NCBI GenBank assembly: GCA_947167515.1
Contig: CAMVIM010000001.1
Span: forward strand, 1 to 64,000
DNA: 64,000 nucleotides
Origin: an uncultured Prevotellaceae bacterium
GTDB taxonomy: Bacteria; Bacteroidota; Bacteroidia; Bacteroidales; Bacteroidaceae
Direction: 5' to 3'
Of the stretch, positions 1 through 64,000 are shown piece after piece. A program made the position numbers and the translations under genes. The stretch's first letter is position 1, and each line of letters begins with the position of its first letter. The notes beneath the pieces were generated by a model. The model was given only the letters and a program-made list of their open reading frames with translations, did no database searches and was not told the origin of the DNA.

Positions 1-285
1 TCTGAGGCTCTACGCCCTACACGACTGTCGCATCACTCGAAATGTCGGATGAACCTTAAACTTTCCTAATCGGACAAAGAAATGGCGTGAAACTGATTCC
101 GCATCGGTTTCTGAGGCATCGCCAAACGCCTTACGCCCAGATACAAGTATCAGCTCACGCCATCTTGCGTGAGCATCAACTTCTATCATCCTTGGGCGTT
201 CCTTATTTGGCGAATTACAGAAACCAAGAATCAAAAAGTCAACGCTTCCTTATGTCGTTTCTATGTTATGTCCTATCCACTCAAG
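1..285. other. No convincing gene; probable dispersed non-coding sequence
   Basis: I see no gene here. Short open frames exist on both strands but lack a recognisable domain, and the region is rich in partial inverted repeats (for example ggcgtga near 84 against tcacgcc near 153). From memory, the minus-strand translation (a GRKAFGDASE-type string) resembles small spurious ORFs annotated repeatedly in Prevotella and Bacteroides genomes, which would make this a dispersed repeat. That recollection cannot be checked here. Confidence 0.35.
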
Positions 286-1086
286 TCATTTTAAGAGGTT
301 TCTATTATCATCGTTCTCCAGCACACGCATCTGATTGATGGCAATCTGATTGAGGCGCACAAGGCGGTTGCCCTGCGGTACGCCCTCATCAATGAGTACG
401 GCATTGATGTTCTCCATATTTGCCAGACAAATAAGTTCGTTGATGGAAGCATAGTCACGGATATTCCCTTTCAGTTCAGGATGGGCTTCACGCCATTGCT
501 TGGCCGTCTGTCCAAACATGGCCACATTGAGCACGTCAGCTTCTTCAGCATAGATGATGCTGGCCTGTGCTGCCGTCACTTCTTCTGGAATCAGGTTTTG
601 CTTTATAGCATCAGTATGAATGCGATAGTTGATTTTTGATAGTTCACGCTTCGCCGTCCATCCAAGTTGCTTTTGCTCCTCGTCTTTCAGCCTTTGGAAC
701 TCACGTATCAGATATACCTTGAACTCTGGGCTTATCCACATGGCAAACTCAAAGGCAATGTCTTTGTGGGCGTATGTGCCGCCATAACGTCCAGCCTTCG
801 AGATGATTCCTATGGCATTGGTTTTCTCCGTCCATTCTTTTGCACTGAGACGGAAACGATTCAGTCCGGCCTGAGATTTAATTATGTCGAATTCGGCACA
901 ATTAAAATTCGGATTCATCAACCGCTCCCATATTCCAAGGAACTCAATGGTATTGCGGTTGCGCAGCCAGTTAGAGAAGAAGAATTCACCATCTTTCGCC
1001 TTCAACATGTCTGTCAGGCTGATGTAGTCATCTTCATTCTGCTTTATGACCGTTATCTGCGTATTCTGTACTGTTATCTTTGCCAT
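286..1086 (-). CDS. KilA-N domain protein (phage antirepressor-like)
   Basis: KilA-N domain protein of 266 residues. The first ~110 residues carry the family pattern: a beta-rich start, then YISLTDMLKA, FFSNWLRNRNTIEFLGIWE, and later GRYGGTYAHKDIAFEFAMWISPEFKVYLI, here given in pieces of one domain. KilA-N is a DNA-binding fold known from phage and large DNA virus proteins and from bacterial genomic islands. The C-terminal ~130 residues are helical and may form an effector or dimerisation part. I chose the ATG at 1086 (MAKITVQN), which starts the domain directly; an upstream in-frame ATG at 1119 would overlap the promoter-like TAACTTTG at 1117-1124. Together with the unrecognised gene, the DUF5675-like gene and the HU-like gene it suggests a phage-derived or integrative remnant. 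The DNA target is unknown. Confidence 0.85.
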   Translation of the reverse strand: MAKITVQNTQITVIKQNEDDYISLTDMLKAKDGEFFFSNWLRNRNTIEFLGIWERLMNPNFNCAEFDIIKSQAGLNRFRLSAKEWTEKTNAIGIISKAGRYGGTYAHKDIAFEFAMWISPEFKVYLIREFQRLKDEEQKQLGWTAKRELSKINYRIHTDAIKQNLIPEEVTAAQASIIYAEEADVLNVAMFGQTAKQWREAHPELKGNIRDYASINELICLANMENINAVLIDEGVPQGNRLVRLNQIAINQMRVLENDDNRNLLK

Positions 1087-1116
1087 ATTGTCTGCCGTAT
1101 TGCATACTTTGCGCTG

Positions 1117-1124
1117 CAAAGTTA
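1117..1124 (-). promoter_or_regulatory. Bacteroidetes -7 box for the KilA-N gene
   Basis: TAACTTTG on the minus strand, about 30 nt upstream of the chosen start and followed by GC. It matches the Bacteroidetes -7 consensus TAnnTTTG. I do not find a TTTG at the usual 19-20 bp upstream, so only half of the promoter is supported. Confidence 0.45.
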
Positions 1125-1414
1125 CTGAATTTTCATCAAAGTAGAGCTGGAATGACAGACTTTAACATGGAGCTGTGCCCCATTTTCTCAGAAATGAGCG
1201 AATATACTCTACTTTTGACTCACCCTCTTGTTTACAGGATACAAAAAGGAATAAACACAGGAAACTTGCACTCATGGAGACGAGTGTCACAAAAAGGAAC
1301 AGAGTCTTTTTTCATTTGCTCATAATATTTAAAGTTAATACTAAAGTTGTTTTCACCTCGTCGGGAACGCTGCACTAACCTTTAGCCAAAAGAAAAGCGC
1401 AGGTCTTCACCATA

Positions 1415-1530
1415 CGCCACTCAGGATTAGCCCAATCCTCCACGTTTTATGGGAAGCCTACGCATAAACGCAAGCCTCTTAAACGTGGATTTTGCTCTGT
1501 TCACATTCCGAGGTCCTAATTCGAGTGGCG
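1415..1530. repeat. Nested inverted repeat of about 116 bp
   Basis: The outer arms 1415-1430 (cgccactcaggattag) and 1516-1530 (ctaattcgagtggcg) are near-perfect inverted copies. Inside them tccacgttt (1439-1447) pairs with aaacgtgga (1481-1489). The whole could fold as one long stem with an internal loop. It may be a miniature mobile element or a repetitive extragenic palindrome; no transposase gene is present. Confidence 0.5.
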
Positions 1531-1766
1531 AATGAGCAAATAAAATGTCATGTTCCGGGGAACACGGTTGCACATGTACAATGATTTTTTGAAGGAACAA
1601 AGGAAAATAAAGAAAAATTTCAGGGAGAACCGAAACAAAATTGATGGAGAAGAAGAGAATGCGTATTATATATATGTATATAGCCCCTATTTCCACATCG
1701 TAGAATACAAAGACTTCATGCCTTCCGAAGGGGCTGCGTCGTTGCCTCGGCTGATGCTACGCCGTT

Positions 1767-1780
1767 GAGTCACGTGACTC
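1767..1780. repeat. 14-bp perfect palindrome
   Basis: gagtcacgtgactc is a perfect palindrome, extended by cgt on the left and acg on the right across one mismatch. It lies about 135 bp upstream of the next gene's -7 box. It could be an operator for a dimeric regulator or part of a repeat; nothing else identifies it. Confidence 0.4.
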
Positions 1781-1914
1781 TACGTCGTTGCCCCTCATGA
1801 CTCTGTGGAAGTGCCTCATCGGAAGGAGTGGAAGAGAGGGTGGGGAAGAAGTGGACAGATGTGTTTTCTGGCATAATTTTGGAGAGGAATACTGACCTTG
1901 TGGGAGAATTGTCG

Positions 1915-1922
1915 TAACTTTG
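1915..1922 (+). promoter_or_regulatory. Bacteroidetes -7 box for the 422-residue gene
   Basis: TAACTTTG followed by cagc, 19 nt upstream of the ATG at 1942. It matches TAnnTTTG. No good -33 TTTG is seen at 19-20 bp. Confidence 0.5.
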
Positions 1923-1941
1923 CAGCACAAAACAATACTTT

Positions 1942-3210
1942 ATGACAGAAGAGAAAACATACTGCGACATTGCATGGGAACTGCTGGACGATGCTCGCGA
2001 GATAGATTGGACTATATGGAACACTGAGGCTGACGAACTGACACGGAACGTGGCTGATGTGATGTCGTGTGTGTTCCACCTTTCATGCACGGCATCTGCC
2101 CTGCTTGACCTGCGCCGCATGAGAGAGGGGGGGCATGAGATGTGCTTCGAGGATTACGCGATGGACAGACGCTTGCTGGGGCATCTGGAGATGCTGAAGG
2201 GAAAGGTCAGGAGAATGCAGGGGGTTATCGAAGATTATGCCGAGAGCCTTGTTGACGCTACTCCACAGGACGATGAGATATTGTTGGGTAAGATTCTGAA
2301 TCCGTGCGGAGAGGACGAGACCATCCGCAAAGTCGGCCATTTTGCACGGGAGTTCTGTCTGGCAAGACGCGACACCTACATGGCTTTATTGCCACTCTTC
2401 AAGCACTATCGGAAAATCATGGTGGAAACCATGCGCTTGTTCTATGGCGAGACTGCCGATTTCGTGTCGCTGTGGAAAAAGGAATATGAGGAATGGTTGC
2501 TTCAGTACCGCCCCTGCATTGAGCGCAAGTTGAAAAACGGCCTCTATAAGAGTAGCCTCTACGGAAAAACCATCCTGCCGCTTCTGTCCATGATTCCGAG
2601 CCGTGAGAATTGGGGCGAGGCACTTGGACTGAAGATGCAGCAAATCAGAGAGGATGACATCTACAAGTTCATCGACAACGATGAATTCCATGAGGTGGGT
2701 CTCCCCATCGAACTGACAGAGCGGTTGCTGATTGAAACGCTGAACAGCATCACCCTGAGCATGCACACGGCAGAACTTGAAGAATTGTCATACGACAGGC
2801 AGATGAAGACGTTCTATCGGCACATTGCCGAAATCAACATCCTGAAAGAGAAGATTGCCCTTCCGGCCGTGCCAGCCAGAGATAATCAACAGAGAGAGGA
2901 TAACAGTTATTTGATGGAATCGGAAGAGAACGAAGAACTGTCCGCTTACCCTGCTATGGCACTACTGGAGCGGCTGGTGAGAATCGCCATCAAAGAGAAG
3001 AAAAAGCCTAAATATATCCTCATGCCTGTGAGGGCTGCGAGGGAAGCGGGCGTTTCCATTCCCATCACCGACGTGAAGAGCATGAACGAGCATTTTGGCA
3101 CAGAACTGACACGGCAGAACTGGAGCCAATGGGTGAATGGCACCGCAAAATCTGGTTATGACCCCAAGGAACTGAACCCCATGAAAAGCCAATTCCTGAA
3201 ACTGGCTTAG
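1942..3210 (+). CDS. Unrecognised 422-residue protein
   Basis: I do not recognise this protein. It is soluble, largely helical and charged, with no signal peptide or membrane segment. The N-terminal ~310 residues are rich in acidic and aromatic residues. A low-complexity hinge (about residues 310-335, many N, Q, E and S) separates a basic C-terminal part (about 340-422) containing IKEKKKPKYILMPVRAA and an RQNWSQWVNG segment, which looks suited to nucleic-acid or protein binding. The ATG at 1942 follows the -7 box by 19 nt. A terminator hairpin lies at 3296-3321. Its neighbours are a KilA-N gene, a DUF5675-like gene and an HU-like gene, so a role in a mobile or phage-derived island is plausible but only inferred. 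Confidence 0.75.
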   Translation: MTEEKTYCDIAWELLDDAREIDWTIWNTEADELTRNVADVMSCVFHLSCTASALLDLRRMREGGHEMCFEDYAMDRRLLGHLEMLKGKVRRMQGVIEDYAESLVDATPQDDEILLGKILNPCGEDETIRKVGHFAREFCLARRDTYMALLPLFKHYRKIMVETMRLFYGETADFVSLWKKEYEEWLLQYRPCIERKLKNGLYKSSLYGKTILPLLSMIPSRENWGEALGLKMQQIREDDIYKFIDNDEFHEVGLPIELTERLLIETLNSITLSMHTAELEELSYDRQMKTFYRHIAEINILKEKIALPAVPARDNQQREDNSYLMESEENEELSAYPAMALLERLVRIAIKEKKKPKYILMPVRAAREAGVSIPITDVKSMNEHFGTELTRQNWSQWVNGTAKSGYDPKELNPMKSQFLKLA

Positions 3211-3242
3211 CCCCTTTTGCAAAGACGAGATAGCATCTCGCT

Positions 3243-3292
3243 TGACAACTCGTGACAAACTTTGACACTTGGTGACATCAGTTGACATTTCG
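3243..3292. repeat. Five TGACA motifs phased at exactly 10 bp
   Basis: TGACA starts at 3243, 3253, 3263, 3273 and 3283, each followed by a different 5-bp filler, so five boxes lie on one face of the helix. The array sits between the stop codon of the 422-residue gene and the terminator/promoter ahead of the DUF5675-like gene. It resembles an iteron or multi-site operator. A related inverted pair, gtcacacttgtgac, lies at 4381-4394 beyond the HU-like gene. Confidence 0.6.
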
Positions 3293-3295
3293 TGC

Positions 3296-3327
3296 CCCCT
3301 GCAACAATGCGTTTGCAGGGGATTTTT
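3296..3327 (+). terminator. Intrinsic terminator after the 422-residue gene
   Basis: cccctgcaa (3296-3304) pairs with ttgcagggg (3313-3321) around an 8-nt loop, followed by atttttg. It ends transcription of the upstream gene about 90 nt after its stop. Confidence 0.7.
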
Positions 3328-3343
3328 GATGTCCATAACTTTG
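3312..3343 (+). promoter_or_regulatory. Promoter of the DUF5675-like/HU-like pair
   Basis: TTTG at 3312-3315, 20 bp, then TAACTTTG at 3336-3343, matching the Bacteroidetes consensus. The -33 element lies in the right arm of the preceding terminator hairpin. Confidence 0.6.
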
Positions 3344-3383
3344 CATCGTCAACATTGACAAACAACCTCAAAAAAGTAAAGTT

Positions 3384-3896
3384 ATGATGGAATTATTATT
3401 GAAAAGGTATTTTGGCGGCAAGACCGTCACAAAGAGCAATCTGGCAGTATTGGTGGATGGTGAACTGGTGCTGGAGTGCGAGGCAAGGGAATTGGCTTAC
3501 AAAAGTTACACGGAGAAGTTTGCCGGAAGCACACGCTTCTGCATTCCCTGCGGAATCTACAAGATGAAGGGACGTTGTACAAAGTATGGTCTTATGACCC
3601 TGCGTACGCAACGCATGCCATTCCACAGTGATGTGGCGATTGGTTGGGAAATGCAGAACGACTCGGGGAAAAACGTCATCGTTATTGGAAGAAGTGATGG
3701 CAACCCCGACCCGATGATGCGTGGACTGACGGCAAGTCGTGAGACATTCGAACTGCTGACTCGCTATGTATATCAGACTTTCGGACAGAACGTGACACTC
3801 ACCGTAACGGACGAGGACATCCAGACTGAAGACGAATACTGGCGGCAAATGTCGGAAAAAGAAGAAATTTCCATGGAAAAAATAAGTGATTATTAA
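3384..3896 (+). CDS. DUF5675-like protein (divergent)
   Basis: A 170-residue protein whose first ~110 residues follow the DUF5675 layout: an opening MELLLKRYFGGKTVTKSNLA, a strand with VDGELVLECE, an IPCGIYKMK turn (the family has IPxGxY), and a later VIVIGRSDGNPD. DUF5675 proteins are common in Bacteroidetes prophages and conjugative islands, often beside HU-type proteins; their function is not established. The usual histidine-containing motif is not obvious, so this is a divergent member. It starts 41 nt after the -7 box and is followed 39 nt later by the HU-like gene, so the two are probably co-transcribed. No signal peptide or membrane segment is visible. Confidence 0.6.
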   Translation: MMELLLKRYFGGKTVTKSNLAVLVDGELVLECEARELAYKSYTEKFAGSTRFCIPCGIYKMKGRCTKYGLMTLRTQRMPFHSDVAIGWEMQNDSGKNVIVIGRSDGNPDPMMRGLTASRETFELLTRYVYQTFGQNVTLTVTDEDIQTEDEYWRQMSEKEEISMEKISDY

Positions 3897-3935
3897 CCCA
3901 AGTATTAACTCAAAAAAAGAAAGGAGAACCAAGCA

Positions 3936-4370
3936 ATGGGACTTACTTATCGTAAAGCCAAGATGAAACTCACCTACCGTGAGGAGAAGCCCGAAGTGTA
4001 CAAGATGCGCCAACTCACCTTTCCTCCACTCGGCTACAAACAGTTGCTGTCGGAAGTGGAAGTGGTGGGTGTGACTGCCACCCAGACTGCCGCAGTCGTG
4101 GAGGCTCTTGTGAACCGAATGACTTTTGTGCTCAGCCTCGGTCACGCCGTACAACTCGGCTCGTTCGGAACGTTCAAGCCTACTTTCAACTCGAAGGTGG
4201 CACGTTCTCTGAAGGAGACAACTCTGGACACGTTGAAGGTGAAGAAAATCCAGTTCTATCCTGGCGCAGCCTTCCGCGATATGCTGGGCAGCCTCGACCT
4301 CATGGAGGACAAGACGGTTTCTGAAGAAGAACCTGACGGCGAGAATCCTGACGGTGGTGACGGAGAGTAA
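3936..4370 (+). CDS. HU-like DNA-binding protein
   Basis: HU/IHF-like DNA-binding protein of 144 residues, of the longer Bacteroidetes 'histone-like' subtype. Residues ~35-110 hold the HU fold: paired helices around TQTAAVVEALVNRMTFVLSL, then the GSFGTF signature that leads into the beta arms. The N-terminal ~30 residues (MGLTYRKAKMKLTYREEK) are the basic lead typical of this subtype, and the last ~20 residues are acidic and glycine-rich (EEEPDGENPDGGDGE). It is expected to bind and bend DNA. It lies 39 nt downstream of the DUF5675-like gene and is followed by a strong bidirectional terminator. An inverted TGTGAC pair at 4381-4394 lies just beyond the stop. Confidence 0.85.
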   Translation: MGLTYRKAKMKLTYREEKPEVYKMRQLTFPPLGYKQLLSEVEVVGVTATQTAAVVEALVNRMTFVLSLGHAVQLGSFGTFKPTFNSKVARSLKETTLDTLKVKKIQFYPGAAFRDMLGSLDLMEDKTVSEEEPDGENPDGGDGE

Positions 4371-4424
4371 TCTCTCGTAGGTCACACTTGTGACAACAGC
4401 GTATGTGTTCTAACATTGTGTATG

Positions 4425-4470
4425 AAAAAGATGCCCTGCAAGGAAAGAAAACCTTGCAGGGCATCTTTTT
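4425..4470. terminator. Bidirectional intrinsic terminator
   Basis: A perfect 19-bp stem (4425-4443 and 4452-4470) with an 8-nt A-rich loop. The stem begins with five A and ends with five T, so it works on both strands, between the convergent HU-like gene and lpxH. Confidence 0.9.
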
Positions 4471-4475
4471 GTGGT

Positions 4476-5333
4476 TTACAGTTCCGTCTCCCCTTCGATA
4501 AAGTTGTCCATGAAGAGGTGTTCGCCATCCCAGACGGCGTAGGTGAAAAGGGTGATCCATTCGCCGAGGATGAGGAGGCGGGTCTCGCGGCTGAGCAGGA
4601 GGTCGAGTTCGATGTGGCGATGGCCGAAGATGAAGTAGTTGACTTCGGGATGGGTCTTGAGGTAGTCTTTGGCAAAGAGGACAAGACCCTCCTTGTCTTC
4701 GCCGCGATAGGGTGTCTCGCCGTTGGTGGGGGCACTTTCGTAGCCTACCAGACGGGTGTCGTTGTGGAAGCCGTCTTTGGTCATCACTCGTCCTTCTTCA
4801 TCGGGTTGAGGAATACTGTCAGCGCGCTTCATGCGTGAATGTTTTGCCCAGTTGAGGCCGAAGTTCATGAACCAGTGGGGATGAATCCAGCGCGCCATCT
4901 TTTGCAAGGTCTTGTTGCGGAAGCACCAGAACATGAAGTGGGTTGATTTGCCCTCCTCGTAGAGTCCGTCGCCATGGGCGAGATAGAAGATTTTGCCCCT
5001 GATGTCGAGGGTGCTGGGCTGGCGATGCAGGATGACGCCGCACTCCTTCTCCAGATAGTCGAGCATCCACTGGTCGTGGTTGCCTGTGAAGTAGTGCACC
5101 TCCACTCCTAAATCAGTCAGTTCGCTGATTTTGCCAAGAAAGCGTGTATAGCCTTTAGGCACGACCTCCTTGTATTCAAACCAGAAGTCGAACATGTCGC
5201 CCAGCATATAGACGGCCTCTGCCTTGTCCTTGATTTTGTCGAGGAAGTTGACCAGACGGCGTTCTTGGGTGCGTCGGTGCTCGATGGCACGGCTGCCCAG
5301 ATGGGCATCACTGATAAAGTAGATATTCTTCAT
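4476..5333 (-). CDS. lpxH: UDP-2,3-diacylglucosamine diphosphatase
   Basis: Lipid A pathway hydrolase that cleaves UDP-2,3-diacylglucosamine to lipid X and UMP at the cytoplasmic face of the inner membrane. All metallophosphoesterase motifs are present: D9-A-H11, GDMFD (D46), GNHD (N85, H86), AHGD (H120) and GHRH (H238, H240). At 285 residues it is slightly longer than proteobacterial LpxH (about 240), as is common in Bacteroidetes. The middle region (about 140-175), rich in H, W and R, corresponds to the lipid-binding cap. The stop lies 6 nt from the bidirectional terminator. No close operon partner; upstream is a repeat-filled gap. Confidence 0.9.
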   Translation of the reverse strand: MKNIYFISDAHLGSRAIEHRRTQERRLVNFLDKIKDKAEAVYMLGDMFDFWFEYKEVVPKGYTRFLGKISELTDLGVEVHYFTGNHDQWMLDYLEKECGVILHRQPSTLDIRGKIFYLAHGDGLYEEGKSTHFMFWCFRNKTLQKMARWIHPHWFMNFGLNWAKHSRMKRADSIPQPDEEGRVMTKDGFHNDTRLVGYESAPTNGETPYRGEDKEGLVLFAKDYLKTHPEVNYFIFGHRHIELDLLLSRETRLLILGEWITLFTYAVWDGEHLFMDNFIEGETEL

Positions 5334-5352
5334 TGTTCAGAATTTCTTTTTT

Positions 5353-5483
5353 AGAAGTTATCGCTACGCTCGGAGTTATAGAAGTTATCGCTACGCTTAG
5401 AAGTTATAGACAAATGTATTGCTGCTGTTGATGAGTGCCGTCTTTTACTTCTTTAACTTCTCTAACTTCTTTAACTTCTTCAA
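5353..5483. repeat. Direct and inverted short repeats upstream of lpxH
   Basis: An 18-bp unit, agaagttatcgctacgct, occurs at 5353-5370 and again at 5380-5397 (27-bp spacing). Further right, 5448-5480 has several copies of taacttct, the inverse of the agaagtta start of the unit. Such low-complexity arrays are frequent between Bacteroidales genes. Confidence 0.55.
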
Positions 5484-5495
5484 AACAGGCTAGAA

Positions 5496-5891
5496 TCACA
5501 TAAATCCCAAGTCGAGTTTGGCTTCTTCGCTCATCATGTCCTTCGTCCATTCGGGTTCGAAGACCACGTTCACGTTCACGGTCTTCACGTCAGGGATGCC
5601 TTCCAACTTCTGCTGAATGTCTTCCAAAATGAAGTCTGCGGCAGGGCAGTTGGGGGCTGTGAAGGTCATGTCGATGTCGATGTCAAAGCCCCCCTCGTTC
5701 CCCCCAAGGGGGGATGAACCATCCGGACGGTTTCCCTCCCCCTTGGGGGAGTCGGAGGGGGCCATGTGGGGGCTTTCCTTCACATCAATCTTATAAATCA
5801 TTCCGAGGTCCCACACATTGACGGGAATCTCAGGGTCGAACACCGTCTTCAGGTATTCAACGGTCTTTTCTTCTACTTCGTATTTTGTCAT
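5496..5891 (-). CDS. DUF59/MIP18-family Fe-S assembly protein with repeat insertion
   Basis: Small acidic protein of the DUF59 (MIP18/SufT-like) family, thought to help deliver iron-sulfur clusters. The family signatures are clear: FDPEIPVNVWDLGMIY (about 18-33), TAPNCPAADFILED with the conserved cysteine, and the end EPEWTKDMMSEEAKLDLGFM. The protein has 131 residues where relatives have about 100-105. The excess is a ~30-residue segment, about residues 40-69, rich in P, S and G (PSDSPKGEGNRPDG, then SSPLGGNEGG), encoded by a 92-bp palindromic repeat at 5685-5776 that interrupts the beta hairpin between IDV and DIDMTF. The frame stays open, so the protein is probably made with a surface loop. 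It lies upstream of lpxH on the same strand, separated by 162 bp. Confidence 0.85.
   Translation of the reverse strand: MTKYEVEEKTVEYLKTVFDPEIPVNVWDLGMIYKIDVKESPHMAPSDSPKGEGNRPDGSSPLGGNEGGFDIDIDMTFTAPNCPAADFILEDIQQKLEGIPDVKTVNVNVVFEPEWTKDMMSEEAKLDLGFM
5685..5776. repeat. 92-bp palindromic element inside the DUF59 gene
   Basis: Terminal inverted repeats aaagccccc (5685-5693) and gggggcttt (5768-5776). Inside are paired C-runs and G-runs (ccccccaagggggg near 5700-5713 and ccctcccccttgggggag near 5734-5751). Its composition is unlike the host gene and like the C-rich repeat in the GH3 gene at 14574-14610. Confidence 0.75.
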
Positions 5892-5898
5892 ATCTTTA

Positions 5899-5970
5899 AT
5901 CTCTAAACTCTAATCTCTAAACTCTAACCTCTAACCCCTAAACTCTAAACCCTAAACTCTAAACCCTCAA
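5899..5970. repeat. Short-period tandem repeat (ctctaaa type)
   Basis: About nine degenerate copies of a 7-8 bp unit, ctctaaa/ctctaat/ccctaaa, fill the whole gap between the start of the DUF59 gene and the stop codon of radC (tag, read from 5973 to 5971). The unit is related to the actctca array found inside the GH3 gene at 14762-14798. Confidence 0.7.
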
Positions 5971-6729
5971 CTATATCTTCCCATTCTCGGCAAAGCTGTA
6001 ATAATCTCCTTCTGTCACGATGACATGGTCAATCATGCGCAGGTTGACTGCTTGTGCAGCTCGGTTCACCCGTTGAGTCAATTCCTCGTCGTAGCGGCTG
6101 GGTTTCAGGTTGCCGCTGGGATGGTTGTGTACGAGGATGAAACTGGTGGCATCGTGCAGTAGTGCCTTCTTGAGCAGCATCCGCACATCTACAGTGGTTT
6201 CGGTCAGACCTCCAGTGCTGAGTTGGGCGAAATGGAGCAGGCGCGCATTGTTGTTGAGCAACAGCACCCAGCTTTTCTCGTGGGTGAGTGTCTGCAGGTG
6301 TGGTGTCATGAACCTCAACACATCGGCACCTGTGCGGAATTGCGTAATGTCTTGGCAGTCCTCCATCATGCGTCGTTTACCAATCTCGGCGGCAGCGAGG
6401 ATGGTCAGTGCCTTTGCCTCACCAATGCCGTTGTAGCGCATGAGGTCTTGCAGCGTCATATAGTTGAGGTTGCGGAGTGAATTTCCACAGTCGCCCAGCA
6501 CCTCTTGCATCAGTTCCACTGCTGTCTTCTTCTTGGTGCCCCCTCCGATGAGAATGGCAAGCAACTCGGCATTGGTCAGTGCGCCCACTCCTTTTGTCAT
6601 GAGCTTCTCACGGGGACGGTCTTCTTCCGCTTGCTGCTTGATGGGAGTGTGAGAGATTGATTCCTCCACCTCTTCCTTCACCTTCTGCACCGGTTCCTCG
6701 TTGAATGGTTGGAAGTCTTTCCTAATCAT
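5971..6729 (-). CDS. radC: RadC family JAB-domain protein
   Basis: RadC-family protein of 252 residues. Despite the name, a direct role in DNA repair is not established; the JAMM/JAB domain resembles metal-dependent peptidases. Visible are the N-terminal helix-hairpin-helix part (GVGALTNAELLAILIGGG and YNGIGEAKALTILAAAEIG) and the JAMM motif HNHPSGNLKPSRYD in the C-terminal third. The ATG at 6729 (MIRKDFQPFN) overlaps the stop of the glycosyltransferase by 8 nt, suggesting translational coupling. A longer frame to 6810 would reach far into that gene and is rejected. The N-terminal ~35 residues are charged and variable. The stop codon abuts a short-period tandem repeat. Confidence 0.9.
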   Translation of the reverse strand: MIRKDFQPFNEEPVQKVKEEVEESISHTPIKQQAEEDRPREKLMTKGVGALTNAELLAILIGGGTKKKTAVELMQEVLGDCGNSLRNLNYMTLQDLMRYNGIGEAKALTILAAAEIGKRRMMEDCQDITQFRTGADVLRFMTPHLQTLTHEKSWVLLLNNNARLLHFAQLSTGGLTETTVDVRMLLKKALLHDATSFILVHNHPSGNLKPSRYDEELTQRVNRAAQAVNLRMIDHVIVTEGDYYSFAENGKI

Positions 6730-7789
6730 AGAAATTCTTTTCAAATGCCGTGAATTCATCCTTTCCCTGCACACAGCGCAACCACCATGCCTTGAGGAAT
6801 CCGAAACCATATCCCATCAACTGCACAAAGGCTGCCTCTACACTGAGGAAACCAATCACCACGCTTTTGTTCTTGATGCTTGAATCAATGAAGATGAGCA
6901 ACATGTATAGTGCGATGGGCAGAAGGCAGAGGGCATACATGGGAACGAACCCGCCATTGGAAAGCAGGATGCCTGTGCCTGTGTTATTGTAATAATCCCA
7001 CATGCGGAAAAAAACTGCTGCCACAATCAGCAACAACACGCCCACCGTGAAGACCATTGGCAACAGATGCACCAGCTTCAAGGTGCCTGGATGACGCTTG
7101 GTCAGGTTGATGCGGGCAATGCCGGAATTGAACACCTGCTTGAAGAACTTGTCCATGTCTGTTCTTCGCTTGTGCCACACCCATGCATCGGGGAAAAGTC
7201 TGCTCTTGTAGCCAGCCTCCACGATGCGGTAGCTGAAATCAATGTCTTCGCCAAAGCGCATCTTGCTGAATCCGTGCAGCTTGAGATACACTTCTCTTCG
7301 CATGCCCATATTGAATGAGCGAGGATAGAACTTGTCCATCGCCCCTTTCTTCTTACCACCACGAATGCCTCCCGTTGTGAAGAAGGAAGTCATGCTGTAG
7401 GAGATGGCCTTCTGTACATTTGTGAACGACTCATGTGCAGCATCTGGTCCTCCGAAGGCATCGCAGGGGGTCTCTGTCAATTCCTTTTCAATGGCAGTCA
7501 GATAACCCTTTGGCAACACGCAGTCGCTGTCAAGAATCAGCACATATTCGCCTTTCGAATGTTCCACACCATAATTCCGTGCAGGACCAGGCCCCCCATT
7601 CTTCTTGGTGAGATATTGAATGTTGAGCTTGTCAGTGTATTTTTCCACCACCTCCTTGCAGGGTACATCGGAACCATCTTCCACCACGACCACATCGAAG
7701 TCCTTGACCTCCTGATGAGTCAGGCTTTCAAGCAGCTCGTCCACCTCGTCGGGACGGTTGTACACGGGTATGATGACGGAGTATTTCAT
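6722..7789 (-). CDS. Family 2 glycosyltransferase, membrane-anchored
   Basis: GT2 glycosyltransferase of 355 residues that probably transfers a nucleotide-activated sugar on the cytoplasmic side of the inner membrane. The GT-A domain starts at once (MKYSVIIPVYNRP), has the metal-binding DSD at about residues 87-89 (LILDSDC) and the catalytic-loop GEDIDFSYR near residue 190. The C-terminal third has three hydrophobic segments (about LVHLLPMVFTVGVLLLIVA, YALCLLPIALYMLLIF, SVEAAFVQLMGYGFGFL). I chose the ATG at 7789 because it opens the domain and has AAAAGG before it; in-frame ATGs at 7810 and 7864 are alternatives, the last overlapping the upstream gene. It overlaps radC by 8 nt. The substrate is unknown; LPS or capsule assembly is a guess. 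Confidence 0.85.
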   Translation of the reverse strand: MKYSVIIPVYNRPDEVDELLESLTHQEVKDFDVVVVEDGSDVPCKEVVEKYTDKLNIQYLTKKNGGPGPARNYGVEHSKGEYVLILDSDCVLPKGYLTAIEKELTETPCDAFGGPDAAHESFTNVQKAISYSMTSFFTTGGIRGGKKKGAMDKFYPRSFNMGMRREVYLKLHGFSKMRFGEDIDFSYRIVEAGYKSRLFPDAWVWHKRRTDMDKFFKQVFNSGIARINLTKRHPGTLKLVHLLPMVFTVGVLLLIVAAVFFRMWDYYNNTGTGILLSNGGFVPMYALCLLPIALYMLLIFIDSSIKNKSVVIGFLSVEAAFVQLMGYGFGFLKAWWLRCVQGKDEFTAFEKNFYD

Positions 7790-7838
7790 GGCAGCCTTTT
7801 CATTTTCCATGTTCGTTGAGCATTTTGTGGGGGATGAA

Positions 7839-8564
7839 TCATTCAAAATAGAAGGTGAAGACAATCATCTTGCTCTTGGCCTTATTGACAGACTGCGTGA
7901 AGATAAGGTCTGCTTCTTCGGTGATGTCGGAGCGGTTCTTGTTGATGACATTGGAAAGTCCGTACATGAACTTCACCTCAGGGATAAACTTGAAGAAGGG
8001 CAAGTAGAAGTCACAACCGATGCCCGCCTCCAGATAGAGGTCGGTCTGGCGGAGCAGATATTGTTTGTGCTTCTTCACCGTGAGGTCGAGTGCAGGGGTG
8101 ATGCCAGCCATCACGTAGGGTCGGTAATTGTTGAAGCGTTCGGCTGCAAACTTCACGTCTATCGGGATGGTCACGTAGGTCGATTTGATGGTCTGATGCT
8201 GGGTGGCGCCATTCGTTTCGTTGCGGAACGTGAGGTTTTTGGTGCCGAAGTGCATGGTGGGGATGATGCGTAGGCCAATATTCTTGGTCAGGTAGAACTC
8301 GCCCAATATGCCTACCGAAAAGCCTGGTTCGTAGTTGGGCGTTTCGGTAAACCACTGGTCACCGGCCTCGTTGATGAAACCGTTCTGTTCCAGCTCGATG
8401 TCCTGCAAGTGCATGCCTGCAAGGAATCCATAGTGAAAGAGTCGCTGGTCGATGTAAGGACGATTCATCACCTTCCGCTTCTGCGCTTGTGCGCTTGTGG
8501 GCACGAAGAGCAGCAGAAGGGCTGCGAGAAATGCAATTATATAATAATGTATAGTTTTCATCAC
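7839..8564 (-). CDS. PorT-like outer membrane beta-barrel protein
   Basis: Predicted outer membrane beta-barrel of 241 residues. A signal peptide covers about residues 1-27 (hydrophobic core IIAFLAALLLLFVPTSAQA). The mature part alternates polar and aromatic residues as barrel strands do and ends in ...MIVFTFYFE, with a terminal aromatic strand. The opening RPYIDQRLFHYGFLAGMHLQ resembles the PorT family, which in Porphyromonas gingivalis is needed for type IX secretion; that would fit the large secreted proteins in this window. A general porin-like role is the alternative. It is the first gene of a probable operon with the glycosyltransferase and radC and starts at the divergent promoter shared with proC. 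Confidence 0.75.
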   Translation of the reverse strand: MMKTIHYYIIAFLAALLLLFVPTSAQAQKRKVMNRPYIDQRLFHYGFLAGMHLQDIELEQNGFINEAGDQWFTETPNYEPGFSVGILGEFYLTKNIGLRIIPTMHFGTKNLTFRNETNGATQHQTIKSTYVTIPIDVKFAAERFNNYRPYVMAGITPALDLTVKKHKQYLLRQTDLYLEAGIGCDFYLPFFKFIPEVKFMYGLSNVINKNRSDITEEADLIFTQSVNKAKSKMIVFTFYFE

Positions 8565-8593
8565 TTACTAAAACGAGAAAAACGTCCATTTAT

Positions 8594-8635
8594 TTTGTTG
8601 GAAAAAGAGTAAGTCGTAACTTTGCTGCAAAGTTA
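8594..8635. promoter_or_regulatory. Divergent promoter, proC and PorT-like gene
   Basis: For proC: TTTG at 8594-8597, 19 bp, TAACTTTG at 8617-8624. On the other strand TAACTTTG lies at 8635-8628, only 3 bp from the first, giving the near-palindrome gtaactttgctgcaaagttac. No clear -33 element exists for the minus strand. The two start regions would compete for polymerase. Confidence 0.65.
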
Positions 8636-8665
8636 CACAATTTAATCGAAACGAACATAAGAAAA

Positions 8666-9445
8666 ATGAAACTAACAGTCATTGGCGCTGGCAATATGGG
8701 CGGCGCGCTCATCAAAGGATGGGCAAAAAGTGGAAAGATAGACAACATCACTGTGGCTGACAAGAATGAGTCTCTGTTGGCTCAATTCAAGAAGGAATAC
8801 CCTGCACTCAATATCACCACCGACAATGTGGAAGCGGTGAAGGATGCCGACATCGTGGTGCTGGTGGTGAAGCCTTGGCTTATGAAGATGGTGTTGGCGG
8901 AGGTGAAGCACGTGCTCAACCTTGAGAAGCAAATCATCATCTCCGATGCGGCTAATTTCACGACAAGTATGCTGGAAGAGGAACTGGGTCAGGAAGGTCA
9001 GTTCTTCTATGTCATCCCCAACATCGCCGCTGAGTTCGGTGCCAGCATGAGCTTCATCGCCAAAGCCCCAACAGCTACCGACGATAGTCTCAAGGTGGTG
9101 GAAGACCTCTATGCCATCGATGGGGACACGCTGGTGGTGAGCGAGAACCTGGTGGGGCCAGGCATGATGATGGCTTCATGTGGCATTGCCTATGTGATGC
9201 GCTACATTCGTGCCCAGATGGAAGGTGGATGTGAGATGGGATTCTATCCTCAGCAGGCCAAGCAGATTGCCCTGCAAACCATGCAGGGGGCAGTTTCTCT
9301 CCTCAAGGCTACGGGCTGGCATCCTGAAGAGGCCATTGACAAGGTGACCACCCCTGGTGGCGTGACCATCAAAGGTCTCAACGAACTCGACCATGCTGGT
9401 TTCAACTCGGCAGTCATCCGTTCGTTGAAGGCAGGATTGAAGTAA
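8666..9445 (+). CDS. proC: Pyrroline-5-carboxylate reductase
   Basis: Last step of proline synthesis: NAD(P)H-dependent reduction of 1-pyrroline-5-carboxylate to proline in the cytosol. The Rossmann motif VIGAGNMGGALIKGW opens the protein, and the C-terminal family signature is present as TTPGGVTIKGLNELDHAGFN. Length 259 residues, normal for the family. The glycine-rich stretch GPGMMMASCGIAYVMRYI forms part of the helical dimer domain. A full Bacteroidetes promoter lies at 8594-8624. It is monocistronic: a tRNA gene follows with its own promoter. Confidence 0.95.
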   Translation: MKLTVIGAGNMGGALIKGWAKSGKIDNITVADKNESLLAQFKKEYPALNITTDNVEAVKDADIVVLVVKPWLMKMVLAEVKHVLNLEKQIIISDAANFTTSMLEEELGQEGQFFYVIPNIAAEFGASMSFIAKAPTATDDSLKVVEDLYAIDGDTLVVSENLVGPGMMMASCGIAYVMRYIRAQMEGGCEMGFYPQQAKQIALQTMQGAVSLLKATGWHPEEAIDKVTTPGGVTIKGLNELDHAGFNSAVIRSLKAGLK

Positions 9446-9462
9446 AAAAACTTGAAAAAAGT

Positions 9463-9493
9463 TTTGCCGATTCAAAAAATACCGCTACCTTTG
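9463..9493 (+). promoter_or_regulatory. Promoter of tRNA-Leu
   Basis: TTTG at 9463-9466, 19 bp, TACCTTTG at 9486-9493. Transcription should start near 9500, about 95 nt upstream of the tRNA, so a tandem repeat lies in the leader of the precursor. Confidence 0.7.
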
Positions 9494-9514
9494 CACCCGC
9501 TAAGACAGGTCATG

Positions 9515-9592
9515 GGAATTGACTTCGTCTATCGACGGGGTATGGAATTGACTTCGTCAATCGACGGGGTGTGGAATTGACTTCGTCTATTC
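9515..9592 (+). repeat. Tandem 29-bp repeat in the tRNA-Leu leader
   Basis: Copies begin at 9515, 9544 and 9573, exactly 29 bp apart (ggaattgacttcgtc is constant); the third is cut short by the tRNA. The second copy holds the hairpin attgac-ttc-gtcaat. The copies differ by a few bases. Confidence 0.8.
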
Positions 9593-9593
9593 A

Positions 9594-9675
9594 GCCCAGA
9601 TGGCGGAATTGGTAGACGCGTTGGTCTCAAACACCAATGGAGCAATCCGTGCCGGTTCGATCCCGGCTCTGGGTA
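9594..9675 (+). tRNA. tRNA-Leu(CAA)
   Basis: Class II tRNA of 82 nt. The acceptor stem GCCCAGA pairs with TCTGGGT. The anticodon arm is TTGGT-CTCAAAC-ACCAA, giving anticodon CAA, which reads UUG. The variable arm is long, as in leucine tRNAs, and the T arm is GCCGG-TTCGATC-CCGGC. The terminal CCA is not encoded in full (ACCC follows), so it is probably added enzymatically. Confidence 0.95.
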
Positions 9676-9681
9676 CCCAGA

Positions 9682-9720
9682 AAGGACTTCTGTGAAAGAT
9701 TTTTGCAGAAGTCCTTCTTT
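9682..9720 (+). terminator. Hairpin after tRNA-Leu
   Basis: aaggacttctg (9682-9692) pairs perfectly with cagaagtcctt (9706-9716), followed by cttt. It would end the tRNA transcript. The next gene starts only 20 nt later, so read-through may also supply that gene. Confidence 0.65.
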
Positions 9721-9739
9721 GTCCAAAAAAGAAATAACA

Positions 9740-10360
9740 ATGAGGACTAAACTAATACTTGGACTGCTGCTCATGCTTTCTTTTCTTGGCATGCAAGCGC
9801 AGGAAAATGCTAATTCACGTCAGGCACGAAAGATGTTTGAGGAGGTGCTGTATAAGATAACGGGGCCTCAAGGCTCAACGATGCACTATAACGTGAACAT
9901 CGCCAGCATCTACAAGACTGAAGGTACCATCTGGTACAAGGGTAAGAAAAGCCGGTATCTCTCCAAGAACAGCAAGGCTTGGAACGATGGGGTGTCCGCC
10001 TATGTCATCAAGAACAACAAGAAGGAAGTGGAAATCTACGATGCGGACTCACCCAAACAAAGCCGATTTGGCGACACCTTCAAGCTTGATCCGGAAAACT
10101 ACACCTACCACATTGCTGCCGACCCTAAAGGATACCTCCTCACCCTCAAGAGCAAAAAGGGAGTGAAGGGGATGAAGGAGTTGCGAGCCCTCATCGATAA
10201 GAGCACCCGTAATCCCATTCAGCTGCGCATCAAGGTGGCCTTTGTTTGGGCCAATGTCGATGTGTCCAACTTCAAGTCGGGCGGTATTCCCGATGACCTG
10301 TTCACCTTTCCGCGCGGTCAGTACAAGGACTATGAGATGATAGACCGGCGGGGGGAATGA
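9740..10360 (+). CDS. LolA-like periplasmic lipoprotein carrier
   Basis: Exported protein of 206 residues with a signal peptide over about 1-20 (MRTKLILGLLLMLSFLGMQA then QEN). The mature part has the LolA/LolB-type layout: an N-terminal helix with QARKMFEEVLYKITG, then strands such as GTIWYKGKKSRYLSK and a late FRFP-like end. LolA proteins ferry lipoproteins across the periplasm; whether this one does is inferred from fold and length. I chose the ATG at 9740 because it begins the signal peptide; an ATG at 9692 lies within the preceding hairpin. The stop overlaps the start of the DUF4492 gene (ATGA). Confidence 0.7.
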   Translation: MRTKLILGLLLMLSFLGMQAQENANSRQARKMFEEVLYKITGPQGSTMHYNVNIASIYKTEGTIWYKGKKSRYLSKNSKAWNDGVSAYVIKNNKKEVEIYDADSPKQSRFGDTFKLDPENYTYHIAADPKGYLLTLKSKKGVKGMKELRALIDKSTRNPIQLRIKVAFVWANVDVSNFKSGGIPDDLFTFPRGQYKDYEMIDRRGE

Positions 10361-10602
10361 GCACCCTGAGCATGAGAACTATGACGAAGGATGGCTTTTG
10401 GCATAGGGCATTTGACCTTTACTATGATGGTTTCCGCAGCATGACGCTGGGGAAGGTGCTGTGGACGGTCATCCTCATCAAGCTGTTCATCATCTTTGTG
10501 GTGCTGAAGGTGTTCTTCTTCCCCAACTTCCTGAAAGAGAATGCGGAAGAGGGTAGGGAAAGCGAGTTCGTGGCCACAGAGTTAATAAAAAGGGCCGATT
10601 AG
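10357..10602 (+). CDS. DUF4492 small membrane protein
   Basis: An 81-residue protein with one membrane segment (about residues 32-56, GKVLWTVILIKLFIIFVVLKVFF) flanked by the family signature FDLYYDGFRSMTLGK and FFFPNFLK. DUF4492 proteins typically sit just before cydA in Bacteroidetes and Epsilonproteobacteria, so a role in cytochrome bd assembly or stability is likely but not shown. The ATG overlaps the stop of the LolA-like gene by 4 nt. An internal ATG (residue 6 or 9) is possible. Confidence 0.85.
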   Translation: MSTLSMRTMTKDGFWHRAFDLYYDGFRSMTLGKVLWTVILIKLFIIFVVLKVFFFPNFLKENAEEGRESEFVATELIKRAD

Positions 10603-10606
10603 CGTT

Positions 10607-10723
10607 GCGACAAGTCGCCGAAGGAAAAATATGAAAAAATAGAGAAAAATAAAGAAAAACAGAACATTTCTTTATTTATATTTTTACTTGTTTTTATTTA
10701 TTTTTTCTTCGGCGGCTTGCCGC
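10607..10723. repeat. Long imperfect inverted repeat upstream of cydA
   Basis: gcgacaagtcgccgaag (10607-10623) and cttcggcggcttgccgc (10707-10723) pair with two mismatches. The AT-rich 83 bp between them is also partly complementary (A/G-rich left, T-rich right). It could act as a terminator after DUF4492, a leader structure for cydA, or a repeat element. Confidence 0.5.
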
Positions 10724-10758
10724 AATATATTATAGTTACTAACTTAATATTCAAATAT

Positions 10759-12321
10759 ATGCAAAATATCCTGTTAAGCATCGATGCCGGGATGGTGGAT
10801 TGGTCGAGGGCGCAGTTTGCCTTGACTGCCATCTATCACTGGCTGTTTGTGCCGCTGACTTTGGGCTTGGCGGTCATCATGGGCATTGCGGAGACGTGTT
10901 ACTACCGCACGAAAAAGCCCTTCTGGAAGGATACTGCCAAGTTCTGGCAGAAACTCTTTGGCGTGAACTTCGCCATGGGTGTGGCGACGGGTATCATCCT
11001 TGAATTTGAGTTTGGCACGAACTGGTCGAACTACTCGTGGTTCGTGGGCGACATTTTCGGTGCACCGCTGGCTGTGGAGGGCATTGTGGCGTTCTTCATG
11101 GAGAGCACCTTTGTGGCGGTCATGTTCTTTGGCTGGAAGAAGGTGTCGGCTGGGTTCCATCTGGCAGCGACTTGGCTGACAGGTTTGGGCGCGACCATCT
11201 CTGCCTGGTGGATTCTCGTGGCGAATGCCTGGATGCAGTACCCTGTGGGGTGCGAGTTCAATCCCGACACGATGCGCAACGAGATGGTGTCCTTTGCTGA
11301 GGTGGCACTCTCGCCTTTTGCCATCGACAAGTTCTGCCATACGGTCATCTCCGCATGGATTATCGGAGCCGTGTTTGTGGCAGCGGTGTGTTGCTGGTAT
11401 CTGCTGAAAGGCAGAGAACAAAAGTTGGCTGTGGAGAGCCTGAAGATTGCTGGCATTGTGGGTCTTGTGGCATCGTTTGGTGCCGCACTCACAGGACACC
11501 AGTCTGCGGCTCGTGTGGCTGAGGTGCAGCCCATGAAGTTGGCTGCGATGGAAGCCCTCTATAATGGTGGTACAGACCAGAGCCTGACAGGCATTGCGCT
11601 CATCAATCCTTTTGAACAGCCTGACTACGAGCAGGAAGCGGAGGCACCGATGAAGATTGCTGTACCTTATGCCCTCTCCATCCTTGCCACTAACGACCCT
11701 CATGGCTATGTGGCTGGCATCAACGACATTCTGAATGGCTACACGAAGCCAGACGGAACCGTGGAACTTCCTATCGATGAGAAGATTGCACGTGGCAAGA
11801 AGGCGATTGAGGCTTTGGCTGCTTACCGTCAGGCAAAGTTCGCTTCGAGCGATGATGGCTCCATTGCCGCTGCCCATCTGAAAGTGTTGCAGGAGAATAT
11901 GCCTTACTTCGGCTATGGCTACATCCGCGATAAGAGCGAGGTGGTGCCGTTTGTGCCCATCAATTTCTATGCTTTCCGTGTGATGGTGGGGGTAGGGTGT
12001 CTGCTCATCCTCTTCTTCATAGTGGTGCTCTTCTTCCTCTACAAGAAGGACATTACGGCGGCACCGAAGTGGCTGTACTGGTCAGCCATCGTGATGATGC
12101 CCTTGGCTTACATCGCCTCCGAAAGTGGTTGGCTGGTGGCAGAGTTCGGACGTCAACCTTGGACGATTCAAGACATGCTGCCTACATGGGCATCGGTCAG
12201 CAACCTCCAGTCCTCCAGCGTCATCGTCACCTTCTTCATCTTCCTGGTGCTCTTCACCACGATGCTGGCAGTTGAAATCAACATATTACTGAAACAGATA
12301 AAGAAAGGACCAGAGTTATGA
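10759..12321 (+). CDS. cydA: Cytochrome bd ubiquinol/menaquinol oxidase subunit I
   Basis: Catalytic subunit of the high-affinity terminal oxidase in the inner membrane; it oxidises quinol and reduces oxygen to water. The protein has 520 residues and about nine membrane segments. Visible features are the b595/d ligand helix AIYHWLFVPLTLGL (H27, equal to H19 in E. coli), GVNFAMGVATGIILEFEFGTNW, the periplasmic GHQSAARVAEVQP that starts the Q-loop, and the C-terminal GWLVAEFGRQPW signature. The ATG at 10759 (MQNILLS) gives the usual N-terminus; an in-frame ATG at 10717 would start inside the inverted repeat. It overlaps cydB by 4 nt. Confidence 0.95.
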   Translation: MQNILLSIDAGMVDWSRAQFALTAIYHWLFVPLTLGLAVIMGIAETCYYRTKKPFWKDTAKFWQKLFGVNFAMGVATGIILEFEFGTNWSNYSWFVGDIFGAPLAVEGIVAFFMESTFVAVMFFGWKKVSAGFHLAATWLTGLGATISAWWILVANAWMQYPVGCEFNPDTMRNEMVSFAEVALSPFAIDKFCHTVISAWIIGAVFVAAVCCWYLLKGREQKLAVESLKIAGIVGLVASFGAALTGHQSAARVAEVQPMKLAAMEALYNGGTDQSLTGIALINPFEQPDYEQEAEAPMKIAVPYALSILATNDPHGYVAGINDILNGYTKPDGTVELPIDEKIARGKKAIEALAAYRQAKFASSDDGSIAAAHLKVLQENMPYFGYGYIRDKSEVVPFVPINFYAFRVMVGVGCLLILFFIVVLFFLYKKDITAAPKWLYWSAIVMMPLAYIASESGWLVAEFGRQPWTIQDMLPTWASVSNLQSSSVIVTFFIFLVLFTTMLAVEINILLKQIKKGPEL

Positions 12322-13463
12322 CATACGAATTTTTGCAGCAATATTGGTGGTTCCTCGTTTCGTTGTTGGGAGCCCTGTTGGTCTTCCTCCTCTTTGTGCA
12401 GGGAGCCAATTCCTTGGTCGGTTCTTTAGGTGGTGATGCCGAAGGTCGTCGAGTGGTCATCAACTCGACGGGGCGCAAGTGGGAGTTCACCTTCACCACG
12501 CTCGTCACTTTTGGTGGGGCGTTCTTTGCCTCTTTCCCCTTGTTCTACAGCACTAGCTTTGGCGGTGCCTACTGGCTGTGGATGATTATCCTCTTCTCAT
12601 TTGTCCTTCAGGCCGTGAGCTACGAGTTTCAGAACAAGCTTGGCAATCTGTTGGGTGCCAAGACTTTTCAGACCTTCCTGGTGCTGAACGGCATCTTGGG
12701 GCCTCTGCTCCTCGGTGGTGCGGTGGCCACCTTCTTCGAAGGCAGTAACTTCATCGTGGAAAAGGATAATCTCACGGGCATGCAGCCTGTCATCAGCCAA
12801 TGGGCAAATGCCTCGCATGGACTTGACGCTCTGCTCAATCCTTGGGTGCTCGTGTTTGGTTTTGCCGTGTTCTTCTTGGCACGCATCTTGGGCACGCTCT
12901 ATATTATTAATAATGTGTGCGATGAGGATATCCGTGCCCGAGCACGTACACGCCTGCTGGGCAGCACCATCGCTTTCCTCATCCTCTTTGTGGCCTATCT
13001 GGTGCATCTGCTCCTGAAGGATGGCTATGCTTACGACCCCGTCACGGGCATCATCTCCATAGAGCCGTACAAGTACCTCAATAACTTCTTGGAGATGTGG
13101 TACCTGCTCGCGCTCCTGCTTATCGGAGTAGTGTTGGTGCTCTATGGCATCATCAGACAAGGTCTGAATGTAAAATGTAAAATGGTAAATGGCATATGGT
13201 TCACAGGCATCGGCACCGTCCTCACCGTCCTTGCTCTCCTTCTTTGTGCAGGATGGAACAACACCGCCTACTATCCCTCCACTGCTGACCTCCAGTCCTC
13301 TTTGACCATCGCCAACTCCTGTTCCAGCGAATTCACCCTCACCACGATGACCTACGTCAGCCTCCTCATTCCCATCGTCCTGGCCTACATCGTCGTCGCA
13401 TGGCGCAAGATAGACAGCAAGAAACTGGACAAGGAAGAAATCAAGCATGATGAAGCCTATTAA
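12318..13463 (+). CDS. cydB: Cytochrome bd oxidase subunit II
   Basis: Second subunit of cytochrome bd, 381 residues with about eight membrane helices. The family start is clear (YEFLQQYWWFLVSLLGALLVFL, split here as one helix), followed by FVQGANSLV and, near the end, the conserved GWNNTAYYPSTADLQSSLT. The start overlaps the cydA stop (ATGA). About residues 285-292 (LNVKCKMVN in the loop before GIWFTGIGT) are encoded by a tract of the form gtaaaatgtaaaatggtaaa, which looks like a Bacteroidales intergenic short-period repeat and not like the rest of the gene. The frame is kept and no flanking helix is broken. Confidence 0.95.
   Translation: MTYEFLQQYWWFLVSLLGALLVFLLFVQGANSLVGSLGGDAEGRRVVINSTGRKWEFTFTTLVTFGGAFFASFPLFYSTSFGGAYWLWMIILFSFVLQAVSYEFQNKLGNLLGAKTFQTFLVLNGILGPLLLGGAVATFFEGSNFIVEKDNLTGMQPVISQWANASHGLDALLNPWVLVFGFAVFFLARILGTLYIINNVCDEDIRARARTRLLGSTIAFLILFVAYLVHLLLKDGYAYDPVTGIISIEPYKYLNNFLEMWYLLALLLIGVVLVLYGIIRQGLNVKCKMVNGIWFTGIGTVLTVLALLLCAGWNNTAYYPSTADLQSSLTIANSCSSEFTLTTMTYVSLLIPIVLAYIVVAWRKIDSKKLDKEEIKHDEAY
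13168..13193 (+). repeat. Short-period repeat inside cydB
   Basis: aatgtaaaatgtaaaatggtaaatgg is three to four degenerate copies of a 7-8 bp unit, AT-rich within a gene of otherwise balanced composition. It falls in a loop between two membrane helices. Confidence 0.45.
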
Positions 13464-13481
13464 CTTACATAAAACACGAAA

Positions 13482-15761
13482 ATGAAGAAAATCATCTTTT
13501 TGGCATCGCTCCTCCTGACTGCGATGACCACCACCGCACAAGTTTACCTCGACCCCAACGCACCGCTTGAAGAGCGTGTGCAGGATGCGCTCAGCCGCAT
13601 GACCACGCATGAGAAAATCCTGGTTCTGCATGCACAGAGCAAGTTCACCAGCGCAGGTGTGCCACGTCTGGGCATCCGTCAGCTCAACATGGACGATGGG
13701 CCTCATGGTGTGCGCGAGGAATTGGAGTGGAATACCTGGAACGTGGCCCGATGGACGAACGACTCCATTGTGGCGTTCCCCTCCCTTACCTGTCTGGCCG
13801 CTACTTGGAACCGCGACCTCTCCACCCTCTATGGCCACAGCGTGAGCGAAGAGTTTGCCTTCCGTGGCAAGGACATCATGCTCGGCCCAGGTGTGAACAT
13901 CCAGCGCACCCCGATGAATGGCCGTGCCTTTGAATACATGGGCGAAGACCCGATGCTCGCAGGCGAGATGGTGGTGCCCTACATCAGTGCCGCTCAGAAG
14001 AACGGTGTGGCCTGCTGTCTGAAGCATTTCGTGCTGAACGACCAAGAGATAGACCGTTTCAACGTCAATGTGAACGTGTCGGAACGTGCCATGCGCGAAA
14101 TATACCTCTTCCCTTTCCAGCGGGCAGTCGAGAAGGCGCATGTCTATACCATCATGGGCAGTTATAACCTCTGGAACGGTGACCACTGTTGCCACAACGA
14201 TGCCCTGCTTAATGGCATCCTGAAGAAGGAGTGGGGATGGGACGGTGCCCTGGTCAGCGACTGGGGCGGTACCACCAACACCCTGCAGGCAGCCTATGGA
14301 GGTCTTGACATCGAGATGGGTACATGGACAGACGGCAAGGTGAAGGAAGCCCAGCATGGCTACAGCGCCTACTACCTTGCCAACCCTTTCGAAAAACTCA
14401 TCAATGAGGGAACCATCCCCATGAGCGTGCTCGACGAGAAGGTGGCCCGTGTGCTTCGTACCATCTTCCGCACGGCCATGAATCCCAAGAAAGTTATTGG
14501 TTCTCAATGCTCAGAAGCTCATTACGACGCTTGTCGTCAGATTGGTGAAGAGGGCATTGTGTTGCTGAAGAATAGCCCCCTCCCATCCTCCCCCAAGGGG
14601 GAGGGGCTTTTGCCGCTCACGTCTGAGAAGCTGGCAAGGCTTTCTAAAGGCGAGGGGCTTCGCATCCTTGTCGTTGGCGAAAATGCCACCCGTTCCCTCA
14701 CCCAAGGTGGTGGTTCTTCCGAACTCAAGACTCTCCGCGATGTCTCCCCATGGGAAGCCCTTAACTCTCAACTCTCAACTGTCAATTGTCAACTGTCACT
14801 CGCCCAAGGTTACAAGTCCGGCCGTTCCATCTACGACCATGTCGACCCCGTTGACCCTGCCGAAAACGCCCGTCTGAAGGCAGAAGCCCTCGACGCAGCC
14901 CGTCAAGCCGACCTCATCCTCTTCATTGGTGGCTTCAACAAAAACCACAAGCAGGACTGCGAGAACGGCGACCGCGAGAGCTACGACCTCCCCTTCGGAC
15001 AATCTGACCTCATCAGCGAGCTTGCCAAGATTCAGCCCAACCTCGTGGTGGTCACCTTTGGCGGCAACCCCTACGCCATGCCGTGGCTGCCCAAGGTCAA
15101 GGCATTGCTCCATTGCTGGTATCTTGGCAGCGAGTCGGGCACCGCTTTGGCCAATGTCCTCACAGGCAAGGTCAATCCTTCGGGCAAGCTTCCCGTTACC
15201 TTTGCCAAGCGCCTTGAAGACTATCCCTACGCCAAGTTTGGCGAAGAGGCCTATCCTGGCATCACAGGCGTGCAGGTTCCTGCCAACAGTGCAGGCGAGG
15301 TACCCCATCGTCAAGTTTACTACAAGGAGGACATCTATGTGGGCTACCGTGGTTTCGACCACGACAAGGTGCAGCCCCAGTTCCCCTTCGGCTTCGGCCT
15401 TAGCTACACCACCTTCGCTTACGGCAAACCCTCCGTCACCATGGATGGCGATTCCTTCACCATCACCGTGACCCTCACCAACACAGGAAAGGCCGCAGGC
15501 AAGGAAACCGCCCAAATCTACGTCTCAGCTCCCCAGAGCAAGATTCTTCCCAAACCTCAGAAGGAACTCAAAACCTTTGCTAAAACCCGTCTTCTCGCCC
15601 CAGGCGAAAGCGAAACCCTCCGCATGACCATCCCACGCCGCGACCTTGCCTCGTGGAACGAGACCACCCACTCCTGGCAAGTGGACAGCGGCACCTACAC
15701 TTTCCTCGTGGCTGCCTCTGCCACCGATGTGAAGGGAAAGGCAATCGTGAACATACCATAA
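13482..15761 (+). CDS. Glycoside hydrolase family 3 (beta-glucosidase type)
   Basis: Exported GH3 enzyme of 759 residues (signal peptide about 1-20, ...LLTAMTTTAQ), probably periplasmic, releasing terminal beta-linked sugars. Domain order: GH3 N-terminal barrel (about 30-340) with the nucleophile D260 in LVSDWGG, the GH3 C-terminal sandwich (about 360-600), and a fibronectin III-like domain (about 650-755, after FPFGFGLSYTTF). Two stretches look inserted: about residues 365-394 (SPLPSSPKGEG...LSKGEG) between LLKN and LRILVVGEN, encoded by a C-rich palindrome, and about 427-439 (NSQLSTVNCQLS), encoded by a 7-8 bp tandem array. Both keep the frame. The exact substrate (glucoside, xyloside or other) cannot be told. 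It lies 18 nt after cydB and ends at a bidirectional terminator. Confidence 0.9.
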   Translation: MKKIIFLASLLLTAMTTTAQVYLDPNAPLEERVQDALSRMTTHEKILVLHAQSKFTSAGVPRLGIRQLNMDDGPHGVREELEWNTWNVARWTNDSIVAFPSLTCLAATWNRDLSTLYGHSVSEEFAFRGKDIMLGPGVNIQRTPMNGRAFEYMGEDPMLAGEMVVPYISAAQKNGVACCLKHFVLNDQEIDRFNVNVNVSERAMREIYLFPFQRAVEKAHVYTIMGSYNLWNGDHCCHNDALLNGILKKEWGWDGALVSDWGGTTNTLQAAYGGLDIEMGTWTDGKVKEAQHGYSAYYLANPFEKLINEGTIPMSVLDEKVARVLRTIFRTAMNPKKVIGSQCSEAHYDACRQIGEEGIVLLKNSPLPSSPKGEGLLPLTSEKLARLSKGEGLRILVVGENATRSLTQGGGSSELKTLRDVSPWEALNSQLSTVNCQLSLAQGYKSGRSIYDHVDPVDPAENARLKAEALDAARQADLILFIGGFNKNHKQDCENGDRESYDLPFGQSDLISELAKIQPNLVVVTFGGNPYAMPWLPKVKALLHCWYLGSESGTALANVLTGKVNPSGKLPVTFAKRLEDYPYAKFGEEAYPGITGVQVPANSAGEVPHRQVYYKEDIYVGYRGFDHDKVQPQFPFGFGLSYTTFAYGKPSVTMDGDSFTITVTLTNTGKAAGKETAQIYVSAPQSKILPKPQKELKTFAKTRLLAPGESETLRMTIPRRDLASWNETTHSWQVDSGTYTFLVAASATDVKGKAIVNIP
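14574..14610. repeat. C-rich palindromic repeat inside the GH3 gene
   Basis: agcccc (14574-14579) and ggggct (14603-14608) flank the perfect stem cctcccccaagggggagg (14587-14604). The sequence is close to the ccctcccccttgggggag core of the element in the DUF59 gene. A further gcgaggggctt lies at 14650-14660, so the inserted unit may extend to about 14660. Confidence 0.7.
14762..14798 (+). repeat. Tandem 7-8 bp repeat inside the GH3 gene
   Basis: Five degenerate units of the type aactctca, actctca, actgtca, attgtca, actgtca. The translation NSQLSTVNCQLS has no counterpart in a normal GH3 sandwich domain. Confidence 0.65.
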
Positions 15762-15809
15762 TCACCTGTCATCATACGGTGTAGACCTACTAAACACATT
15801 CATTGAACA

Positions 15810-15853
15810 ACAAAAGGCCGTCGTTACCTTGCTGGGTAACGACGGCCTTTTGT
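15810..15853. terminator. Bidirectional terminator, GH3 gene / oxidoreductase operon
   Basis: A perfect 19-bp stem (15810-15828, 15835-15853) with a 6-nt loop, with A4 on the left and T4 on the right, between convergent genes. Confidence 0.9.
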
Positions 15854-15900
15854 ATGCTACACATCCAAAAGGTGTGTCTTTTTCGTTCTGAAATGTATTA

Positions 15901-16446
15901 TCAATTCATTTTTTGAATGAGTTCCATGCCGCGTCGGATGGCTTCTTCATTCATCGGGATGAGCTTGTGGTGTCGCTCGGGCAACGCCTTGTGGAGTCCC
16001 TTCACCACATCCTCTACGGTGGCAATGGGGCGCACCTTGAGGAAGCCGCCGAGAACGAGCATGTTGAACACCTTGGAGTTGCCTGTGCGTGCAGCCTCTT
16101 CCATGGCGTCAATGCGATAGACGTTAATGTCATCGCGCTTGGGGGGCTGGATGATGGAGTGGCCATCGTAGATGATGGTGCCGCCAGGTTTCACCAGTGG
16201 CTCAAACTTCTCCAGAGAGGGTTGGTTGAGCACGATGGCGGTATCGTAGGCACTGACGATGGGGGAACTGACGATGTCGTCACTGACGATGACGGTCACG
16301 TTGGCTGTGCCACCACGCTGTTCAGGGCCATAGGCGGGCATCCAGCTCACTTCTTTGCCTTCCATGATGCCAGCGTAGGCAAGTATCTTGCCCATAGAGA
16401 GGACTCCCTGTCCTCCAAAGCCTGATATGATGATTTCTTCAGTCAT
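15901..16446 (-). CDS. 2-oxoacid:ferredoxin oxidoreductase, gamma subunit
   Basis: Gamma subunit (181 residues) of a four-subunit thiamine diphosphate-dependent oxidoreductase that converts a 2-oxoacid and CoA to acyl-CoA, CO2 and reduced ferredoxin. Signatures: IIISGFGGQGVLSMGKILA at the start and WMPAYGPEQRGGTANVTV, which is typical of this subunit. Length is normal. It is the last gene of the operon, 4 nt after the beta subunit, with the terminator 50 nt downstream. Confidence 0.9.
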   Translation of the reverse strand: MTEEIIISGFGGQGVLSMGKILAYAGIMEGKEVSWMPAYGPEQRGGTANVTVIVSDDIVSSPIVSAYDTAIVLNQPSLEKFEPLVKPGGTIIYDGHSIIQPPKRDDINVYRIDAMEEAARTGNSKVFNMLVLGGFLKVRPIATVEDVVKGLHKALPERHHKLIPMNEEAIRRGMELIQKMN

Positions 16447-16450
16447 AGTC

Positions 16451-17236
16451 TTATTCTTTTACCGTGTTTTTTAAGTCGCCCAATGGATAGTAGGGGAACA
16501 TATTATCCACCATCCACTGGTTGGCCTGTTCTGGAGTCATTTTCCAACCAGAGGCGCAGGTAGAGACAATCTCCACCAGGGATGTACCCCGCTTGTTCAT
16601 TGAGTTTTCAAATGCCTGTCGGATGGCTTTCTTCGCCTTACGGATGTTCGCTACAGTGTTGACAGCCTGACGGGTCACGTAGCAGGTGCCTTCGAGGTTC
16701 ACGGCCAGGTCGGTGATGTGAAGTGGGTATCCGTGCAAGTCGGCTTGACGACCGTAGGGACAGGTGGCTGTCTTCATGCCCATGAGGGTGGTGGGTGCCA
16801 TTTGTCCGCCCGTCATGCCATAGATGGCATTGTTGATGAAAATCATGGCGATGTTCTCACCACGGTTCAGTGCATGGATGGTTTCGCCAGTGCCGATACA
16901 AGCCATGTCGCCGTCGCCTTGATAGGTGAAGACGAGCTTGTTGGGCCAAAGACGCTTGATGGCGGAAGCGCAGGCGGGAGCACGTCCGTGACTGGCTTCA
17001 ATCCAATCGACATCCACATAGCGGTAGGCGAATACGGCACAACCTACAGGGCAGATGGCGATGGTGTCTTCCTCCATACCCATCTCCTCGATGATTTCAG
17101 CCACCAACTTATGCACCACACCATGACTGCAGCCTGGGCAGTAGTGCATCGGCGTCTCATTCATCAGCGTCGGTTTGCCATAGATTCGGTTTTCGGGAAT
17201 TATGAGTTGTTCTTTTGTTAACATAATATTTTCCAT
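16451..17236 (-). CDS. 2-oxoacid:ferredoxin oxidoreductase, beta subunit
   Basis: Thiamine diphosphate-binding subunit, about 261 residues. The cofactor motif is complete: TYQGDGDMACIG followed by FINNAIYGMTGGQ. HYCPGCSHG near the N-terminus is the conserved cysteine motif of KorB/VorC-type subunits. I chose the ATG at 17236 (MENIMLTKEQ); ATGs at 17224 and 17278 are alternatives. It follows the alpha subunit by 49 nt and precedes the gamma subunit by 4 nt. Substrate preference (2-oxoglutarate or branched-chain 2-oxoacids) cannot be read from the sequence. Confidence 0.9.
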   Translation of the reverse strand: MENIMLTKEQLIIPENRIYGKPTLMNETPMHYCPGCSHGVVHKLVAEIIEEMGMEEDTIAICPVGCAVFAYRYVDVDWIEASHGRAPACASAIKRLWPNKLVFTYQGDGDMACIGTGETIHALNRGENIAMIFINNAIYGMTGGQMAPTTLMGMKTATCPYGRQADLHGYPLHITDLAVNLEGTCYVTRQAVNTVANIRKAKKAIRQAFENSMNKRGTSLVEIVSTCASGWKMTPEQANQWMVDNMFPYYPLGDLKNTVKE

Positions 17237-17285
17237 TTTTGTCGCCTTGGGTGGACGATGAAAAATCGCCCAGCGCATGGGCTGG

Positions 17286-18422
17286 TTACTTCATCCAGTA
17301 GCCCTTAGGCCAGTTGTTACTCATTTTTTCGCGTGCCATACGCTTGAAGTCCTCGACGATTTCCATGGGAGAGGAAACCATGCCTCCCGAACGTCCTGAG
17401 TGGAACACGGTGGCTTGACCTTCTGTGGCAAGACGCACGTCGTTAATCATCTGACCTTCACACTGCTCCACACAGAGGATGCTCTTGATGCGCTCGGAGA
17501 GTTGACTGATGATTTTGTTGGGGAAGGGCCACAGGGTCTTGGGGCGTAACATGCCAATCTTCACTCCTGCCTCGCGGAGCAGGTCGATGGCTTTCATGCT
17601 GATGCGCGACGAGATGCCGTAAGCCACAATGAGGTATTCGGTATCGTCATCCACCTTGTACAACTCGTAATCCACTTCTTCTGCTTCCACCTGACGATAC
17701 TTGGCAGCCATTTTCTGGTTGCGGTCTTCCATCACCTGTGGGTCGAACTCCAACGTGGACATGAAGTTGTACTTGCGGTTCTTCAAGCCGATGCCGTTTG
17801 TCGCCCAAGGGCACTGCTTGGCAATTTCCTCGTCGGTGCGGCGTGGACGGTAGGGTGGGAGTTCCACCTTCTCCATCATCTGGCCGAGCACACCGTCGGA
17901 CAGCACGATGACGGGCATGCGCCACTTGAACGTCAGTTCGGCAGCCTTGCCCATGCAGTCGCACATTTCCTGCACACTGTTGGGGGCGAGCACGATGGTG
18001 TTGTAGTCACCGTTTCCACCGCCATAGACAGCCTGGAAGTAGTCTGCCTGACCCGGCTGGATGGTGCCGAGGCCTGGACCGCCACGACCCACGCTGACGA
18101 TGACGCCTGGCAGTTCGTTGCCTGCCATGTAGCTCAGTCCTTCCTGCATCAGCGCGATGCCGGGCGATGAACTGGAGGTGAACACCAGCTTGCCCGTACA
18201 GCCTGCGCCATACAGCATATTGATGGAAGCCAGCTCGCTCTCTGCCTGAAGCACCACCATGCCGGTTGTCTCCCAAGGCTTGTCGGCAGCGAGTGTTTCC
18301 AACACTTCACTCTGTGGGGTGATAGGATAACCAAAGAAGCCGTCGTAACCATAGCGGATGGCGGCTTTGGCAATCACCTCATTGCCTTTCAGCAATACAA
18401 TATCTTTCTGTCCGTTTTCCAT
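17286..18422 (-). CDS. vorB: 2-oxoacid:ferredoxin oxidoreductase, alpha subunit
   Basis: Alpha subunit, 378 residues. It has the conserved GYDGFFGYPITPQSEVLETL near the N-terminus, the gamma-domain-like middle (TSSSSPGIALMQEGLSYM) and the transketolase C-terminal-type domain (AYGISSRISMKAIDLLREAG). The size and the separate gamma and ferredoxin genes fit the VorB/KorA class. The name vorB follows usual Bacteroides annotation of such genes and is not proof of the substrate. The ATG at 18422 lies 2 nt after the ferredoxin subunit stop; a longer frame to 18491 would overlap that gene. Confidence 0.9.
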   Translation of the reverse strand: MENGQKDIVLLKGNEVIAKAAIRYGYDGFFGYPITPQSEVLETLAADKPWETTGMVVLQAESELASINMLYGAGCTGKLVFTSSSSPGIALMQEGLSYMAGNELPGVIVSVGRGGPGLGTIQPGQADYFQAVYGGGNGDYNTIVLAPNSVQEMCDCMGKAAELTFKWRMPVIVLSDGVLGQMMEKVELPPYRPRRTDEEIAKQCPWATNGIGLKNRKYNFMSTLEFDPQVMEDRNQKMAAKYRQVEAEEVDYELYKVDDDTEYLIVAYGISSRISMKAIDLLREAGVKIGMLRPKTLWPFPNKIISQLSERIKSILCVEQCEGQMINDVRLATEGQATVFHSGRSGGMVSSPMEIVEDFKRMAREKMSNNWPKGYWMK

Positions 18423-18424
18423 CT

Positions 18425-18652
18425 TTACTCCTCCTTTTTTCTGTAAACCGTAATACATCCGTCGGGGCATACGATAGCGCAGCTGGTGCAACCGTTACAT
18501 TGCTCCCAGTTGGTTTGCTCTGCATAGTTGTAGCCCTTGTGATTGACGGTGCTGCTCAGTGTGACAAGATGTAATGGACATGCTATCGTGCAGAGGTTGC
18601 AACCCTTGCAACGCTCAATATCCACAACGATAGCGCCTCTCATTTTTGCCAT
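18425..18652 (-). CDS. 2-oxoacid:ferredoxin oxidoreductase, 4Fe-4S (delta) subunit
   Basis: A 75-residue two-cluster ferredoxin. Both cluster motifs are complete: CKGCNLCTIACP and CNGCTSCAIVCP. It passes electrons from the thiamine site to soluble ferredoxin. It sits 2 nt upstream of the alpha subunit and 15 nt after the small TPR-like gene. Confidence 0.95.
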   Translation of the reverse strand: MAKMRGAIVVDIERCKGCNLCTIACPLHLVTLSSTVNHKGYNYAEQTNWEQCNGCTSCAIVCPDGCITVYRKKEE

Positions 18653-18667
18653 ATTTATATATAAACT

Positions 18668-18847
18668 TTATGGATTATATTGGTCTTTATTGTAGAATTC
18701 GACAATGCTCATGGTCATGCGGTGCAGTTCCACCGCCTCCGAGTTGGGATTCAGCTTGATTGCCTCATTGTAAGAATCGAGACACACCTTCCAGTCCATG
18801 CGGGCGTATGCCTCCTTGCCTTTCGCTATCCAGTCCGCTTCGGTCAT
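18668..18847 (-). CDS. Small TPR-like protein, 59 residues
   Basis: A short gene that a 60-residue cut-off would miss. It opens MTEADWIAKGKEAYARMDWK and continues VCLDSYNEAIKLNPNSEAVE, giving one clear tetratricopeptide-type helix pair (KGKEAYARMDWKVCLDSYNEAIKLNP in two pieces), then a capping helix and the end FYNKDQYNP. Its ATG overlaps the stop of the acyl-CoA ligase (ATGA), and the ferredoxin subunit starts 15 nt after its stop, so it is a true operon member. It probably acts as a small scaffold or adaptor for the ligase or oxidoreductase; that is inference. A third-position preference for G and C matches the neighbouring genes. Confidence 0.8.
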   Translation of the reverse strand: MTEADWIAKGKEAYARMDWKVCLDSYNEAIKLNPNSEAVELHRMTMSIVEFYNKDQYNP

Positions 18848-20529
18848 TTGCCCACCTTCTTTGCGTCGTTCTCGCGGATTTCCACACGGCGAATCTTGCC
18901 CGAATGGGTCTTGGGCAGTTCATCGACAAACTCCACCACGCGGGGATATTTGTAAGGAGCAGTAGTCTTCTTCACGTGGTCTTGCAGCTCCTTCACCAAG
19001 TCATCGTTAGCTCGGTCTTTCCATTCCTTGCCCAGCACGATGGTGGCTTTGACCACCATGCCGCGAATGTCATCGGGCACACCCGTGATGGCGCACTCCA
19101 CCACGGCAGGGTGGGTCATCAGCGCACTCTCCACCTCGAAGGGACCGATGCGATAGCCGCTGGATTTAATCACGTCGTCGGCACGGCCCACGAACCAGAA
19201 GTAGCCGTCCTCATCCTTGTAGGCCAAGTCGCCCGTGAAGTAATAGCCGTCGTGCCAAGCCTTGTTCGTTGCATCGGGGTTGCGGTAGTATTCGCAGCAC
19301 AGACCGATGGGCTTCTTGCGGTCGGTGCGAATGGCAATCTGCCCTTCTTCGCCCACTTCAGCCTCGGTCATGTCGGCTTTCAGCAGATGGATGTCGTATT
19401 GTGGCATCGGCTTGCCCATCGACCCTGGTTTGGTCTTCATCCAGGGTGTGGTGCCAATCAGACAGGTGCCTTCGCTCTGTCCGAAACCTTCCTTGATTTC
19501 CAATCCCGTGATTTCGAGGAATTTGTCAAACACCGCCGAGTTCAGTGCCTCGCCAGCCGTCGTCACATGCTCCAGCGAACTGAGGTCGAAGCGGCTCAGG
19601 TCCTCCCGAATCATGAAACGGTAAATCGTCGGAGGTGCACAGAAACTGGTGATGCGATACTGTCCCACCTTCTCCAGAATGTCGGCAGCGTGGAACTTCT
19701 CGTGGTCATAGACAAACAGCGTTGCGCCGGCAATCCACTGTCCATACATCTTACCCCATGTCGCCTTGGCCCAGCCCGTGTCGGCCACGGTGAGGTGCAG
19801 GCTCCCCATGTGCAGGTCGTGCCAGTAGGCACCCGTGCCGATGTGGCCCAGCGGGTAGGTGTGGTCGTGGATGGCCATCTTGGGCTGCCCGTTGGTGCCA
19901 GAAGTGAAGTACATGAGCAGATAGTCCGACGACTTCGTCACACGCTTGCCCCGATACTCCTCAGCCACCCTCACGCCAGCCTTGAAGTCGTCCCAGCCAT
20001 CCGGCACCTTGGGGCCGATGCTGATGCGGTGCTTCACAGCCGGCCATTCGGCGTATGCCTCATCCACATGGCGCAGAATCTCCTCGTCGCCAGTGGCCAC
20101 GATGGCCTTCACGCCGGCAGCCTTCCAGCGATATACAATGTCCTTCTTCGTGAGCAGAAACGATGCAGGGATGGCCACTGCACCAATCTTGTGCAGGGCC
20201 AGCATGGTGAGCCAGAACTGGTAGCGGCGTTTCATGATGAGCATCACGAAATCGCCCTTCTTGATGCCCAGCGAGAGCAGATAACTGGCCACCTTGTTCG
20301 ACTCGCGGCGGATGTCGGCAAAGGTGAATCGGCGCTCTATCCCCTTGTCGTTGCACCACAGCAGTGCCAAGCGGTCGGGCGTTTCTTCTGCCCACACGTC
20401 CATCACGTCGTAGGCAAAGTTAAAGTTTTCAGGAATGACAAACTCGAAGTTTTTCTCGAAATCCTCTTGTGAAGTGAAGGTTGACTGTTTCAGGAACCTG
20501 TCAAGCATCGTATTGGTCTTTTTCTCCAT
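18844..20529 (-). CDS. AMP-binding acyl-CoA ligase
   Basis: Acyl-CoA synthetase (AMP-forming), 561 residues, of the medium-chain/acetyl-CoA synthetase type. Motifs: LMYFTSGTNGQPKMAIH (ATP/AMP loop), EGFGQSEGT, YYFTGDLAYKDEDGY, GRADDVIKSSGYRI, and the catalytic lysine region PKTHSGKIRR near the C-terminus. It activates a carboxylic acid to its CoA ester. Being first in the oxidoreductase operon it could work in reverse order: acyl-CoA made here could be reductively carboxylated to a 2-oxoacid for branched-chain or aromatic amino acid synthesis, as known for gut and rumen Bacteroidetes. That link is inference. It starts 55 nt after its promoter, with a hairpin in the leader. Confidence 0.9.
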   Translation of the reverse strand: MEKKTNTMLDRFLKQSTFTSQEDFEKNFEFVIPENFNFAYDVMDVWAEETPDRLALLWCNDKGIERRFTFADIRRESNKVASYLLSLGIKKGDFVMLIMKRRYQFWLTMLALHKIGAVAIPASFLLTKKDIVYRWKAAGVKAIVATGDEEILRHVDEAYAEWPAVKHRISIGPKVPDGWDDFKAGVRVAEEYRGKRVTKSSDYLLMYFTSGTNGQPKMAIHDHTYPLGHIGTGAYWHDLHMGSLHLTVADTGWAKATWGKMYGQWIAGATLFVYDHEKFHAADILEKVGQYRITSFCAPPTIYRFMIREDLSRFDLSSLEHVTTAGEALNSAVFDKFLEITGLEIKEGFGQSEGTCLIGTTPWMKTKPGSMGKPMPQYDIHLLKADMTEAEVGEEGQIAIRTDRKKPIGLCCEYYRNPDATNKAWHDGYYFTGDLAYKDEDGYFWFVGRADDVIKSSGYRIGPFEVESALMTHPAVVECAITGVPDDIRGMVVKATIVLGKEWKDRANDDLVKELQDHVKKTTAPYKYPRVVEFVDELPKTHSGKIRRVEIRENDAKKVGK

Positions 20530-20540
20530 TTCTTTCTGCT

Positions 20541-20573
20541 AAAAAAATGCACACTCTCTGTCAGGAGTGCGGC
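20541..20573 (-). terminator. Terminator-like hairpin in the acyl-CoA ligase leader
   Basis: Read on the minus strand: cgcactc (20571-20565), loop ctgacaga, gagtgtg (20556-20550) with one G-U pair, then ca and seven T. It lies between the promoter and the start codon, so it could act as an attenuator. No leader peptide or known ligand motif is seen. Confidence 0.4.
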
Positions 20574-20583
20574 TTTTCGGGTT

Positions 20584-20615
20584 CAAAATTACCAACAAAA
20601 AGCGGTCTGGACAAA
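20584..20615 (-). promoter_or_regulatory. Promoter of the acyl-CoA ligase/oxidoreductase operon
   Basis: On the minus strand TTTG at 20615-20612, 20 bp, TAATTTTG at 20591-20584. Both elements match the Bacteroidetes consensus. Confidence 0.65.
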
Positions 20616-20678
20616 TAAAAAAGCCATAAAAATGAGCCTTTTACACACATCTTCTCCGAGTGTGTAAAAATGGGGAAT

Positions 20679-20709
20679 AAAAAATGCACACCTCAAAAAA
20701 AGGTGTGCA
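20679..20709 (-). terminator. Intrinsic terminator after the histidine kinase
   Basis: tgcacacct (20685-20693) pairs with aggtgtgca (20701-20709); on the minus strand six T follow. A second hairpin, ttacacac/gtgtgtaa, lies at 20641-20667. Confidence 0.7.
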
Positions 20710-20769
20710 AAAAGGTTCTTTTTTGTCCAAAGAGAACAAGATATCCTTCCTATATAACAATGTGGCCAA

Positions 20770-21915
20770 CTAAAAGTGCAGGTTTCGCAGGGTGCGGTTC
20801 TGGTAGAAGACCGTGTGCAGCGGCACGGTGAAAGTGACCGACGTGCCCACGCCGGGAGTGCTCTCCACCTTGATGGTGCCGTTCCACAGGGCAACCATCC
20901 CCTTCACCACGCTCATGCCCAGTCCCGTGCCGGGAATGAAGGCATCGCCCTTGTAGAAACGTTCGTAGATGCGGCCCAGCACCTCGGGCGGCATGCCCCT
21001 TCCCGTGTCGGTGATGGTGATGACAGCATGCTCGCTGCTCTTGTGGCAATACACGTCTATGCTCCCATGCTCCGTGTGCTTGCACGAGTTGTCCAGAATC
21101 TGCCTCACCACCAGCGCAATCTTCTCCTCGTCGCCATGCAGGATGATGGGCACCTCCGTGTGGTGATAGACCATCTCCACATTCGCCTTCCGCATGGGCT
21201 TGGCCTCCTCCACCGTCCGTTCCAGCAGGTTGTTGATATCGACCAGGTTGCGGCGAAGTTCCACCTCGTTCGCCTCCAGTTTCGACAGTTCAATCACGTC
21301 GTCGATGATTTGCAGCAGGGCCGAACCGCTCGACTGCACCGCACCCAGACACTGCATCCGCTCCTCCAGCGTCTCGCTGTGGGCCATGATGGTGGAGAAA
21401 CCGAGAATGGCGTTCAGCGGTGTGCGGAACTCGTGCGACATGTTCGACAAGAAGTTGGTCTTAATCATGTTGGCCTGCTCCGCCTTCCGTCGGGCCATCT
21501 GCATCGCCTGCTCCGCCTCCTTGCGCGCCTGGATGATGGTGGCACACCCCACCGCCTTCACGGTGATGCCGTTCAGGTCAGTCTCCTTTGCCACAATGTG
21601 TACCTCCATCCACAAGGGGGGCATCTTCTCCCCCATGCGAATCTGCACCTCAAGGGTGACACGTGTGATGATGCCGTTCCTCACGCGGCTGTATATCTCC
21701 AGCATCTCATCCCGGTGCTGAGGCTCCACCATCTCGACAAATTTCTCAAAACTTTGTTCGTGGATGATATCCCCCTTCACATACTTCGGGTCGAGGTATG
21801 CACGATTAGACGTGATGACGTTGCTGCAGAAGTCAAAAACCCACGGAATGATGTTGAGCGATTGCAACACCTCCCCCATGTGATTCTCCGAAAAGAAGTT
21901 TTGTAGCCGTCTCAT
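20770..21915 (-). CDS. Soluble PAS-type sensor histidine kinase
   Basis: Histidine kinase of 381 residues with no membrane segment, so it senses a cytoplasmic signal. The N-terminal ~125 residues look like a PAS domain (IIPWVFDFCSNVITSNRAY to WMEVHIVAKETDLNGITVKA). A coiled coil (about 130-150) leads to the H-box NMSHEFRTPLNAILGF with H161. The ATPase domain has the N-box QILDNSCKHTEHG, DTGRGMPPEV and the late GTGLGMSVVKGM. No receiver domain is fused and no response regulator gene is adjacent, so it is an orphan. It is transcribed divergently from the potassium channel gene. Confidence 0.9.
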   Translation of the reverse strand: MRRLQNFFSENHMGEVLQSLNIIPWVFDFCSNVITSNRAYLDPKYVKGDIIHEQSFEKFVEMVEPQHRDEMLEIYSRVRNGIITRVTLEVQIRMGEKMPPLWMEVHIVAKETDLNGITVKAVGCATIIQARKEAEQAMQMARRKAEQANMIKTNFLSNMSHEFRTPLNAILGFSTIMAHSETLEERMQCLGAVQSSGSALLQIIDDVIELSKLEANEVELRRNLVDINNLLERTVEEAKPMRKANVEMVYHHTEVPIILHGDEEKIALVVRQILDNSCKHTEHGSIDVYCHKSSEHAVITITDTGRGMPPEVLGRIYERFYKGDAFIPGTGLGMSVVKGMVALWNGTIKVESTPGVGTSVTFTVPLHTVFYQNRTLRNLHF

Positions 21916-21943
21916 TCAAGTAGCAAATAGTAATAGTCGTTTG

Positions 21944-21971
21944 CAAAGATAGTGAAAAAAGAGAGTACAAA
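21944..21971 (-). promoter_or_regulatory. Probable promoter of the histidine kinase gene
   Basis: TATCTTTG on the minus strand at 21951-21944, about 29 nt before the ATG, with TTTG at 21971-21968. The spacing is 16 bp, shorter than usual. Confidence 0.4.
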
Positions 21972-22038
21972 AAGAAAAAAAGATGAAAAACTTTTGTGTT
22001 TCGGCTCAAATACTTCATCTTTTTCGGCCACGAAATGC

Positions 22039-22066
22039 TTGGTTGTTAGTTTTTTCCCTAATTTTG
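22039..22066 (+). promoter_or_regulatory. Promoter of the potassium channel gene, possibly leaderless
   Basis: TAATTTTG at 22059-22066 lies only 4 nt before the ATG at 22071, with TTG at 22039-22041 (17-bp gap). Since Bacteroidetes transcripts start about 5-8 nt after this box, the mRNA would begin at or next to the start codon. Confidence 0.5.
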
Positions 22067-22070
22067 CAGC

Positions 22071-22898
22071 ATGAAACGACTCATCGCGCTCCTGAAAGAC
22101 AAGCCACGGCTCTACAACATCGTGGCCAACTCCGACACCCCCGCCGGCAAGGCTTTCGACATAGCCATCATGGTGGCCATCGTCCTCAGCCTCGTCGTGG
22201 CCTTCGTCGAGACCAAGCCCCAGGTGGTGGGACACTTCAAACTGGCACTCACCATCCTCGAGTATGTCCTCACCTTCTTCTTCACCATCGAGTACATCCT
22301 CCGCCTCTACTGCGCCCCCAGCCGCCGCGAATACGCCCTGAGTTTCTTTGGCATCATCGACCTCCTGGCCACACTGCCGCTCTACCTCTCCTTCATCCCC
22401 TACATGGCCTCCGCCCGCTACTTCTTCATCCTGCGCGCCTTCAGGCTCATCCGCATCTTCCGCGTGCTCCGCCTCTTCACCTTCATCAACGAAGGCTACC
22501 TCCTCATGCAGAGCATAAGGCTCAGCCTCAAGAAAATCGCTGTCTATTTCCTCTTCGTCCTCATCCTCGTCACCATCCTCGGAACCCTCATGTTCATCGT
22601 CGAAGGCGGACAGCCTGGCACCCAGTTCACCGACATCGGCACCAGCATCTACTGGGCCATCGTCACCCTCACCACCGTAGGCTATGGCGACATCACCCCC
22701 GTCACCCTCCTCGGACGCTTCCTCTCCGGCATCGTCATGATACTCGGCTACACCATCATCGCCGTGCCCACAGGCATCGTCTCCGCCACCATGATAGACA
22801 CCACCCAGCGCAAGGGAAAGAAAGGACGGTGCCCACGATGCAACGAAAAGACCGACCTCAAAGCCAACTACTGCCAGCACTGTGGAGAAAGACTATAA
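22071..22898 (+). CDS. Voltage-gated potassium channel with zinc ribbon tail
   Basis: Ion channel of 275 residues with six membrane segments of the Kv type. S4 is clear, with regularly spaced arginines (LRAFRLIRIFRVLRLF, about 121-136). The selectivity filter TTVGYGD lies at about residues 201-207, before S6. It should conduct potassium across the inner membrane. The C-terminal 26 residues form a zinc ribbon with two CxxC pairs (CPRCN and YCQHC), an uncommon cytoplasmic tail for a channel. The gene has an exceptionally C-rich third-position bias. The stop codon merges with the left end of a palindromic repeat at 22898. Confidence 0.9.
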   Translation: MKRLIALLKDKPRLYNIVANSDTPAGKAFDIAIMVAIVLSLVVAFVETKPQVVGHFKLALTILEYVLTFFFTIEYILRLYCAPSRREYALSFFGIIDLLATLPLYLSFIPYMASARYFFILRAFRLIRIFRVLRLFTFINEGYLLMQSIRLSLKKIAVYFLFVLILVTILGTLMFIVEGGQPGTQFTDIGTSIYWAIVTLTTVGYGDITPVTLLGRFLSGIVMILGYTIIAVPTGIVSATMIDTTQRKGKKGRCPRCNEKTDLKANYCQHCGERL

Positions 22899-23601
22899 AG
22901 ACCCTCTCTGTCCTGCGGACATCTCCCCCATAATGGGGAGAGCCATCTGGCTTGTCCGCCCATTGAAAACATCCAGCACGGTCTCCCTCCCCGTTACGGA
23001 GGAGGACCGGGGAGAGGGTCTTCTCATTTTAGACAATCTCGATGCCATCACCGCAGAGGAATTGGAAGCAGCCATCGCCTCCCTTCCCCCATGGCGGCGC
23101 GAGAAAGCCCTCCGCTTCAAGCATCGGCAGGGACGTCTCGAATGCGCCTTCGCCTATCTGCTCCTCTGCCAGGCCCTCCGCGAAGTCTATGGCATCACCC
23201 AACAGCCCTCCTTCTCCCTCGGCCCCCACGACAAACCCTCCCTCCTCCTTGGCGAGATAAGCGAGAGCCCTCACTTCAACCTGAGCCACTGTCGGCAAGC
23301 CATCGCCTGCGTAGTTTCCGACCATCCCGTCGGAGTCGATGTCGAGAGCATCGGTCGCTACAGCGAGTCCTTAGCCCGCCATGTGCTCTGCGATGCCGAA
23401 CTCGAAGCCGTGCATCGCGACCCCGACCCCCAACTGGCCTTCACCCGCCTCTGGACACAGAAAGAAGCCCTCGTCAAACTCACCGGGCGCGGCATCGACG
23501 ACGACCTCCCAACCCTTCTCCTTAAATATAATAATGTGTCGTTCCACACCCAGGCATATCCCGCCAAAGGCTATGTAGTCACCGTGGCAATGTGGCGTTA
23601 A
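22882..23601 (+). CDS. 4'-phosphopantetheinyl transferase; N-terminus encoded by a repeat
   Basis: Transfers the phosphopantetheine arm of CoA to a serine of acyl or peptidyl carrier proteins. Family motifs: FNLSHCRQAIACVVS, VGVDVESIGRY (magnesium-binding D and E) and FTRLWTQKEALVKLTGRG. The recognisable domain starts near residue 48 (LLILDNLDAIT). Residues 1-47 are encoded by a palindromic element (22898-23022), whose translation (DPLCPADISPIMGRA...) has no likeness to the family. The frame is open from an ATG at 22882, inside the channel gene (17-nt overlap), and a second ATG lies at 22936. No ATG, GTG or TTG follows between the element and the domain, so the repeat seems to supply the start. 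Confidence 0.8.
   Translation: MEKDYKDPLCPADISPIMGRAIWLVRPLKTSSTVSLPVTEEDRGEGLLILDNLDAITAEELEAAIASLPPWRREKALRFKHRQGRLECAFAYLLLCQALREVYGITQQPSFSLGPHDKPSLLLGEISESPHFNLSHCRQAIACVVSDHPVGVDVESIGRYSESLARHVLCDAELEAVHRDPDPQLAFTRLWTQKEALVKLTGRGIDDDLPTLLLKYNNVSFHTQAYPAKGYVVTVAMWR
22898..23022. repeat. 125-bp composite palindromic element
   Basis: Outer inverted repeats aagaccctctc (22898-22908) and gagagggtctt (23012-23022). Inside are gcggaca/tgtccgc around ctcccccataatggggag (about 22915-22959) and a second C-rich/G-rich pair (ctccctccccg with cggaggagg). This is a compound hairpin typical of C-rich Bacteroidales intergenic repeats. Confidence 0.75.
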
Positions 23602-23631
23602 TCTTACACCGAACTCACGTTAAAAGAAAAA

Positions 23632-23694
23632 CGTACCCCTCGGCTACGGCATGCCGTAGCCGAGGGGTACGCCACTTCGTAGCCGAGGGGTACG
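23632..23694. terminator. 40-bp perfect palindrome plus a third arm (terminator or repeat)
   Basis: Bases 23632-23671 are a perfect 40-bp palindrome (cgtacccctcggctacggca and its complement). After 6 bp the right arm is repeated as a direct 17-bp copy, cgtagccgaggggtacg, at 23678-23694. Thus either of two right arms can pair with the left. It lies between the convergent transferase and fhs genes and could stop both, but it lacks a clear T-run. Confidence 0.6.
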
Positions 23695-23709
23695 GTGAAT
23701 CACAGCAAA

Positions 23710-25377
23710 TCAGGACAGCCCCTCGATAAGCCCATCCACAATGTCGATACGCTCCGCTTGTGGCGACTTCGACAGACCTGGCATGCGCATGATGTCGCCG
23801 GCGATGGCCACAATCATCTCGCTGCCGGAGTTGATGACGAGGTCGCGGATGTGGACGTTGAATCCGGTGGGGCAGCCATACAAATCCTTGTCGGCTGAGA
23901 ACGAATACTGTGTCTTGGCAATGCAGATGGGGTAGTGGGCGAGTCCAATCTTCTCAATGCGCACCAGCATCTTCTCTGCCGCCTTGCTGTAGGTGACGGT
24001 GGCTGCACCGTAAATCTTCTTGGCGACCTTCTCTATCTTCGTCTTGATGGGGTCAGTATCATCATAGGTAAAGGTGAGGGGAGCCGATGGGCGTTGCTCG
24101 ATGGTGTCAATCACCACCTGTGCCAGTTCCTTGGCACCGTCGCCGCCTTCGAGGAAAGCGTTGTTGACAGCAAAGCCCACACCGATGTTCTGGCAGTGCT
24201 TGCGCACCAGAGCCAATTCGTCGTCGGTGTCGGTGGCATAGCGGTTGAACGCCACCACCACGCTCTGACCGAAACTCTGCATGTTGCGGATGTGGCGGTC
24301 GAGGTTCTCGCAGCCCTTCACCAGCCCTTCCATGTCAGGCTCCTTGATGTGCTCCACAGGCACACCGCCGTGCATCTTCAGGCCTTGCGTGGTGGCGACA
24401 ATCACGGTGAGCTTGGGTTGCAGTCCGCTCTTGCGGCACTTGATGTTGAAGAACTTCTCGGCACCGAGGTCAGCACCGAAGCCAGCCTCTGTCACCACGT
24501 AGTCGCTGTAGGTCATGGCCATGCGTGTGGCTATGACGGTGTTGCAGCCGTGGGCTATGTTGGCAAAGGGACCGCCATGCACGAAGGCTGGGGTCTGCTC
24601 GGTGGTCTGCACGAGGTTGGGCTTGATGGCATCGAGGAGCAGCACGGTGATGGCACCGCCCACGCCCATGTCCTTCACGCGGAAGGGGGTGTCGTCCATC
24701 TTGACGCCCAGAATGATGTTGTCGATGCGGCGGCGCAGGTCGTCGAGGTCTTTGGACAGACAGAGAATGGCCATGATTTCGGAGGCTGGCGTGATGTCGA
24801 ACCCGGTCTCGGCAATCAGTCCGTCGGATTTGGCTCCCAAACCGGTCACCACGAAACGGAGATTGCGGTCGTTGATGTCGAGCACACGCTTCCACAGCAC
24901 TTCCTTCAGCGCAAAGCCCTCCTCGCGGTGCATGTAGATGTAGTTGTCGAGCAGGGCGGCAATCATGTTGTTGGCTGAGGTCACGGCGTGGAAGTCGCCT
25001 GTGAAGTGGAGGTTGATTTTCTCCATGGGCAGCACCTGGGCATAGCCACCGCCGGCAGCACCGCCTTTCACGCCAAAGCAGGGACCCAGCGACGGTTCGC
25101 GCAGGGCGCACACCGCCTTCTTGCCCAGTTTGTTCAGTCCGAGGGCAAGACCGATGCTCACGGTGGTCTTGCCGATGCCGGCCTTGGTGGGGGTGATGGC
25201 GGTGACGAGGATGAGGTTGCTCTTGGCCACCTTCTCTTCGTCAATCAGCTGATTCGGCACTTTGGCAATGTACTTGCCATAGAGTTCCAACTCTTCGACA
25301 GGCACGTTGATCTGACGTGCCACGTCCTCAATCGGTGCAAGTTTGCACTCGCGCGCAATCTCAATGTCTGTTTTCAT
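23710..25377 (-). CDS. fhs: Formate--tetrahydrofolate ligase
   Basis: ATP-dependent ligation of formate to tetrahydrofolate, giving 10-formyl-THF for one-carbon metabolism; cytosolic. The protein has 555 residues, the family length. Motifs: the ATP-binding loop [16 protein letters not shown] (about 62-77), the family signature [20 protein letters not shown] and [13 protein letters not shown]. With pflB in the same window producing formate, it provides one route for its use. The promoter overlaps the terminator of the upstream gene. Confidence 0.97.
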
Positions 25378-25407
25378 AAAATGTTAGATTTCTTTCTATT
25401 TGATGTG

Positions 25408-25415
25408 CAAAGATA
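25408..25415 (-). promoter_or_regulatory. -7 box for fhs
   Basis: TATCTTTG on the minus strand, 30 nt upstream of the fhs start and 2 nt from the terminator of the preceding gene. Confidence 0.5.
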
Positions 25416-25416
25416 C

Positions 25417-25454
25417 AAAAAAGGCACAAAGCCCGAAAGCTTTGTGCCTTTTTT
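25417..25454 (-). terminator. Terminator after the 1118-residue protein gene
   Basis: Perfect 16-bp stem (25417-25432, 25439-25454) with loop ccgaaa; on the minus strand six T end the stem. Confidence 0.9.
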
Positions 25455-25472
25455 TTGAGAGAGAAGTTTGTT

Positions 25473-28400
25473 TTACTTCTGCAGATACTTCTTGCCATTC
25501 TTGATGACGATGCCCTTGAAGGACTTGTCAACCTGCTGGCCGGCAATGTTGAAGATAGCGTTGGAAGTCTTAGCGGCAGGAGCCTCAACGTTAGCGATGC
25601 CAGTAGTTGGATTCCAACCTGCATTGTCACCTTCTGTTGTAAGCGTGAGCTTGAAGTTGTCGGCAGAGAACCAAGTGCCCTGGAACTTCTCTTCCTCGGT
25701 CTTGTTGAGGAATGCGTAGTCGCAAGAGATACCGATAACGAGGGTGTGGTCAGTCACTACGATGCCCTCAATGCTGTTGTTGAACCAACCGCGACCGATA
25801 CCACCATTGGCAGCGAAAATCTTCCAATCCAATTCGTCAACACCTTCGGGTGCAACCTCTGGAGAACCTTGGAGTACGTCAGCTACTTGGCTGAAGATGG
25901 TGGATGCTTCGGTTGCTTCAGTTACACCAGCTAGTGCCATGAGTTTGTCGGCAACTGTGCACCATACTTCACCATAAGTGTCAGTGGCGTTCTTGGCCTC
26001 AGTGATTCTGCCTATTACTTCACCAGTCTCAGGGTCTTTTTCGGTCTCGTAGAAGTACTTGTAGTCTGTTGGCTTCACCACAGCCTCTGACAGGAGGTTG
26101 TTGGCAGTAGCATCGAGAGTCTCAACCTCTTCCTCATTCTTCACAGGAGCCTTGTCGGATGCGAAGAGGTAAGCACCTGCACCAGAAGTACGCATGATGT
26201 TAGAGAGTGTGTAAGTACCGTTAGGAACGTTCAGCACCTGATAAGCGGTGTAGCGAAGTTTTGCTGCTGTACCATTCCATGCGTCCAGATAGTGAGTTGC
26301 TGCACCGTCCACAGCCTGACCAGTGCTTGTGTATTGGCCATTCTGAGAGTCAATCAAGTTGGTGGTCCAACCAGCAGGCTTATCCTTGGTTCCAGTGTTG
26401 TCGCAAGTGGTGTTCTGGATGTAGGCCGTCAGGTCGGCACCGTCCTTCACCTCGATTTCGTAGAGGTCGGAAGCAGCGACAGCGTCGTTGAGCACCTTCA
26501 CCTGCTCGTCAATCACCTTGGTGTCGGCAGTGTAGGTGGCCAGTTTGTTCTTCACGTAAGTGATGGCATCGGCGATGAGAGCCTTGCCGTCTTCTGAAGT
26601 CAGTTCGCTCTGCTTTGTCTCAGCCTTCTGCAGGGCAGGGATGAGGTTGTCGCGATAAGCGCGGAGGACAGTGGTGATGGCACCAGTCTCGGTGTAGGTG
26701 GCAGCGGCAGAACCGAGGTAGTCGGTCATGTACTGCACGGGAACCTGTGCGAGAGCCTTAGCGTCGGCAGAGTAACCGCCTTCTTCGTCGCTGGCGATGT
26801 TGTCCTGCAGAGTCTTGTAGGAACCAGTCATGATGCCATTGTATTCAGCCTCAGAAGCTTCGGCGATGGCGATGGCACGGTTCACCTTGTCAAGGTCGTT
26901 CTCAGCCTTGGCGTCAGCGATGGAGTCGGTCAAGTCGGCCTTGTCCTTTGCGAAGTGGAGAGCATCAACGAGTGCCTTAGCATCTTCGTACTTCTTGGCG
27001 GTAGCCTCGGCAATCTCTTCGGCAGTCGCTTCGCCCAGATAGTTGAGCTTGAAGTTGGTTACACAGAACCAACCACGACGATGGTCATCATAAGTGAATC
27101 CATTATCTGCGGGAGTGTCAGCGGCACCATGACCTAGTGCACCGATGGTGAGTTTACCATCTGTAACAATAACAGGCACGGATGTCAGTGTCTGCCATGT
27201 TGTTGTGAATGGAGCTGCAGTCTGATCCTTATCCCATGTTGGTGTTTCAGAATATACCTCCGATTGGCCTGACTGAATAGTGCTGTTTGCAAAGACGTGC
27301 TGGTCGGTGATACAACCTACCTGTGTGGTGAGGTCTGCTGTTATTGTATAATAGCCGTTGGGCAGTCCTGTGAGGTCTTGGTTGATAGAAAGATATTCTG
27401 TGGATGATGTGAAGTTGTTTCGCCAAGAGTTCCATACAGTTGGAATCGTATTTGTATCGTTGTCAAGCAAATTGTTCGTTTTGATAGACTGATCGCCACC
27501 TGCAGGTCCAATGTACCATTTGCCTTGTGCTGTAAATGTTGGGTTGTCAATCAAGAACGTGTAGTCAGCAGGATTATCCTTTGTGGCCTCCTGTGACATG
27601 TAGTAGTTGTTAATGGCAGTCTGGATGTCTTCTTGCAACTGGGTAAAGTCATCAGAACCTGCTTCATCTGCTTTTGTCTTGATAGCTTCGATGTCTGTAC
27701 TCAATTGGTCGATGCCTGGGTAAGGATTATCTTTGGCTGACTCGTCAGTATAGAATGTCTCTGCGTCATCAATGGCAGTCACAAACTCTTCAAGAGTGGT
27801 TTTTAATGCTTCCAACTTCTGGCGATAGGCATCAACTTCGTTGAATGTTGATTCCATCTTATCCAAATCATCTTCTTCTGCAGCATCATTGGCTTTCTGT
27901 GCCATATCTTCAATTTCAGTTATAAGGCCATTGTAATTTGAGAATGGCTCTTCTCCCAAAAACTCCTGCAAGGCAATACCTAGGTCATAGAGGTCGGCCT
28001 GAAGAATTTCTGCTCGGTCTGCCTCACCAATCTTGTAGAGCTTGATACCGTCGATGAACAAATACGGATTGCTTCCTGAACCACCATCGGATTGGAAACC
28101 AAACTGAATCGAGAATTCAGATGTAGGGGTGAATTCGATGGAGTGCTTAGTCCACTCTTGTGCGTTGAATCCATCTGTGTCTTCAAATACATCTTTGCGG
28201 CAAATCACCTTACAGAGGTTCTTTACCTTGGTATTGTTCTTACTGCCTTCATAGTTGAAGTTGTAAATCCAATAGTCAAGGCGATATTGTGCACAAGGCA
28301 AGCTCACTGTCTGCTTGTAGGAACATGCGCCTCCCCAGCCAGCACGAAGATAAACAGCACCAACGTTGTCTTCGCCACTGTCTTCATCAGGCTTTGCTGG

Positions 28401-28829
28401 TACAGCAAGATAAGTGTCACCATTGTCAGCGATAGGAACAGCTTTTTCTTCCAAAGCATAAGGAACAGAACCAAAGTATACCCATTCGCATTGAGGGAAA
28501 GTTTGGTTAGTTTCGATTTCCCAACCTTTGATGCGACCGATAAAACCGTTTACGGCTTTTTCTTTCAGACCGTCAGCGCGAGTCTCCGTACTTGTGGCTT
28601 TAGTGTGACCATACACTGTCTCATCCTCTGCAATCCATGCTTCAGTACGGTTGGTGAGTGATTGTTTGTTAACAGCTTCCTTCCATGTACCATCGGCTTG
28701 GAAAGTCAAATCTTCGTCAAACCCAGGGTTAGAGATGTAATTGGTTACATCTTCTTCTTCCTGAGCGAAAACATTGCTTGTCCATCCCAGCGCGAGGGCT
28801 GTTAGGGCTAAAGTAAAAATTTTCTTCAT
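25473..28829 (-). CDS. Large modular secreted protein with three lectin-like modules
   Basis: Exported protein of 1118 residues (signal peptide about 1-22, ...WTSNVFA). Three beta-sandwich-like modules are each introduced by a phrase of the ISNPGF/IDNPTF/IQNTTC kind and carry LPNGYYTI or VPNGTYTL turns: about 31-270, 425-600 and 800-1060. Each ends in a FxLxxLG-type strand (NFKLNYLG, NFKLTLTTEG). They look like galactose-binding or carbohydrate-binding modules. Helical linkers, rich in A, D and E, separate them (about 275-420 and 600-790). The C-terminus (IFNIAGQQVDKSFKGIVI...NGKKYLQK) looks like a type IX secretion sorting domain. No catalytic domain is visible. The function is unknown; cell-surface attachment or glycan binding is a guess. 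It ends at a strong terminator. Confidence 0.8.
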   Translation of the reverse strand: MKKIFTLALTALALGWTSNVFAQEEEDVTNYISNPGFDEDLTFQADGTWKEAVNKQSLTNRTEAWIAEDETVYGHTKATSTETRADGLKEKAVNGFIGRIKGWEIETNQTFPQCEWVYFGSVPYALEEKAVPIADNGDTYLAVPAKPDEDSGEDNVGAVYLRAGWGGACSYKQTVSLPCAQYRLDYWIYNFNYEGSKNNTKVKNLCKVICRKDVFEDTDGFNAQEWTKHSIEFTPTSEFSIQFGFQSDGGSGSNPYLFIDGIKLYKIGEADRAEILQADLYDLGIALQEFLGEEPFSNYNGLITEIEDMAQKANDAAEEDDLDKMESTFNEVDAYRQKLEALKTTLEEFVTAIDDAETFYTDESAKDNPYPGIDQLSTDIEAIKTKADEAGSDDFTQLQEDIQTAINNYYMSQEATKDNPADYTFLIDNPTFTAQGKWYIGPAGGDQSIKTNNLLDNDTNTIPTVWNSWRNNFTSSTEYLSINQDLTGLPNGYYTITADLTTQVGCITDQHVFANSTIQSGQSEVYSETPTWDKDQTAAPFTTTWQTLTSVPVIVTDGKLTIGALGHGAADTPADNGFTYDDHRRGWFCVTNFKLNYLGEATAEEIAEATAKKYEDAKALVDALHFAKDKADLTDSIADAKAENDLDKVNRAIAIAEASEAEYNGIMTGSYKTLQDNIASDEEGGYSADAKALAQVPVQYMTDYLGSAAATYTETGAITTVLRAYRDNLIPALQKAETKQSELTSEDGKALIADAITYVKNKLATYTADTKVIDEQVKVLNDAVAASDLYEIEVKDGADLTAYIQNTTCDNTGTKDKPAGWTTNLIDSQNGQYTSTGQAVDGAATHYLDAWNGTAAKLRYTAYQVLNVPNGTYTLSNIMRTSGAGAYLFASDKAPVKNEEEVETLDATANNLLSEAVVKPTDYKYFYETEKDPETGEVIGRITEAKNATDTYGEVWCTVADKLMALAGVTEATEASTIFSQVADVLQGSPEVAPEGVDELDWKIFAANGGIGRGWFNNSIEGIVVTDHTLVIGISCDYAFLNKTEEEKFQGTWFSADNFKLTLTTEGDNAGWNPTTGIANVEAPAAKTSNAIFNIAGQQVDKSFKGIVIKNGKKYLQK

Positions 28830-28983
28830 AAGTTAGATCAGTTAAAATGTTAATAAATAATTGTTAGTAAACTCGATATTCTTTCCTTAAGATGTCAAAG
28901 CGTGTTTGGGTCTTTGTTCAAGCCTATAAGAATAGTGGGGCATGTTCTTGTGTCCAGCACTCTTCTTTTCGTTGCAAAGGAAC

Positions 28984-29024
28984 AAAAAAAGGGCGAAACC
29001 TTCAAGAAGTTTCGCCCTTTTTTT
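28984..29024 (-). terminator. Terminator after the rhamnogalacturonan lyase gene
   Basis: gggcgaaac (28991-28999) pairs with gtttcgccc (29009-29017), extended by A and T runs; seven T follow on the minus strand, about 23 nt after the stop codon. Confidence 0.85.
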
Positions 29025-29046
29025 TATTAAAGAGGTGTTTTTTAAG

Positions 29047-32000
29047 TTAAAAAACGTTATTTGTCTGTTTTACGAGGACTTTTTTGCCATTTTTCACGTA
29101 AATGCCTGGTGTGGTTGGCTTGCCAGAAAGCATGCGGCCGTTGAGGTCGTACCAGATGGCATCGTCATCGTCTGCTGATGAATTGATGTCGTCGATGCCT
29201 GTGGCAATCTCAATGTCAACCAATGCCTGAGCGAGAGCGTTGATGACGATTTCCTCGGCTTCTTCAAGTTCGCTCTGGGTGGGATTGGACTTCTGGGCTG
29301 TGGCCTTTGCGGGTTGAATGGCATCGTTCAGCTTGGCTGCAGCATTGGGGTAGTCGCCTTTGATGGTCTCGCCATATTCTTCGGCGGCAGCAATGAGTTT
29401 TTTGAGGTTCTCGACAAAGAGGCTCTTGCTATAACGGATGAGGAGCACACCTTCGCCAATGCGGCTGGTGTCCCAGTAGTTCCATGAGTTGAGTGCAGGC
29501 AGGGCAAAGTTGAGCTTGCTGAGGTCTGTGGGCAGGCTGGGAGTCGTCACGCTGGTCCACAGAGTGAACTCGTCGGGCGTGTTCTCGTCGGTGGTCAGAT
29601 TGGCATGGTAGGTTTCCTCGATGAACGGAGCGATGGTGGCTCCTGCGTTGAACGTCAACTTGGCGATGTTGGTGATGGAGGCGTTCTGCAGTGTGACTTC
29701 ACCTTTGCTATTGATGGTCTTGCGCAGACCCAGTACCAGTTTGGAACTGGAGCCGAAGGTGACGTTCTTACCGCCGAAGTTGATGATGCTGGCTGTGGTT
29801 GATGCCGTAGCAGTAGAGCCAGGTTGCAGTTCACCGTTGATAGTGTAGCTGCTGTTGGTGAGTGAACCGCCCGCCTTGGTGACACCAGAGAGTCTTGCAC
29901 CTACTGCTACGGTGAGGGCACCCTTGCCGAGAGCAGAGGTCGATTGGAACGCCAGTTCACCTTCAGTCACCTTGGTAGTGCCGGTGTTGTCCCACACGCC
30001 ACTGACAGTCATCTTGCAGTCACCAATCTTTTCGAAGTTGCTTTTGTTGGTGCCGCCGTCATCGTGGATGATACCTCCGAAAGTGAAGTCGCCCTTCTCC
30101 CAGCTGTTGCCAACTTTCCAAGTGTTGGTGCCGTTGACACCTTCTGACCCTGAGAAGTTAGCTACGGGGTGGGCAAGGCTTCCCTTGCCTGTCAGTTTGC
30201 CGATGGTGAAGGTCTGTCCGGAGCTGGCCTTGTTTTTGGTGTAAGGGCCTACATTTGTCACAGTACAGCCGTCGGCAATGTCGAGCGTACCCTTTGGAAT
30301 GCCAAGGGCATTTCTGAGTGGCAACCAGATGCCTGTGGTTGTATGCTTGATGGTGCCTTCGAATGCGCTCCAGTCACCTTCAATGCAGACACGGCTTACG
30401 GTGTTGGTGGGCACGATGGTAAGGGTGCCGGAACCAGTCACCTTGTTATTGTAGGCTTGATAATAGGCTGCACCCAAGATGAATTTACCGTATTTGTTGG
30501 CAGGCACTTCGAGAGGAACGGTGAGTGCGCTGGTGGATGCGTCCTCAAGTTCTCCTGGCTGTGAACTGCTGCCTTGGAACTCAACTGCCTTTGCCGGAAC
30601 TCCACTGTTGTTGACCACTCGGCCTGCTACGATGGACAGTTTGTTGAGCGCCGTGTTGCTGGCGTAAGTTTTGAGCCATCCTGTTCCTTTCTTCGTGAGG
30701 AGGGTGCCGGAGAATGCCTTGTTCTGGATAAAGTCCATGTTCGCATTGGCGAGAATGACACCGCCTTGCTCTCCCACCATCTTGATGGGGGAACCATTGG
30801 TGACACCTGCCGTGGTCTGGATGATTGCACCGTTTTCCATGGTGAACTTGTTGGCAGCGGTGGTTACAGCACCCAGGTTTCCTGTAGCTCTGTTTTCGTT
30901 GGACAGTGAGGATACCAACACGGTGCCTCCCTTCAGGTAGTTGCCTCCCTTGTAGGAGTTGTCGTTCTTGATGGTGAGTTTACCAGTTCCTTCCTTGACG
31001 AGCGCACCGGCAACGATGGCACCTGTGCCTTGGAAGGTGTAGCTCTTGGTGCCACTGACCTTGACGGAGTCGGGACTGAGTTCGTCAACGAGAGTGACGG
31101 AGGTTCTGATGCCGTCGTTGTTGAAGTTGATGATGTCGCCCTTCACGAAGATGTTGGGAGTCTGCTCTGCATCGTCTAGCAAGAAGAAGTTTTCCGTCTT
31201 GGCAAAGTCCCAGTTGGCATTGGTTGAACCCGTCCAAACGATTTCCGATGCACCGCGCATGGAGCCTACAGAGAGGATGAGGTTGTTTTGTTCATCAATG
31301 GAAAGACCATACTTGAGGTCGGTGATGCCTTCCACCTTGATGTCTGCCAAAGAGCCTTCGATCTCCGTCACGTTGCCAATGATGTATTTGCCCTCAGCCA
31401 GTGTGGTGGCTCCGTCGGCAAAGTGTTCCACCACTTCGATGACAGGACGGAGGTATTTTGGACCGTACTGTTCCCAGGCGGTGCCTGTCTTTTTCTCTAT
31501 CTTGAGGGTCTTGGTGTTGATTCGGTCAGCCTGCAGGTTTTCGCTGTAGAGGTCGAGAATCAAGCGTGAGCCGAAGCCCATCGTGTAGGTTTCATCCACG
31601 GTGATGCTGCTGGCCTTGTCTGCTCCTCCAGGACGGATGATGGAGGCATAGTCTGCCTTGATGCTCTTGAACTCACCACCGTCGGAGTTGAGTTCGGCGA
31701 AGCGGTTGAGCCAGAGAGGTGACTGCTTCAAGGTTCCGTCGAAGTTGAGGGTACCTGCCCAGATGTGGGTTTCACCCGTGTTGGTGAAGTCAGCCTTGGG
31801 CAGTGTGAGGATGCCGTCACCCTGCTTCACGAGGCGCGTGTCCCCAGAGAGTGCACCACCGCTTACTTCACAGGTGAAATATGTGTAGGTTGGTGCGGGA
31901 GTGGTAGAGATGTTGCTGCCAGCGTTACCTTGAACCCAAGAGGGTACGTTGAAGGTCATGATGCTGGGTGAAGCATTGTTCTCGATGGTCACTTTGGTGT

Positions 32001-34023
32001 CGTTGGTCTCACACACAATCAGGTGCTTTCCGTTGTCGCTTGAACTGATGGTGCCACCGTTGGGCACCTCTGTGCGGTCTGTCATCGTGTAGGCAGGGGG
32101 AGCTACCGTGATGCCTTCCATTTCACCAAGGAAGTAACTCTTGTGAGGGGGCTGGTTGTAGCCAATGGGCTGAGTCACGATGGCATTGCGGTACTGATGG
32201 TCGTGCCAAAGAGTGGGGATGCGGTAGTCTGTGGCATAGGAGGTGGCGTAGATGCGGATTTTTGTGTTATTATCGGCGCGCATTACCAGTTCTTCACGCC
32301 AGTCGCCGAAGATGTCGGCAATGGCACAGGGATTGTTCTTCGAATCATTGTTTGTCTGGCTACCTGTAGCGTTGAAGATACGGCCGTTTCCTCCTTTGTA
32401 GATGGCTCCTGCACGTGCGTTGCTGCCTGGGCTGTCGAACACCTCGTCAAGCAGGTCGCTATCCCAGTAGATACGCTGGTTGAGGTGTCCCCAATACATG
32501 CCGTAGTTGGTCTCTCCTCCATTAGGGTCAGGGTTAGGCACATGCAAAGGGGATTCTTTGTCTTTCACAAGTGATATAATGCTTGTCTGTGTGGTGCGTC
32601 CCACCGAACCTGGATAGTCGTTGTAGAAGTTGCCAGCCAATGCACGTCCGTCATCGTTGGGCGATTTAAGACGGTAGTAAATCTGGCCGGTAGTCGCGTT
32701 GTAGTAGGTACAAGCTGGTTCATCCTCGTTACAAGTGAACTGTTCCCCGCCGTGGCGGTAGGGGTCGAAGTCGGAGCAGTGCTGCGCGTCACCGTGGCCA
32801 TTTCCAGTGGTGCAGAGACCTTTACCATTATCGTCGATAATCATCGAACCGAAGATGATTTCATCACGTCCGTCCCAATCGACATCGCCGATGGCGAAGT
32901 TGTGGAAGCCGTTGCCATACCATGGGCTTGTCCATCCCTGATTATTGCGCCAAGGCCACGGTTTGCGGATGGACAGTTGATGGGTGGCTGGATCGACATC
33001 GAGGGCGCACATCTTGTGCTGGGTGTAGCAACCACGTCCGAGGAAGATGCTGGGCTTGCGTCCATCCAGATAAGGAGCACCGAAATAGTGCTTGCTGGAG
33101 CGGTGCCCAGTGTCGTTTTGCCCCCACACTACCGCATAGTCGCTCTCTCCTGTTTCAAAACGCGGCAGAGGATAATCCATCGGGGTGAAAGCGGTGGTTG
33201 CGTTTGCTGTAGCTGAGCATCCGTAAGGTATGCATGTCTTGCCGTCCATGTAAAGGAGGTATTCAGCTCCAAAATGCGTGTATTCATCGCGAGGAGCCAC
33301 ATAGTTCATGTTACCTATCTTGACGATGGTTTCATTACCATTATCATCAATGGAATGGATAATCATGTTGTCGGCACCACGCATGAGGCACTCCGCTTTT
33401 CCATCCATGTCCCAGTCGTAGCTGACGAGGTCCCACTGCTCGTCGGGGCCTGCCATCATGTTAGGACCGAGGTCAATCCACCAGAGGCGTTTACCATTGA
33501 GTTTGTAGCACTCGTAGTGGTGGAACTTGGTCGTGTTGGAGGAATTGCGGATGTCGCCCGTGTAGTTGCGCTTTACCATGAATTCCACCACACTGTCGCC
33601 ATCGACATCGCCCAATGAGATATCGTTGATGATGTACTCGTCGGTCACGTCGTTGCCGTTACGGTCAACTACTTTGCCAACGGGAATGTCGAAATACCCA
33701 TTGGCCCAGCGAGTCACTTCCTTGCTTTTCTGGTTCGTCTTTTCCTTGCCTTTGCCAACGGGAATGACGTAGTATTTGCTGGAAGCAGTACCGCTGGTGT
33801 GCAGGAAGTTAGACACTTCGAGGTTCTCTGCAATCTTGGTGCCATTGCAGTAGAGGTTGTAAGTCACATCGTAGTACTCTTCGCCGAGTACGCGCCAGCT
33901 GACGAGGTTACCACTGCCGCTAGGCACAGCCACGAGTCCGCGGTCAATCTTGTCGGTGAAACGCTGGGCGAAGCTAAGCATTACTACCATTAAGAAGACA
34001 AGAGATAAGATAGTTCTTTTCAT
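29047..34023 (-). CDS. PL11-type rhamnogalacturonan lyase fused to autotransporter-like strand repeats
   Basis: Exported protein of 1658 residues (signal peptide about 1-19). Residues ~20-650 match polysaccharide lyase family 11: RFTDKIDRGLVAV, LVSWRVLGEE, then the calcium-binding propeller with ISLGDVDGDSVVEF, YDWDMDGKAECL, AIGDVDWDGRDEIIFGS, and IDDNGKGLCTTGNGHGDAQH. The family cleaves rhamnogalacturonan I backbones by beta-elimination. Residues ~650-1570 are glycine/threonine-rich repeats of the autotransporter-associated kind (LVKEGTGKLTIKNDNSYKGG, LKGGTVLVSSL; later CKMTVSGVWDNTGTTKVTEG). A helical segment (about 1570-1620) and a sorting-type end (WYDLNGRMLSGKPTTPGIYV, NGKKVLVK) follow. 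PL11 enzymes are normally ~600-750 residues, so the strand region is an unusual addition, perhaps a stalk on the cell surface. Confidence 0.85.
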   Translation of the reverse strand: MKRTILSLVFLMVVMLSFAQRFTDKIDRGLVAVPSGSGNLVSWRVLGEEYYDVTYNLYCNGTKIAENLEVSNFLHTSGTASSKYYVIPVGKGKEKTNQKSKEVTRWANGYFDIPVGKVVDRNGNDVTDEYIINDISLGDVDGDSVVEFMVKRNYTGDIRNSSNTTKFHHYECYKLNGKRLWWIDLGPNMMAGPDEQWDLVSYDWDMDGKAECLMRGADNMIIHSIDDNGNETIVKIGNMNYVAPRDEYTHFGAEYLLYMDGKTCIPYGCSATANATTAFTPMDYPLPRFETGESDYAVVWGQNDTGHRSSKHYFGAPYLDGRKPSIFLGRGCYTQHKMCALDVDPATHQLSIRKPWPWRNNQGWTSPWYGNGFHNFAIGDVDWDGRDEIIFGSMIIDDNGKGLCTTGNGHGDAQHCSDFDPYRHGGEQFTCNEDEPACTYYNATTGQIYYRLKSPNDDGRALAGNFYNDYPGSVGRTTQTSIISLVKDKESPLHVPNPDPNGGETNYGMYWGHLNQRIYWDSDLLDEVFDSPGSNARAGAIYKGGNGRIFNATGSQTNNDSKNNPCAIADIFGDWREELVMRADNNTKIRIYATSYATDYRIPTLWHDHQYRNAIVTQPIGYNQPPHKSYFLGEMEGITVAPPAYTMTDRTEVPNGGTISSSDNGKHLIVCETNDTKVTIENNASPSIMTFNVPSWVQGNAGSNISTTPAPTYTYFTCEVSGGALSGDTRLVKQGDGILTLPKADFTNTGETHIWAGTLNFDGTLKQSPLWLNRFAELNSDGGEFKSIKADYASIIRPGGADKASSITVDETYTMGFGSRLILDLYSENLQADRINTKTLKIEKKTGTAWEQYGPKYLRPVIEVVEHFADGATTLAEGKYIIGNVTEIEGSLADIKVEGITDLKYGLSIDEQNNLILSVGSMRGASEIVWTGSTNANWDFAKTENFFLLDDAEQTPNIFVKGDIINFNNDGIRTSVTLVDELSPDSVKVSGTKSYTFQGTGAIVAGALVKEGTGKLTIKNDNSYKGGNYLKGGTVLVSSLSNENRATGNLGAVTTAANKFTMENGAIIQTTAGVTNGSPIKMVGEQGGVILANANMDFIQNKAFSGTLLTKKGTGWLKTYASNTALNKLSIVAGRVVNNSGVPAKAVEFQGSSSQPGELEDASTSALTVPLEVPANKYGKFILGAAYYQAYNNKVTGSGTLTIVPTNTVSRVCIEGDWSAFEGTIKHTTTGIWLPLRNALGIPKGTLDIADGCTVTNVGPYTKNKASSGQTFTIGKLTGKGSLAHPVANFSGSEGVNGTNTWKVGNSWEKGDFTFGGIIHDDGGTNKSNFEKIGDCKMTVSGVWDNTGTTKVTEGELAFQSTSALGKGALTVAVGARLSGVTKAGGSLTNSSYTINGELQPGSTATASTTASIINFGGKNVTFGSSSKLVLGLRKTINSKGEVTLQNASITNIAKLTFNAGATIAPFIEETYHANLTTDENTPDEFTLWTSVTTPSLPTDLSKLNFALPALNSWNYWDTSRIGEGVLLIRYSKSLFVENLKKLIAAAEEYGETIKGDYPNAAAKLNDAIQPAKATAQKSNPTQSELEEAEEIVINALAQALVDIEIATGIDDINSSADDDDAIWYDLNGRMLSGKPTTPGIYVKNGKKVLVKQTNNVF

Positions 34024-34058
34024 ATAAATAGGTGTTGTTATTTGGTGTTATGGAATGT

Positions 34059-34101
34059 GTTTGTCTGAAACCTGCGTGCGGAGCAGAGATTTCAGACAAA
34101 C
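34059..34101. repeat. 12-bp inverted repeat between two secreted-protein genes
   Basis: gtttgtctgaaa (34059-34070) and tttcagacaaac (34090-34101) with a 19-nt loop. There is no T-run, so it may modulate read-through or protect an mRNA end, not terminate. No promoter box is seen for the lyase gene in the gap. Confidence 0.5.
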
Positions 34102-34111
34102 CGAAATTTCA

Positions 34112-36706
34112 TTATTTCACCACCACTTTCTTCACGGTGCCATCGGCCTTTTTAACGAGGTTGATGCCCTTCTGCATGGTGGCAGTCTGTGTGCCTGTCA
34201 ATGTGTAGATGGCAGCGTTAGTGTTGCTGTTGCTTGTAACGTCCTTGATGCACTCAATGGCCGTTGGAATCTTCTCTGATTCTGCACCATAGTAAGTGAG
34301 CTTCACATTGTCAATCATGCTCCAAACGGTACCGCCACCGACATTTCGTGCGCCAATCTCCATCGTGCCTTCTCCGTCCACTTGGGTGATGATGCGATAG
34401 ACATTGCCGTATTCAGTTGAAGGTGTAACCACCGTTTCCATCTCTTCGCCGCTCCCTTCGTCAATCACGATAGCTGTAGTGGAGTATGGCTCAGCCACTT
34501 CGCTTCCGTCATAGAGGAGTGGCGTGCTGTCTGCGTTCTTTCCAGCCACCACCTTCATAAAGTCTTCGTTTGCATAGACTTCCAGTCCCTCCGCATCGGC
34601 AAATGCACTGATTTGCAGCATGTAGGTACCGACAGGCAGCTTGGTGAGCGTCTGGTAAACGCGAGCATTGCTTGCGTTCCAGAGGTTCAGATACTGTTTG
34701 TCGAGCACATAACCATCAGCAAAACTGTTCCAGTCATTCTTGCCGCAAGTAGTCCATCCGTCGTTTATCCAGCCAGTTTGTCCGTCGCTGAAACTGGGGT
34801 ACTGCACCTTGGCGGTGTAATCCACAGGGTTCTCGTCGCTGGCGGGAGCGGCAGGTGTGTTGAGTTGGAAAATGATGTTGTCAATCTCGTCGATGAGTGC
34901 ATTCACACTTTCGAGAGTCAGTTCGTCGGTGTCAAGTTCTTCATATTTAGTCATGAAGTCCTCATAAGCCGTGGCTGCTGCAAGGCTGTATTGACCTTCT
35001 TTCTCGGTGTATGCTGTCTGCATTTCAGCCAACTTACCTGTTTCAGGCCAAGTGAGAGCCTGCCATTTCCAGATGAAGTTCTGTGCTTCGTCAAGGATGG
35101 CGTTCACTTCGCCAGTCAATTCCTGCACCGTGGCATTATCGGCCGTGTGCTCTTCGTAGGTCTGACGGTACTTCTCTCCAGAGTCGGTGACTTCTTGCAG
35201 TTTCAGCGTGTAATATCCGTTGATATCATCGGTCCCCAGCATGGTCTCCGCGTCATTAAGAGCCTCTTTGAGTTTGCTGTAGGCATCGATGCTGGCGTTC
35301 ACCTTGTTGAGAATCTCCGTGTAAGTGGGGATGATGGCAAGGATTTCTTCCTTTGTTTCAGCAGTGTTTACCGAGGCGAGGACGTTGTTATACTCGGTCA
35401 CCAGCGACGTCTGTGCAATGGCTGTGTCGAAGTCTGGCGCGTCGGCCAACAACTGGTTCAGCCAGTAGCGATATGCCTCAACGCCAATGCCATAGTAGTT
35501 GACGGACACGTTGTCGATAGCCACCCAGTTGGTGCCAGCCTCGTCCTGACCGAAGCCGTATTCCAGATTGCCGTCAGTCACTTCCACGGTTGCCTTATAC
35601 ACATTGCCGGCTGTTGCGCCAGGCACAAGTGTTTGATTATCATTGGCGAAAATATATCCGTCCATCTTCTCAGAATAAACTGCCATGCTGACCACGTAGA
35701 TACCATTGGGCAGGTCTGTGAGGCTCTTGCTGACCTTACCTTCAAGGGAGGCTCCCCAAATGCTGAGTGTGGGGGCATCGAAACCTGTCCATGATTCATC
35801 CACCCAAGTCTGTGTTTCCCAAGTGCTTGCGCCGATGCCGTTGCTCCAGCTGGCAATGCTGCTGCAGTCATCAAGGTCTATCGGCATCGGGGTGTCGGGT
35901 GTCACCACCACCTCATAATATTTCAGAATCTTCTTGTTCACCGATTCTGTGGCTGCATCGAGGGCTTCCTTCGTGCTGCCGGTGTTGGCGTAGGTGGCTT
36001 TTTCGTTGGTAATGTCAATGTCTGTCGTGCTGAGTTCCTCGGCATACTTGATGGCATCGCCCAACTTCATGGCTGCTTCATAACGCGCCACCTCAGCCAT
36101 GTAAGTCTCATAGTCAGTTGTGCTGACAAAAGCCCATGTGGTCTGGAAGAGGCTGGGATCCTCGTCTGTGAAGATGACACCTGTACCCGTGAAAATGCCA
36201 CCGCTCTGGGTGTCAACATAATCAGTATAGCGTCCCACCTTGTAGTTGCTATATTCGGCAGCGTCGTAGTTGGGGGATACTTCCGAAGCTTGAATTTGGT
36301 AACGGTTGCTGCCCAGATTGACAAACTGGAAGAAATAGTCCTCCTGTGCACGGCGATCCACGTAGATGTCTCGGAAGTTACTGTCGATAAACACATTGCC
36401 CCATGAGCCATTCTTGATGCTGTTAGCTTCGATGGTGTAAGTCTTTCCATCCCATACGGCACCTTCTTCATCAGATACGTATTGTATCACCTTGAACTGC
36501 AGACCTGTTTCACCCACGGAAGCATGTGTGCCATAGTCATTTCCTTCAGTGAAGAACATCTTGGCATCAGGATTGTAGATATAGACGATTTCATTAGGGG
36601 TGAGTGGCTGGAATTCTCCAGAATAAACAGGCTTCTGCCATTCGTCGGCAAAGGTGGTCAGCACCGTCATAGAGGCAGCTAATAGAAGTAAAATTTTCTT
36701 CATCAT
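34112..36706 (-). CDS. Modular secreted protein, 864 residues
   Basis: Exported protein (signal peptide about 1-20, KKILLLLAASMTVLTTFA). The N-terminal domain (about 25-200; PNEIVYIYNPDAKMFFTEG, FFQFVNLGSNRYQIQ) resembles a beta-trefoil-like lectin. Then come a short helical linker, a sandwich module (about 280-430, with SLTDLPNGIYVVSMAVYSEK and WVAIDNVSVNYYG), a long helical region (about 440-640), and a second sandwich (about 650-815, with LTKLPVGTYMLQISAFADA and WSMIDNVKLTYYG). The C-terminus (YTLTGTQTATMQKGINLV..VKKVVVK) is sorting-like. It shares module style with the 1118- and 2361-residue proteins here. No catalytic domain is recognised. It is probably transcribed together with the downstream lyase gene (88-nt gap, no promoter seen). 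Confidence 0.75.
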   Translation of the reverse strand: MMKKILLLLAASMTVLTTFADEWQKPVYSGEFQPLTPNEIVYIYNPDAKMFFTEGNDYGTHASVGETGLQFKVIQYVSDEEGAVWDGKTYTIEANSIKNGSWGNVFIDSNFRDIYVDRRAQEDYFFQFVNLGSNRYQIQASEVSPNYDAAEYSNYKVGRYTDYVDTQSGGIFTGTGVIFTDEDPSLFQTTWAFVSTTDYETYMAEVARYEAAMKLGDAIKYAEELSTTDIDITNEKATYANTGSTKEALDAATESVNKKILKYYEVVVTPDTPMPIDLDDCSSIASWSNGIGASTWETQTWVDESWTGFDAPTLSIWGASLEGKVSKSLTDLPNGIYVVSMAVYSEKMDGYIFANDNQTLVPGATAGNVYKATVEVTDGNLEYGFGQDEAGTNWVAIDNVSVNYYGIGVEAYRYWLNQLLADAPDFDTAIAQTSLVTEYNNVLASVNTAETKEEILAIIPTYTEILNKVNASIDAYSKLKEALNDAETMLGTDDINGYYTLKLQEVTDSGEKYRQTYEEHTADNATVQELTGEVNAILDEAQNFIWKWQALTWPETGKLAEMQTAYTEKEGQYSLAAATAYEDFMTKYEELDTDELTLESVNALIDEIDNIIFQLNTPAAPASDENPVDYTAKVQYPSFSDGQTGWINDGWTTCGKNDWNSFADGYVLDKQYLNLWNASNARVYQTLTKLPVGTYMLQISAFADAEGLEVYANEDFMKVVAGKNADSTPLLYDGSEVAEPYSTTAIVIDEGSGEEMETVVTPSTEYGNVYRIITQVDGEGTMEIGARNVGGGTVWSMIDNVKLTYYGAESEKIPTAIECIKDVTSNSNTNAAIYTLTGTQTATMQKGINLVKKADGTVKKVVVK

Positions 36707-36778
36707 GTTAGTTTTTAGTAGTTAGTTTTTAGTTTAGCTAGTCTAAGGAAAATCCTTTTTTATAGTCATAAAAGTGCG

Positions 36779-36809
36779 CAAAGTTACGAAACTTTTTTTT
36801 ATCTGGCAA
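36779..36809 (-). promoter_or_regulatory. Promoter of the 864-residue protein gene
   Basis: TTG at 36809-36807, 20 bp, TAACTTTG at 36786-36779 on the minus strand. The -33 element lies inside the 3' end of the SNF2 gene. It probably also drives the rhamnogalacturonan lyase gene. Confidence 0.6.
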
Positions 36810-39800
36810 CCATTTCGAGCAAATCTTTGCCCGTGAGTTTGTAACTTGTGTCAGTTCCAGCCAAAATGTTCTCGGCGAGGTCGCGTTTTGTCTGGTGCAA
36901 ACGGATGATTTTCTCTTCGATGGTGTTCTTGCTCACGAGGTGATAGACCGTCACGGCCTGTTGCTGTCCGATACGGTAGGCACGGTCGGTGGCTTGCTGC
37001 TCCACGGCAGGATTCCACCATGGGTCGAGGTGGAAAACGTAGTTGGCACCTGTCAGGTTCAGGCCCAGTCCGCCCGCCTTGAGGCTGATGAGGAAGAGGG
37101 ATTTCTCACCGTTCTGGAAGGCATCAACCATTTCTGTACGTTGTTTCAGCGGAGTGCTTCCGTCGATGTAGAAGTACTTCATCCCCAGTCGGTCCAGTTC
37201 TTTCCTCACGATGTCGAAAAAGCTGACGAACTGGCTGAAGACCAAGGCGCGGTTACCGCCCTCGATGACTCCTTGCAGCAGTTCGACCAAAGTGATGATT
37301 TTGGAACAATCGCCAGTCCATTTCGGTTCGATGAGCTGTGCGCTACATGCCGCCTGTCGCAGTCGGGTGATTTCTGCCAGTACGTGCATATCGACATCGA
37401 GTCCTCCCTCTTGCAGCATCTTCTCGGCGCGAACGCGGATGCTCTCGTAGATGGCGAGCTCATCGCGGCTGAGTTCCACGGGATGATAGATTTCTGTCTT
37501 TTCGGGCAATTCTTTCAGTACCGCTTGCTTGGTGCGTCGCAGCATGAAGGGGTGGACGATATGTTCCAGCTGTTCCTGCTTTTCCTTGTCCTGATAGCCT
37601 TCGATGGGCACGATGAACTTCTGCGAGAAGTGCTCGTAGTTGCCCAGCAGTCCAGGGTTGACAAACTGGAAGAGGTTCCACAGTTCGCCCAGGTGGTTCT
37701 GCACAGGCGTACCTGTCAGCATCACGCGGTTGTCAGCCTGTATTTTCATGGCTGCCGCACTGGTCTTGGCTCCTCGGTTCTTGATGATGTGTGCCTCGTC
37801 CAGACAAGCCACATTCCAATGTTTTTTGGTGATGAAGTCCTGTATGCTCAGCAGGATACCGTAGGTGGTCACGATGATGTCGCCCGCTTTCGCCTCGCTG
37901 ATGACCTGCTGACGGTTGGCGGCAAAGTTGAGAATCTGCACGTTCAGCGTGGGGGCGAACCGCTCTATTTCCGTCTTCCAGTTGGGAGCCACCGAGGCTG
38001 GTGCCACCACAAGCGAGGGGCCTTCTTCCTTTTTTAGCAGGAGGAAAGCAATGGTCTGTATGGTTTTGCCGAGTCCCATGTCGTCGGCCAGCAAGGCTCC
38101 TGCTCCCCAACTGTTCAGACGTGCAATCCATAGATAGCCGTCTTTTTGGTAGGGACGCAGAGTGGCGTTCAGTTCTTTCGGGATGGCAGGCGTGTAATTG
38201 GAACCATCGAGAATGCGCTGACGGATGTGGAGGAGTTCCTCGTCCATGTCCAGCCTGAGTTCTCCGTGCAGGAGGTCATCGCCCATGAGCGCAGCGCTGA
38301 AAGGCGAAATGTGGATTTTTCCACGTTCGCGGTTAGCGATGGCATCGAGTGCTTTCAGTTGCTGGCGCAGTTTCTCGCTGAGTGTGAGAAACTCGCCGTC
38401 GCTGAGCCGGATGTATTTGCCCTTGCTCTTGCCCACCAGTTCGAGCAGTTCGCTGATGCTGATGCGCGTGTTTTCGTCGATGTTGACATCGCCCTCGATG
38501 TCGAACCACTGTCCGCGTTGCTTCAGGATGCCACTCCAGCTGCTGGCACCTCGATGGAGGGCACGTATCTTGAAACCCTGCCCTTCAGGCCATTCGGCAT
38601 AGAAGGAATCGGGGTGTTCCTGAATCAGTTGAACCAGTTCAAGCATGAATTCGGGGGGATAGACTTCATTCTCTTCATAATCATACCCTTGTCCATTCCA
38701 GAAGGCGCGAACGATTTCCAGGTTGGAGCGTTCCATCTCCATGTTACGTTTCACGCGAGTGCGCCCATTTTCATCATTCTCGTCGATGATGACATCGTTG
38801 CCCTCGCACAATCTGTAGGTGCGTCGTCCGCCAGGCAGAGGACGGACGAAAGGTTCCACTTCCCAGTTGCCGCCCTGCTTGGGGCTGAGCTTGAAGCCTG
38901 TAGTCCATTGTCCGTCGATGATGGGCAGGGTGGAACCACCTTCAATGAGGGAAGAATGGAGTTCCACCTGACCGCCAATCTTGGCCAGCAGATTGCGCAG
39001 GGCGGGTTCGGCCTCTAGCGGCAGGTTGCCCAGCTGGAGCAACTTGGCGTAGTAGCCGCGCACTTCCTCGGGTATGTTGATGAGGCTATATTCGGTGGGC
39101 GACTCCTCCACAATGACAAGTTCGTCATTCGTGTGGTCGGTGGGCACGTTCGACTTGACAGTAAAGTGGTCACCTTCGTGCTCTACGATGAGGTAGGGCT
39201 TGTCGCGATGCACACGGATGGATTCGAAGGGGGCTGAACGGCCCAGGTAGAGGCGGTTGTCTTCCACCATTTCTTCTATCACGTCCTCCAGCTGCAGTTC
39301 CCAGTGCTGGCTGTGGCTCAGTCGGGCGAGGATGCGACGGTCGGCATTGTTCATGCACTCGAGGTCACCCTTCCGATAGCGCATATCACTCAGCCGTTTG
39401 CCGTTGCCCCAAGAGCCGTCTTTCAGGCGTGTCTGCTCCCTCACTTGGATGGTGCGAGAGTCCATCGATTCGCGGATGTACATGAGTCTTGTATCGGATT
39501 CCTCTTCGCTGGCAGGCTTGCCGTCGGCACTGCTCATCAGACCTTCCAGCACCGATTCCCACTCGGCTTTGTGGTAGATGTTGACGAGGGTGGGGTGGTC
39601 GCCGAACCGTTGTCGCAGCGATTCGCGTTCTGAATCGTAGAGGGGCAAGTATTTGGCCATCTCATGTTGCAGCAACGCAAGGTTGGGCATGCAGAGGTTA
39701 ATGTCCATGTCGGCAGTCGGGTAGCCCAGATAGTTGGCCAGCAGGAATGCCATCGGACGGAAGAGCTGGGGGAAACTGCCATCGCTGACTCCGTCGTACA

Positions 39801-40833
39801 TCTTCTGCACGAGTTCCTTGTGCAGGGGGATGCTGATATTGCAGAAGTCTTCTGTCAGCACTCGTACGGGCAGCATATGCAGGTCAGTCTTGATGTGGAG
39901 TGAGGTGGCCATCTCGTGCAGTTTCTTTCGGCACACCTCCACGGCTTTCTCATGACCTTCGCCGCCTTCGTTCACCACAGCCATGAAAGACATGGCGATG
40001 TAGAAAGAGAGAAAGAACCCGTAAGGGCCTGTCTTTGATCCGCTTTCCTTTTCCTTGGTCTTGATGGCGACATCGAACCATCGGGCGGCATCGAGGTGCT
40101 TGCCTTCGCAGAGCGTGTGGAGGGCGTATAGTGCATAGCCCGCCGCAATTTTGTCGAAAGCTCCCTTGCCAGGCATTTGTCCTGTGGCAATGTATTCGTA
40201 AAGTTCCACCTCGGCCAATAGTCGGCATCGGGTGGCTTCTGTAATGGCGCTGTAGGAAGTTATCTCGGTGAGAATGAGCGTGGTGTCTGCCACGATGTCG
40301 TGTGAGATAAAGTAGTCGCAGACGTTGCTGAAGAAGGTGACGAAGGTGTTGGGCTGGAAATTCTCGAAGAGATGCAGAAATCTCTGTTCGGCCGCCACGC
40401 TGTAGAACAGGTGTGCCTGATCAGCCCCAATCACGTTAGCGCTGCTGCATGCCTGATAGGCGTTGTCGACGAGTTGCTTCACGGCATAGCGTACAAACAG
40501 ATAGGTCTGGCTGCGCGCTTGGGAAATGTGCTGAATGACCGTCAGCAAGTCTTTGCGACATTCGTACAGATACCACAAGGCAGGCACGAAATCATCTGTG
40601 CTGATGCCGTAACGGGGTGCGTTGGCGTACCAGTCGCGGCCATCATTCTTGAAGATTCCCTGCTGTATCAGTTCGTCGAGGGCGGCCTGTCCGTTGAAGG
40701 TGGGGAAACCGTACTGCCTGAGGATGTAGAGATGCTCGTCCATCCTTTTGTTGGTGCCCAATCCCGCCTCTGCATAGTAGCATAGCAGGCGTTGTGCGTC
40801 CTCGCTGAGTTGCTCGTATTTGTCGAAAAGCAT
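36799..40833 (-). CDS. SNF2-family DEAD/DEAH helicase
   Basis: Large SNF2/RapA-type ATPase of 1344 residues. The N-terminal ~880 residues are a Bacteroidetes-specific region, largely helical at first (about 1-420), then mixed, and likely bind a partner. The C-terminal motor (about 885-1344) is complete: LLADDMGLGKTIQTI (Walker A, near residue 917), VVAPASVAPNWKTE, ACLDEAHIIKNRG (DEAH, near 1011), MLTGTPVQNHLGELWNL, and in the second lobe ALVFSQFVSFFDI, LISLKAGGLGLNLTGA and QATDRAYRIGQ. It probably remodels protein-DNA or polymerase complexes. Promoter at 40865-40895. No operon partner is seen. Confidence 0.9.
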   Translation of the reverse strand: MLFDKYEQLSEDAQRLLCYYAEAGLGTNKRMDEHLYILRQYGFPTFNGQAALDELIQQGIFKNDGRDWYANAPRYGISTDDFVPALWYLYECRKDLLTVIQHISQARSQTYLFVRYAVKQLVDNAYQACSSANVIGADQAHLFYSVAAEQRFLHLFENFQPNTFVTFFSNVCDYFISHDIVADTTLILTEITSYSAITEATRCRLLAEVELYEYIATGQMPGKGAFDKIAAGYALYALHTLCEGKHLDAARWFDVAIKTKEKESGSKTGPYGFFLSFYIAMSFMAVVNEGGEGHEKAVEVCRKKLHEMATSLHIKTDLHMLPVRVLTEDFCNISIPLHKELVQKMYDGVSDGSFPQLFRPMAFLLANYLGYPTADMDINLCMPNLALLQHEMAKYLPLYDSERESLRQRFGDHPTLVNIYHKAEWESVLEGLMSSADGKPASEEESDTRLMYIRESMDSRTIQVREQTRLKDGSWGNGKRLSDMRYRKGDLECMNNADRRILARLSHSQHWELQLEDVIEEMVEDNRLYLGRSAPFESIRVHRDKPYLIVEHEGDHFTVKSNVPTDHTNDELVIVEESPTEYSLINIPEEVRGYYAKLLQLGNLPLEAEPALRNLLAKIGGQVELHSSLIEGGSTLPIIDGQWTTGFKLSPKQGGNWEVEPFVRPLPGGRRTYRLCEGNDVIIDENDENGRTRVKRNMEMERSNLEIVRAFWNGQGYDYEENEVYPPEFMLELVQLIQEHPDSFYAEWPEGQGFKIRALHRGASSWSGILKQRGQWFDIEGDVNIDENTRISISELLELVGKSKGKYIRLSDGEFLTLSEKLRQQLKALDAIANRERGKIHISPFSAALMGDDLLHGELRLDMDEELLHIRQRILDGSNYTPAIPKELNATLRPYQKDGYLWIARLNSWGAGALLADDMGLGKTIQTIAFLLLKKEEGPSLVVAPASVAPNWKTEIERFAPTLNVQILNFAANRQQVISEAKAGDIIVTTYGILLSIQDFITKKHWNVACLDEAHIIKNRGAKTSAAAMKIQADNRVMLTGTPVQNHLGELWNLFQFVNPGLLGNYEHFSQKFIVPIEGYQDKEKQEQLEHIVHPFMLRRTKQAVLKELPEKTEIYHPVELSRDELAIYESIRVRAEKMLQEGGLDVDMHVLAEITRLRQAACSAQLIEPKWTGDCSKIITLVELLQGVIEGGNRALVFSQFVSFFDIVRKELDRLGMKYFYIDGSTPLKQRTEMVDAFQNGEKSLFLISLKAGGLGLNLTGANYVFHLDPWWNPAVEQQATDRAYRIGQQQAVTVYHLVSKNTIEEKIIRLHQTKRDLAENILAGTDTSYKLTGKDLLEMVAR

Positions 40834-40864
40834 TCTTCTGTCGTCGCAATGAGGTAAAAGCGTG

Positions 40865-40895
40865 CAAAGTTACGACAAAATGGGGAATAAACAAA
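40865..40895 (-). promoter_or_regulatory. Promoter of the SNF2 helicase gene
   Basis: TTTG at 40895-40892, 19 bp, TAACTTTG at 40872-40865 on the minus strand, an exact fit to the consensus; the start codon is 32 nt further on. Confidence 0.75.
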
Positions 40896-41014
40896 GGGAA
40901 AAAGATGTTTTTCACGTTCTTTACTGCATTTGTGCCGGATTTCGCTGACCATGTGGGGCTGTTTGCCTGCATTGGGGCTTCCGAAGCGGGTGTGACGGCG
41001 TGTCCTCCTTACGG

Positions 41015-41096
41015 GCAACGCCGTTGTACATTCAATTTGTACGCCGTACAATATATAAATGGTGTGGCGTACAAATTGTAAATGGTACGACGTTGC
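41015..41096 (+). repeat. 82-bp hairpin element, copy A
   Basis: Begins gcaacgccgttg and ends acgacgttgc, so the ends are imperfect inverted repeats. Inside, caatttgtacgcc (41033-41045) and ggcgtacaaattg (41066-41078) are a perfect 13-bp inverted pair. Copy B (62041-62122, opposite strand) has the same length and 60 of 82 identical positions without gaps. Confidence 0.75.
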
Positions 41097-41198
41097 GTTC
41101 GTGAGGAAAGTGATGTTATGCTCGTGGAGGTAGTGGCGTTGCGCTCACAAGGGTAGCGGCGTTGTGCATGAAGGGGGTGCGTCATCACGTCTGGGCAC

Positions 41199-41244
41199 AA
41201 AAAAGGGAGAAGCCAAGACGGGATGTGCGGTCTTGTCTTCTCCC
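41199..41244 (-). terminator. Terminator of efp
   Basis: gggagaagccaagac (41205-41219) pairs with gtcttgtcttctccc (41230-41244) with one mismatch; six T follow on the minus strand. It lies 38 nt after the efp stop. Confidence 0.85.
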
Positions 41245-41281
41245 CTGCTGATTGCGTCGGAATATTGTTTCGATATGTTTC

Positions 41282-41851
41282 TTATTTGCGTGTTACGTAA
41301 GAACCGTCGCGGGTGTCAACTTCCACGAGGTCGCCCTCGTTGATGAAGAGGGGCACACGGATTTCCACACCCGTCTCAAGCGTGGCGGGCTTGGTGGCAT
41401 TGGTGGCAGTGTTGCCCGCAAATCCAGGCTCAGTGTAAGTCACCTGAAGCACCACCTTGACAGGAGCTTCGGCAGTGAGGATAGTGCCTGTCGATTCGTC
41501 AATGGAAGCCATCACCATCGTTTCACCCTCCTTAAGGAAGTCGCCGCCAGTGATGAGATCCTTGGAGATGTTCACCTGCTCGTAAGTGTCTGTGTTCATG
41601 AACACCATTTCCTCGCCCTCCTTGTAGAGGTATTGGAACTGCTGGTGCGATACCTGCACGTCATCGAGTTTGGCGGAAACAATCCATGTGCGCTCCAGCA
41701 CACGGCCATCTTCCACGTTGCGGAGCTTTGTACGCATCACGGTGTTTCCCTTGCCTGGCTTCACGTGCAAGAAATCAATTACTACATAAATCTTGTTATC
41801 GTCAAGACGGAGGCAAATGCCTTTCTTGATGTCACCTGCTAAAATAGCCAT
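41282..41851 (-). CDS. efp: Elongation factor P
   Basis: Translation factor that relieves ribosome stalling at consecutive prolines. The protein has 189 residues, the normal length, and three beta-barrel domains. The KOW-like domain I carries the loop VKPGKGNTVMRTKLRN with the modifiable lysine K34 at its tip. Domain III ends TATNATKPATLETGVEIRVP and FINEGDLVEVDTRDGSYVTR, which is the family signature. It is divergent from rpmH, sharing a 292-bp promoter region, and has its own promoter and terminator. Confidence 0.97.
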   Translation of the reverse strand: MAILAGDIKKGICLRLDDNKIYVVIDFLHVKPGKGNTVMRTKLRNVEDGRVLERTWIVSAKLDDVQVSHQQFQYLYKEGEEMVFMNTDTYEQVNISKDLITGGDFLKEGETMVMASIDESTGTILTAEAPVKVVLQVTYTEPGFAGNTATNATKPATLETGVEIRVPLFINEGDLVEVDTRDGSYVTRK

Positions 41852-41975
41852 AGAGTTTTTGTTTTTTATTGTTAGTTGTTTGGTAAATTAGTGGGTTAGT
41901 ATTTAGTGTTGCCCGGATGGAACTAAACGACTAATTTCCTAAACAACTAATCTACTCGGTTGTCAAAATCGGGTG

Positions 41976-42006
41976 CAAAATTACGGATTTTCATGAAAAT
42001 GACAAA
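41976..42006 (-). promoter_or_regulatory. Promoter of efp
   Basis: TTTG at 42006-42003, 19 bp, TAATTTTG at 41983-41976 on the minus strand. It implies a 5' leader of about 115-120 nt, long for this genome. Confidence 0.7.
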
Positions 42007-42033
42007 AAAAGTTTGTGTTTTTTGGTTTTTTCT

Positions 42034-42064
42034 TTTGCCAATTTATTGAAAATAACTAATTTTG
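42034..42064 (+). promoter_or_regulatory. Promoter of rpmH
   Basis: TTTG at 42034-42037, 19 bp, TAATTTTG at 42057-42064. The -33 boxes of efp and rpmH are 27 bp apart, back to back. The leader to rpmH is about 70 nt and contains the palindrome atgaatattcat at 42112-42123. Confidence 0.7.
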
Positions 42065-42143
42065 CACTCGCTTTTCGCAAATGTTGCGGCATTCGATGCG
42101 GAAAGGGCCTCATGAATATTCATCAAAAATAGTACAATAGATT

Positions 42144-42299
42144 ATGAAAAGAACATTCCAGCCTCACAACAGAAAGAGGATTAACAAGCATGGCTTCCGT
42201 CTGCGCATGCAGACAGCTAACGGTCGCCGCGTACTTTCAGCCCGCCGCAGAAAGGGCCGCAAATCTCTTACAGTATCAAGCGAACATCACGGAAAGTAA
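42144..42299 (+). CDS. rpmH: 50S ribosomal protein L34
   Basis: Ribosomal protein of 51 residues, below the usual ORF cut-off but unmistakable: [20 protein letters not shown] at the start, then [20 protein letters not shown]. The C-terminus [11 protein letters not shown] is slightly longer than in Proteobacteria. No rnpA follows, unlike the classical rpmH-rnpA order; a 78-bp inverted repeat comes next. Confidence 0.97.
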
Positions 42300-42320
42300 A
42301 TCACCGATTGGGTGAAAAGT

Positions 42321-42398
42321 GAAAAGTGAAGAGTGAAAAATCTACATTACTCATCGTCTGACCGACAAGTAACGTAGATTTTTCACTCTTCACTTTTC
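42321..42398. repeat. 31-bp inverted repeat after rpmH
   Basis: Arms 42321-42351 and 42368-42398 match at 30 of 31 positions, with a 16-nt loop. The arms contain the gtgaaaagtgaagagtg tract common between Bacteroidales genes. It may terminate rpmH transcription; it lies just before the promoter box of the next gene. Confidence 0.75.
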
Positions 42399-42417
42399 TT
42401 TATATCACTTTTTTTCG

Positions 42418-42425
42418 TACCTTTG
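42418..42425 (+). promoter_or_regulatory. -7 box for the PASTA/rluD/ddl operon
   Basis: TACCTTTG, 29 nt upstream of the ATG at 42455. No exact TTTG at -33; the corresponding position reads tttc in the arm of the preceding inverted repeat. Confidence 0.5.
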
Positions 42426-42454
42426 CACACATATTTAATTATTACACGCGAAAA

Positions 42455-43117
42455 ATGGCTCTAATTCATTTTTTTAAGGGAAAATCGGGCGCAAAGTTCT
42501 GGGTGAACATTGTGCTGATGATTCTTCTCGTTATCGCAATCCCTGTGCTGACATTTTATATGTTGGGCTTTTTCACCCATCACGGCGAAAAGATTGAGGT
42601 ACCCAATGTGGTGGGCAAATCGTTCAACGAAGCTGAAGATATGCTCGACAGGTGTGACCTCATGGCCTTGGTGGTTGACTCTGTGTACGAAAAGCGAGCT
42701 CCTAAAGGTTCGGTGCTGGAACAGTCACCCAAGCCTGGCTATCAAGTGAAAGGTGGTCGTGTGGTCTATCTGACCGTCAACCTGAGTGGGGAACCGATGG
42801 CTGACCTGCCCGATGTGGTGGGGCAAGGTTCCTTGCGTCAGGCAGTGGCTATGCTGCAGTCGATGGGCTTCAAACTGACGGCTCATAAGTTTGTGCCAGG
42901 ACGGCCCAAAGACCTTGTCATCGGGGTGAAGCAGGGAGGACGTGACGTGCGTGCAGGTGAGAACATTCCGTGCGAACGTCCCCTGACCCTCGTTGTGGGT
43001 GGCGGCGAGTTTGAAATGGACGAAGAGGAAGAGGACAGCCTCGGTGTGGATTTTGACACGGAGGGCTTGGACACAGAATCCGAAAATAGTGGAGAAGATT
43101 TTGACATCGAACTGTGA
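42455..43117 (+). CDS. PASTA-domain membrane protein
   Basis: A 220-residue protein with one membrane helix (about 17-42, WVNIVLMILLVIAIPVLTFY) and two periplasmic PASTA domains (about 48-110, starting KIEVPNVVGKSFNEAEDMLD; and about 115-185, starting MADLPDVVGQGSLRQAVAML). PASTA domains bind peptidoglycan fragments or beta-lactams in other bacteria. Here no kinase domain is attached, as usual in Bacteroidetes. The last ~35 residues are very acidic (EMDEEEEDSLGV). It heads a gene cluster with an RluD-type synthase, ddl and an acyltransferase, so a link to the cell wall is plausible. Confidence 0.9.
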   Translation: MALIHFFKGKSGAKFWVNIVLMILLVIAIPVLTFYMLGFFTHHGEKIEVPNVVGKSFNEAEDMLDRCDLMALVVDSVYEKRAPKGSVLEQSPKPGYQVKGGRVVYLTVNLSGEPMADLPDVVGQGSLRQAVAMLQSMGFKLTAHKFVPGRPKDLVIGVKQGGRDVRAGENIPCERPLTLVVGGGEFEMDEEEEDSLGVDFDTEGLDTESENSGEDFDIEL

Positions 43118-44174
43118 CGAGGAGCTCGTTCGGTCGGCTCCGTTGTCGGCGTATGCGGATGAGCTGGAGGATGACGAGACTGCACAACTCTATGAGCACT
43201 ACCGTGTGGTGGCCGACAAGGGGCAAAAACTCTTGAGGGTGGATAAGTTTCTGCTCACCCAGTTGTCGGGAACCAGCCGAAACCGTGTGCAAAGGGCGGC
43301 TGATGCGGGGTTCATCATGGCGAACGGGCGACCTGTGAAACGGTCGTACAAGGTGAAGCCAGAAGATGTGATTCAGGTGATGCTTGACCGTCCCCACTAT
43401 GAGAACAAGATTCTTCCAGAAGAAATTCCGCTGGACATTGTGTATGAGGATGACGACTTGATAGTCATCAATAAACCGGCTGGCATGGTGGTGCATCCAG
43501 GTTTCGGCAATTGGAATGGCACCTTGCTGAATGCCATCGCTTGGCATCTAAAGGATTTACCTCAATATGACATCAATGACCCAGAAATCGGGCTGGTGCA
43601 TCGCATCGACAAGGATACCAGCGGACTGCTGGTGGTGGCAAAGACGGCAACTGCCAAGACGCATCTGGGCTTGCAGTTTTTCAATAAGACCACCAAGCGT
43701 GAGTATAACGCACTGGTGTGGGGAAATTTCACCGAAGACGAAGGCCGCATAGAGGGCAACATCGGTCGTGACCCCAAGGATCGGATGAGGATGGCTGTGT
43801 TTCCGCCCGACTCGGAAGTGGGCAAGCATGCCGTCACACATTATTATATTTTGGAGCGATTTGGCTACACGACTTTGGTGAAATGTGTGCTGGAAACGGG
43901 ACGTACCCATCAGATTCGTGCCCACATGCGTCACATCGGACATCCGCTCTTCAGCGACGAACGCTATGGCGGCGACCAGGTGCTGAAGGGTACGAATTCA
44001 GCCAAGTATAAGCAGTTCATCGAAAACTGCTTCAAACTTTGTCCAAGGCAGGTGTTGCATGCCAAGACGCTGGGCTTTGTGCATCCACGCACTGGCAAGG
44101 AGATGATGTTCGACTCGCCACTGCCTGAGGACATCACGGCGTTGCTGGAAAAGTGGAGGGGACTGAACACTTGA
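43101..44174 (+). CDS. RluD-type 23S rRNA pseudouridine synthase
   Basis: Converts uridines in 23S rRNA to pseudouridine. It has an N-terminal S4 RNA-binding domain (LLRVDKFLLTQLSGTSRNRV...GFIMANGRPVKRSY) and the RluA/RluD catalytic domain with the active aspartate in HRIDKDTSGLLVVAKT, plus GRTHQIRAHMRHIGHPLFSD. The start is uncertain: the frame overlaps the PASTA gene and lacks a well placed ATG. I suggest TTG at 43101, preceded by ggag at good spacing and giving a 17-nt overlap; TTG at 43143 or the distant ATG at 42993 are alternatives. The conserved part begins at about 43180 (LYEHYRVVADKGQ). Next comes ddl, 51 nt later. Confidence 0.85.
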   Translation: MTSNCDEELVRSAPLSAYADELEDDETAQLYEHYRVVADKGQKLLRVDKFLLTQLSGTSRNRVQRAADAGFIMANGRPVKRSYKVKPEDVIQVMLDRPHYENKILPEEIPLDIVYEDDDLIVINKPAGMVVHPGFGNWNGTLLNAIAWHLKDLPQYDINDPEIGLVHRIDKDTSGLLVVAKTATAKTHLGLQFFNKTTKREYNALVWGNFTEDEGRIEGNIGRDPKDRMRMAVFPPDSEVGKHAVTHYYILERFGYTTLVKCVLETGRTHQIRAHMRHIGHPLFSDERYGGDQVLKGTNSAKYKQFIENCFKLCPRQVLHAKTLGFVHPRTGKEMMFDSPLPEDITALLEKWRGLNT

Positions 44175-44225
44175 AAAAATGGCGCCTGATCCATCAAAAA
44201 AGAACATTCAAACTAAAAGATAAAG

Positions 44226-45224
44226 ATGAAAAAAGTAATTGCAATCGTGGCTGGAGGAGACAGCTCTGAGCACGATGTGTCGCTGAGAAGTGCGGCTGGT
44301 ATTGATTCATGGATAGACAAGGAACTTTACGATGTATATATTGTGGAGGTGAGCCATCAGGGGTGGTTTGCCCATCTGCCTGGTGACAGGCGTTCACAGG
44401 TGTATCGCCATAATTTCTCGTTTAAGGACGAGTGGGGTAGGGACATTCGCCCTGACTATGCCTATATCACCATTCATGGCACACCAGGAGAGGATGGCAT
44501 CCTACAGGGATATTTCGACCTGCTCGGCATTCCTTATTCAACGAGCAGTGTGCTGGTGGAGTCGCTGACGTTCAACAAGTTTGCACTGAATCAGTTCCTG
44601 AAAAGTTTCGGCGTGAAGGTGGCAGAGGACATTCTGGTTCGTCAGGGACAGCAGGTGGATGCTCAGCAAATCGTTGATAGGGTGGGGCTGCCTTGCTTCA
44701 TCAAGCCTAACGGTGGAGGTTCCAGCTTCGGCGTGACCCATTGCAAGACGCTGGAGGGGGTGCTCCCTGCCATTGAGAAGGCGATGGAGGAATGTCCGGA
44801 AGTGTTGATTGAGAATGAACTGAAAGGGGTAGAAATCAGCAATGGTGTTTATCGCACCAAGGCGGGTGGCATGCACGTGTTGCCCATCACGGAGGTGGTG
44901 CCCAAGACCGATTTCTTCGACTATGATGCCAAGTACAACGGTATGGTGGAGGAAATTACGCCTGCCCGTCTGAAAGAAGACACGACCCGCCGTGTGAAGG
45001 AACTTACGGCGGCCATCTACGATATTCTGGGTGCGTCGGGCATCATTCGTGTTGACTACATCATTGGAAAGAATGAAGATGGTGAGGATGTTATCAACAT
45101 GTTGGAAATCAACACCACTCCAGGTATGACATTGACAAGTTTCATTCCTCAGCAGGTACGTGCTGAAGGAGGTAGCATGAAGGATGTTTTGAACGAGATA
45201 ATAGCAGACAAACTATGCAGTTAA
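44226..45224 (+). CDS. ddl: D-alanine--D-alanine ligase
   Basis: ATP-grasp ligase that makes the D-Ala-D-Ala dipeptide for peptidoglycan. The protein has 332 residues. Motifs: IVAGGDSSEHDVSLRSA at the start, IHGTPGEDGILQGYFDLLGI, the ATP loop PNGGGSSFGV, and the metal-binding end LEINTTPGMT. It overlaps the acyltransferase by 10 nt, suggesting coupled translation. The neighbouring PASTA gene supports a cell-wall theme. Confidence 0.95.
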   Translation: MKKVIAIVAGGDSSEHDVSLRSAAGIDSWIDKELYDVYIVEVSHQGWFAHLPGDRRSQVYRHNFSFKDEWGRDIRPDYAYITIHGTPGEDGILQGYFDLLGIPYSTSSVLVESLTFNKFALNQFLKSFGVKVAEDILVRQGQQVDAQQIVDRVGLPCFIKPNGGGSSFGVTHCKTLEGVLPAIEKAMEECPEVLIENELKGVEISNGVYRTKAGGMHVLPITEVVPKTDFFDYDAKYNGMVEEITPARLKEDTTRRVKELTAAIYDILGASGIIRVDYIIGKNEDGEDVINMLEINTTPGMTLTSFIPQQVRAEGGSMKDVLNEIIADKLCS

Positions 45225-46345
45225 GTGACTTTGATGACATACGTCCTTGTGCGAAGGGCGAGATGAAGGCCGCGTTTGACAGCATGCTGGCCGACCGTCA
45301 GTTTGACAAAATCCTGCAAGGCTTGATTCCGCTGCCGAAGGGGATGCGTAACTGGTTGCTGAGAAAGATGTTCATCGGCATCAAGACACCGCTCGACTTC
45401 CAGAAGCGTTTCATGAAGCCGCTGGTGTATTATGTCTTCCATAAGGCAACCACAGGGCATTCATTTCTGTTCCCGAAATCGCTGGACAGGAACGGAAACT
45501 ACACCTTTATGTCGAATCATCGCGACATCGTGCTCGACTCAGCTTTTCTCGACACGATGCTGCTGAAGGACGGTTTTTCGACAACTGTGGAGATTGCCAT
45601 TGGCGACAACCTGCTGATTTATCCGTGGATAAAGACCTTGGTGAGGATGAATAAGTCCTTCACCGTCAATCGTGGACTGACTCCGAAGGAGATGCTCAAG
45701 TCATCTATCCACATGAGTCAATACATGCACTTTGCCATCAATGAAAAACATGAGAACATTTGGATTGCACAACGTGAAGGCCGTGCGAAGGACTCAGATG
45801 ACCGCACTCAGGAGTCGGTGTTGAAGATGCTGAACATGGGCGGTCCCACTTCGGGAAAGACAACGGCAGACATCATCGAGAACCTGCGGCACATGAACAT
45901 CGTTCCGTTGGCTATCTCGTATGAGTATGACCCTTGTGACTACCTGAAAGCGAAGGAGTTCCAGTGCAAACGCGACATTCCTGGATGGAAAAAGGCGAAG
46001 CAAGATGACCTTGACAACATGAAGACGGGCATCTGGGGAAAGAAGGGGCATGTACACTATCAGGCGGCTGACTGCATCAACGACTGGCTGGACACGCTCG
46101 ACTCAGCCACGATAGAGAAAGCTGATATTTTCCGCATGGTGGCTGAGCATATTGACCACGAAATCCATAAGAACTATCGGATTTATGATATTAACCGCGA
46201 TGCCCTTGCAGGCAAGACCAACGAGTATATAGAATCGCGCATCAAGATGGTGGATGTGGAAAATCCTGATGTGCCTTTCTTGCGTGAGAAGATAACGGCT
46301 ATGTACGCTAATCCCCTTCGGAACTATGAGGCCGCAGTGGGTTGA
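45215..46345 (+). CDS. Acyltransferase, PlsC/PlsB-like
   Basis: Probable glycerolipid acyltransferase of 376 residues. The acceptor motif is FMSNHRDIVLDSAFL (H and D as catalytic pair, in a variant spacing), followed by NRGLTPKEML, the IWIAQREGRAKDSDD block and VPLAISYEYDP, which match the order of blocks I-IV of the family. The size and the long C-terminal part are typical of the Bacteroidetes version. It may acylate lysophosphatidate or an ornithine or glycine lipid. Its ATG lies inside the ddl end (10-nt overlap). Confidence 0.8.
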   Translation: MQLSDFDDIRPCAKGEMKAAFDSMLADRQFDKILQGLIPLPKGMRNWLLRKMFIGIKTPLDFQKRFMKPLVYYVFHKATTGHSFLFPKSLDRNGNYTFMSNHRDIVLDSAFLDTMLLKDGFSTTVEIAIGDNLLIYPWIKTLVRMNKSFTVNRGLTPKEMLKSSIHMSQYMHFAINEKHENIWIAQREGRAKDSDDRTQESVLKMLNMGGPTSGKTTADIIENLRHMNIVPLAISYEYDPCDYLKAKEFQCKRDIPGWKKAKQDDLDNMKTGIWGKKGHVHYQAADCINDWLDTLDSATIEKADIFRMVAEHIDHEIHKNYRIYDINRDALAGKTNEYIESRIKMVDVENPDVPFLREKITAMYANPLRNYEAAVG

Positions 46346-46358
46346 CATACGGTTTTGG

Positions 46359-47054
46359 ATGCATCAACTTGGACTGGCTGCTACAAGACGGTCTGTTGCA
46401 AGGCTGTGTGCTGCAGGGCTGCTTGTTGTAATGTTGTGTGCGATAGGTTTGAGTGCTGTCTGCATGGTGGCTTGCTCGTCAGGGGAAGATGATGGGGATG
46501 AGTACATTCCTCCTTACATCACAGACCTGTTGGAGGTGGCTACTGATGCTGATGGAGTGCTGTCGGTGGTGACGCTGGACAATGGTGCCACCTACGATGT
46601 GACGGAGCAGCAGAAGGTCACGAACTATCCTGACACGACATTCAGGTGTCGAGCCATCTATACGCTTGAAAAAGGGAAACTGAAGCTCAGTAGCGTGGTC
46701 ACGGTGTTTGCCAATAAGCCTGTTCCGGCATCGGCGTTTTCGTTGGTGAAGAATGGGGTGGTTTATTCGGGCGAAGAGTATATTCCCCGCGACCCGATGA
46801 AAGTGATAAGTATGTGGAAGAGTGGGGGATACATCAATCTGCATTTGGGATTGATGACAACGGGGAGGAATGTACATCAGTATGCTTTCTGTGAGGATGC
46901 TCCAGGAAAGTATTCGTTGGTGCATCTTCGTCCTTGGGGCGACGCGGAGTCTTACACGGAGCAGGTCTATATGTCGATGCCTATTCCCAAGGGTGTGGAA
47001 GAGTTGACCTTCTCTGTCAACACTTATGATGGAGTCTATACGCAGACGTTTTGA
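46359..47054 (+). CDS. NigD-like lipoprotein
   Basis: Predicted lipoprotein with a lipobox (VCMVACSSG) after a hydrophobic stretch (AAGLLVVMLCAIGLSAV). Mature part about 195 residues, beta-rich, with LLEVATDADGVLSVVTLDNG and YPDTTFRCRAIYTLE, which fit the NigD family of Bacteroidetes. The function of that family is not clear. I chose ATG 46359, 13 nt after the upstream stop; ATG 46326 would overlap the acyltransferase by 20 nt. Confidence 0.65.
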   Translation: MHQLGLAATRRSVARLCAAGLLVVMLCAIGLSAVCMVACSSGEDDGDEYIPPYITDLLEVATDADGVLSVVTLDNGATYDVTEQQKVTNYPDTTFRCRAIYTLEKGKLKLSSVVTVFANKPVPASAFSLVKNGVVYSGEEYIPRDPMKVISMWKSGGYINLHLGLMTTGRNVHQYAFCEDAPGKYSLVHLRPWGDAESYTEQVYMSMPIPKGVEELTFSVNTYDGVYTQTF

Positions 47055-47136
47055 TCCATTGGGCATGAAAAAATCCGAGAATAGGAAAATCTGCAAAAAA
47101 TGGAATCTTCAAAAAGAAAAATAAACAAACAGAAAT

Positions 47137-47409
47137 ATGACAAGAGCAATCATTACAGTGGTGGGCAAGGACACTGTGGGCATCATTGCCAAGGTTTGTA
47201 CCTATCTTGCCGACAATCAGATTAACATTCTTGACATCTCACAGACCATTGTGCAGGAGTTCTTCAACATGATGATGATTGTCGATTTGACGAAGTCGGT
47301 CAAGGCCTTCGATGTGCTGAGCGACGAACTGACAACGATTGGTCAGGATAAGGGCGTTCAGGTGAAGTGCCAATTGGAAGATATTTTTGATAAAATGCAC
47401 AGAATTTAA
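47137..47409 (+). CDS. ACT domain protein (UPF0237)
   Basis: A 90-residue ACT-domain protein. [20 protein letters not shown] is the typical opening, with one beta-alpha-beta-beta-alpha-beta fold. ACT domains bind small molecules, often amino acids. It lies 4 nt upstream of the PFL-family gene, an arrangement conserved across bacteria and archaea, and probably regulates or senses for that partner. Confidence 0.92.
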
Positions 47410-47413
47410 GGTT

Positions 47414-48778
47414 ATGATCAATTTGCAGGAAGTGATTGAGACGAACAAGATGATTGAACAGGAGAATCTTGACGTCAGAACAATCACGATGGGAATCAGT
47501 CTTCTCGATTGTGCCGACAAGGACTTGGTCGTGACATGTGAGAAGATATACAAGAAAATCACGACGCTGGCTCGTGACCTCGTGCAGACGGGCGAAGACA
47601 TCTCGAAGGAGTTTGGCATCCCGATTGTGAACAAGCGCATTAGCATCACCCCCATCTCGTTGGTGGGTAGTGCTTGCTGCCGCATTCCTGGTGACTATGT
47701 ACAAATAGCCAAGATATTGGACAAGGCAGCCAAGGAGGTGGGTGTGAATTTCCTTGGAGGCTATTCAGCCATTGTATCGAAAGGGATGACCAAGAGCGAC
47801 GAATTGCTTATCCGCAGCATTCCAATGGCATTGGCTTGCACCGAGCGCATATGCTCCAGCGTCAATGTTGGTTCCACTAAGACAGGCATTAACATGGACG
47901 CGGTGCGGCTGATGGGCGACATCATCAAGCAGACGGCTGAAGAAACCAAGGAGAAGGACTCGCTGGGATGTGCGAAGTTGGTGGTGCTCTGCAATGCCCC
48001 CGACGATAACCCTTTCATGGCGGGTGCTTTCCATGGAGTAAGCGAGGCAGATGCCATCATTAACGTGGGTGTGAGCGGACCTGGTGTGGTGAAGTATGCG
48101 TTGGAGCAAATTCCCGATGCAAACTTTGAACTGCTTTGTGAAACCATCAAGCGAACGGCCTTTAAGATAACCCGTGTGGGGCAGTTAGTGGCTCAGGAGG
48201 CTAGCCGTCGGCTTGGCGTTCCTTTTGGCATCATCGACCTGAGCCTTGCGCCCACCCCTGCCATTGGCGATTCGGTGGCAGACATTCTCAAGTGCATCGG
48301 TGTGGAGCATCCAGGCGCACCAGGCACCACGGCAGCTTTGGCGTTGCTCAATGACCAAGTGAAGAAGGGTGGGGTGATGGCATCATCCTACGTGGGTGGC
48401 CTGTCTGGTGCATTCATTCCTGTTTCAGAAGACCAAGGCATGATTGATGCCGTAGAGGCTGGCGCATTGACCATTGAGAAACTCGAAGCCATGACTTGCG
48501 TCTGCTCTGTGGGTCTCGACATGATTGCCATTCCGGGGGACACCCCTGCCACCACCATCGCCGGTGTCATTGCTGACGAGAGTGCCATTGGTATGGTGAA
48601 TCAGAAGACCACCGCTGTGCGTATCATCCCCGTCATCGGCAAAACTGTGGGCGATACTGTTGAGTTCGGTGGATTGCTGGGCTATGCCCCCATCATGCCT
48701 GTCAACACCTTCTCCAGCCAACGATTTGTTGACCGTGGTGGTCGCATTCCGGCTCCCATCCATAGCTTTAAGAACTAA
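47414..48778 (+). CDS. PFL family protein (UPF0210/DUF711)
   Basis: A 454-residue protein of the UPF0210 family, distantly like pyruvate formate-lyase in fold but without a proven reaction. Signatures: [19 protein letters not shown] near the start, [19 protein letters not shown] and [20 protein letters not shown]. No glycyl-radical motif RVxGYxV is present. The ATG at 47414 lies 4 nt after the ACT gene; an upstream ATG at 47387 would overlap it. Confidence 0.92.
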
Positions 48779-48877
48779 GAGAGGACCTTTATTTCCCCTC
48801 CATCACTCCCTATCTTCCTCTCAGCCACCTCTCAATCTTTCCATCTATCTCCTTAACATTAGAAACTAAAAGAATTT

Positions 48878-51502
48878 ATGAAAAAATACATCATTATTCC
48901 AGTCTTGAGCCTCTTCCTGCTCCCTTCTATGGCCCAGCGGAAAGTAAGCCTTGACGAAGGCTGGAAATTCCATCGTGGCGATGTGGTCAATGCCGAAGCT
49001 GCCGACTACGACGATACCCGTTGGCGCACCCTCACCGTGCCTCACGACTTCAGCATGGAGTCGGCCTTTATTCCAAGTAACGAACGCCTTCATAGTGTGG
49101 GTTGGTCTGACGTGCAGGTGGGTCCCTTCTCTCGTGTCAATCTGGGGGATAGAGATACGGGACAGACGGTGGGTGGAACGGGCTGGTATCGCAAAACCTT
49201 CTCCTTGCCCATTCACGGAAATGCTCAACTCGAAACCTTTCTCTCCCAGACTTTAGTGAACCTCCGTTTCGATGGTGTCTATAATCAGGCCGAAGTGTGG
49301 ATCAATGGTGTGAAGGCGGCGGTTAATGTCTATGGCTACATGCCTTTCATCATCAATCTCAACAAGATATTGGAAAATCCTGCCCATCGGCTTGCTTCCC
49401 ACGAGCATGAAGTGATAGTGGCTGTCAAGGCTGTCAACGAAGGTCAAAACTCCCGCTGGTATGCAGGTAGTGGCATCTTTCGACACGTCTGGCTCGAAAC
49501 CACCAATAAGATTCATCTTGACGAGTGGGACACCTATGTGGATGGCTCCGAACTCATCTATAAGGGGAAGGAAGCCAACGTGAAAGTTTTTGCCAAGGTG
49601 TTCAATGAGAACGACCGTTCAGCTTCTTCTCAGTTCTGCGTCGATGTGATGGATGCCGATGGAAACGTCGTTTCCCATCAGGAGATGGACTTGACGCTCG
49701 GAGCCAACACACCACAAGGCACCGATGTGGCAACCGAACTGACGGTCAAAGCACCCATCCTCTGGTCACTGGAGAACCCCTACCGCTACACGGCAAAAGT
49801 GTCTGTCCAGCAGTCGGGAGAAGAAAAGGATGCACTCTACATTCCCTTCGGCATTCGCACCATCCGCTTCTCAGCCGCAGAAGGCTTCCTGCTCAACGGC
49901 AAGCCGACCAAACTCTATGGCGGCTGTGTACACCATGATAATGGACTTTTGGGAGCCGCTGGCATAGACCGTGCTGAAATACGCAAGGTGCAGCTTTTGA
50001 AAGCGCAAGGCTACAATGCCGTTCGGTGTAGCCACAATCTGCCCACAGAGGCTTTCCTTAACGCTTGCGACAGCCTCGGCATGCTCGTCATCGACGAGGT
50101 GTTCGACCAGTGGGAAGAAGCCAAGCGTCCCGATGACTACAGCCAATATTTCGCTCGCGACCATAAAAAAGACATGGCACTTATGGTGCGCCGCGACCGC
50201 AACCACCCCAGTGTCATCATGTGGAGTATCGGTAACGAGATTGCCCAGCGAGCCGATGTGCCCCGTGGCAAGGAAATAGCCCTCGAACTGAACTTGGCGG
50301 CGAACGAGCACGACCATACCCGTCCCACCACTATGGCGGTCAACTCCTTCTGGGATCGTCCTGGCTACACTTGGGAGAAAGACTCTCCACGTGCATTTGA
50401 AAACATTGAGATAGCGGGCTACAACTATGAGTGGCGGCACTACGAGGCCGATCACGACTCTTTCCCCGACCGCATCATCTACGGCTCAGAGTCCTTCCCA
50501 AAAGAGATGGCTGAGAATTGGAACCTCGTTGAAAAGCATCCCTACATCCTCGGCGACTTCGTCTGGACAGCCATCGACTATGTGGGCGAATCAGGACTTG
50601 CCCACGTATTCGAGCGTTCCGATAAAGAATGGATTCAGTTCCTCTCATGGCCATGGTTTAATGCTTGGTGTGGCGACCTCGACCTCGCAGGCGACAAGAA
50701 GCCTCAGAGCTATTACCGCGACGTGCTATGGAAACGTGCTCCTCTCGCTATGGCCGTTCGTCCCTCCCTTCCCGATGGCGAGTACGAACACGTTGAAGCA
50801 TGGGGGTGGACTGCCGAAGAAAACCACTGGAACTGGAAAGACCATGCTTTTGCCTATGCTCATGCTCCAGAGGAGCCTTACCTGCCCATCGAACTTCGTC
50901 CCGAAAACTACCAGACAACGAATGTGGTGGGGCATATCAAGCACAACCCTAAGGCACATCGCAGTGACTCTCTCCTTGTCCATGTGTATAGCCGTGAACC
51001 GATGGTGCAGTTGCTCATCAACGACTCCATCGTGGGAGAGGATGCAACCGATCCAAAGACCTACACGGCCACATTCACCGTGGCTTACGAACCTGGCTCT
51101 CTGAAGGCCAAGACCATTCCACAGACCAAGAAGGGGACGGAAGCCACGCTGGAGTTCATCACAGCCCTTGCGCCTGCTAGGATTACGCTCAAGGCAGACC
51201 GCACCAGCATATCAGCCTCCCACAACGACCTCTCCTATATTAATATATGTATAGAAGATGAAGAGGGCCACCCCTGTCCAACCGCCGAGATACCTTTGGA
51301 CATCACCGTGTCAGGTAAGGCCAACGTAGTGGCAGGCACTGGACATCCCTACGACATGCACTCCTTCCGCAGTTTGCATCCCACTACGTTCCGTGGAAAG
51401 GCACTCGCCATCGTGCAGCCACAAGACGAAGCCGGTCTTGTCACCCTCACCGTGAAAGGCAAAGGCTTGGAGGAGGCGCAGATTACCATAGAGATGAAAT
51501 AG
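48878..51502 (+). CDS. Glycoside hydrolase family 2 (beta-galactosidase type)
   Basis: Exported enzyme of 874 residues (signal peptide about 1-19, ...LLPSMAQ). GH2 domain order: sugar-binding jelly roll (about 25-200, with GWKFHRGD, TVPHDF and GGTGWYRKTF), immunoglobulin-like sandwich (about 205-320), TIM barrel (about 325-610) and further C-terminal sandwiches. The acid/base is E454 (SIGNEI) and the nucleophile E538 (YGSES). Beta-galactosidase is the likeliest activity, with galacturonidase or glucuronidase possible. With the PL11 and GH51 enzymes nearby, galactan side chains of pectin are a sensible substrate (inference). No promoter box is seen in the 99-bp gap upstream. It converges with the DUF362 gene, with only 9 bp between. 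Confidence 0.9.
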   Translation: MKKYIIIPVLSLFLLPSMAQRKVSLDEGWKFHRGDVVNAEAADYDDTRWRTLTVPHDFSMESAFIPSNERLHSVGWSDVQVGPFSRVNLGDRDTGQTVGGTGWYRKTFSLPIHGNAQLETFLSQTLVNLRFDGVYNQAEVWINGVKAAVNVYGYMPFIINLNKILENPAHRLASHEHEVIVAVKAVNEGQNSRWYAGSGIFRHVWLETTNKIHLDEWDTYVDGSELIYKGKEANVKVFAKVFNENDRSASSQFCVDVMDADGNVVSHQEMDLTLGANTPQGTDVATELTVKAPILWSLENPYRYTAKVSVQQSGEEKDALYIPFGIRTIRFSAAEGFLLNGKPTKLYGGCVHHDNGLLGAAGIDRAEIRKVQLLKAQGYNAVRCSHNLPTEAFLNACDSLGMLVIDEVFDQWEEAKRPDDYSQYFARDHKKDMALMVRRDRNHPSVIMWSIGNEIAQRADVPRGKEIALELNLAANEHDHTRPTTMAVNSFWDRPGYTWEKDSPRAFENIEIAGYNYEWRHYEADHDSFPDRIIYGSESFPKEMAENWNLVEKHPYILGDFVWTAIDYVGESGLAHVFERSDKEWIQFLSWPWFNAWCGDLDLAGDKKPQSYYRDVLWKRAPLAMAVRPSLPDGEYEHVEAWGWTAEENHWNWKDHAFAYAHAPEEPYLPIELRPENYQTTNVVGHIKHNPKAHRSDSLLVHVYSREPMVQLLINDSIVGEDATDPKTYTATFTVAYEPGSLKAKTIPQTKKGTEATLEFITALAPARITLKADRTSISASHNDLSYINICIEDEEGHPCPTAEIPLDITVSGKANVVAGTGHPYDMHSFRSLHPTTFRGKALAIVQPQDEAGLVTLTVKGKGLEEAQITIEMK

Positions 51503-51511
51503 GGGGATGCC

Positions 51512-52465
51512 TTATTTGTCGAGGCTCACCAACTTGTAGTTTGTAGTGCCCATGCCAATTTTCTCTCCCCATTCCACGATGTGAATGCCGTGCTGCTTTT
51601 CGATGCGCTTCTTGAGAGGGTCGGGGTTGTTCTTGTCATCCTTCTTTACCTTGTAGATGAGGTCGTAGGCAGCGCGGTCGCATGCGATGGGGTCTGTGGA
51701 GGCCACGATGCCGATGTCCTCAATTTCTGGGGCATGTGGATGTGCATCACAATCGCAGTCGATAGAGATGTTGTTCAGCACGTTGATGTAAACGATGTTG
51801 CCCTTGCCGAACCAGTTGGCCACAGCCTGTGCTGCCGCAGCCATGCTCTCGAGGAAGGCATCTTGTGGTTGGGTGTGCTGCCAGCAGTCTGGTGTCTTGT
51901 CTGTCACACCATGCGAGTGGATGTAAGCCTTGCCGGCTGTCGACGCGAAGCCGATAGACTGGTTCTTTAGCACACCTCCAAAGCCGCCCATCATGTGGCC
52001 CTTGAAGTGGGCCAAGTTAATGCAGAAGTCGTAGTTGCCAAGGTGTTCGCCCACGATGTCATACTTAATCCAAGTCTTGTCCTGCACGGGGATGCGTAAG
52101 TCACCATACTCGTCCATCATATCGACGGCAAAGATACTGTCGAAACCATGTTCATGGATGGTCTCCCAATGCTTGGCCTTGTCCTGACGGCTCCCACCAT
52201 AGGCGGTACAACACTCCACAATGGTGCCGTTCACTTGATCTACGAGGTCGCGGATGAGCGTGGGCTTCAGGTAATTGTTTCCACCGCTCTCGCCTGTACT
52301 GATTTTTACGGCTACACGTCCGTGTGCAGGCACACCGAGTGCATCATAGATTCTCACTAACGACTTAGGCGTAATCTCTTTCGTGAAGTACACCTTGGCT
52401 TGCTGGGCCTGTGCGCTACAAAGGGCTATAACACCTAGCATTATCGAAAGAATGAGTTTTTTCAT
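51512..52465 (-). CDS. Exported DUF362 protein
   Basis: DUF362 protein of 317 residues with a signal peptide (about 1-21, LILSIMLGVIALCSAQA), so it lies in the periplasm or outside. The DUF362 part spans almost the whole mature protein: VAVKISTGESGGNNYLKP, FCINLAHFKGHMMGGFGGVLKN and IGIVASTDPIACDRAAYDLI. Many DUF362 proteins carry a ferredoxin domain; this one has none, only a local CDCDAHPH motif. The function is not known. I chose ATG 52465, which opens the signal peptide. It lies downstream of GH51 on the same strand, separated by an inverted repeat. Confidence 0.85.
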   Translation of the reverse strand: MKKLILSIMLGVIALCSAQAQQAKVYFTKEITPKSLVRIYDALGVPAHGRVAVKISTGESGGNNYLKPTLIRDLVDQVNGTIVECCTAYGGSRQDKAKHWETIHEHGFDSIFAVDMMDEYGDLRIPVQDKTWIKYDIVGEHLGNYDFCINLAHFKGHMMGGFGGVLKNQSIGFASTAGKAYIHSHGVTDKTPDCWQHTQPQDAFLESMAAAAQAVANWFGKGNIVYINVLNNISIDCDCDAHPHAPEIEDIGIVASTDPIACDRAAYDLIYKVKKDDKNNPDPLKKRIEKQHGIHIVEWGEKIGMGTTNYKLVSLDK

Positions 52466-52488
52466 CTTGTGTTTGAGTTTGTTAAAGG

Positions 52489-52551
52489 CGAACACGAATC
52501 TTCCGAATCTTCACGAAGTCCATTCGTGTTTGTTCGAGAGATTCGTGTTCG
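52489..52551. repeat. Inverted repeat between GH51 and DUF362 genes
   Basis: cgaacacgaatc (52489-52500) and gattcgtgttcg (52540-52551) are perfect inverted copies; attcgtgttt and acgaatc-like copies also lie between them. It resembles the attcgtg-type repeat between pflB and pflA. Confidence 0.6.
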
Positions 52552-52565
52552 TCTTCGAGGTTTGA

Positions 52566-54569
52566 TTATTTCTTTATCTTATATATATAGAATGTACGTG
52601 CGGGAACGCTCACGCTCTGCTGTGGTGCGTTCACGGTGAGTGAGTTCGTCTTGGGGGCAATCTTCTCAGGCTCGTCCAGCGTGTTCTCGGCTGTGAGGTT
52701 GTCGCTGTGGAATGTGATGAGTTGTGCCTCATGGCTGCCTTTCATGCCCTTCAGATTGAGAGTCACATCCTGAGCCTTGTCTCCTGTGTTCACTACCTTC
52801 ACGATGACTTCGTTCGTGCTCTTGTCGAAAACAGCCGAAGCGAAGAGACCGTCTTGGTCAGGATTACCAGCCACAGCCTTGCCGTTCATGGTGAGGGTCA
52901 GTTGGTTGGTACCCTTGTTCAGCGAGTAGAGCTGCTGCACGTAGTAAGCGCAGGAGTTGAACTTGCGCAGGTTGTCGTACCAGATGGCATCTGGACGCCA
53001 TTGCCAGCCTTCCACATGAGCGAAGAGGGGTGCATACGTCGCCATCTCCACCACATCGGCATTGCGCTCCAGGCCAGTCATGAAGGCAGCCTCCATCAAG
53101 GCAGCGTTGAAGTGGTTCCACTTCTTGCCAGCACCATGACAAGCATATTCGCCTGCAAACACCTTCGGACCCTTGCGTGGGTAGCTGTCGTAACGGTTGG
53201 CACCACAGTTGCCCCAACGCTGCTTGGCATCAGGTGTGCCGAGGAACCACGCCTCGTTTCTGTAGTAGTGCTCATCCACGAGGTCAGCACCAATCTTGCG
53301 CATCTCTGGCCACAGATATTCAAATTCCTTGCCTTCGGAGTCAGGACCACTTGTGCCCACAATCTTGATGTTGGGGTACTTCTTACGCACCTGCTCCACG
53401 AAAGGCTTGAGGTTCTCAGGATAGATGGCACCCCATTGCTCGTTACCGATGCCCACATATTTGAGGTTGAATGGAGCAGGGTGTCCCATGTCAGCACGCA
53501 GCTTTGCCCACATGTTCTTGGTTGGGTCGCCATTGGCAAACTCGATGAGGTCAAGCACATCGTCGATGTAAGGCTGCAACTGGTCAACAGGCACGTGTGC
53601 GTCGCTGCGGTTCGATCCGTTCTGGAACTCGCATGAAAGACCCACACTCACCACGGGAAGTGGTTCTGCACCAATTTCTTCGGAGAGTTGGAAGTACTCG
53701 AAGAAGCCGAGTCCGTAGCTCTGGTAGTAGTCGGGGAAATAACGATGTGTGAACGTGTAGTGCCAGCGATTCTCGTTCAGCGGACGGTTCTCTACAGGAC
53801 CCACAGAGTTCTTCCATTGGTAGCGAGTGGCCAAGTCGGTACCCTCCACGATGCAACCGCCGGGGAAACGGAACACACCCGGATGCAGCTGCTCCAAGCT
53901 CTCTGCCAAGTCCTTTCGCATGCCGTTCTCATGTCCCTTGTATGTGTTCACAGGGAAGAGGCTTACGTGCTCCACGTCTGTGGTCACCTTCGAGTCGCCC
54001 CACACGCGCAGGTGTGCCTTGGCAAACGTATTCTTTGGCTTAATGATGGCGGTGTACTTTTTCCACTCCTTGCCGCTCACCTCCACGCCAGCGTTGCCCA
54101 GCTTCTGGTCGTCACTCATCGTGGCATTATCGACGATGTCCACCCACAGTTTGGCTGTTCCACCATCTGGCACACGTGCCCAAACAGAGAAGCGATACTC
54201 CTCGCCGCCTTTCACACCCATGCCAAAGAAGCCGTGGTTCTCAATCATCGTGTGCTTGTCGCGGTGTCCCGACGGAGCCAAACGCACATAATGAGGATTC
54301 TTGTTGAATGGACCATCATCCTTCAAGGTCACCTTGCCTGAGATGTCCCACCCTGCAAAGTGGTTGGGGAACTCAAACGAACGGTTCTTCACCAGTTCGC
54401 CATACAGACCGCCGTCGGCGGCATAGTTGATGTCCTCAAAGAAGATGCCATACATCGTCTTGGAAATGGGACCGCCCACCTTAGAGGTGTTCACATCCAA
54501 CGTGTGTGTCTGTGCCATCATGCCGCCAGCCATCGCCAAAGCGGCACACATCGAAATGATTTTCTTCAT
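52566..54569 (-). CDS. Alpha-L-arabinofuranosidase, GH51
   Basis: Exported enzyme of 667 residues (signal peptide about 1-19). Cleaves terminal alpha-L-arabinofuranose from arabinan, arabinoxylan or pectin side chains. After a carbohydrate-binding-like insert (about 70-205; FAGWDISGKVTLKDDGP), the GH51 barrel has RFPGGCIVEG, the acid/base E377 in VGIGNEQWG, and the nucleophile E474 in FAGEYACH, followed by the C-terminal sandwich with ...SVSVPARTFYIYKI. Promoter at 54617-54647. The gene follows the 2361-residue secreted protein on the same strand but has its own promoter after a terminator. Confidence 0.95.
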   Translation of the reverse strand: MKKIISMCAALAMAGGMMAQTHTLDVNTSKVGGPISKTMYGIFFEDINYAADGGLYGELVKNRSFEFPNHFAGWDISGKVTLKDDGPFNKNPHYVRLAPSGHRDKHTMIENHGFFGMGVKGGEEYRFSVWARVPDGGTAKLWVDIVDNATMSDDQKLGNAGVEVSGKEWKKYTAIIKPKNTFAKAHLRVWGDSKVTTDVEHVSLFPVNTYKGHENGMRKDLAESLEQLHPGVFRFPGGCIVEGTDLATRYQWKNSVGPVENRPLNENRWHYTFTHRYFPDYYQSYGLGFFEYFQLSEEIGAEPLPVVSVGLSCEFQNGSNRSDAHVPVDQLQPYIDDVLDLIEFANGDPTKNMWAKLRADMGHPAPFNLKYVGIGNEQWGAIYPENLKPFVEQVRKKYPNIKIVGTSGPDSEGKEFEYLWPEMRKIGADLVDEHYYRNEAWFLGTPDAKQRWGNCGANRYDSYPRKGPKVFAGEYACHGAGKKWNHFNAALMEAAFMTGLERNADVVEMATYAPLFAHVEGWQWRPDAIWYDNLRKFNSCAYYVQQLYSLNKGTNQLTLTMNGKAVAGNPDQDGLFASAVFDKSTNEVIVKVVNTGDKAQDVTLNLKGMKGSHEAQLITFHSDNLTAENTLDEPEKIAPKTNSLTVNAPQQSVSVPARTFYIYKIKK

Positions 54570-54616
54570 AAGTCAGTAAAGTATTGTGGTTAAAAACATT
54601 TTCGGTTTATGGAGTG

Positions 54617-54647
54617 CAAAGGTAATGAAAAAAAATGGAATATGCAA
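54617..54647 (-). promoter_or_regulatory. Promoter of the GH51 gene
   Basis: TTG at 54647-54645, 20 bp, TACCTTTG at 54624-54617 on the minus strand. It starts just beyond the upstream terminator. Confidence 0.65.
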
Positions 54648-54655
54648 TAGTTCAT

Positions 54656-54693
54656 AAAAAAATCCTTCGAGCCAGTCAGCCCGAAGGATTTTT
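54656..54693 (-). terminator. Terminator of the 2361-residue protein gene
   Basis: aaaaaaatccttcg pairs with cgaaggattttt around a 12-nt loop; on the minus strand seven T end the structure, 39 nt after the stop. Confidence 0.85.
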
Positions 54694-54731
54694 CTCTATT
54701 TGATGAACGCCGGGGCGTTCGTGTCGGTTTT

Positions 54732-57700
54732 TTACTTCAGTTCCACACCAGTAGTGGAGAACTTCTTGCCGTTGCGGTAGATGAAGATCTTGCCGTTCTC
54801 CATGTACTTGCGACCGTTCTTCATGGTCTTGCCACCAGCGGCAATGCCGTCGATGCCAGTATATGCGTCGCCAAACCAGAAGTCAACCTCTACAAGGACA
54901 GCCTTCTCGTCGTTGGCAATGGCCCAGTAAGTCTTCACAATCTTATCGCCTACACCTGCAATGTTGTAGCAATCGTAGGTCTTGCCATCTGTGTACTTGC
55001 AGCATGCAGGTACATCTGTCGTGCCAGTATGCGTGGCAAAGTTACCGTTTGCATCACGCCATCCGTCAAATCCGGCAAAAGCAACCACAAACGATTCGTC
55101 AGAAGGGTTGTAGCCATAGACTTTGGCCTCGTCAAGTGAAGTGAGATTCAGTTCTGTTAGGATAGTCTGCACTTCATCATCGGTCAACTCAACCTTTTGC
55201 TCAGCATAGTTGCTAGTAAAAGTGTTGTCGTAGATGACATCCTTCTGAACCTTTACATCAGAAATGGCGAGTTCAAGAGCAGGTGCCTCCACGAAGGTCA
55301 CTTTGAAGTTGTAGAAGACAGTCTTATCGTTGGCTACCAGTGCCCAGTGAGCAGTCACCTCGTCACCAGCGGCAGCAGAGCCCATATCGCAAATTTCGTA
55401 AGTCTGACCTTCTGTCCACTGAGCCTGCGACATCTTCACGCAAACGAATGAATTATCGCCCCAGACTTGTGCATAGCCTTCCTTGTTGAACCAGCCGTCG
55501 TATTCGCCTTCTCCATTGCTGATTTTGTCAGAGAGAGTGCCGTCGGCTTCTACCATGCGGAGCATGTCCCAAGTCACGCTTTCTGCACCGAGGAACTCAA
55601 GACCTTCTGTGAAGTCCATGACCTCAGTCTGAGCAGTGTAGCCCTGACCGACTATACGCTCAATGGCAATCTCGATGGTCTTCTCGGTAGGCTCTGCATA
55701 TTCTGCGATACCCCAGATGTAGTTGCCGTTGTTGGCCTTCTTGTCACCATAGCATGGAGAGTTAACTGCATTACCGTCGCTGGTGTTCGTGCCGAGGAAG
55801 CCGTTCTTGCCTGTGATGGTGTAGCCACCTTCCACAGTTGCAATAGCCCAACCGTAAGCATCTGCTGTAGCAGCCATAGTCCAGTTGTCGCTACCTTGGT
55901 AGTTCACATACTCTGAGCCATTAAAGATGGCGTAAGTGCCGCCTTCCTGAGCCACGAATGTGACAGGTGTGCCTTCCTCTGCAGCCACAATCTTGATGCC
56001 TTCTGTCGAAACGCTCAGTTCGAATGGACTGGCCTCGTCTGAGGTCTTAAGAGTGAGTGTGTACTGCTTCTCTGGGTCTGGAGTAGTTGCCTGAGGTGCA
56101 AATCCAGCAACAGCATCGTTGAGGGTTTGTGTGGCAGCCTCAACAACAGCCTTGGATTCAGCAGCGTTGTAAGCATCCTGAGCAGTAGCAATAGCAGTGG
56201 TGAGAGGTTCGATTTCAGATGCGGGATACTGGAAGAGACCATCACCTACACCGTAGGTAGCCTTCTTAGCCTCAGCAGCCTCGATGGCTTTCTTCAGTTC
56301 GATGAGTGCGAGTTCGATGCCTGGCACCTTTTCCAGTGTCACGTTGTCCACGAAGAGGTGAGGAGCAGCACCAGAACCGCCATCGCCGATGAAACCAACA
56401 GAGATGTTACCTGTGGTCTCGGCATCAACAGTGAATGCTACCTCGTAGGTGTTCCATTCGCCAACAGTGAATGTCTTTGCATCAGAGAGGTATTCTGTAC
56501 CATCTTCTGCAATGAAACCAAAGAGATTCTTCGTCACGGCCCCCGTGTTGACACCGTTGTAAACAGTATAGGTGAACTTGTAGTCACCTGCGGGGAGAGT
56601 GGCTTCCTGAGTATACTGAGCAATACCTGCCCATACAGCGGAAAGACCAAGAGCAGAAGGACTTTCGCTGCCTTCAGGAGCAGCAGCAGGAGCAGCCACC
56701 TTGTTGTTCAACAAGTTCTCAGAACCGTAAGCGAACACACCACCTGTGAAGCCGGGGTCGCCAGCAGTCTGTTCTGCCACAGGAGTCCAGCCAGTCACAG
56801 GCTGCAAGCCAGTAATTTGGTCGCTACCTTCAGGAATGTTACGTGCATAACCCTGAGTGGTCACTGTTATCACATCCTCGGGATTCTCATCGAATGACCA
56901 GTTTGCGATTTCAGGAGCACCTGGGATGTACTCAATCACAAGAGTTGGAGCATTCTCGGAAGCCTTACCAGCGAGAGTAGCACTAGCATTATTTCCAGTC
57001 CACTGGAAGATGATGTAGCTTTGCTTGGCATCAACGATTGCCTGCACAGCTTCCGTCACATCCAGTTCACCAGTAAAGGTGTCCTTTCCCTTATAGTCTT
57101 TAATCTGAGTACGCTCACCATCATAAAGCAACACATCAGTCGTTTCCTTATATGCAGCCAATGCCTCATAATCTATCTGAGTACCAGCATTCAGATAATA
57201 AACAATGTTGCTGCGTTCGGTGCCTACACGACCACGTGTTATAGTTTGCCAAGTAAGGGTGGCCTTAGTGATAGTGGCACCATTGGGCAGGTTGGTCTCG
57301 AACTCGGCATAAGCAGCACCATTCCATTTATCAGATGCTGTACTTGTTGCGTCGTTGTTATAGTACTCTGCTTCGCTGTCCACGGTGTTAGGCTTATTGC
57401 CGTCACCAGTCTTATTTGCACCCCAAGATGCACTTGCCGTGTGTACAAGTGTAGCGGCAATCGTTGGAGTAGGCTCAACAGAAGTTTTCTTGAATGCAGC
57501 AGTAACAGTGACAGCTTCACCTGGCATGATGAAGGTCCAGTTGGTCTGATGCTCAGGATCTGGAATCAGTGTCACTTCGGAATTGTCGGAATTCTTCGTC
57601 ACGCTAACACTCTCCACCTCATAACCCTCATCGGGACCGAGTGAGAGGGTCACCACCTCATCTTCGGCAGCATCAGACGAAATGCAGATCTTGCCGCCTT

Positions 57701-60700
57701 CCACGAGGTAAGCACCTGGTTCCTCAGATGGCGTAGCTCCAGCAACCGTAATATCGTACTCAACCTTCTTGAAGGTGAAGCCCACATTCACGTTGCCAGC
57801 AGGCATGGTGAAGGTAGCTGACAGCACGCCTTCGTTCTCGGTGGATTCTCCATCAAACTCAACTTTCTGGCCTTCGCCATAAGTCAAGCTGACTTCGTCC
57901 ACCATGAAGCCATCATTTGGAGTAACCGTGACAGTCACAGTAGCACCTTCTGCAGCCTCTTCCACATCAGTTGCCACTGTACCGTTCTCGGTCTCAGCGA
58001 TCGTGATGGTGTAGAGAGTCGGAGTTTCTTCTGCAAGCTTGGTAAGCTTTGCAGCTGAAATAGCAGCGGAAGAACCCCAGGCAACCTTAATCACGTTGAG
58101 GTGAACATATTCAACATTCTCAACCTGCTTGAACTTGTCGAGGTCAATAGTCCAAGTCTTGTTATTGATACTGAAATAAGACTTGCTAGAGCCCTGATTC
58201 AGTTCTATAAAGGTCTTTGGATTCTCTTGACCTACGGTATTGAGCATGATACGAATAGCACCAGACTCAACATCCAATGCAAGACTCTTATATTCAGACA
58301 AATCAGCGAAACTCTGTCCTAAAACATTGCCATTTCCATACAAAGCAACGCCTTCAGCCTTCGCTTCTACATCGCCAATAGCGTAATCGCAAGCAGCTTC
58401 TTCTATAGTGATTTCTGCTGTACCATCAGCTGCAGACCAGTCATGGAACATTTCCTTTGTCAAGTCAGAAACAATGTACTCAGGAGCCTTAGTGAAGGTT
58501 GCGCTGACTGTAACATTAGCAGCAGGCATCGTGAAGGTTGTGCCTTCCTGTGTTGTTGGCTCTTCGCCTTCTGCAGTGTATTTGATAGCCTTAAGTTCAA
58601 AGCCTTCAGCAGGGGTTGCAGTAACAGAAACAGGAGCGCCAGCCACTGACTTGGTCAATGTAGCCTCAACCGTACCGTTCTCGATACCTTCGGCAACAGA
58701 GATTGTGTACCATGTAGGCTCATAAGGTTTAACTGTGGAGAGTTTCATCTCCTGGATGATGCCAGGACCACCAGATGTCTTGATGGCGTTGAGGTGTACG
58801 AAGCCCCAGACAGCCTTGATGGCAGCGAGGTCATAGATGAATGTGCCGTCTTCGCTCTTCTTGATGTACTTCTCTACGTCATCTGCGTTGTCAGGAATTT
58901 TGACGTGATCCTGACCGTCAGCAGTCTTGCGGTTGAATTGCAGGCGTGGTGTGCCTTGTGGAGCAGCGATAGTCAGGTAATCCCACTCAGACAGGTCGGC
59001 ATACTTAGTATGTGTAACTGTTGAAGTTCCATAAACCATGTCGGTCGAAGTGCTGAGATTGTAGTCGCAACCAGTCGGAGTGTCCGATGTCTTCTGTGCT
59101 TCAGCATCAACACCGTCCCAATCGAAGAACATGGCCTGCGTCAGGTCTGCAATCACAGGCTCTGGCCCAGGCTCAACATACTCTGCGATGGTCCAGACAC
59201 CATGGTTGGCAGCTGTCTTGTTTGCATAAACGGCAGAACCTTCGTCCGCGTTGTCAAGACCGAAGAGACCCTTCTCGCCTTGGATGGTGAAGCCACCTTC
59301 CACGATGTTGAAGTTCACCTTGTATGCCTCAGCAATGTCGGTTGTGGTGCTCAGAGTCCAGTTGTTGCCTGTTGTCTTGAAGATGTACTCACCATCCTTG
59401 TTGGAGAGAACGAAACCGCCCTCGACGGCAGTGAAATATACAGTGGCATCGGCCTTCACCTTTATGGCTTCTGTCTCGATGCTCAGGTTGCCTGTAGCCG
59501 TTGTGTTGGCGATGGTGTATGCCTTCTCTGGATTGGGAGCGGTTATCTGAGGAGCGAAAGTGCTGACGAAAGTGCTGAGTGTTTCAGTAGCAGTTTCAAC
59601 GGCTTCAGCAGACTCTGCAGCAGTGTAGGCAGTCTGAGCAGCAGCGATGGCGTCGTTCAGAGGTGCAATCTCGCTTGCAGCATAGGTGAAGAGTGTCTCA
59701 CCAATGGTGTATGTGTCGGCCTGAGCCTGAGCAGCATTGATAGCCTTCTGTAGTTCAGGAAGTGCAAAATCAAGATGAGAGATAGTCTCTAACGTTAGGT
59801 TGCTCACGAAGAGGGCAGGCGTGTTGCCCACACCATAGTTGTTCGAACCGGTGCCATAGCCCAGACTGATGGTGATAGGAGCAGCCTCTTCAACGGGGAA
59901 GGCGATAGTGTGAGTGGTCCATGCACTCTTGCCATTCATCCATTCAGTGCTCTCGTCTGTATAGACATTCTCTCCTACAGTGACCGTGAAGCGGTTCTCG
60001 TAGGCGGCACTGGTTGTTGTGGCGTTGGTGTTCTCCACATCAAAAGTCAGTTTGTAGTAACCTGCTGGCAGGTTGGCTGTAGTCTGCGTGAAGGCAGCAT
60101 AGTTGGTCTGCCAGCGGCACTCCAAACCAGCAGCGTACTCAGTGGCGGGATGGGTCTCGTCAACGGTGGCAGCGGGATGTTCTCCGCGCACTTGATAGGT
60201 ACCGATGAGACCCATGCCGAGGTCATAGAACTGAGCAGAATTGACTTTCGTCCAGCCGAGGGGTTCAGCCTCGGGGTTGAACTCAGCGTTTACGATGGCT
60301 GTGCTTGGGTCAAATACAGCGGGAACTTCGAGTTGAACGAGGCGGAAGTTAGAGAATGACATCCAGTTGTACTGTTTAGTAGTCACGCCCTGCACACCGA
60401 TTTTCACGGTGCCTGCTTCTGCCACTTCGAACTCAACATACTGGTCGTTCCAACCGAAGTTGAATATACCTCCTGCTGCGCCGATGGAAGGAATTGTGGC
60501 TTGGGCATCGCCTGCGAAGAGGGTGAGGACCACGTCGCCTGATGCACGGCCAATGGCTGTGAGGATGTACCGGCCTGGTTCAAGCGTGATGTCTTGGGTG
60601 AGACTTACGTCCCAAGCGCTTTTACCCCAGTCGCCACCATCGAAATACTTGTGGGTGTCGTTGTCGGAGCCGTCAGTCCAAGGCTCATTGTTCAATATTG

Positions 60701-61817
60701 TGAGTGCTCCGCCAGAGCCTTCGCCCAGAACGACTGTCCACGGATTTGCAATAGCCTCTTCAGCTGTTGGATTCACGATGAGTGAGGTCATATCGACTGC
60801 ACCTGTCACGCCTTCAGCGAGTGCGTTCGACTCAACAAACTGACGATAAGCCTTCAGCAGAGCAGCACCGTCGTCTGCAGATGTGGCACCACCCATGAGT
60901 GCCTCCACAGCAGCCTTCTTGTCAGCACTAGCGTATGGCCAAGCGGTAAGATCTACCATCGCCTTAGCGTTGGCATAAGCATTATAACCAGCCAAAGCGT
61001 TGGTGAAAGCAGTAGTGGCATTCTGTACAGCTGTAATGGCTGCCTGATAGGCTTCCGCCGTGGCTTCTGGAGAAGCGTTTTCGCTGATAGCAGTAGCAAG
61101 AACTGTACGCTCTGTGCCAGTCACAGCAGCATAAGCTGCATCGTCAAGAGCTGCCTGTGCTTTCTGAAGAAGAGACTGAAGCAATGCCTCAGCATCAACG
61201 GTAGCAATCACGCTCTTCAACTGAATCACATGCCAGTTGGTCGAAGTGGAACTCTTGGACATGCCAATCTTCACTTGTCCATTGGTGCCCACCACGACAC
61301 CGCTCAACGTAATAGTTGCAGCGCCATCGGGGAAGTTTTGGGCGTAGTAGATGGGAATTTCGCCACCATACTCACCCTCCGAGGTCGTTGCATAGAGGGT
61401 TACACCTGTGGGCGCCTCGGTACTCGGCTCAATCTTGTCGCCAGCATTCCACGTGCCTTCGCTGAAAGCCGTGGACGTGAATCCGCGACCATAGGTGTAG
61501 GCAGCACCACCATAGAGTTCAATGGTGTAGGTACCTGCTGTCAACCCTGTGACGGTCGCATAGAAGATGTCACCCGTGTCGTCACACGTCTCCACATACC
61601 TCTCGCAGACCTGCTTCTGGCCAATGCCTCCGCCAACAGTCACCATAGGACAGAAATTCGTGGCCGTGTAACGTTGGGCGCCCGTCCAGCTCGACACTTC
61701 GGTCAACGATGCAAACTGGTTGGTCAAGTCCGTGTCGATAGTAATCTGCGCCTTGGCGAATGTCGCCATGAGCATCATAGCTACCAACGAGAAAAGAAAT
61801 TGTAGTTTCTTTTTCAT
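54732..61817 (-). CDS. Giant modular secreted protein, 2361 residues
   Basis: Exported surface protein (signal peptide about 1-23, FSLVAMMLMATFAKA). In order: a sandwich module (about 25-205), helical linker, two more sandwich modules (about 340-510 and 515-690; LPAGYYKLTFDVENT), a helical FIVAR-like linker, and a trefoil-like module (about 775-890). Then two copies of a LTQAMFFDW/LTKEMFHDW module, Listeria InlB B-repeat-like strands (ATPAEGFELKAIKY, TFTMPAANVTVSATF), and a DNRLRE-like domain (about 1450-1625). Next is a sandwich (about 1640-1830; LPAGDYKFTYTVYNG), a second copy of linker plus trefoil-like module (about 1832-2060), and a C-terminal region ending KYMENGKIFIYRNGKK, sorting-like. 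The linker-trefoil unit is thus duplicated. No catalytic domain is seen; adhesion to a glycan or host surface is inferred. Confidence 0.8.
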   Translation of the reverse strand: MKKKLQFLFSLVAMMLMATFAKAQITIDTDLTNQFASLTEVSSWTGAQRYTATNFCPMVTVGGGIGQKQVCERYVETCDDTGDIFYATVTGLTAGTYTIELYGGAAYTYGRGFTSTAFSEGTWNAGDKIEPSTEAPTGVTLYATTSEGEYGGEIPIYYAQNFPDGAATITLSGVVVGTNGQVKIGMSKSSTSTNWHVIQLKSVIATVDAEALLQSLLQKAQAALDDAAYAAVTGTERTVLATAISENASPEATAEAYQAAITAVQNATTAFTNALAGYNAYANAKAMVDLTAWPYASADKKAAVEALMGGATSADDGAALLKAYRQFVESNALAEGVTGAVDMTSLIVNPTAEEAIANPWTVVLGEGSGGALTILNNEPWTDGSDNDTHKYFDGGDWGKSAWDVSLTQDITLEPGRYILTAIGRASGDVVLTLFAGDAQATIPSIGAAGGIFNFGWNDQYVEFEVAEAGTVKIGVQGVTTKQYNWMSFSNFRLVQLEVPAVFDPSTAIVNAEFNPEAEPLGWTKVNSAQFYDLGMGLIGTYQVRGEHPAATVDETHPATEYAAGLECRWQTNYAAFTQTTANLPAGYYKLTFDVENTNATTTSAAYENRFTVTVGENVYTDESTEWMNGKSAWTTHTIAFPVEEAAPITISLGYGTGSNNYGVGNTPALFVSNLTLETISHLDFALPELQKAINAAQAQADTYTIGETLFTYAASEIAPLNDAIAAAQTAYTAAESAEAVETATETLSTFVSTFAPQITAPNPEKAYTIANTTATGNLSIETEAIKVKADATVYFTAVEGGFVLSNKDGEYIFKTTGNNWTLSTTTDIAEAYKVNFNIVEGGFTIQGEKGLFGLDNADEGSAVYANKTAANHGVWTIAEYVEPGPEPVIADLTQAMFFDWDGVDAEAQKTSDTPTGCDYNLSTSTDMVYGTSTVTHTKYADLSEWDYLTIAAPQGTPRLQFNRKTADGQDHVKIPDNADDVEKYIKKSEDGTFIYDLAAIKAVWGFVHLNAIKTSGGPGIIQEMKLSTVKPYEPTWYTISVAEGIENGTVEATLTKSVAGAPVSVTATPAEGFELKAIKYTAEGEEPTTQEGTTFTMPAANVTVSATFTKAPEYIVSDLTKEMFHDWSAADGTAEITIEEAACDYAIGDVEAKAEGVALYGNGNVLGQSFADLSEYKSLALDVESGAIRIMLNTVGQENPKTFIELNQGSSKSYFSINNKTWTIDLDKFKQVENVEYVHLNVIKVAWGSSAAISAAKLTKLAEETPTLYTITIAETENGTVATDVEEAAEGATVTVTVTPNDGFMVDEVSLTYGEGQKVEFDGESTENEGVLSATFTMPAGNVNVGFTFKKVEYDITVAGATPSEEPGAYLVEGGKICISSDAAEDEVVTLSLGPDEGYEVESVSVTKNSDNSEVTLIPDPEHQTNWTFIMPGEAVTVTAAFKKTSVEPTPTIAATLVHTASASWGANKTGDGNKPNTVDSEAEYYNNDATSTASDKWNGAAYAEFETNLPNGATITKATLTWQTITRGRVGTERSNIVYYLNAGTQIDYEALAAYKETTDVLLYDGERTQIKDYKGKDTFTGELDVTEAVQAIVDAKQSYIIFQWTGNNASATLAGKASENAPTLVIEYIPGAPEIANWSFDENPEDVITVTTQGYARNIPEGSDQITGLQPVTGWTPVAEQTAGDPGFTGGVFAYGSENLLNNKVAAPAAAPEGSESPSALGLSAVWAGIAQYTQEATLPAGDYKFTYTVYNGVNTGAVTKNLFGFIAEDGTEYLSDAKTFTVGEWNTYEVAFTVDAETTGNISVGFIGDGGSGAAPHLFVDNVTLEKVPGIELALIELKKAIEAAEAKKATYGVGDGLFQYPASEIEPLTTAIATAQDAYNAAESKAVVEAATQTLNDAVAGFAPQATTPDPEKQYTLTLKTSDEASPFELSVSTEGIKIVAAEEGTPVTFVAQEGGTYAIFNGSEYVNYQGSDNWTMAATADAYGWAIATVEGGYTITGKNGFLGTNTSDGNAVNSPCYGDKKANNGNYIWGIAEYAEPTEKTIEIAIERIVGQGYTAQTEVMDFTEGLEFLGAESVTWDMLRMVEADGTLSDKISNGEGEYDGWFNKEGYAQVWGDNSFVCVKMSQAQWTEGQTYEICDMGSAAAGDEVTAHWALVANDKTVFYNFKVTFVEAPALELAISDVKVQKDVIYDNTFTSNYAEQKVELTDDEVQTILTELNLTSLDEAKVYGYNPSDESFVVAFAGFDGWRDANGNFATHTGTTDVPACCKYTDGKTYDCYNIAGVGDKIVKTYWAIANDEKAVLVEVDFWFGDAYTGIDGIAAGGKTMKNGRKYMENGKIFIYRNGKKFSTTGVELK

Positions 61818-62174
61818 AGGAATTTGGTTTTAGAATTAATAAATAAGTTAATTATAAAAGGTTGTTATTGGTTGTTTTTAATATTACATTCAATTCAAGT
61901 TGCAAATAAACATAAAAAATGTGAAATGAACAAAAAAAGGTGAAAAAAAATGTATCGAAGGCCCTTTTTTGTTGCTGGAGAGGTTGTTTTGGGTTTGTTG
62001 GAGAGAACTTGTCGGATGGAGTGGCATAGTGTGTCTCGGTGCAACGTCGTGCAAATTGCAATAGGAGTGGCGTACCAAATGTATGTTGTACGGCATACAA
62101 TTTATATATGCAACGGCGTTGCACGTAGGGGAAGAGTGGGGTGGGGAATGAAGGGAGTGTGGAGTGTCGGTCTT
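61818..62174. other. 357-bp gene-free stretch
   Basis: AT-rich on the left, next to the start of the giant protein gene, where I find no full TAnnTTTG promoter; on the right is the second copy of the 82-bp hairpin element. Small frames on both strands look spurious. Confidence 0.5.
62041..62122 (-). repeat. 82-bp hairpin element, copy B
   Basis: On the plus strand it begins gcaacgtcgtgc and ends gcaacggcgttgc. Its reverse complement aligns without gaps to copy A (41015-41096) at 60 of 82 positions; the first 12 and last 10 bases are identical, as is gccgtacaa in the middle. It lacks the perfect inner 13-bp pair of copy A. Confidence 0.75.
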
Positions 62175-62903
62175 TCAGACAACGGGAACGTGGAGGTGGC
62201 GACGGAAGAGGTCGATGGCATGCAGGTGGCGTTCGGCACTGAGGGCGGGAATGCCTTCAAGGGGGTAGGGGATGCCAAGTTCTTGGTATTTGTAGGTGCC
62301 CATGGTGTGATAGGGAAGGAGTTCGACGCGCTCCACATTATTATATATAGAGAGGTGCTGAGCCAAGGCGGTGAGGCGTTGGTCGGTGTCGGTATAGTGG
62401 GGCACGAGGACGTGGCGAATCCACGTGGGCTTACCTATCTGGTGAAGGTAGTCGAGAAAGGCTTGGTTGTTTTGCCGTGTGTGGCCTGTGTAGTCTTTGT
62501 GCAGGGAGTCATCGAGGGTCTTGATGTCCAGCAGGACGAGGTCGGCGTGTTCCAATGCTTGTCGGGCTTTCTCGCTGAAAATCACGCCGCTGGTGTCGAG
62601 TGCGGTGTGGAGTCCTGCCTCATGGCAGAGACGAAGAAACTGAATGAGAAAGTCGGGCTGCATGAGGGGTTCGCCGCCTGAGCAGGTGACACCTCCCTTC
62701 TTGAGGAAAGACTTGTAGCGGAGCACTTCGGCAAGGAGTTCCTCGGGTGTCATCTCATACTGCACAGGTGCATCAGGATTCCATGTGTCGGGGTTGTGGC
62801 AGAAGGCACAACGCATAGGACAGCCCTGAAAGAAAGCCACAAAGCGAATGCCTGGGCCATCAACCGTCCCAAACGTCTCAAGACTATGAATTCTGCCAGT
62901 CAT
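62175..62903 (-). CDS. pflA: Pyruvate formate-lyase activating enzyme
   Basis: Radical SAM enzyme that places the glycyl radical on pyruvate formate-lyase. The protein has 242 residues, the normal length. The cluster motif is CPMRCAFC (C28, C32, C35), with the SAM-binding GGEP in TCSGGEPLMQP. The opening RIHSLETFGTVDGPGIRFV is the family signature. It follows pflB on the same strand after a 124-bp gap filled by an inverted repeat. Confidence 0.95.
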   Translation of the reverse strand: MTGRIHSLETFGTVDGPGIRFVAFFQGCPMRCAFCHNPDTWNPDAPVQYEMTPEELLAEVLRYKSFLKKGGVTCSGGEPLMQPDFLIQFLRLCHEAGLHTALDTSGVIFSEKARQALEHADLVLLDIKTLDDSLHKDYTGHTRQNNQAFLDYLHQIGKPTWIRHVLVPHYTDTDQRLTALAQHLSIYNNVERVELLPYHTMGTYKYQELGIPYPLEGIPALSAERHLHAIDLFRRHLHVPVV

Positions 62904-62924
62904 GACAACGGATTATTTTTTTTG

Positions 62925-63021
62925 AAACCACGAATTAAACGAATTAAACGAATTTTTAGCTCGGCGTAGACAATTACACGACAGGCTATCAAATTCGCTT
63001 AATTCGTTTAATTCGTGGTTT
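62925..63021. repeat. 31-bp inverted repeat between pflB and pflA
   Basis: Arms 62925-62955 and 62991-63021 match at 30 of 31 positions with a 35-nt loop. The arms consist of repeated cgaattaaa units. It may stabilise the pflB mRNA end or lower pflA expression; no T-run is seen. Confidence 0.7.
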
Positions 63022-63027
63022 TCTTAC

Positions 63028-64000
63028 TTATAATGAATGGTTAATCGTGCGTGAAAGCACGTCCAGTTGTTGTTCGCGGGTGAGTTTCACGAAGTTGACA
63101 GCATAGCCGCTGACGCGAATGGTGAGCTGTGGGTACTTCTCGGGGTGCTCCATGGCATCGACGAGGAGTTCGCGGTCGAACACGTTCACGTTGAGGTGGT
63201 GACCACCGTCGGGTGTGAAGTAGCCGTCCATAAGACCCACGAGGTTGTCAATCTGCGTGTCGTTCTGTTTGCCGAGGGTGGCAGGAGAGATGGCGAACGT
63301 GTAGGAGATACCGTCGTGGCTGTGCTGGAAAGGCAGTTTCGCTACAGATGAGAGAGCTGCCACGGCACCCTTCACATCGCGTCCGTTCATGGGGTTGGCA
63401 CCAGGTGCGAATGGCACACCCTTCGGACGACCATCGGGAGTGGCACCTGTGTTCTTGCCATACACCACGTTCGACGTGATGGTGAGCAGCGACTGGGTGG
63501 GGATAGCATGACGATAAGTCTCATGCTGACGGAGGTACTCCATGAACTTCTCCGTCACCATCAATGCCAGTTTGTCGGTGCGCTCGTCGTTGTTGCCGAA
63601 AGGACGTGATGGGGTGCCTTCCTGCTTGAAATCAACAGCGATGCCACGTTCGTCGCGGATGATACGCACCTTGCCGTACTTCACGGCTGCGAGAGAGTCA
63701 GTCACAATGGAGAGGCCTGCAATACCTGTAGCACGGGTGCGAATCACGTCGCCATCGATGAGGGCCATCTGGTAGGCTTCGTAGTCGTACTTGTCGTGCA
63801 TGTAGTGGATGATTTTCAGCGCGTTGACGTAGGTCTTGGCCAGCCAGCGCATCATGTTCTCGAACTTGTACATGAGTTCGTCGTAGTCGAGATACTCGCT
63901 GGTGATGGGGGCGAAGTCGGGGCCGACCTGCTCGCCGGTCATCTCGTCGCGGCCACCGTTGATGGCGTAGAGCAGACACTTGGCCAGGTTGGCACGTGCG
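63028..64000 (-). CDS. pflB: Formate C-acetyltransferase, 3' part
   Basis: C-terminal 323 residues of pyruvate formate-lyase; the gene continues beyond the window edge, and the reading frame is open to base 64000 ([19 protein letters not shown] precedes the first ATG at 63942). It converts pyruvate and CoA to acetyl-CoA and formate under anaerobic conditions. The glycyl-radical motif is present as [13 protein letters not shown] near the C-terminus. The active-site cysteine pair lies upstream, outside the window. It is followed by pflA. Confidence 0.95.

Follow-up and report, generated by a model that had tools for sequence, protein, structure and literature searches.

In a Prevotellaceae genome, a gene for a DUF59 protein carries an in-frame copy of a palindromic repeat, and the same repeat family recurs in frame in many unrelated genes of that genome. 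Most inserts common to species are far less diverged than the genes around them, the exceptions being TrpA, RecO and the DUF59 insert of the genome studied (G000). We consider it likely that the DUF59 insert represents one copy of an interspersed palindromic element, that such copies are tolerated in frame in protein loops, and that the resulting alleles have spread on short tracts. The earlier interpretation of this insert as an in-frame repeat insertion, made from the sequence alone, is supported.

The palindromic insert of the DUF59 gene

The features described here are collected in Table 1, where the window denotes the whole stretch of DNA that was analysed (64,000 nt). By sequence, the DUF59 protein has PDB relatives 3lno, 2cu6, 1uwd and 5ird; in the alignment with chain 3lno, its residues 41-72 face a four-residue gap (44-47) between the matched parts of that chain. 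The insert peptide lies around SSPLGGNEGGFDIDIDMTF. The frame stays open across the insert, the family motifs are kept on both flanks and the arms measure 25 nt, which confirms the palindromic repeat in frame proposed by the sequence-only reading. That reading had put the excess over the family at about 30 residues. The protein is indeed longer, but by 20-26 residues depending on the reference: 23 residues compared with G023 (108 residues), the closest of the short relatives, 20 relative to the usual short congener (111 residues) and about 26 relative to the shortest members from other families (105 residues).

Table 1. Coordinates of the repeat copies, their host genes and related loop sequences.
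Feature	Sequence	Position	Strand	Basis or remark
DUF59/FeS_assembly_P gene, 131 aa	window	5496..5891	-	ORF; PF01883 at 1e-13 in two stretches
Inserted codons, residues 41-68	window	5688..5771	-	relative to closest short relative G023; 26 aligned DUF59 proteins, loop DNA of 12
Palindromic element, inverted pair of REP-like halves around CCGTCCGGATGG	window	5688..5762	-	inverted-repeat search, folds, half-element model R1
Type A half (GCCCCCTCCGACTCCCCCAAGGGGGAG...), read as APSDSPKGEGNRPDG	window	5723..5762	-	R1 match, 45.0 bits
Type B half (GCCCCCCTCGTTCCCCCCAAGGGGGG...), read antisense as PDGSSPLGGNEGG	window	5688..5726	+	R1 match, 36.6 bits
92-bp frame with outer 9-bp arms	window	5685..5776	.	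not conserved in relatives
Beta-glucosidase-like gene with single half element in frame	window	13482..15761	+	ORF; also hosts tandem-repeat-like loop
Single half element in frame, NSPLPSSPKGEGLL, in GH3-like gene	window	14574..14606	+	R1, 33.4 bits; frame
Second-family site	L102 (G000:C9:21238)	3039-3079		
Second-family site	L012	1958-2039		
Second-family site	L165 (G017:C5:17209)	2510-2548		
Tandem-repeat-like loop host, MutY of G017	L211			
Tandem-repeat-like loop host, TrpA of G016	L183			

The two arms of the element (5688-5712 and 5738-5762) are 80% complementary, and its RNA is predicted to fold at -55.6 kcal/mol (z -2.5; 4 of 200 shuffles fold equally well). The outer arms aaagccccc/gggggcttt noticed earlier do exist (5685-5693 and 5768-5776), but they are not conserved among the seven congeners whose loop contains repeat DNA. 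Nor does the excess coincide exactly with a 92-bp element, as had been thought: the repeated unit spans about 5688-5762.

Alignment with DUF59 homologs did not bring up a shared loop with unrelated DNA in many genera. The loop contains repeat DNA in seven of 24 congeners (G002, G003, G005, G011, G013, G014 and G017); in 16 it is short and of unrelated sequence, and in one genome the gene was not found. Together with G000, these seven are exactly the genus members with at least 11 matches to the 92 bp, the remaining genomes having at most three. In six members from other families (six read, 16 searched), the loop comprises about five residues, and the genus-level loop is about six residues longer than this even where the element is lacking. 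The short loop of G023, AAAGCGACGATGAGGGGCT (L047), resembles both ends of the element minus its middle and could be a deletion scar instead of a virgin site. Short tandem arrays with periods of 9 and 14 occupy both gaps flanking the DUF59 gene (window positions 5441-5485 and 5883-5975).

A family of half elements in one genus

Aligned copies define a half element that consists of a type A part (AGCCCCCTCC..A..CTCCCCCAAGGGGGAG) or a type B part (AGCCCCCCTCTTATCCCCCCAAGGGGGGA), followed by CCATCCGG, CCGTCCGG or CCATGCGG. Some halves stand alone, with a length of about 31-43 nt; others are joined head to head and share CCATCCGGATGG or a variant of it, giving inverted pairs of about 76 bp. Searched with the 92 bp, the own genome yielded 29 blastn matches (either strand of a palindrome can match) at 24 places. 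With the best other copy at E 3.3e-26, this recurrence, for which the genome search had been proposed, is far above chance. The 92 bp found matches in 13 of 41 genomes, all within one Prevotella-like genus. The half-element model R1 gave 54 matches at E<=1 in the own genome, and the 42 with E<=0.001 merge to 30 places; R1 scored 150 of 1621 first-look candidates, and the counts may therefore be low. Rfam returned no match for the element.

Among the matches listed, the exact type A pattern occurred at least 120 times in genome contigs, in at least 113 stretches, all with Bacteroidota titles. Of the 113 stretches listed, 110 are titled Prevotella(ceae), Bacteroidaceae, Minthosoma or Bacteroidales, and three are not Bacteroidales by name (two Draconibacterium and one Bacteroidetes bin). 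One copy in a Draconibacterium bin (L274, 4508-4537) directly follows the stop of an ORF. A single viral contig carries one exact copy (L331, 8825-8853), likewise directly after an ORF, as judged from the nearby ORFs; we take the preceding ORF to encode a large terminase.

Positions and reading frames of the copies

In the own genome, 27 of the 30 places are in frame, in 24 genes, 23 of which have a Pfam match at E<=0.001; such matches do not always span the insert, those of GHL10 and CarboxypepD lying elsewhere in the protein. The hosts are the genes for DUF59, CTP synthase, LeuRS, topoisomerase (two places), RNase HII, TrpA, RsgA, RecO, MutY, phosphoglycerate mutase, a MurF-Alr fusion (two places), a CobJ-CbiC fusion, an M20 peptidase, DPP IV, GH95, GH43, GH3, GHL10, an HI0933-like protein, a flippase (two places), a nucleotidyltransferase and a CarboxypepD-reg protein, and two closely similar DnaG-type zinc-finger genes. 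No long ORF covers C39:27505 or C39:27638, and the remaining place, C3:171673, has neither a clear assignment nor a Pfam match. The second host gene of the window is, on reading its sequence, presumably GH3/beta-glucosidase-like.

In G017, 82 half matches were obtained; with one at a contig end set aside, the other 81 fall into 66 places, about 37 of them in frame by reading, with calls backed by Pfam or by an ortholog. Hosts in this genome include AlaRS and IleRS, with two places each, and LeuRS (L137, 2011-5097), where five half-element matches at three sites lie within an open frame of 1029 residues. Many other places in G017 are between or beside genes, some, by eye, right after TAA.

Exact type A copies were compared with random positions of the same loci. 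Of the 113 listed non-edge copies, in a named-contig sample weighted towards few genomes, 36 are inside ORFs open for 60 codons on each side, 26 are uncertain and 51 are not, as against 375 of 565 random positions inside such ORFs. The element is thus depleted from genes in the listed sample, the own genome being at the rich end. Depletion is what survival would predict. We do not claim targeting or a strong preference for genes: the high in-frame proportion of the own genome stands against about 37 of 66 places in G017 and against the listed sample.

All six frames of a type A half are free of stops, while a type B half and the DUF59 element each have one stop-containing frame of six. Among halves with clean arms (5/5 or 6/6) in genes of G000 and G017, 33 of 40 use the frame that reads TCC-CCC as Ser-Pro, producing peptides such as SPKGE, SPLGE, SPQGG or SPLGG. 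The bias has a binomial P of 2e-10 relative to the expected one third, a value to be read with the proviso that neither the two halves of an element nor paralogs count as independent, and it is weaker in the listed named-contig sample (18 of 36). Since nearly every frame is stop-free and most halves nevertheless use this one, the surviving copies, at least those of the richer genomes, seem to favour hydrophilic frames.

Other repeats were seen in similar surroundings. A likely second palindromic family, with a CCCCGTAATGGGG-like core, lies in frame in a UPF0004/radical SAM protein, an M20 peptidase and an ROK kinase, and is read as peptides like LTLPRNGEG...LPPHYGGG. Peptides resembling tandem repeats (NSQLSTVNCQLS, GELGMRNEELGIG and QQSTVNSQQST) are also found in frame. 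Since they lie in the same loops or in others, protein loops may be open to repeats of several kinds.

Insert-free orthologs

All 14 genes tested besides DUF59, with gene segments joined as one query, have an insert-free ortholog in at least one of G010, G016 and G024. Loop lengths vary between genomes even where the element is lacking, and DNA alignment of six genes indicated that the element often replaces part of the host loop. In these six genes, aligned with their empty sites, the loops differ too much for a target-site duplication to stand out, and none was seen by eye. Filled, insert-free and re-filled states of the same loop coexist in sister species.

Divergence of shared inserts

Inserts common to G000 and G017 were compared with their flanks in nine genes, a set that leaves out TrpA, RecO and DUF59. 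Synonymous differences amount to 11.0/172.3 (0.064) in the inserts and to 316.2/688.5 (0.459) in the flanks; the corresponding nonsynonymous values are 9.0/502.7 (0.018) and 146.8/2443.5 (0.060). When the three omitted genes are added, the pooled synonymous values for the 12 genes become 0.120 in the inserts versus 0.475 in the flanks. The DPP IV insert is identical across 81 nt, private departures from the family consensus in the second arm included, and the first flank mismatch is found 1-3 codons beyond the insert end on both sides. As for DUF59, the insert region shows 0 differences in 108 positions in all six pairs of G003, G011, G014 and G017, while elsewhere in the gene 1-12 of 37 and 1-19 of 60 third positions differ (8/37 and 18/60 between G014 and G011; 7/37 and 1/60 between G017 and G003).

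Not all shared inserts are frozen, however. TrpA shows 19 differences in 84 nt, the DUF59 insert of G000 differs from that of G017 or G003 at 15 of 90 positions, and RecO has a different insert in the genomes compared.

Third-position divergence was followed outward from the inserts in 12 genes that we chose as having inserts plainly at the same site (TrpA was kept, DUF59 and RecO were left out), comparing G000 with G017 or G003. Two pairs with a gene-wide divergence under 0.2 (MurF-Alr and CobJ-CbiC with G017) were skipped, which leaves 15 pairs. Divergence is 0.066 in the inserts and climbs to 0.119 at 1-2 codons, 0.278 at 3-5, 0.273 at 6-10, 0.293 at 11-20 and 0.362 at 21-40, and then to 0.380 and 0.405, whereas random sites of the same genes give a flat profile at 0.36-0.40. 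In 13 of 15 pairs, and in 11 of 12 genes, divergence is lower in the near flank (3-20 codons) than in the far flank (Wilcoxon P 0.0005); in every one of the 15 pairs, the insert is less diverged than the near flank. The dip levels off within about 20-40 codons. Several pairs have further stretches of the gene with equally low divergence. In the comparison of G003 with G017, antisense ORFs were disregarded.

No dip was detected between insert-free orthologs, or between filled genes of G000 and their empty orthologs; a weak dip could be hidden in these controls because the control genomes are more diverged (about 0.5 at third positions). Five sites carry an insert in G000 that G017 does not share; there, near-flank divergence is below that of the far flank in two cases, equals it in one and exceeds it in two.

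Discussion

We propose that copies of the element landing in genes survive if the added length keeps the frame and if the site is a tolerant loop. The element would then be read as a linker rich in Ser, Pro, Gly, Lys and Glu, a role for which it is suited because five of the six frames of the DUF59 element, and all six of the type A half, are without stops. Once made, an insertion allele may spread between species by homologous recombination on short tracts, and it would be younger than its host gene because of this presumed passage from species to species. The divergence step at the insert edges could be sharpened by constraint acting on the inserts. The behaviour of TrpA, RecO and the DUF59 gene of G000 does not fit a spread on short tracts, and some inserts, such as that of DPP IV, have a matching flank of only 1-3 codons, shorter than usual recombination tracts; the genomes compared are drafts. 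Tentatively, the argument can be carried further, with inserts acting repeatedly and in many genes as small introgressing modules on tracts between a few dozen and a few hundred bases long. If so, protein loops common to species would be swapped and rebuilt faster than the surrounding proteins evolve, and a non-coding repeat would be subject to homing-like drive, or to repeated adaptive sweeps, acting at the protein level.

How the element moves is a separate question. Its build recalls REPINs, which are likewise inverted pairs of short hairpins around a spacer, and it is conceivable, if somewhat doubtful, that a RAYT-like HUH enzyme moves the copies as repeats of the REP/REPIN type and that the insertions into genes are tolerated accidents. 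Single hairpins coexist with head-to-head pairs, as this would entail, some copies of G017 follow TAA by eye, and the genus encodes Y1/HUH-like proteins carrying a DHLH motif, of which the own genome has distant relatives. The HUH-like protein of G003 is encoded at L327, 1246-2223. The Y1 family (PF01797) has matches in three of seven element-rich congeners, past the cut-off in two, and two of the proteins read as HUH-like by the DHLH motif; homologs of one HUH-like protein are present in 15 of 25 genomes searched, the own included. For one HUH protein, PHROGs gave no match. But several of the genomes with homologs are without the element, and enzyme presence does not track copy number: G001, G004 and G008 have the enzyme and no element match. 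In the sections consulted of PMC2817692, every RAYT gene is said to lie between two inverted REPs; here, none of the four enzyme loci (L327-L330) has an element within about 3 kb. The relatives in the own genome (C52 and C3:155877) have, among the matches listed, no half-element match on the contig of the one or within 12 kb of the other. No GTAG or CGTC tag is conserved. With PF01797 unmatched in the own genome at E<=0.001 and no copies at the four enzyme loci, the search for a link to RAYTs did not support one.

Alternatively, the frozen inserts could be old and vertically inherited, and held by selection on the DNA or RNA hairpin (protein binding, mRNA structure) or on the peptide. The palindrome folds better than 196 of 200 shuffles, and inserts differ less than their near flanks in all 15 pairs, both as selection would have it. 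We nonetheless judge this account unlikely: private departures from the consensus are conserved too (DPP IV, 81 nt), as they would not be under a family-wide selection for the hairpin, the lowered divergence extends into the flanks, and at some loci, DUF59 among them, the whole insert changes between species. An artefact of metagenome-bin assembly is very improbable, draft genomes and the capacity of repeats to mislead assemblers notwithstanding, since identical inserts occupy identical sites in assemblies of different names (G017, G003, G011, G014 and G002) and the frame is kept at 27 of 30 places. An ancestral GC-rich DUF59 loop without any insertion, to which the somewhat longer loop of the genus might point, is ruled out by 16 of 24 congeners, whose loops are short and of unrelated DNA, and by the recurrence of the 92 bp across the genome, with the same DNA family in 23 other genes.

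Among known systems, the palindromic elements of Rickettsia (RPEs) and Wolbachia also place one palindromic family in frame in many unrelated genes as a recognisable peptide, as set out in the parts consulted of PMC3767692 and PMC10969869. The comparison with RPEs made in the sequence-only reading holds for this behaviour, with 27 of 30 places and 24 genes here, but not for membership in the family. RPEs measure 100-150 bp or about 150 bp in the same parts of those sources, while the element described here measures about 31-76 bp, forms hairpins with C/G runs and has, among the matches listed, Bacteroidota as hosts; moreover, according to an abstract on R. japonica, every rickettsial ortholog carried an insert, whereas insert-free orthologs are common here. 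The element thus appears to work like an RPE while belonging to another family, set apart by its size and by the hosts listed. Closer in architecture are the intragenic GTAG/CGTC REPs of Opitutus terrae, Rickettsia conorii and others, for which the sections consulted of PMC3733652 report hairpins and dimers inside ORFs, dimers that add 20-30 residues, genes hit twice and tRNA synthetases among the targets. Those sections name Bacteroidetes among the phyla with CGTC repeats and no Prevotella gene. The present element shares the single units, the head-to-head dimers, the position inside ORFs and tRNA synthetases as hosts, but, by reading, GTAG occurs in 0 of 19 halves and CGTC in 4 of 19, where it lies inside CCGTCCGG instead of forming a constant tag next to the stem. 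Coding MITEs from other bacteria, described in the consulted part of PMC10969869 as short non-autonomous repeats able to fuse in frame, resemble it in that ability; a possible difference is that no target duplication was seen by eye in six genes, whose loops differ strongly. Among the titles and first abstract lines listed from the open literature, with subscription journals mostly outside it, there was no report of such palindromes in coding sequence of Prevotella or other Bacteroidales.

Coding palindromes are known from Rickettsia and intragenic REPs from some other bacteria (the latter in the consulted sections of PMC3733652), and the large set found in a gut genus makes the acceptance of repeats by protein loops testable. 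It opens to test how a repeat becomes part of a protein and whether it spreads by selection or by a drive of its own. For these species, it means that extra segments in enzymes such as tRNA synthetases, CTP synthase and TrpA can be DNA repeats and not features of the protein family.
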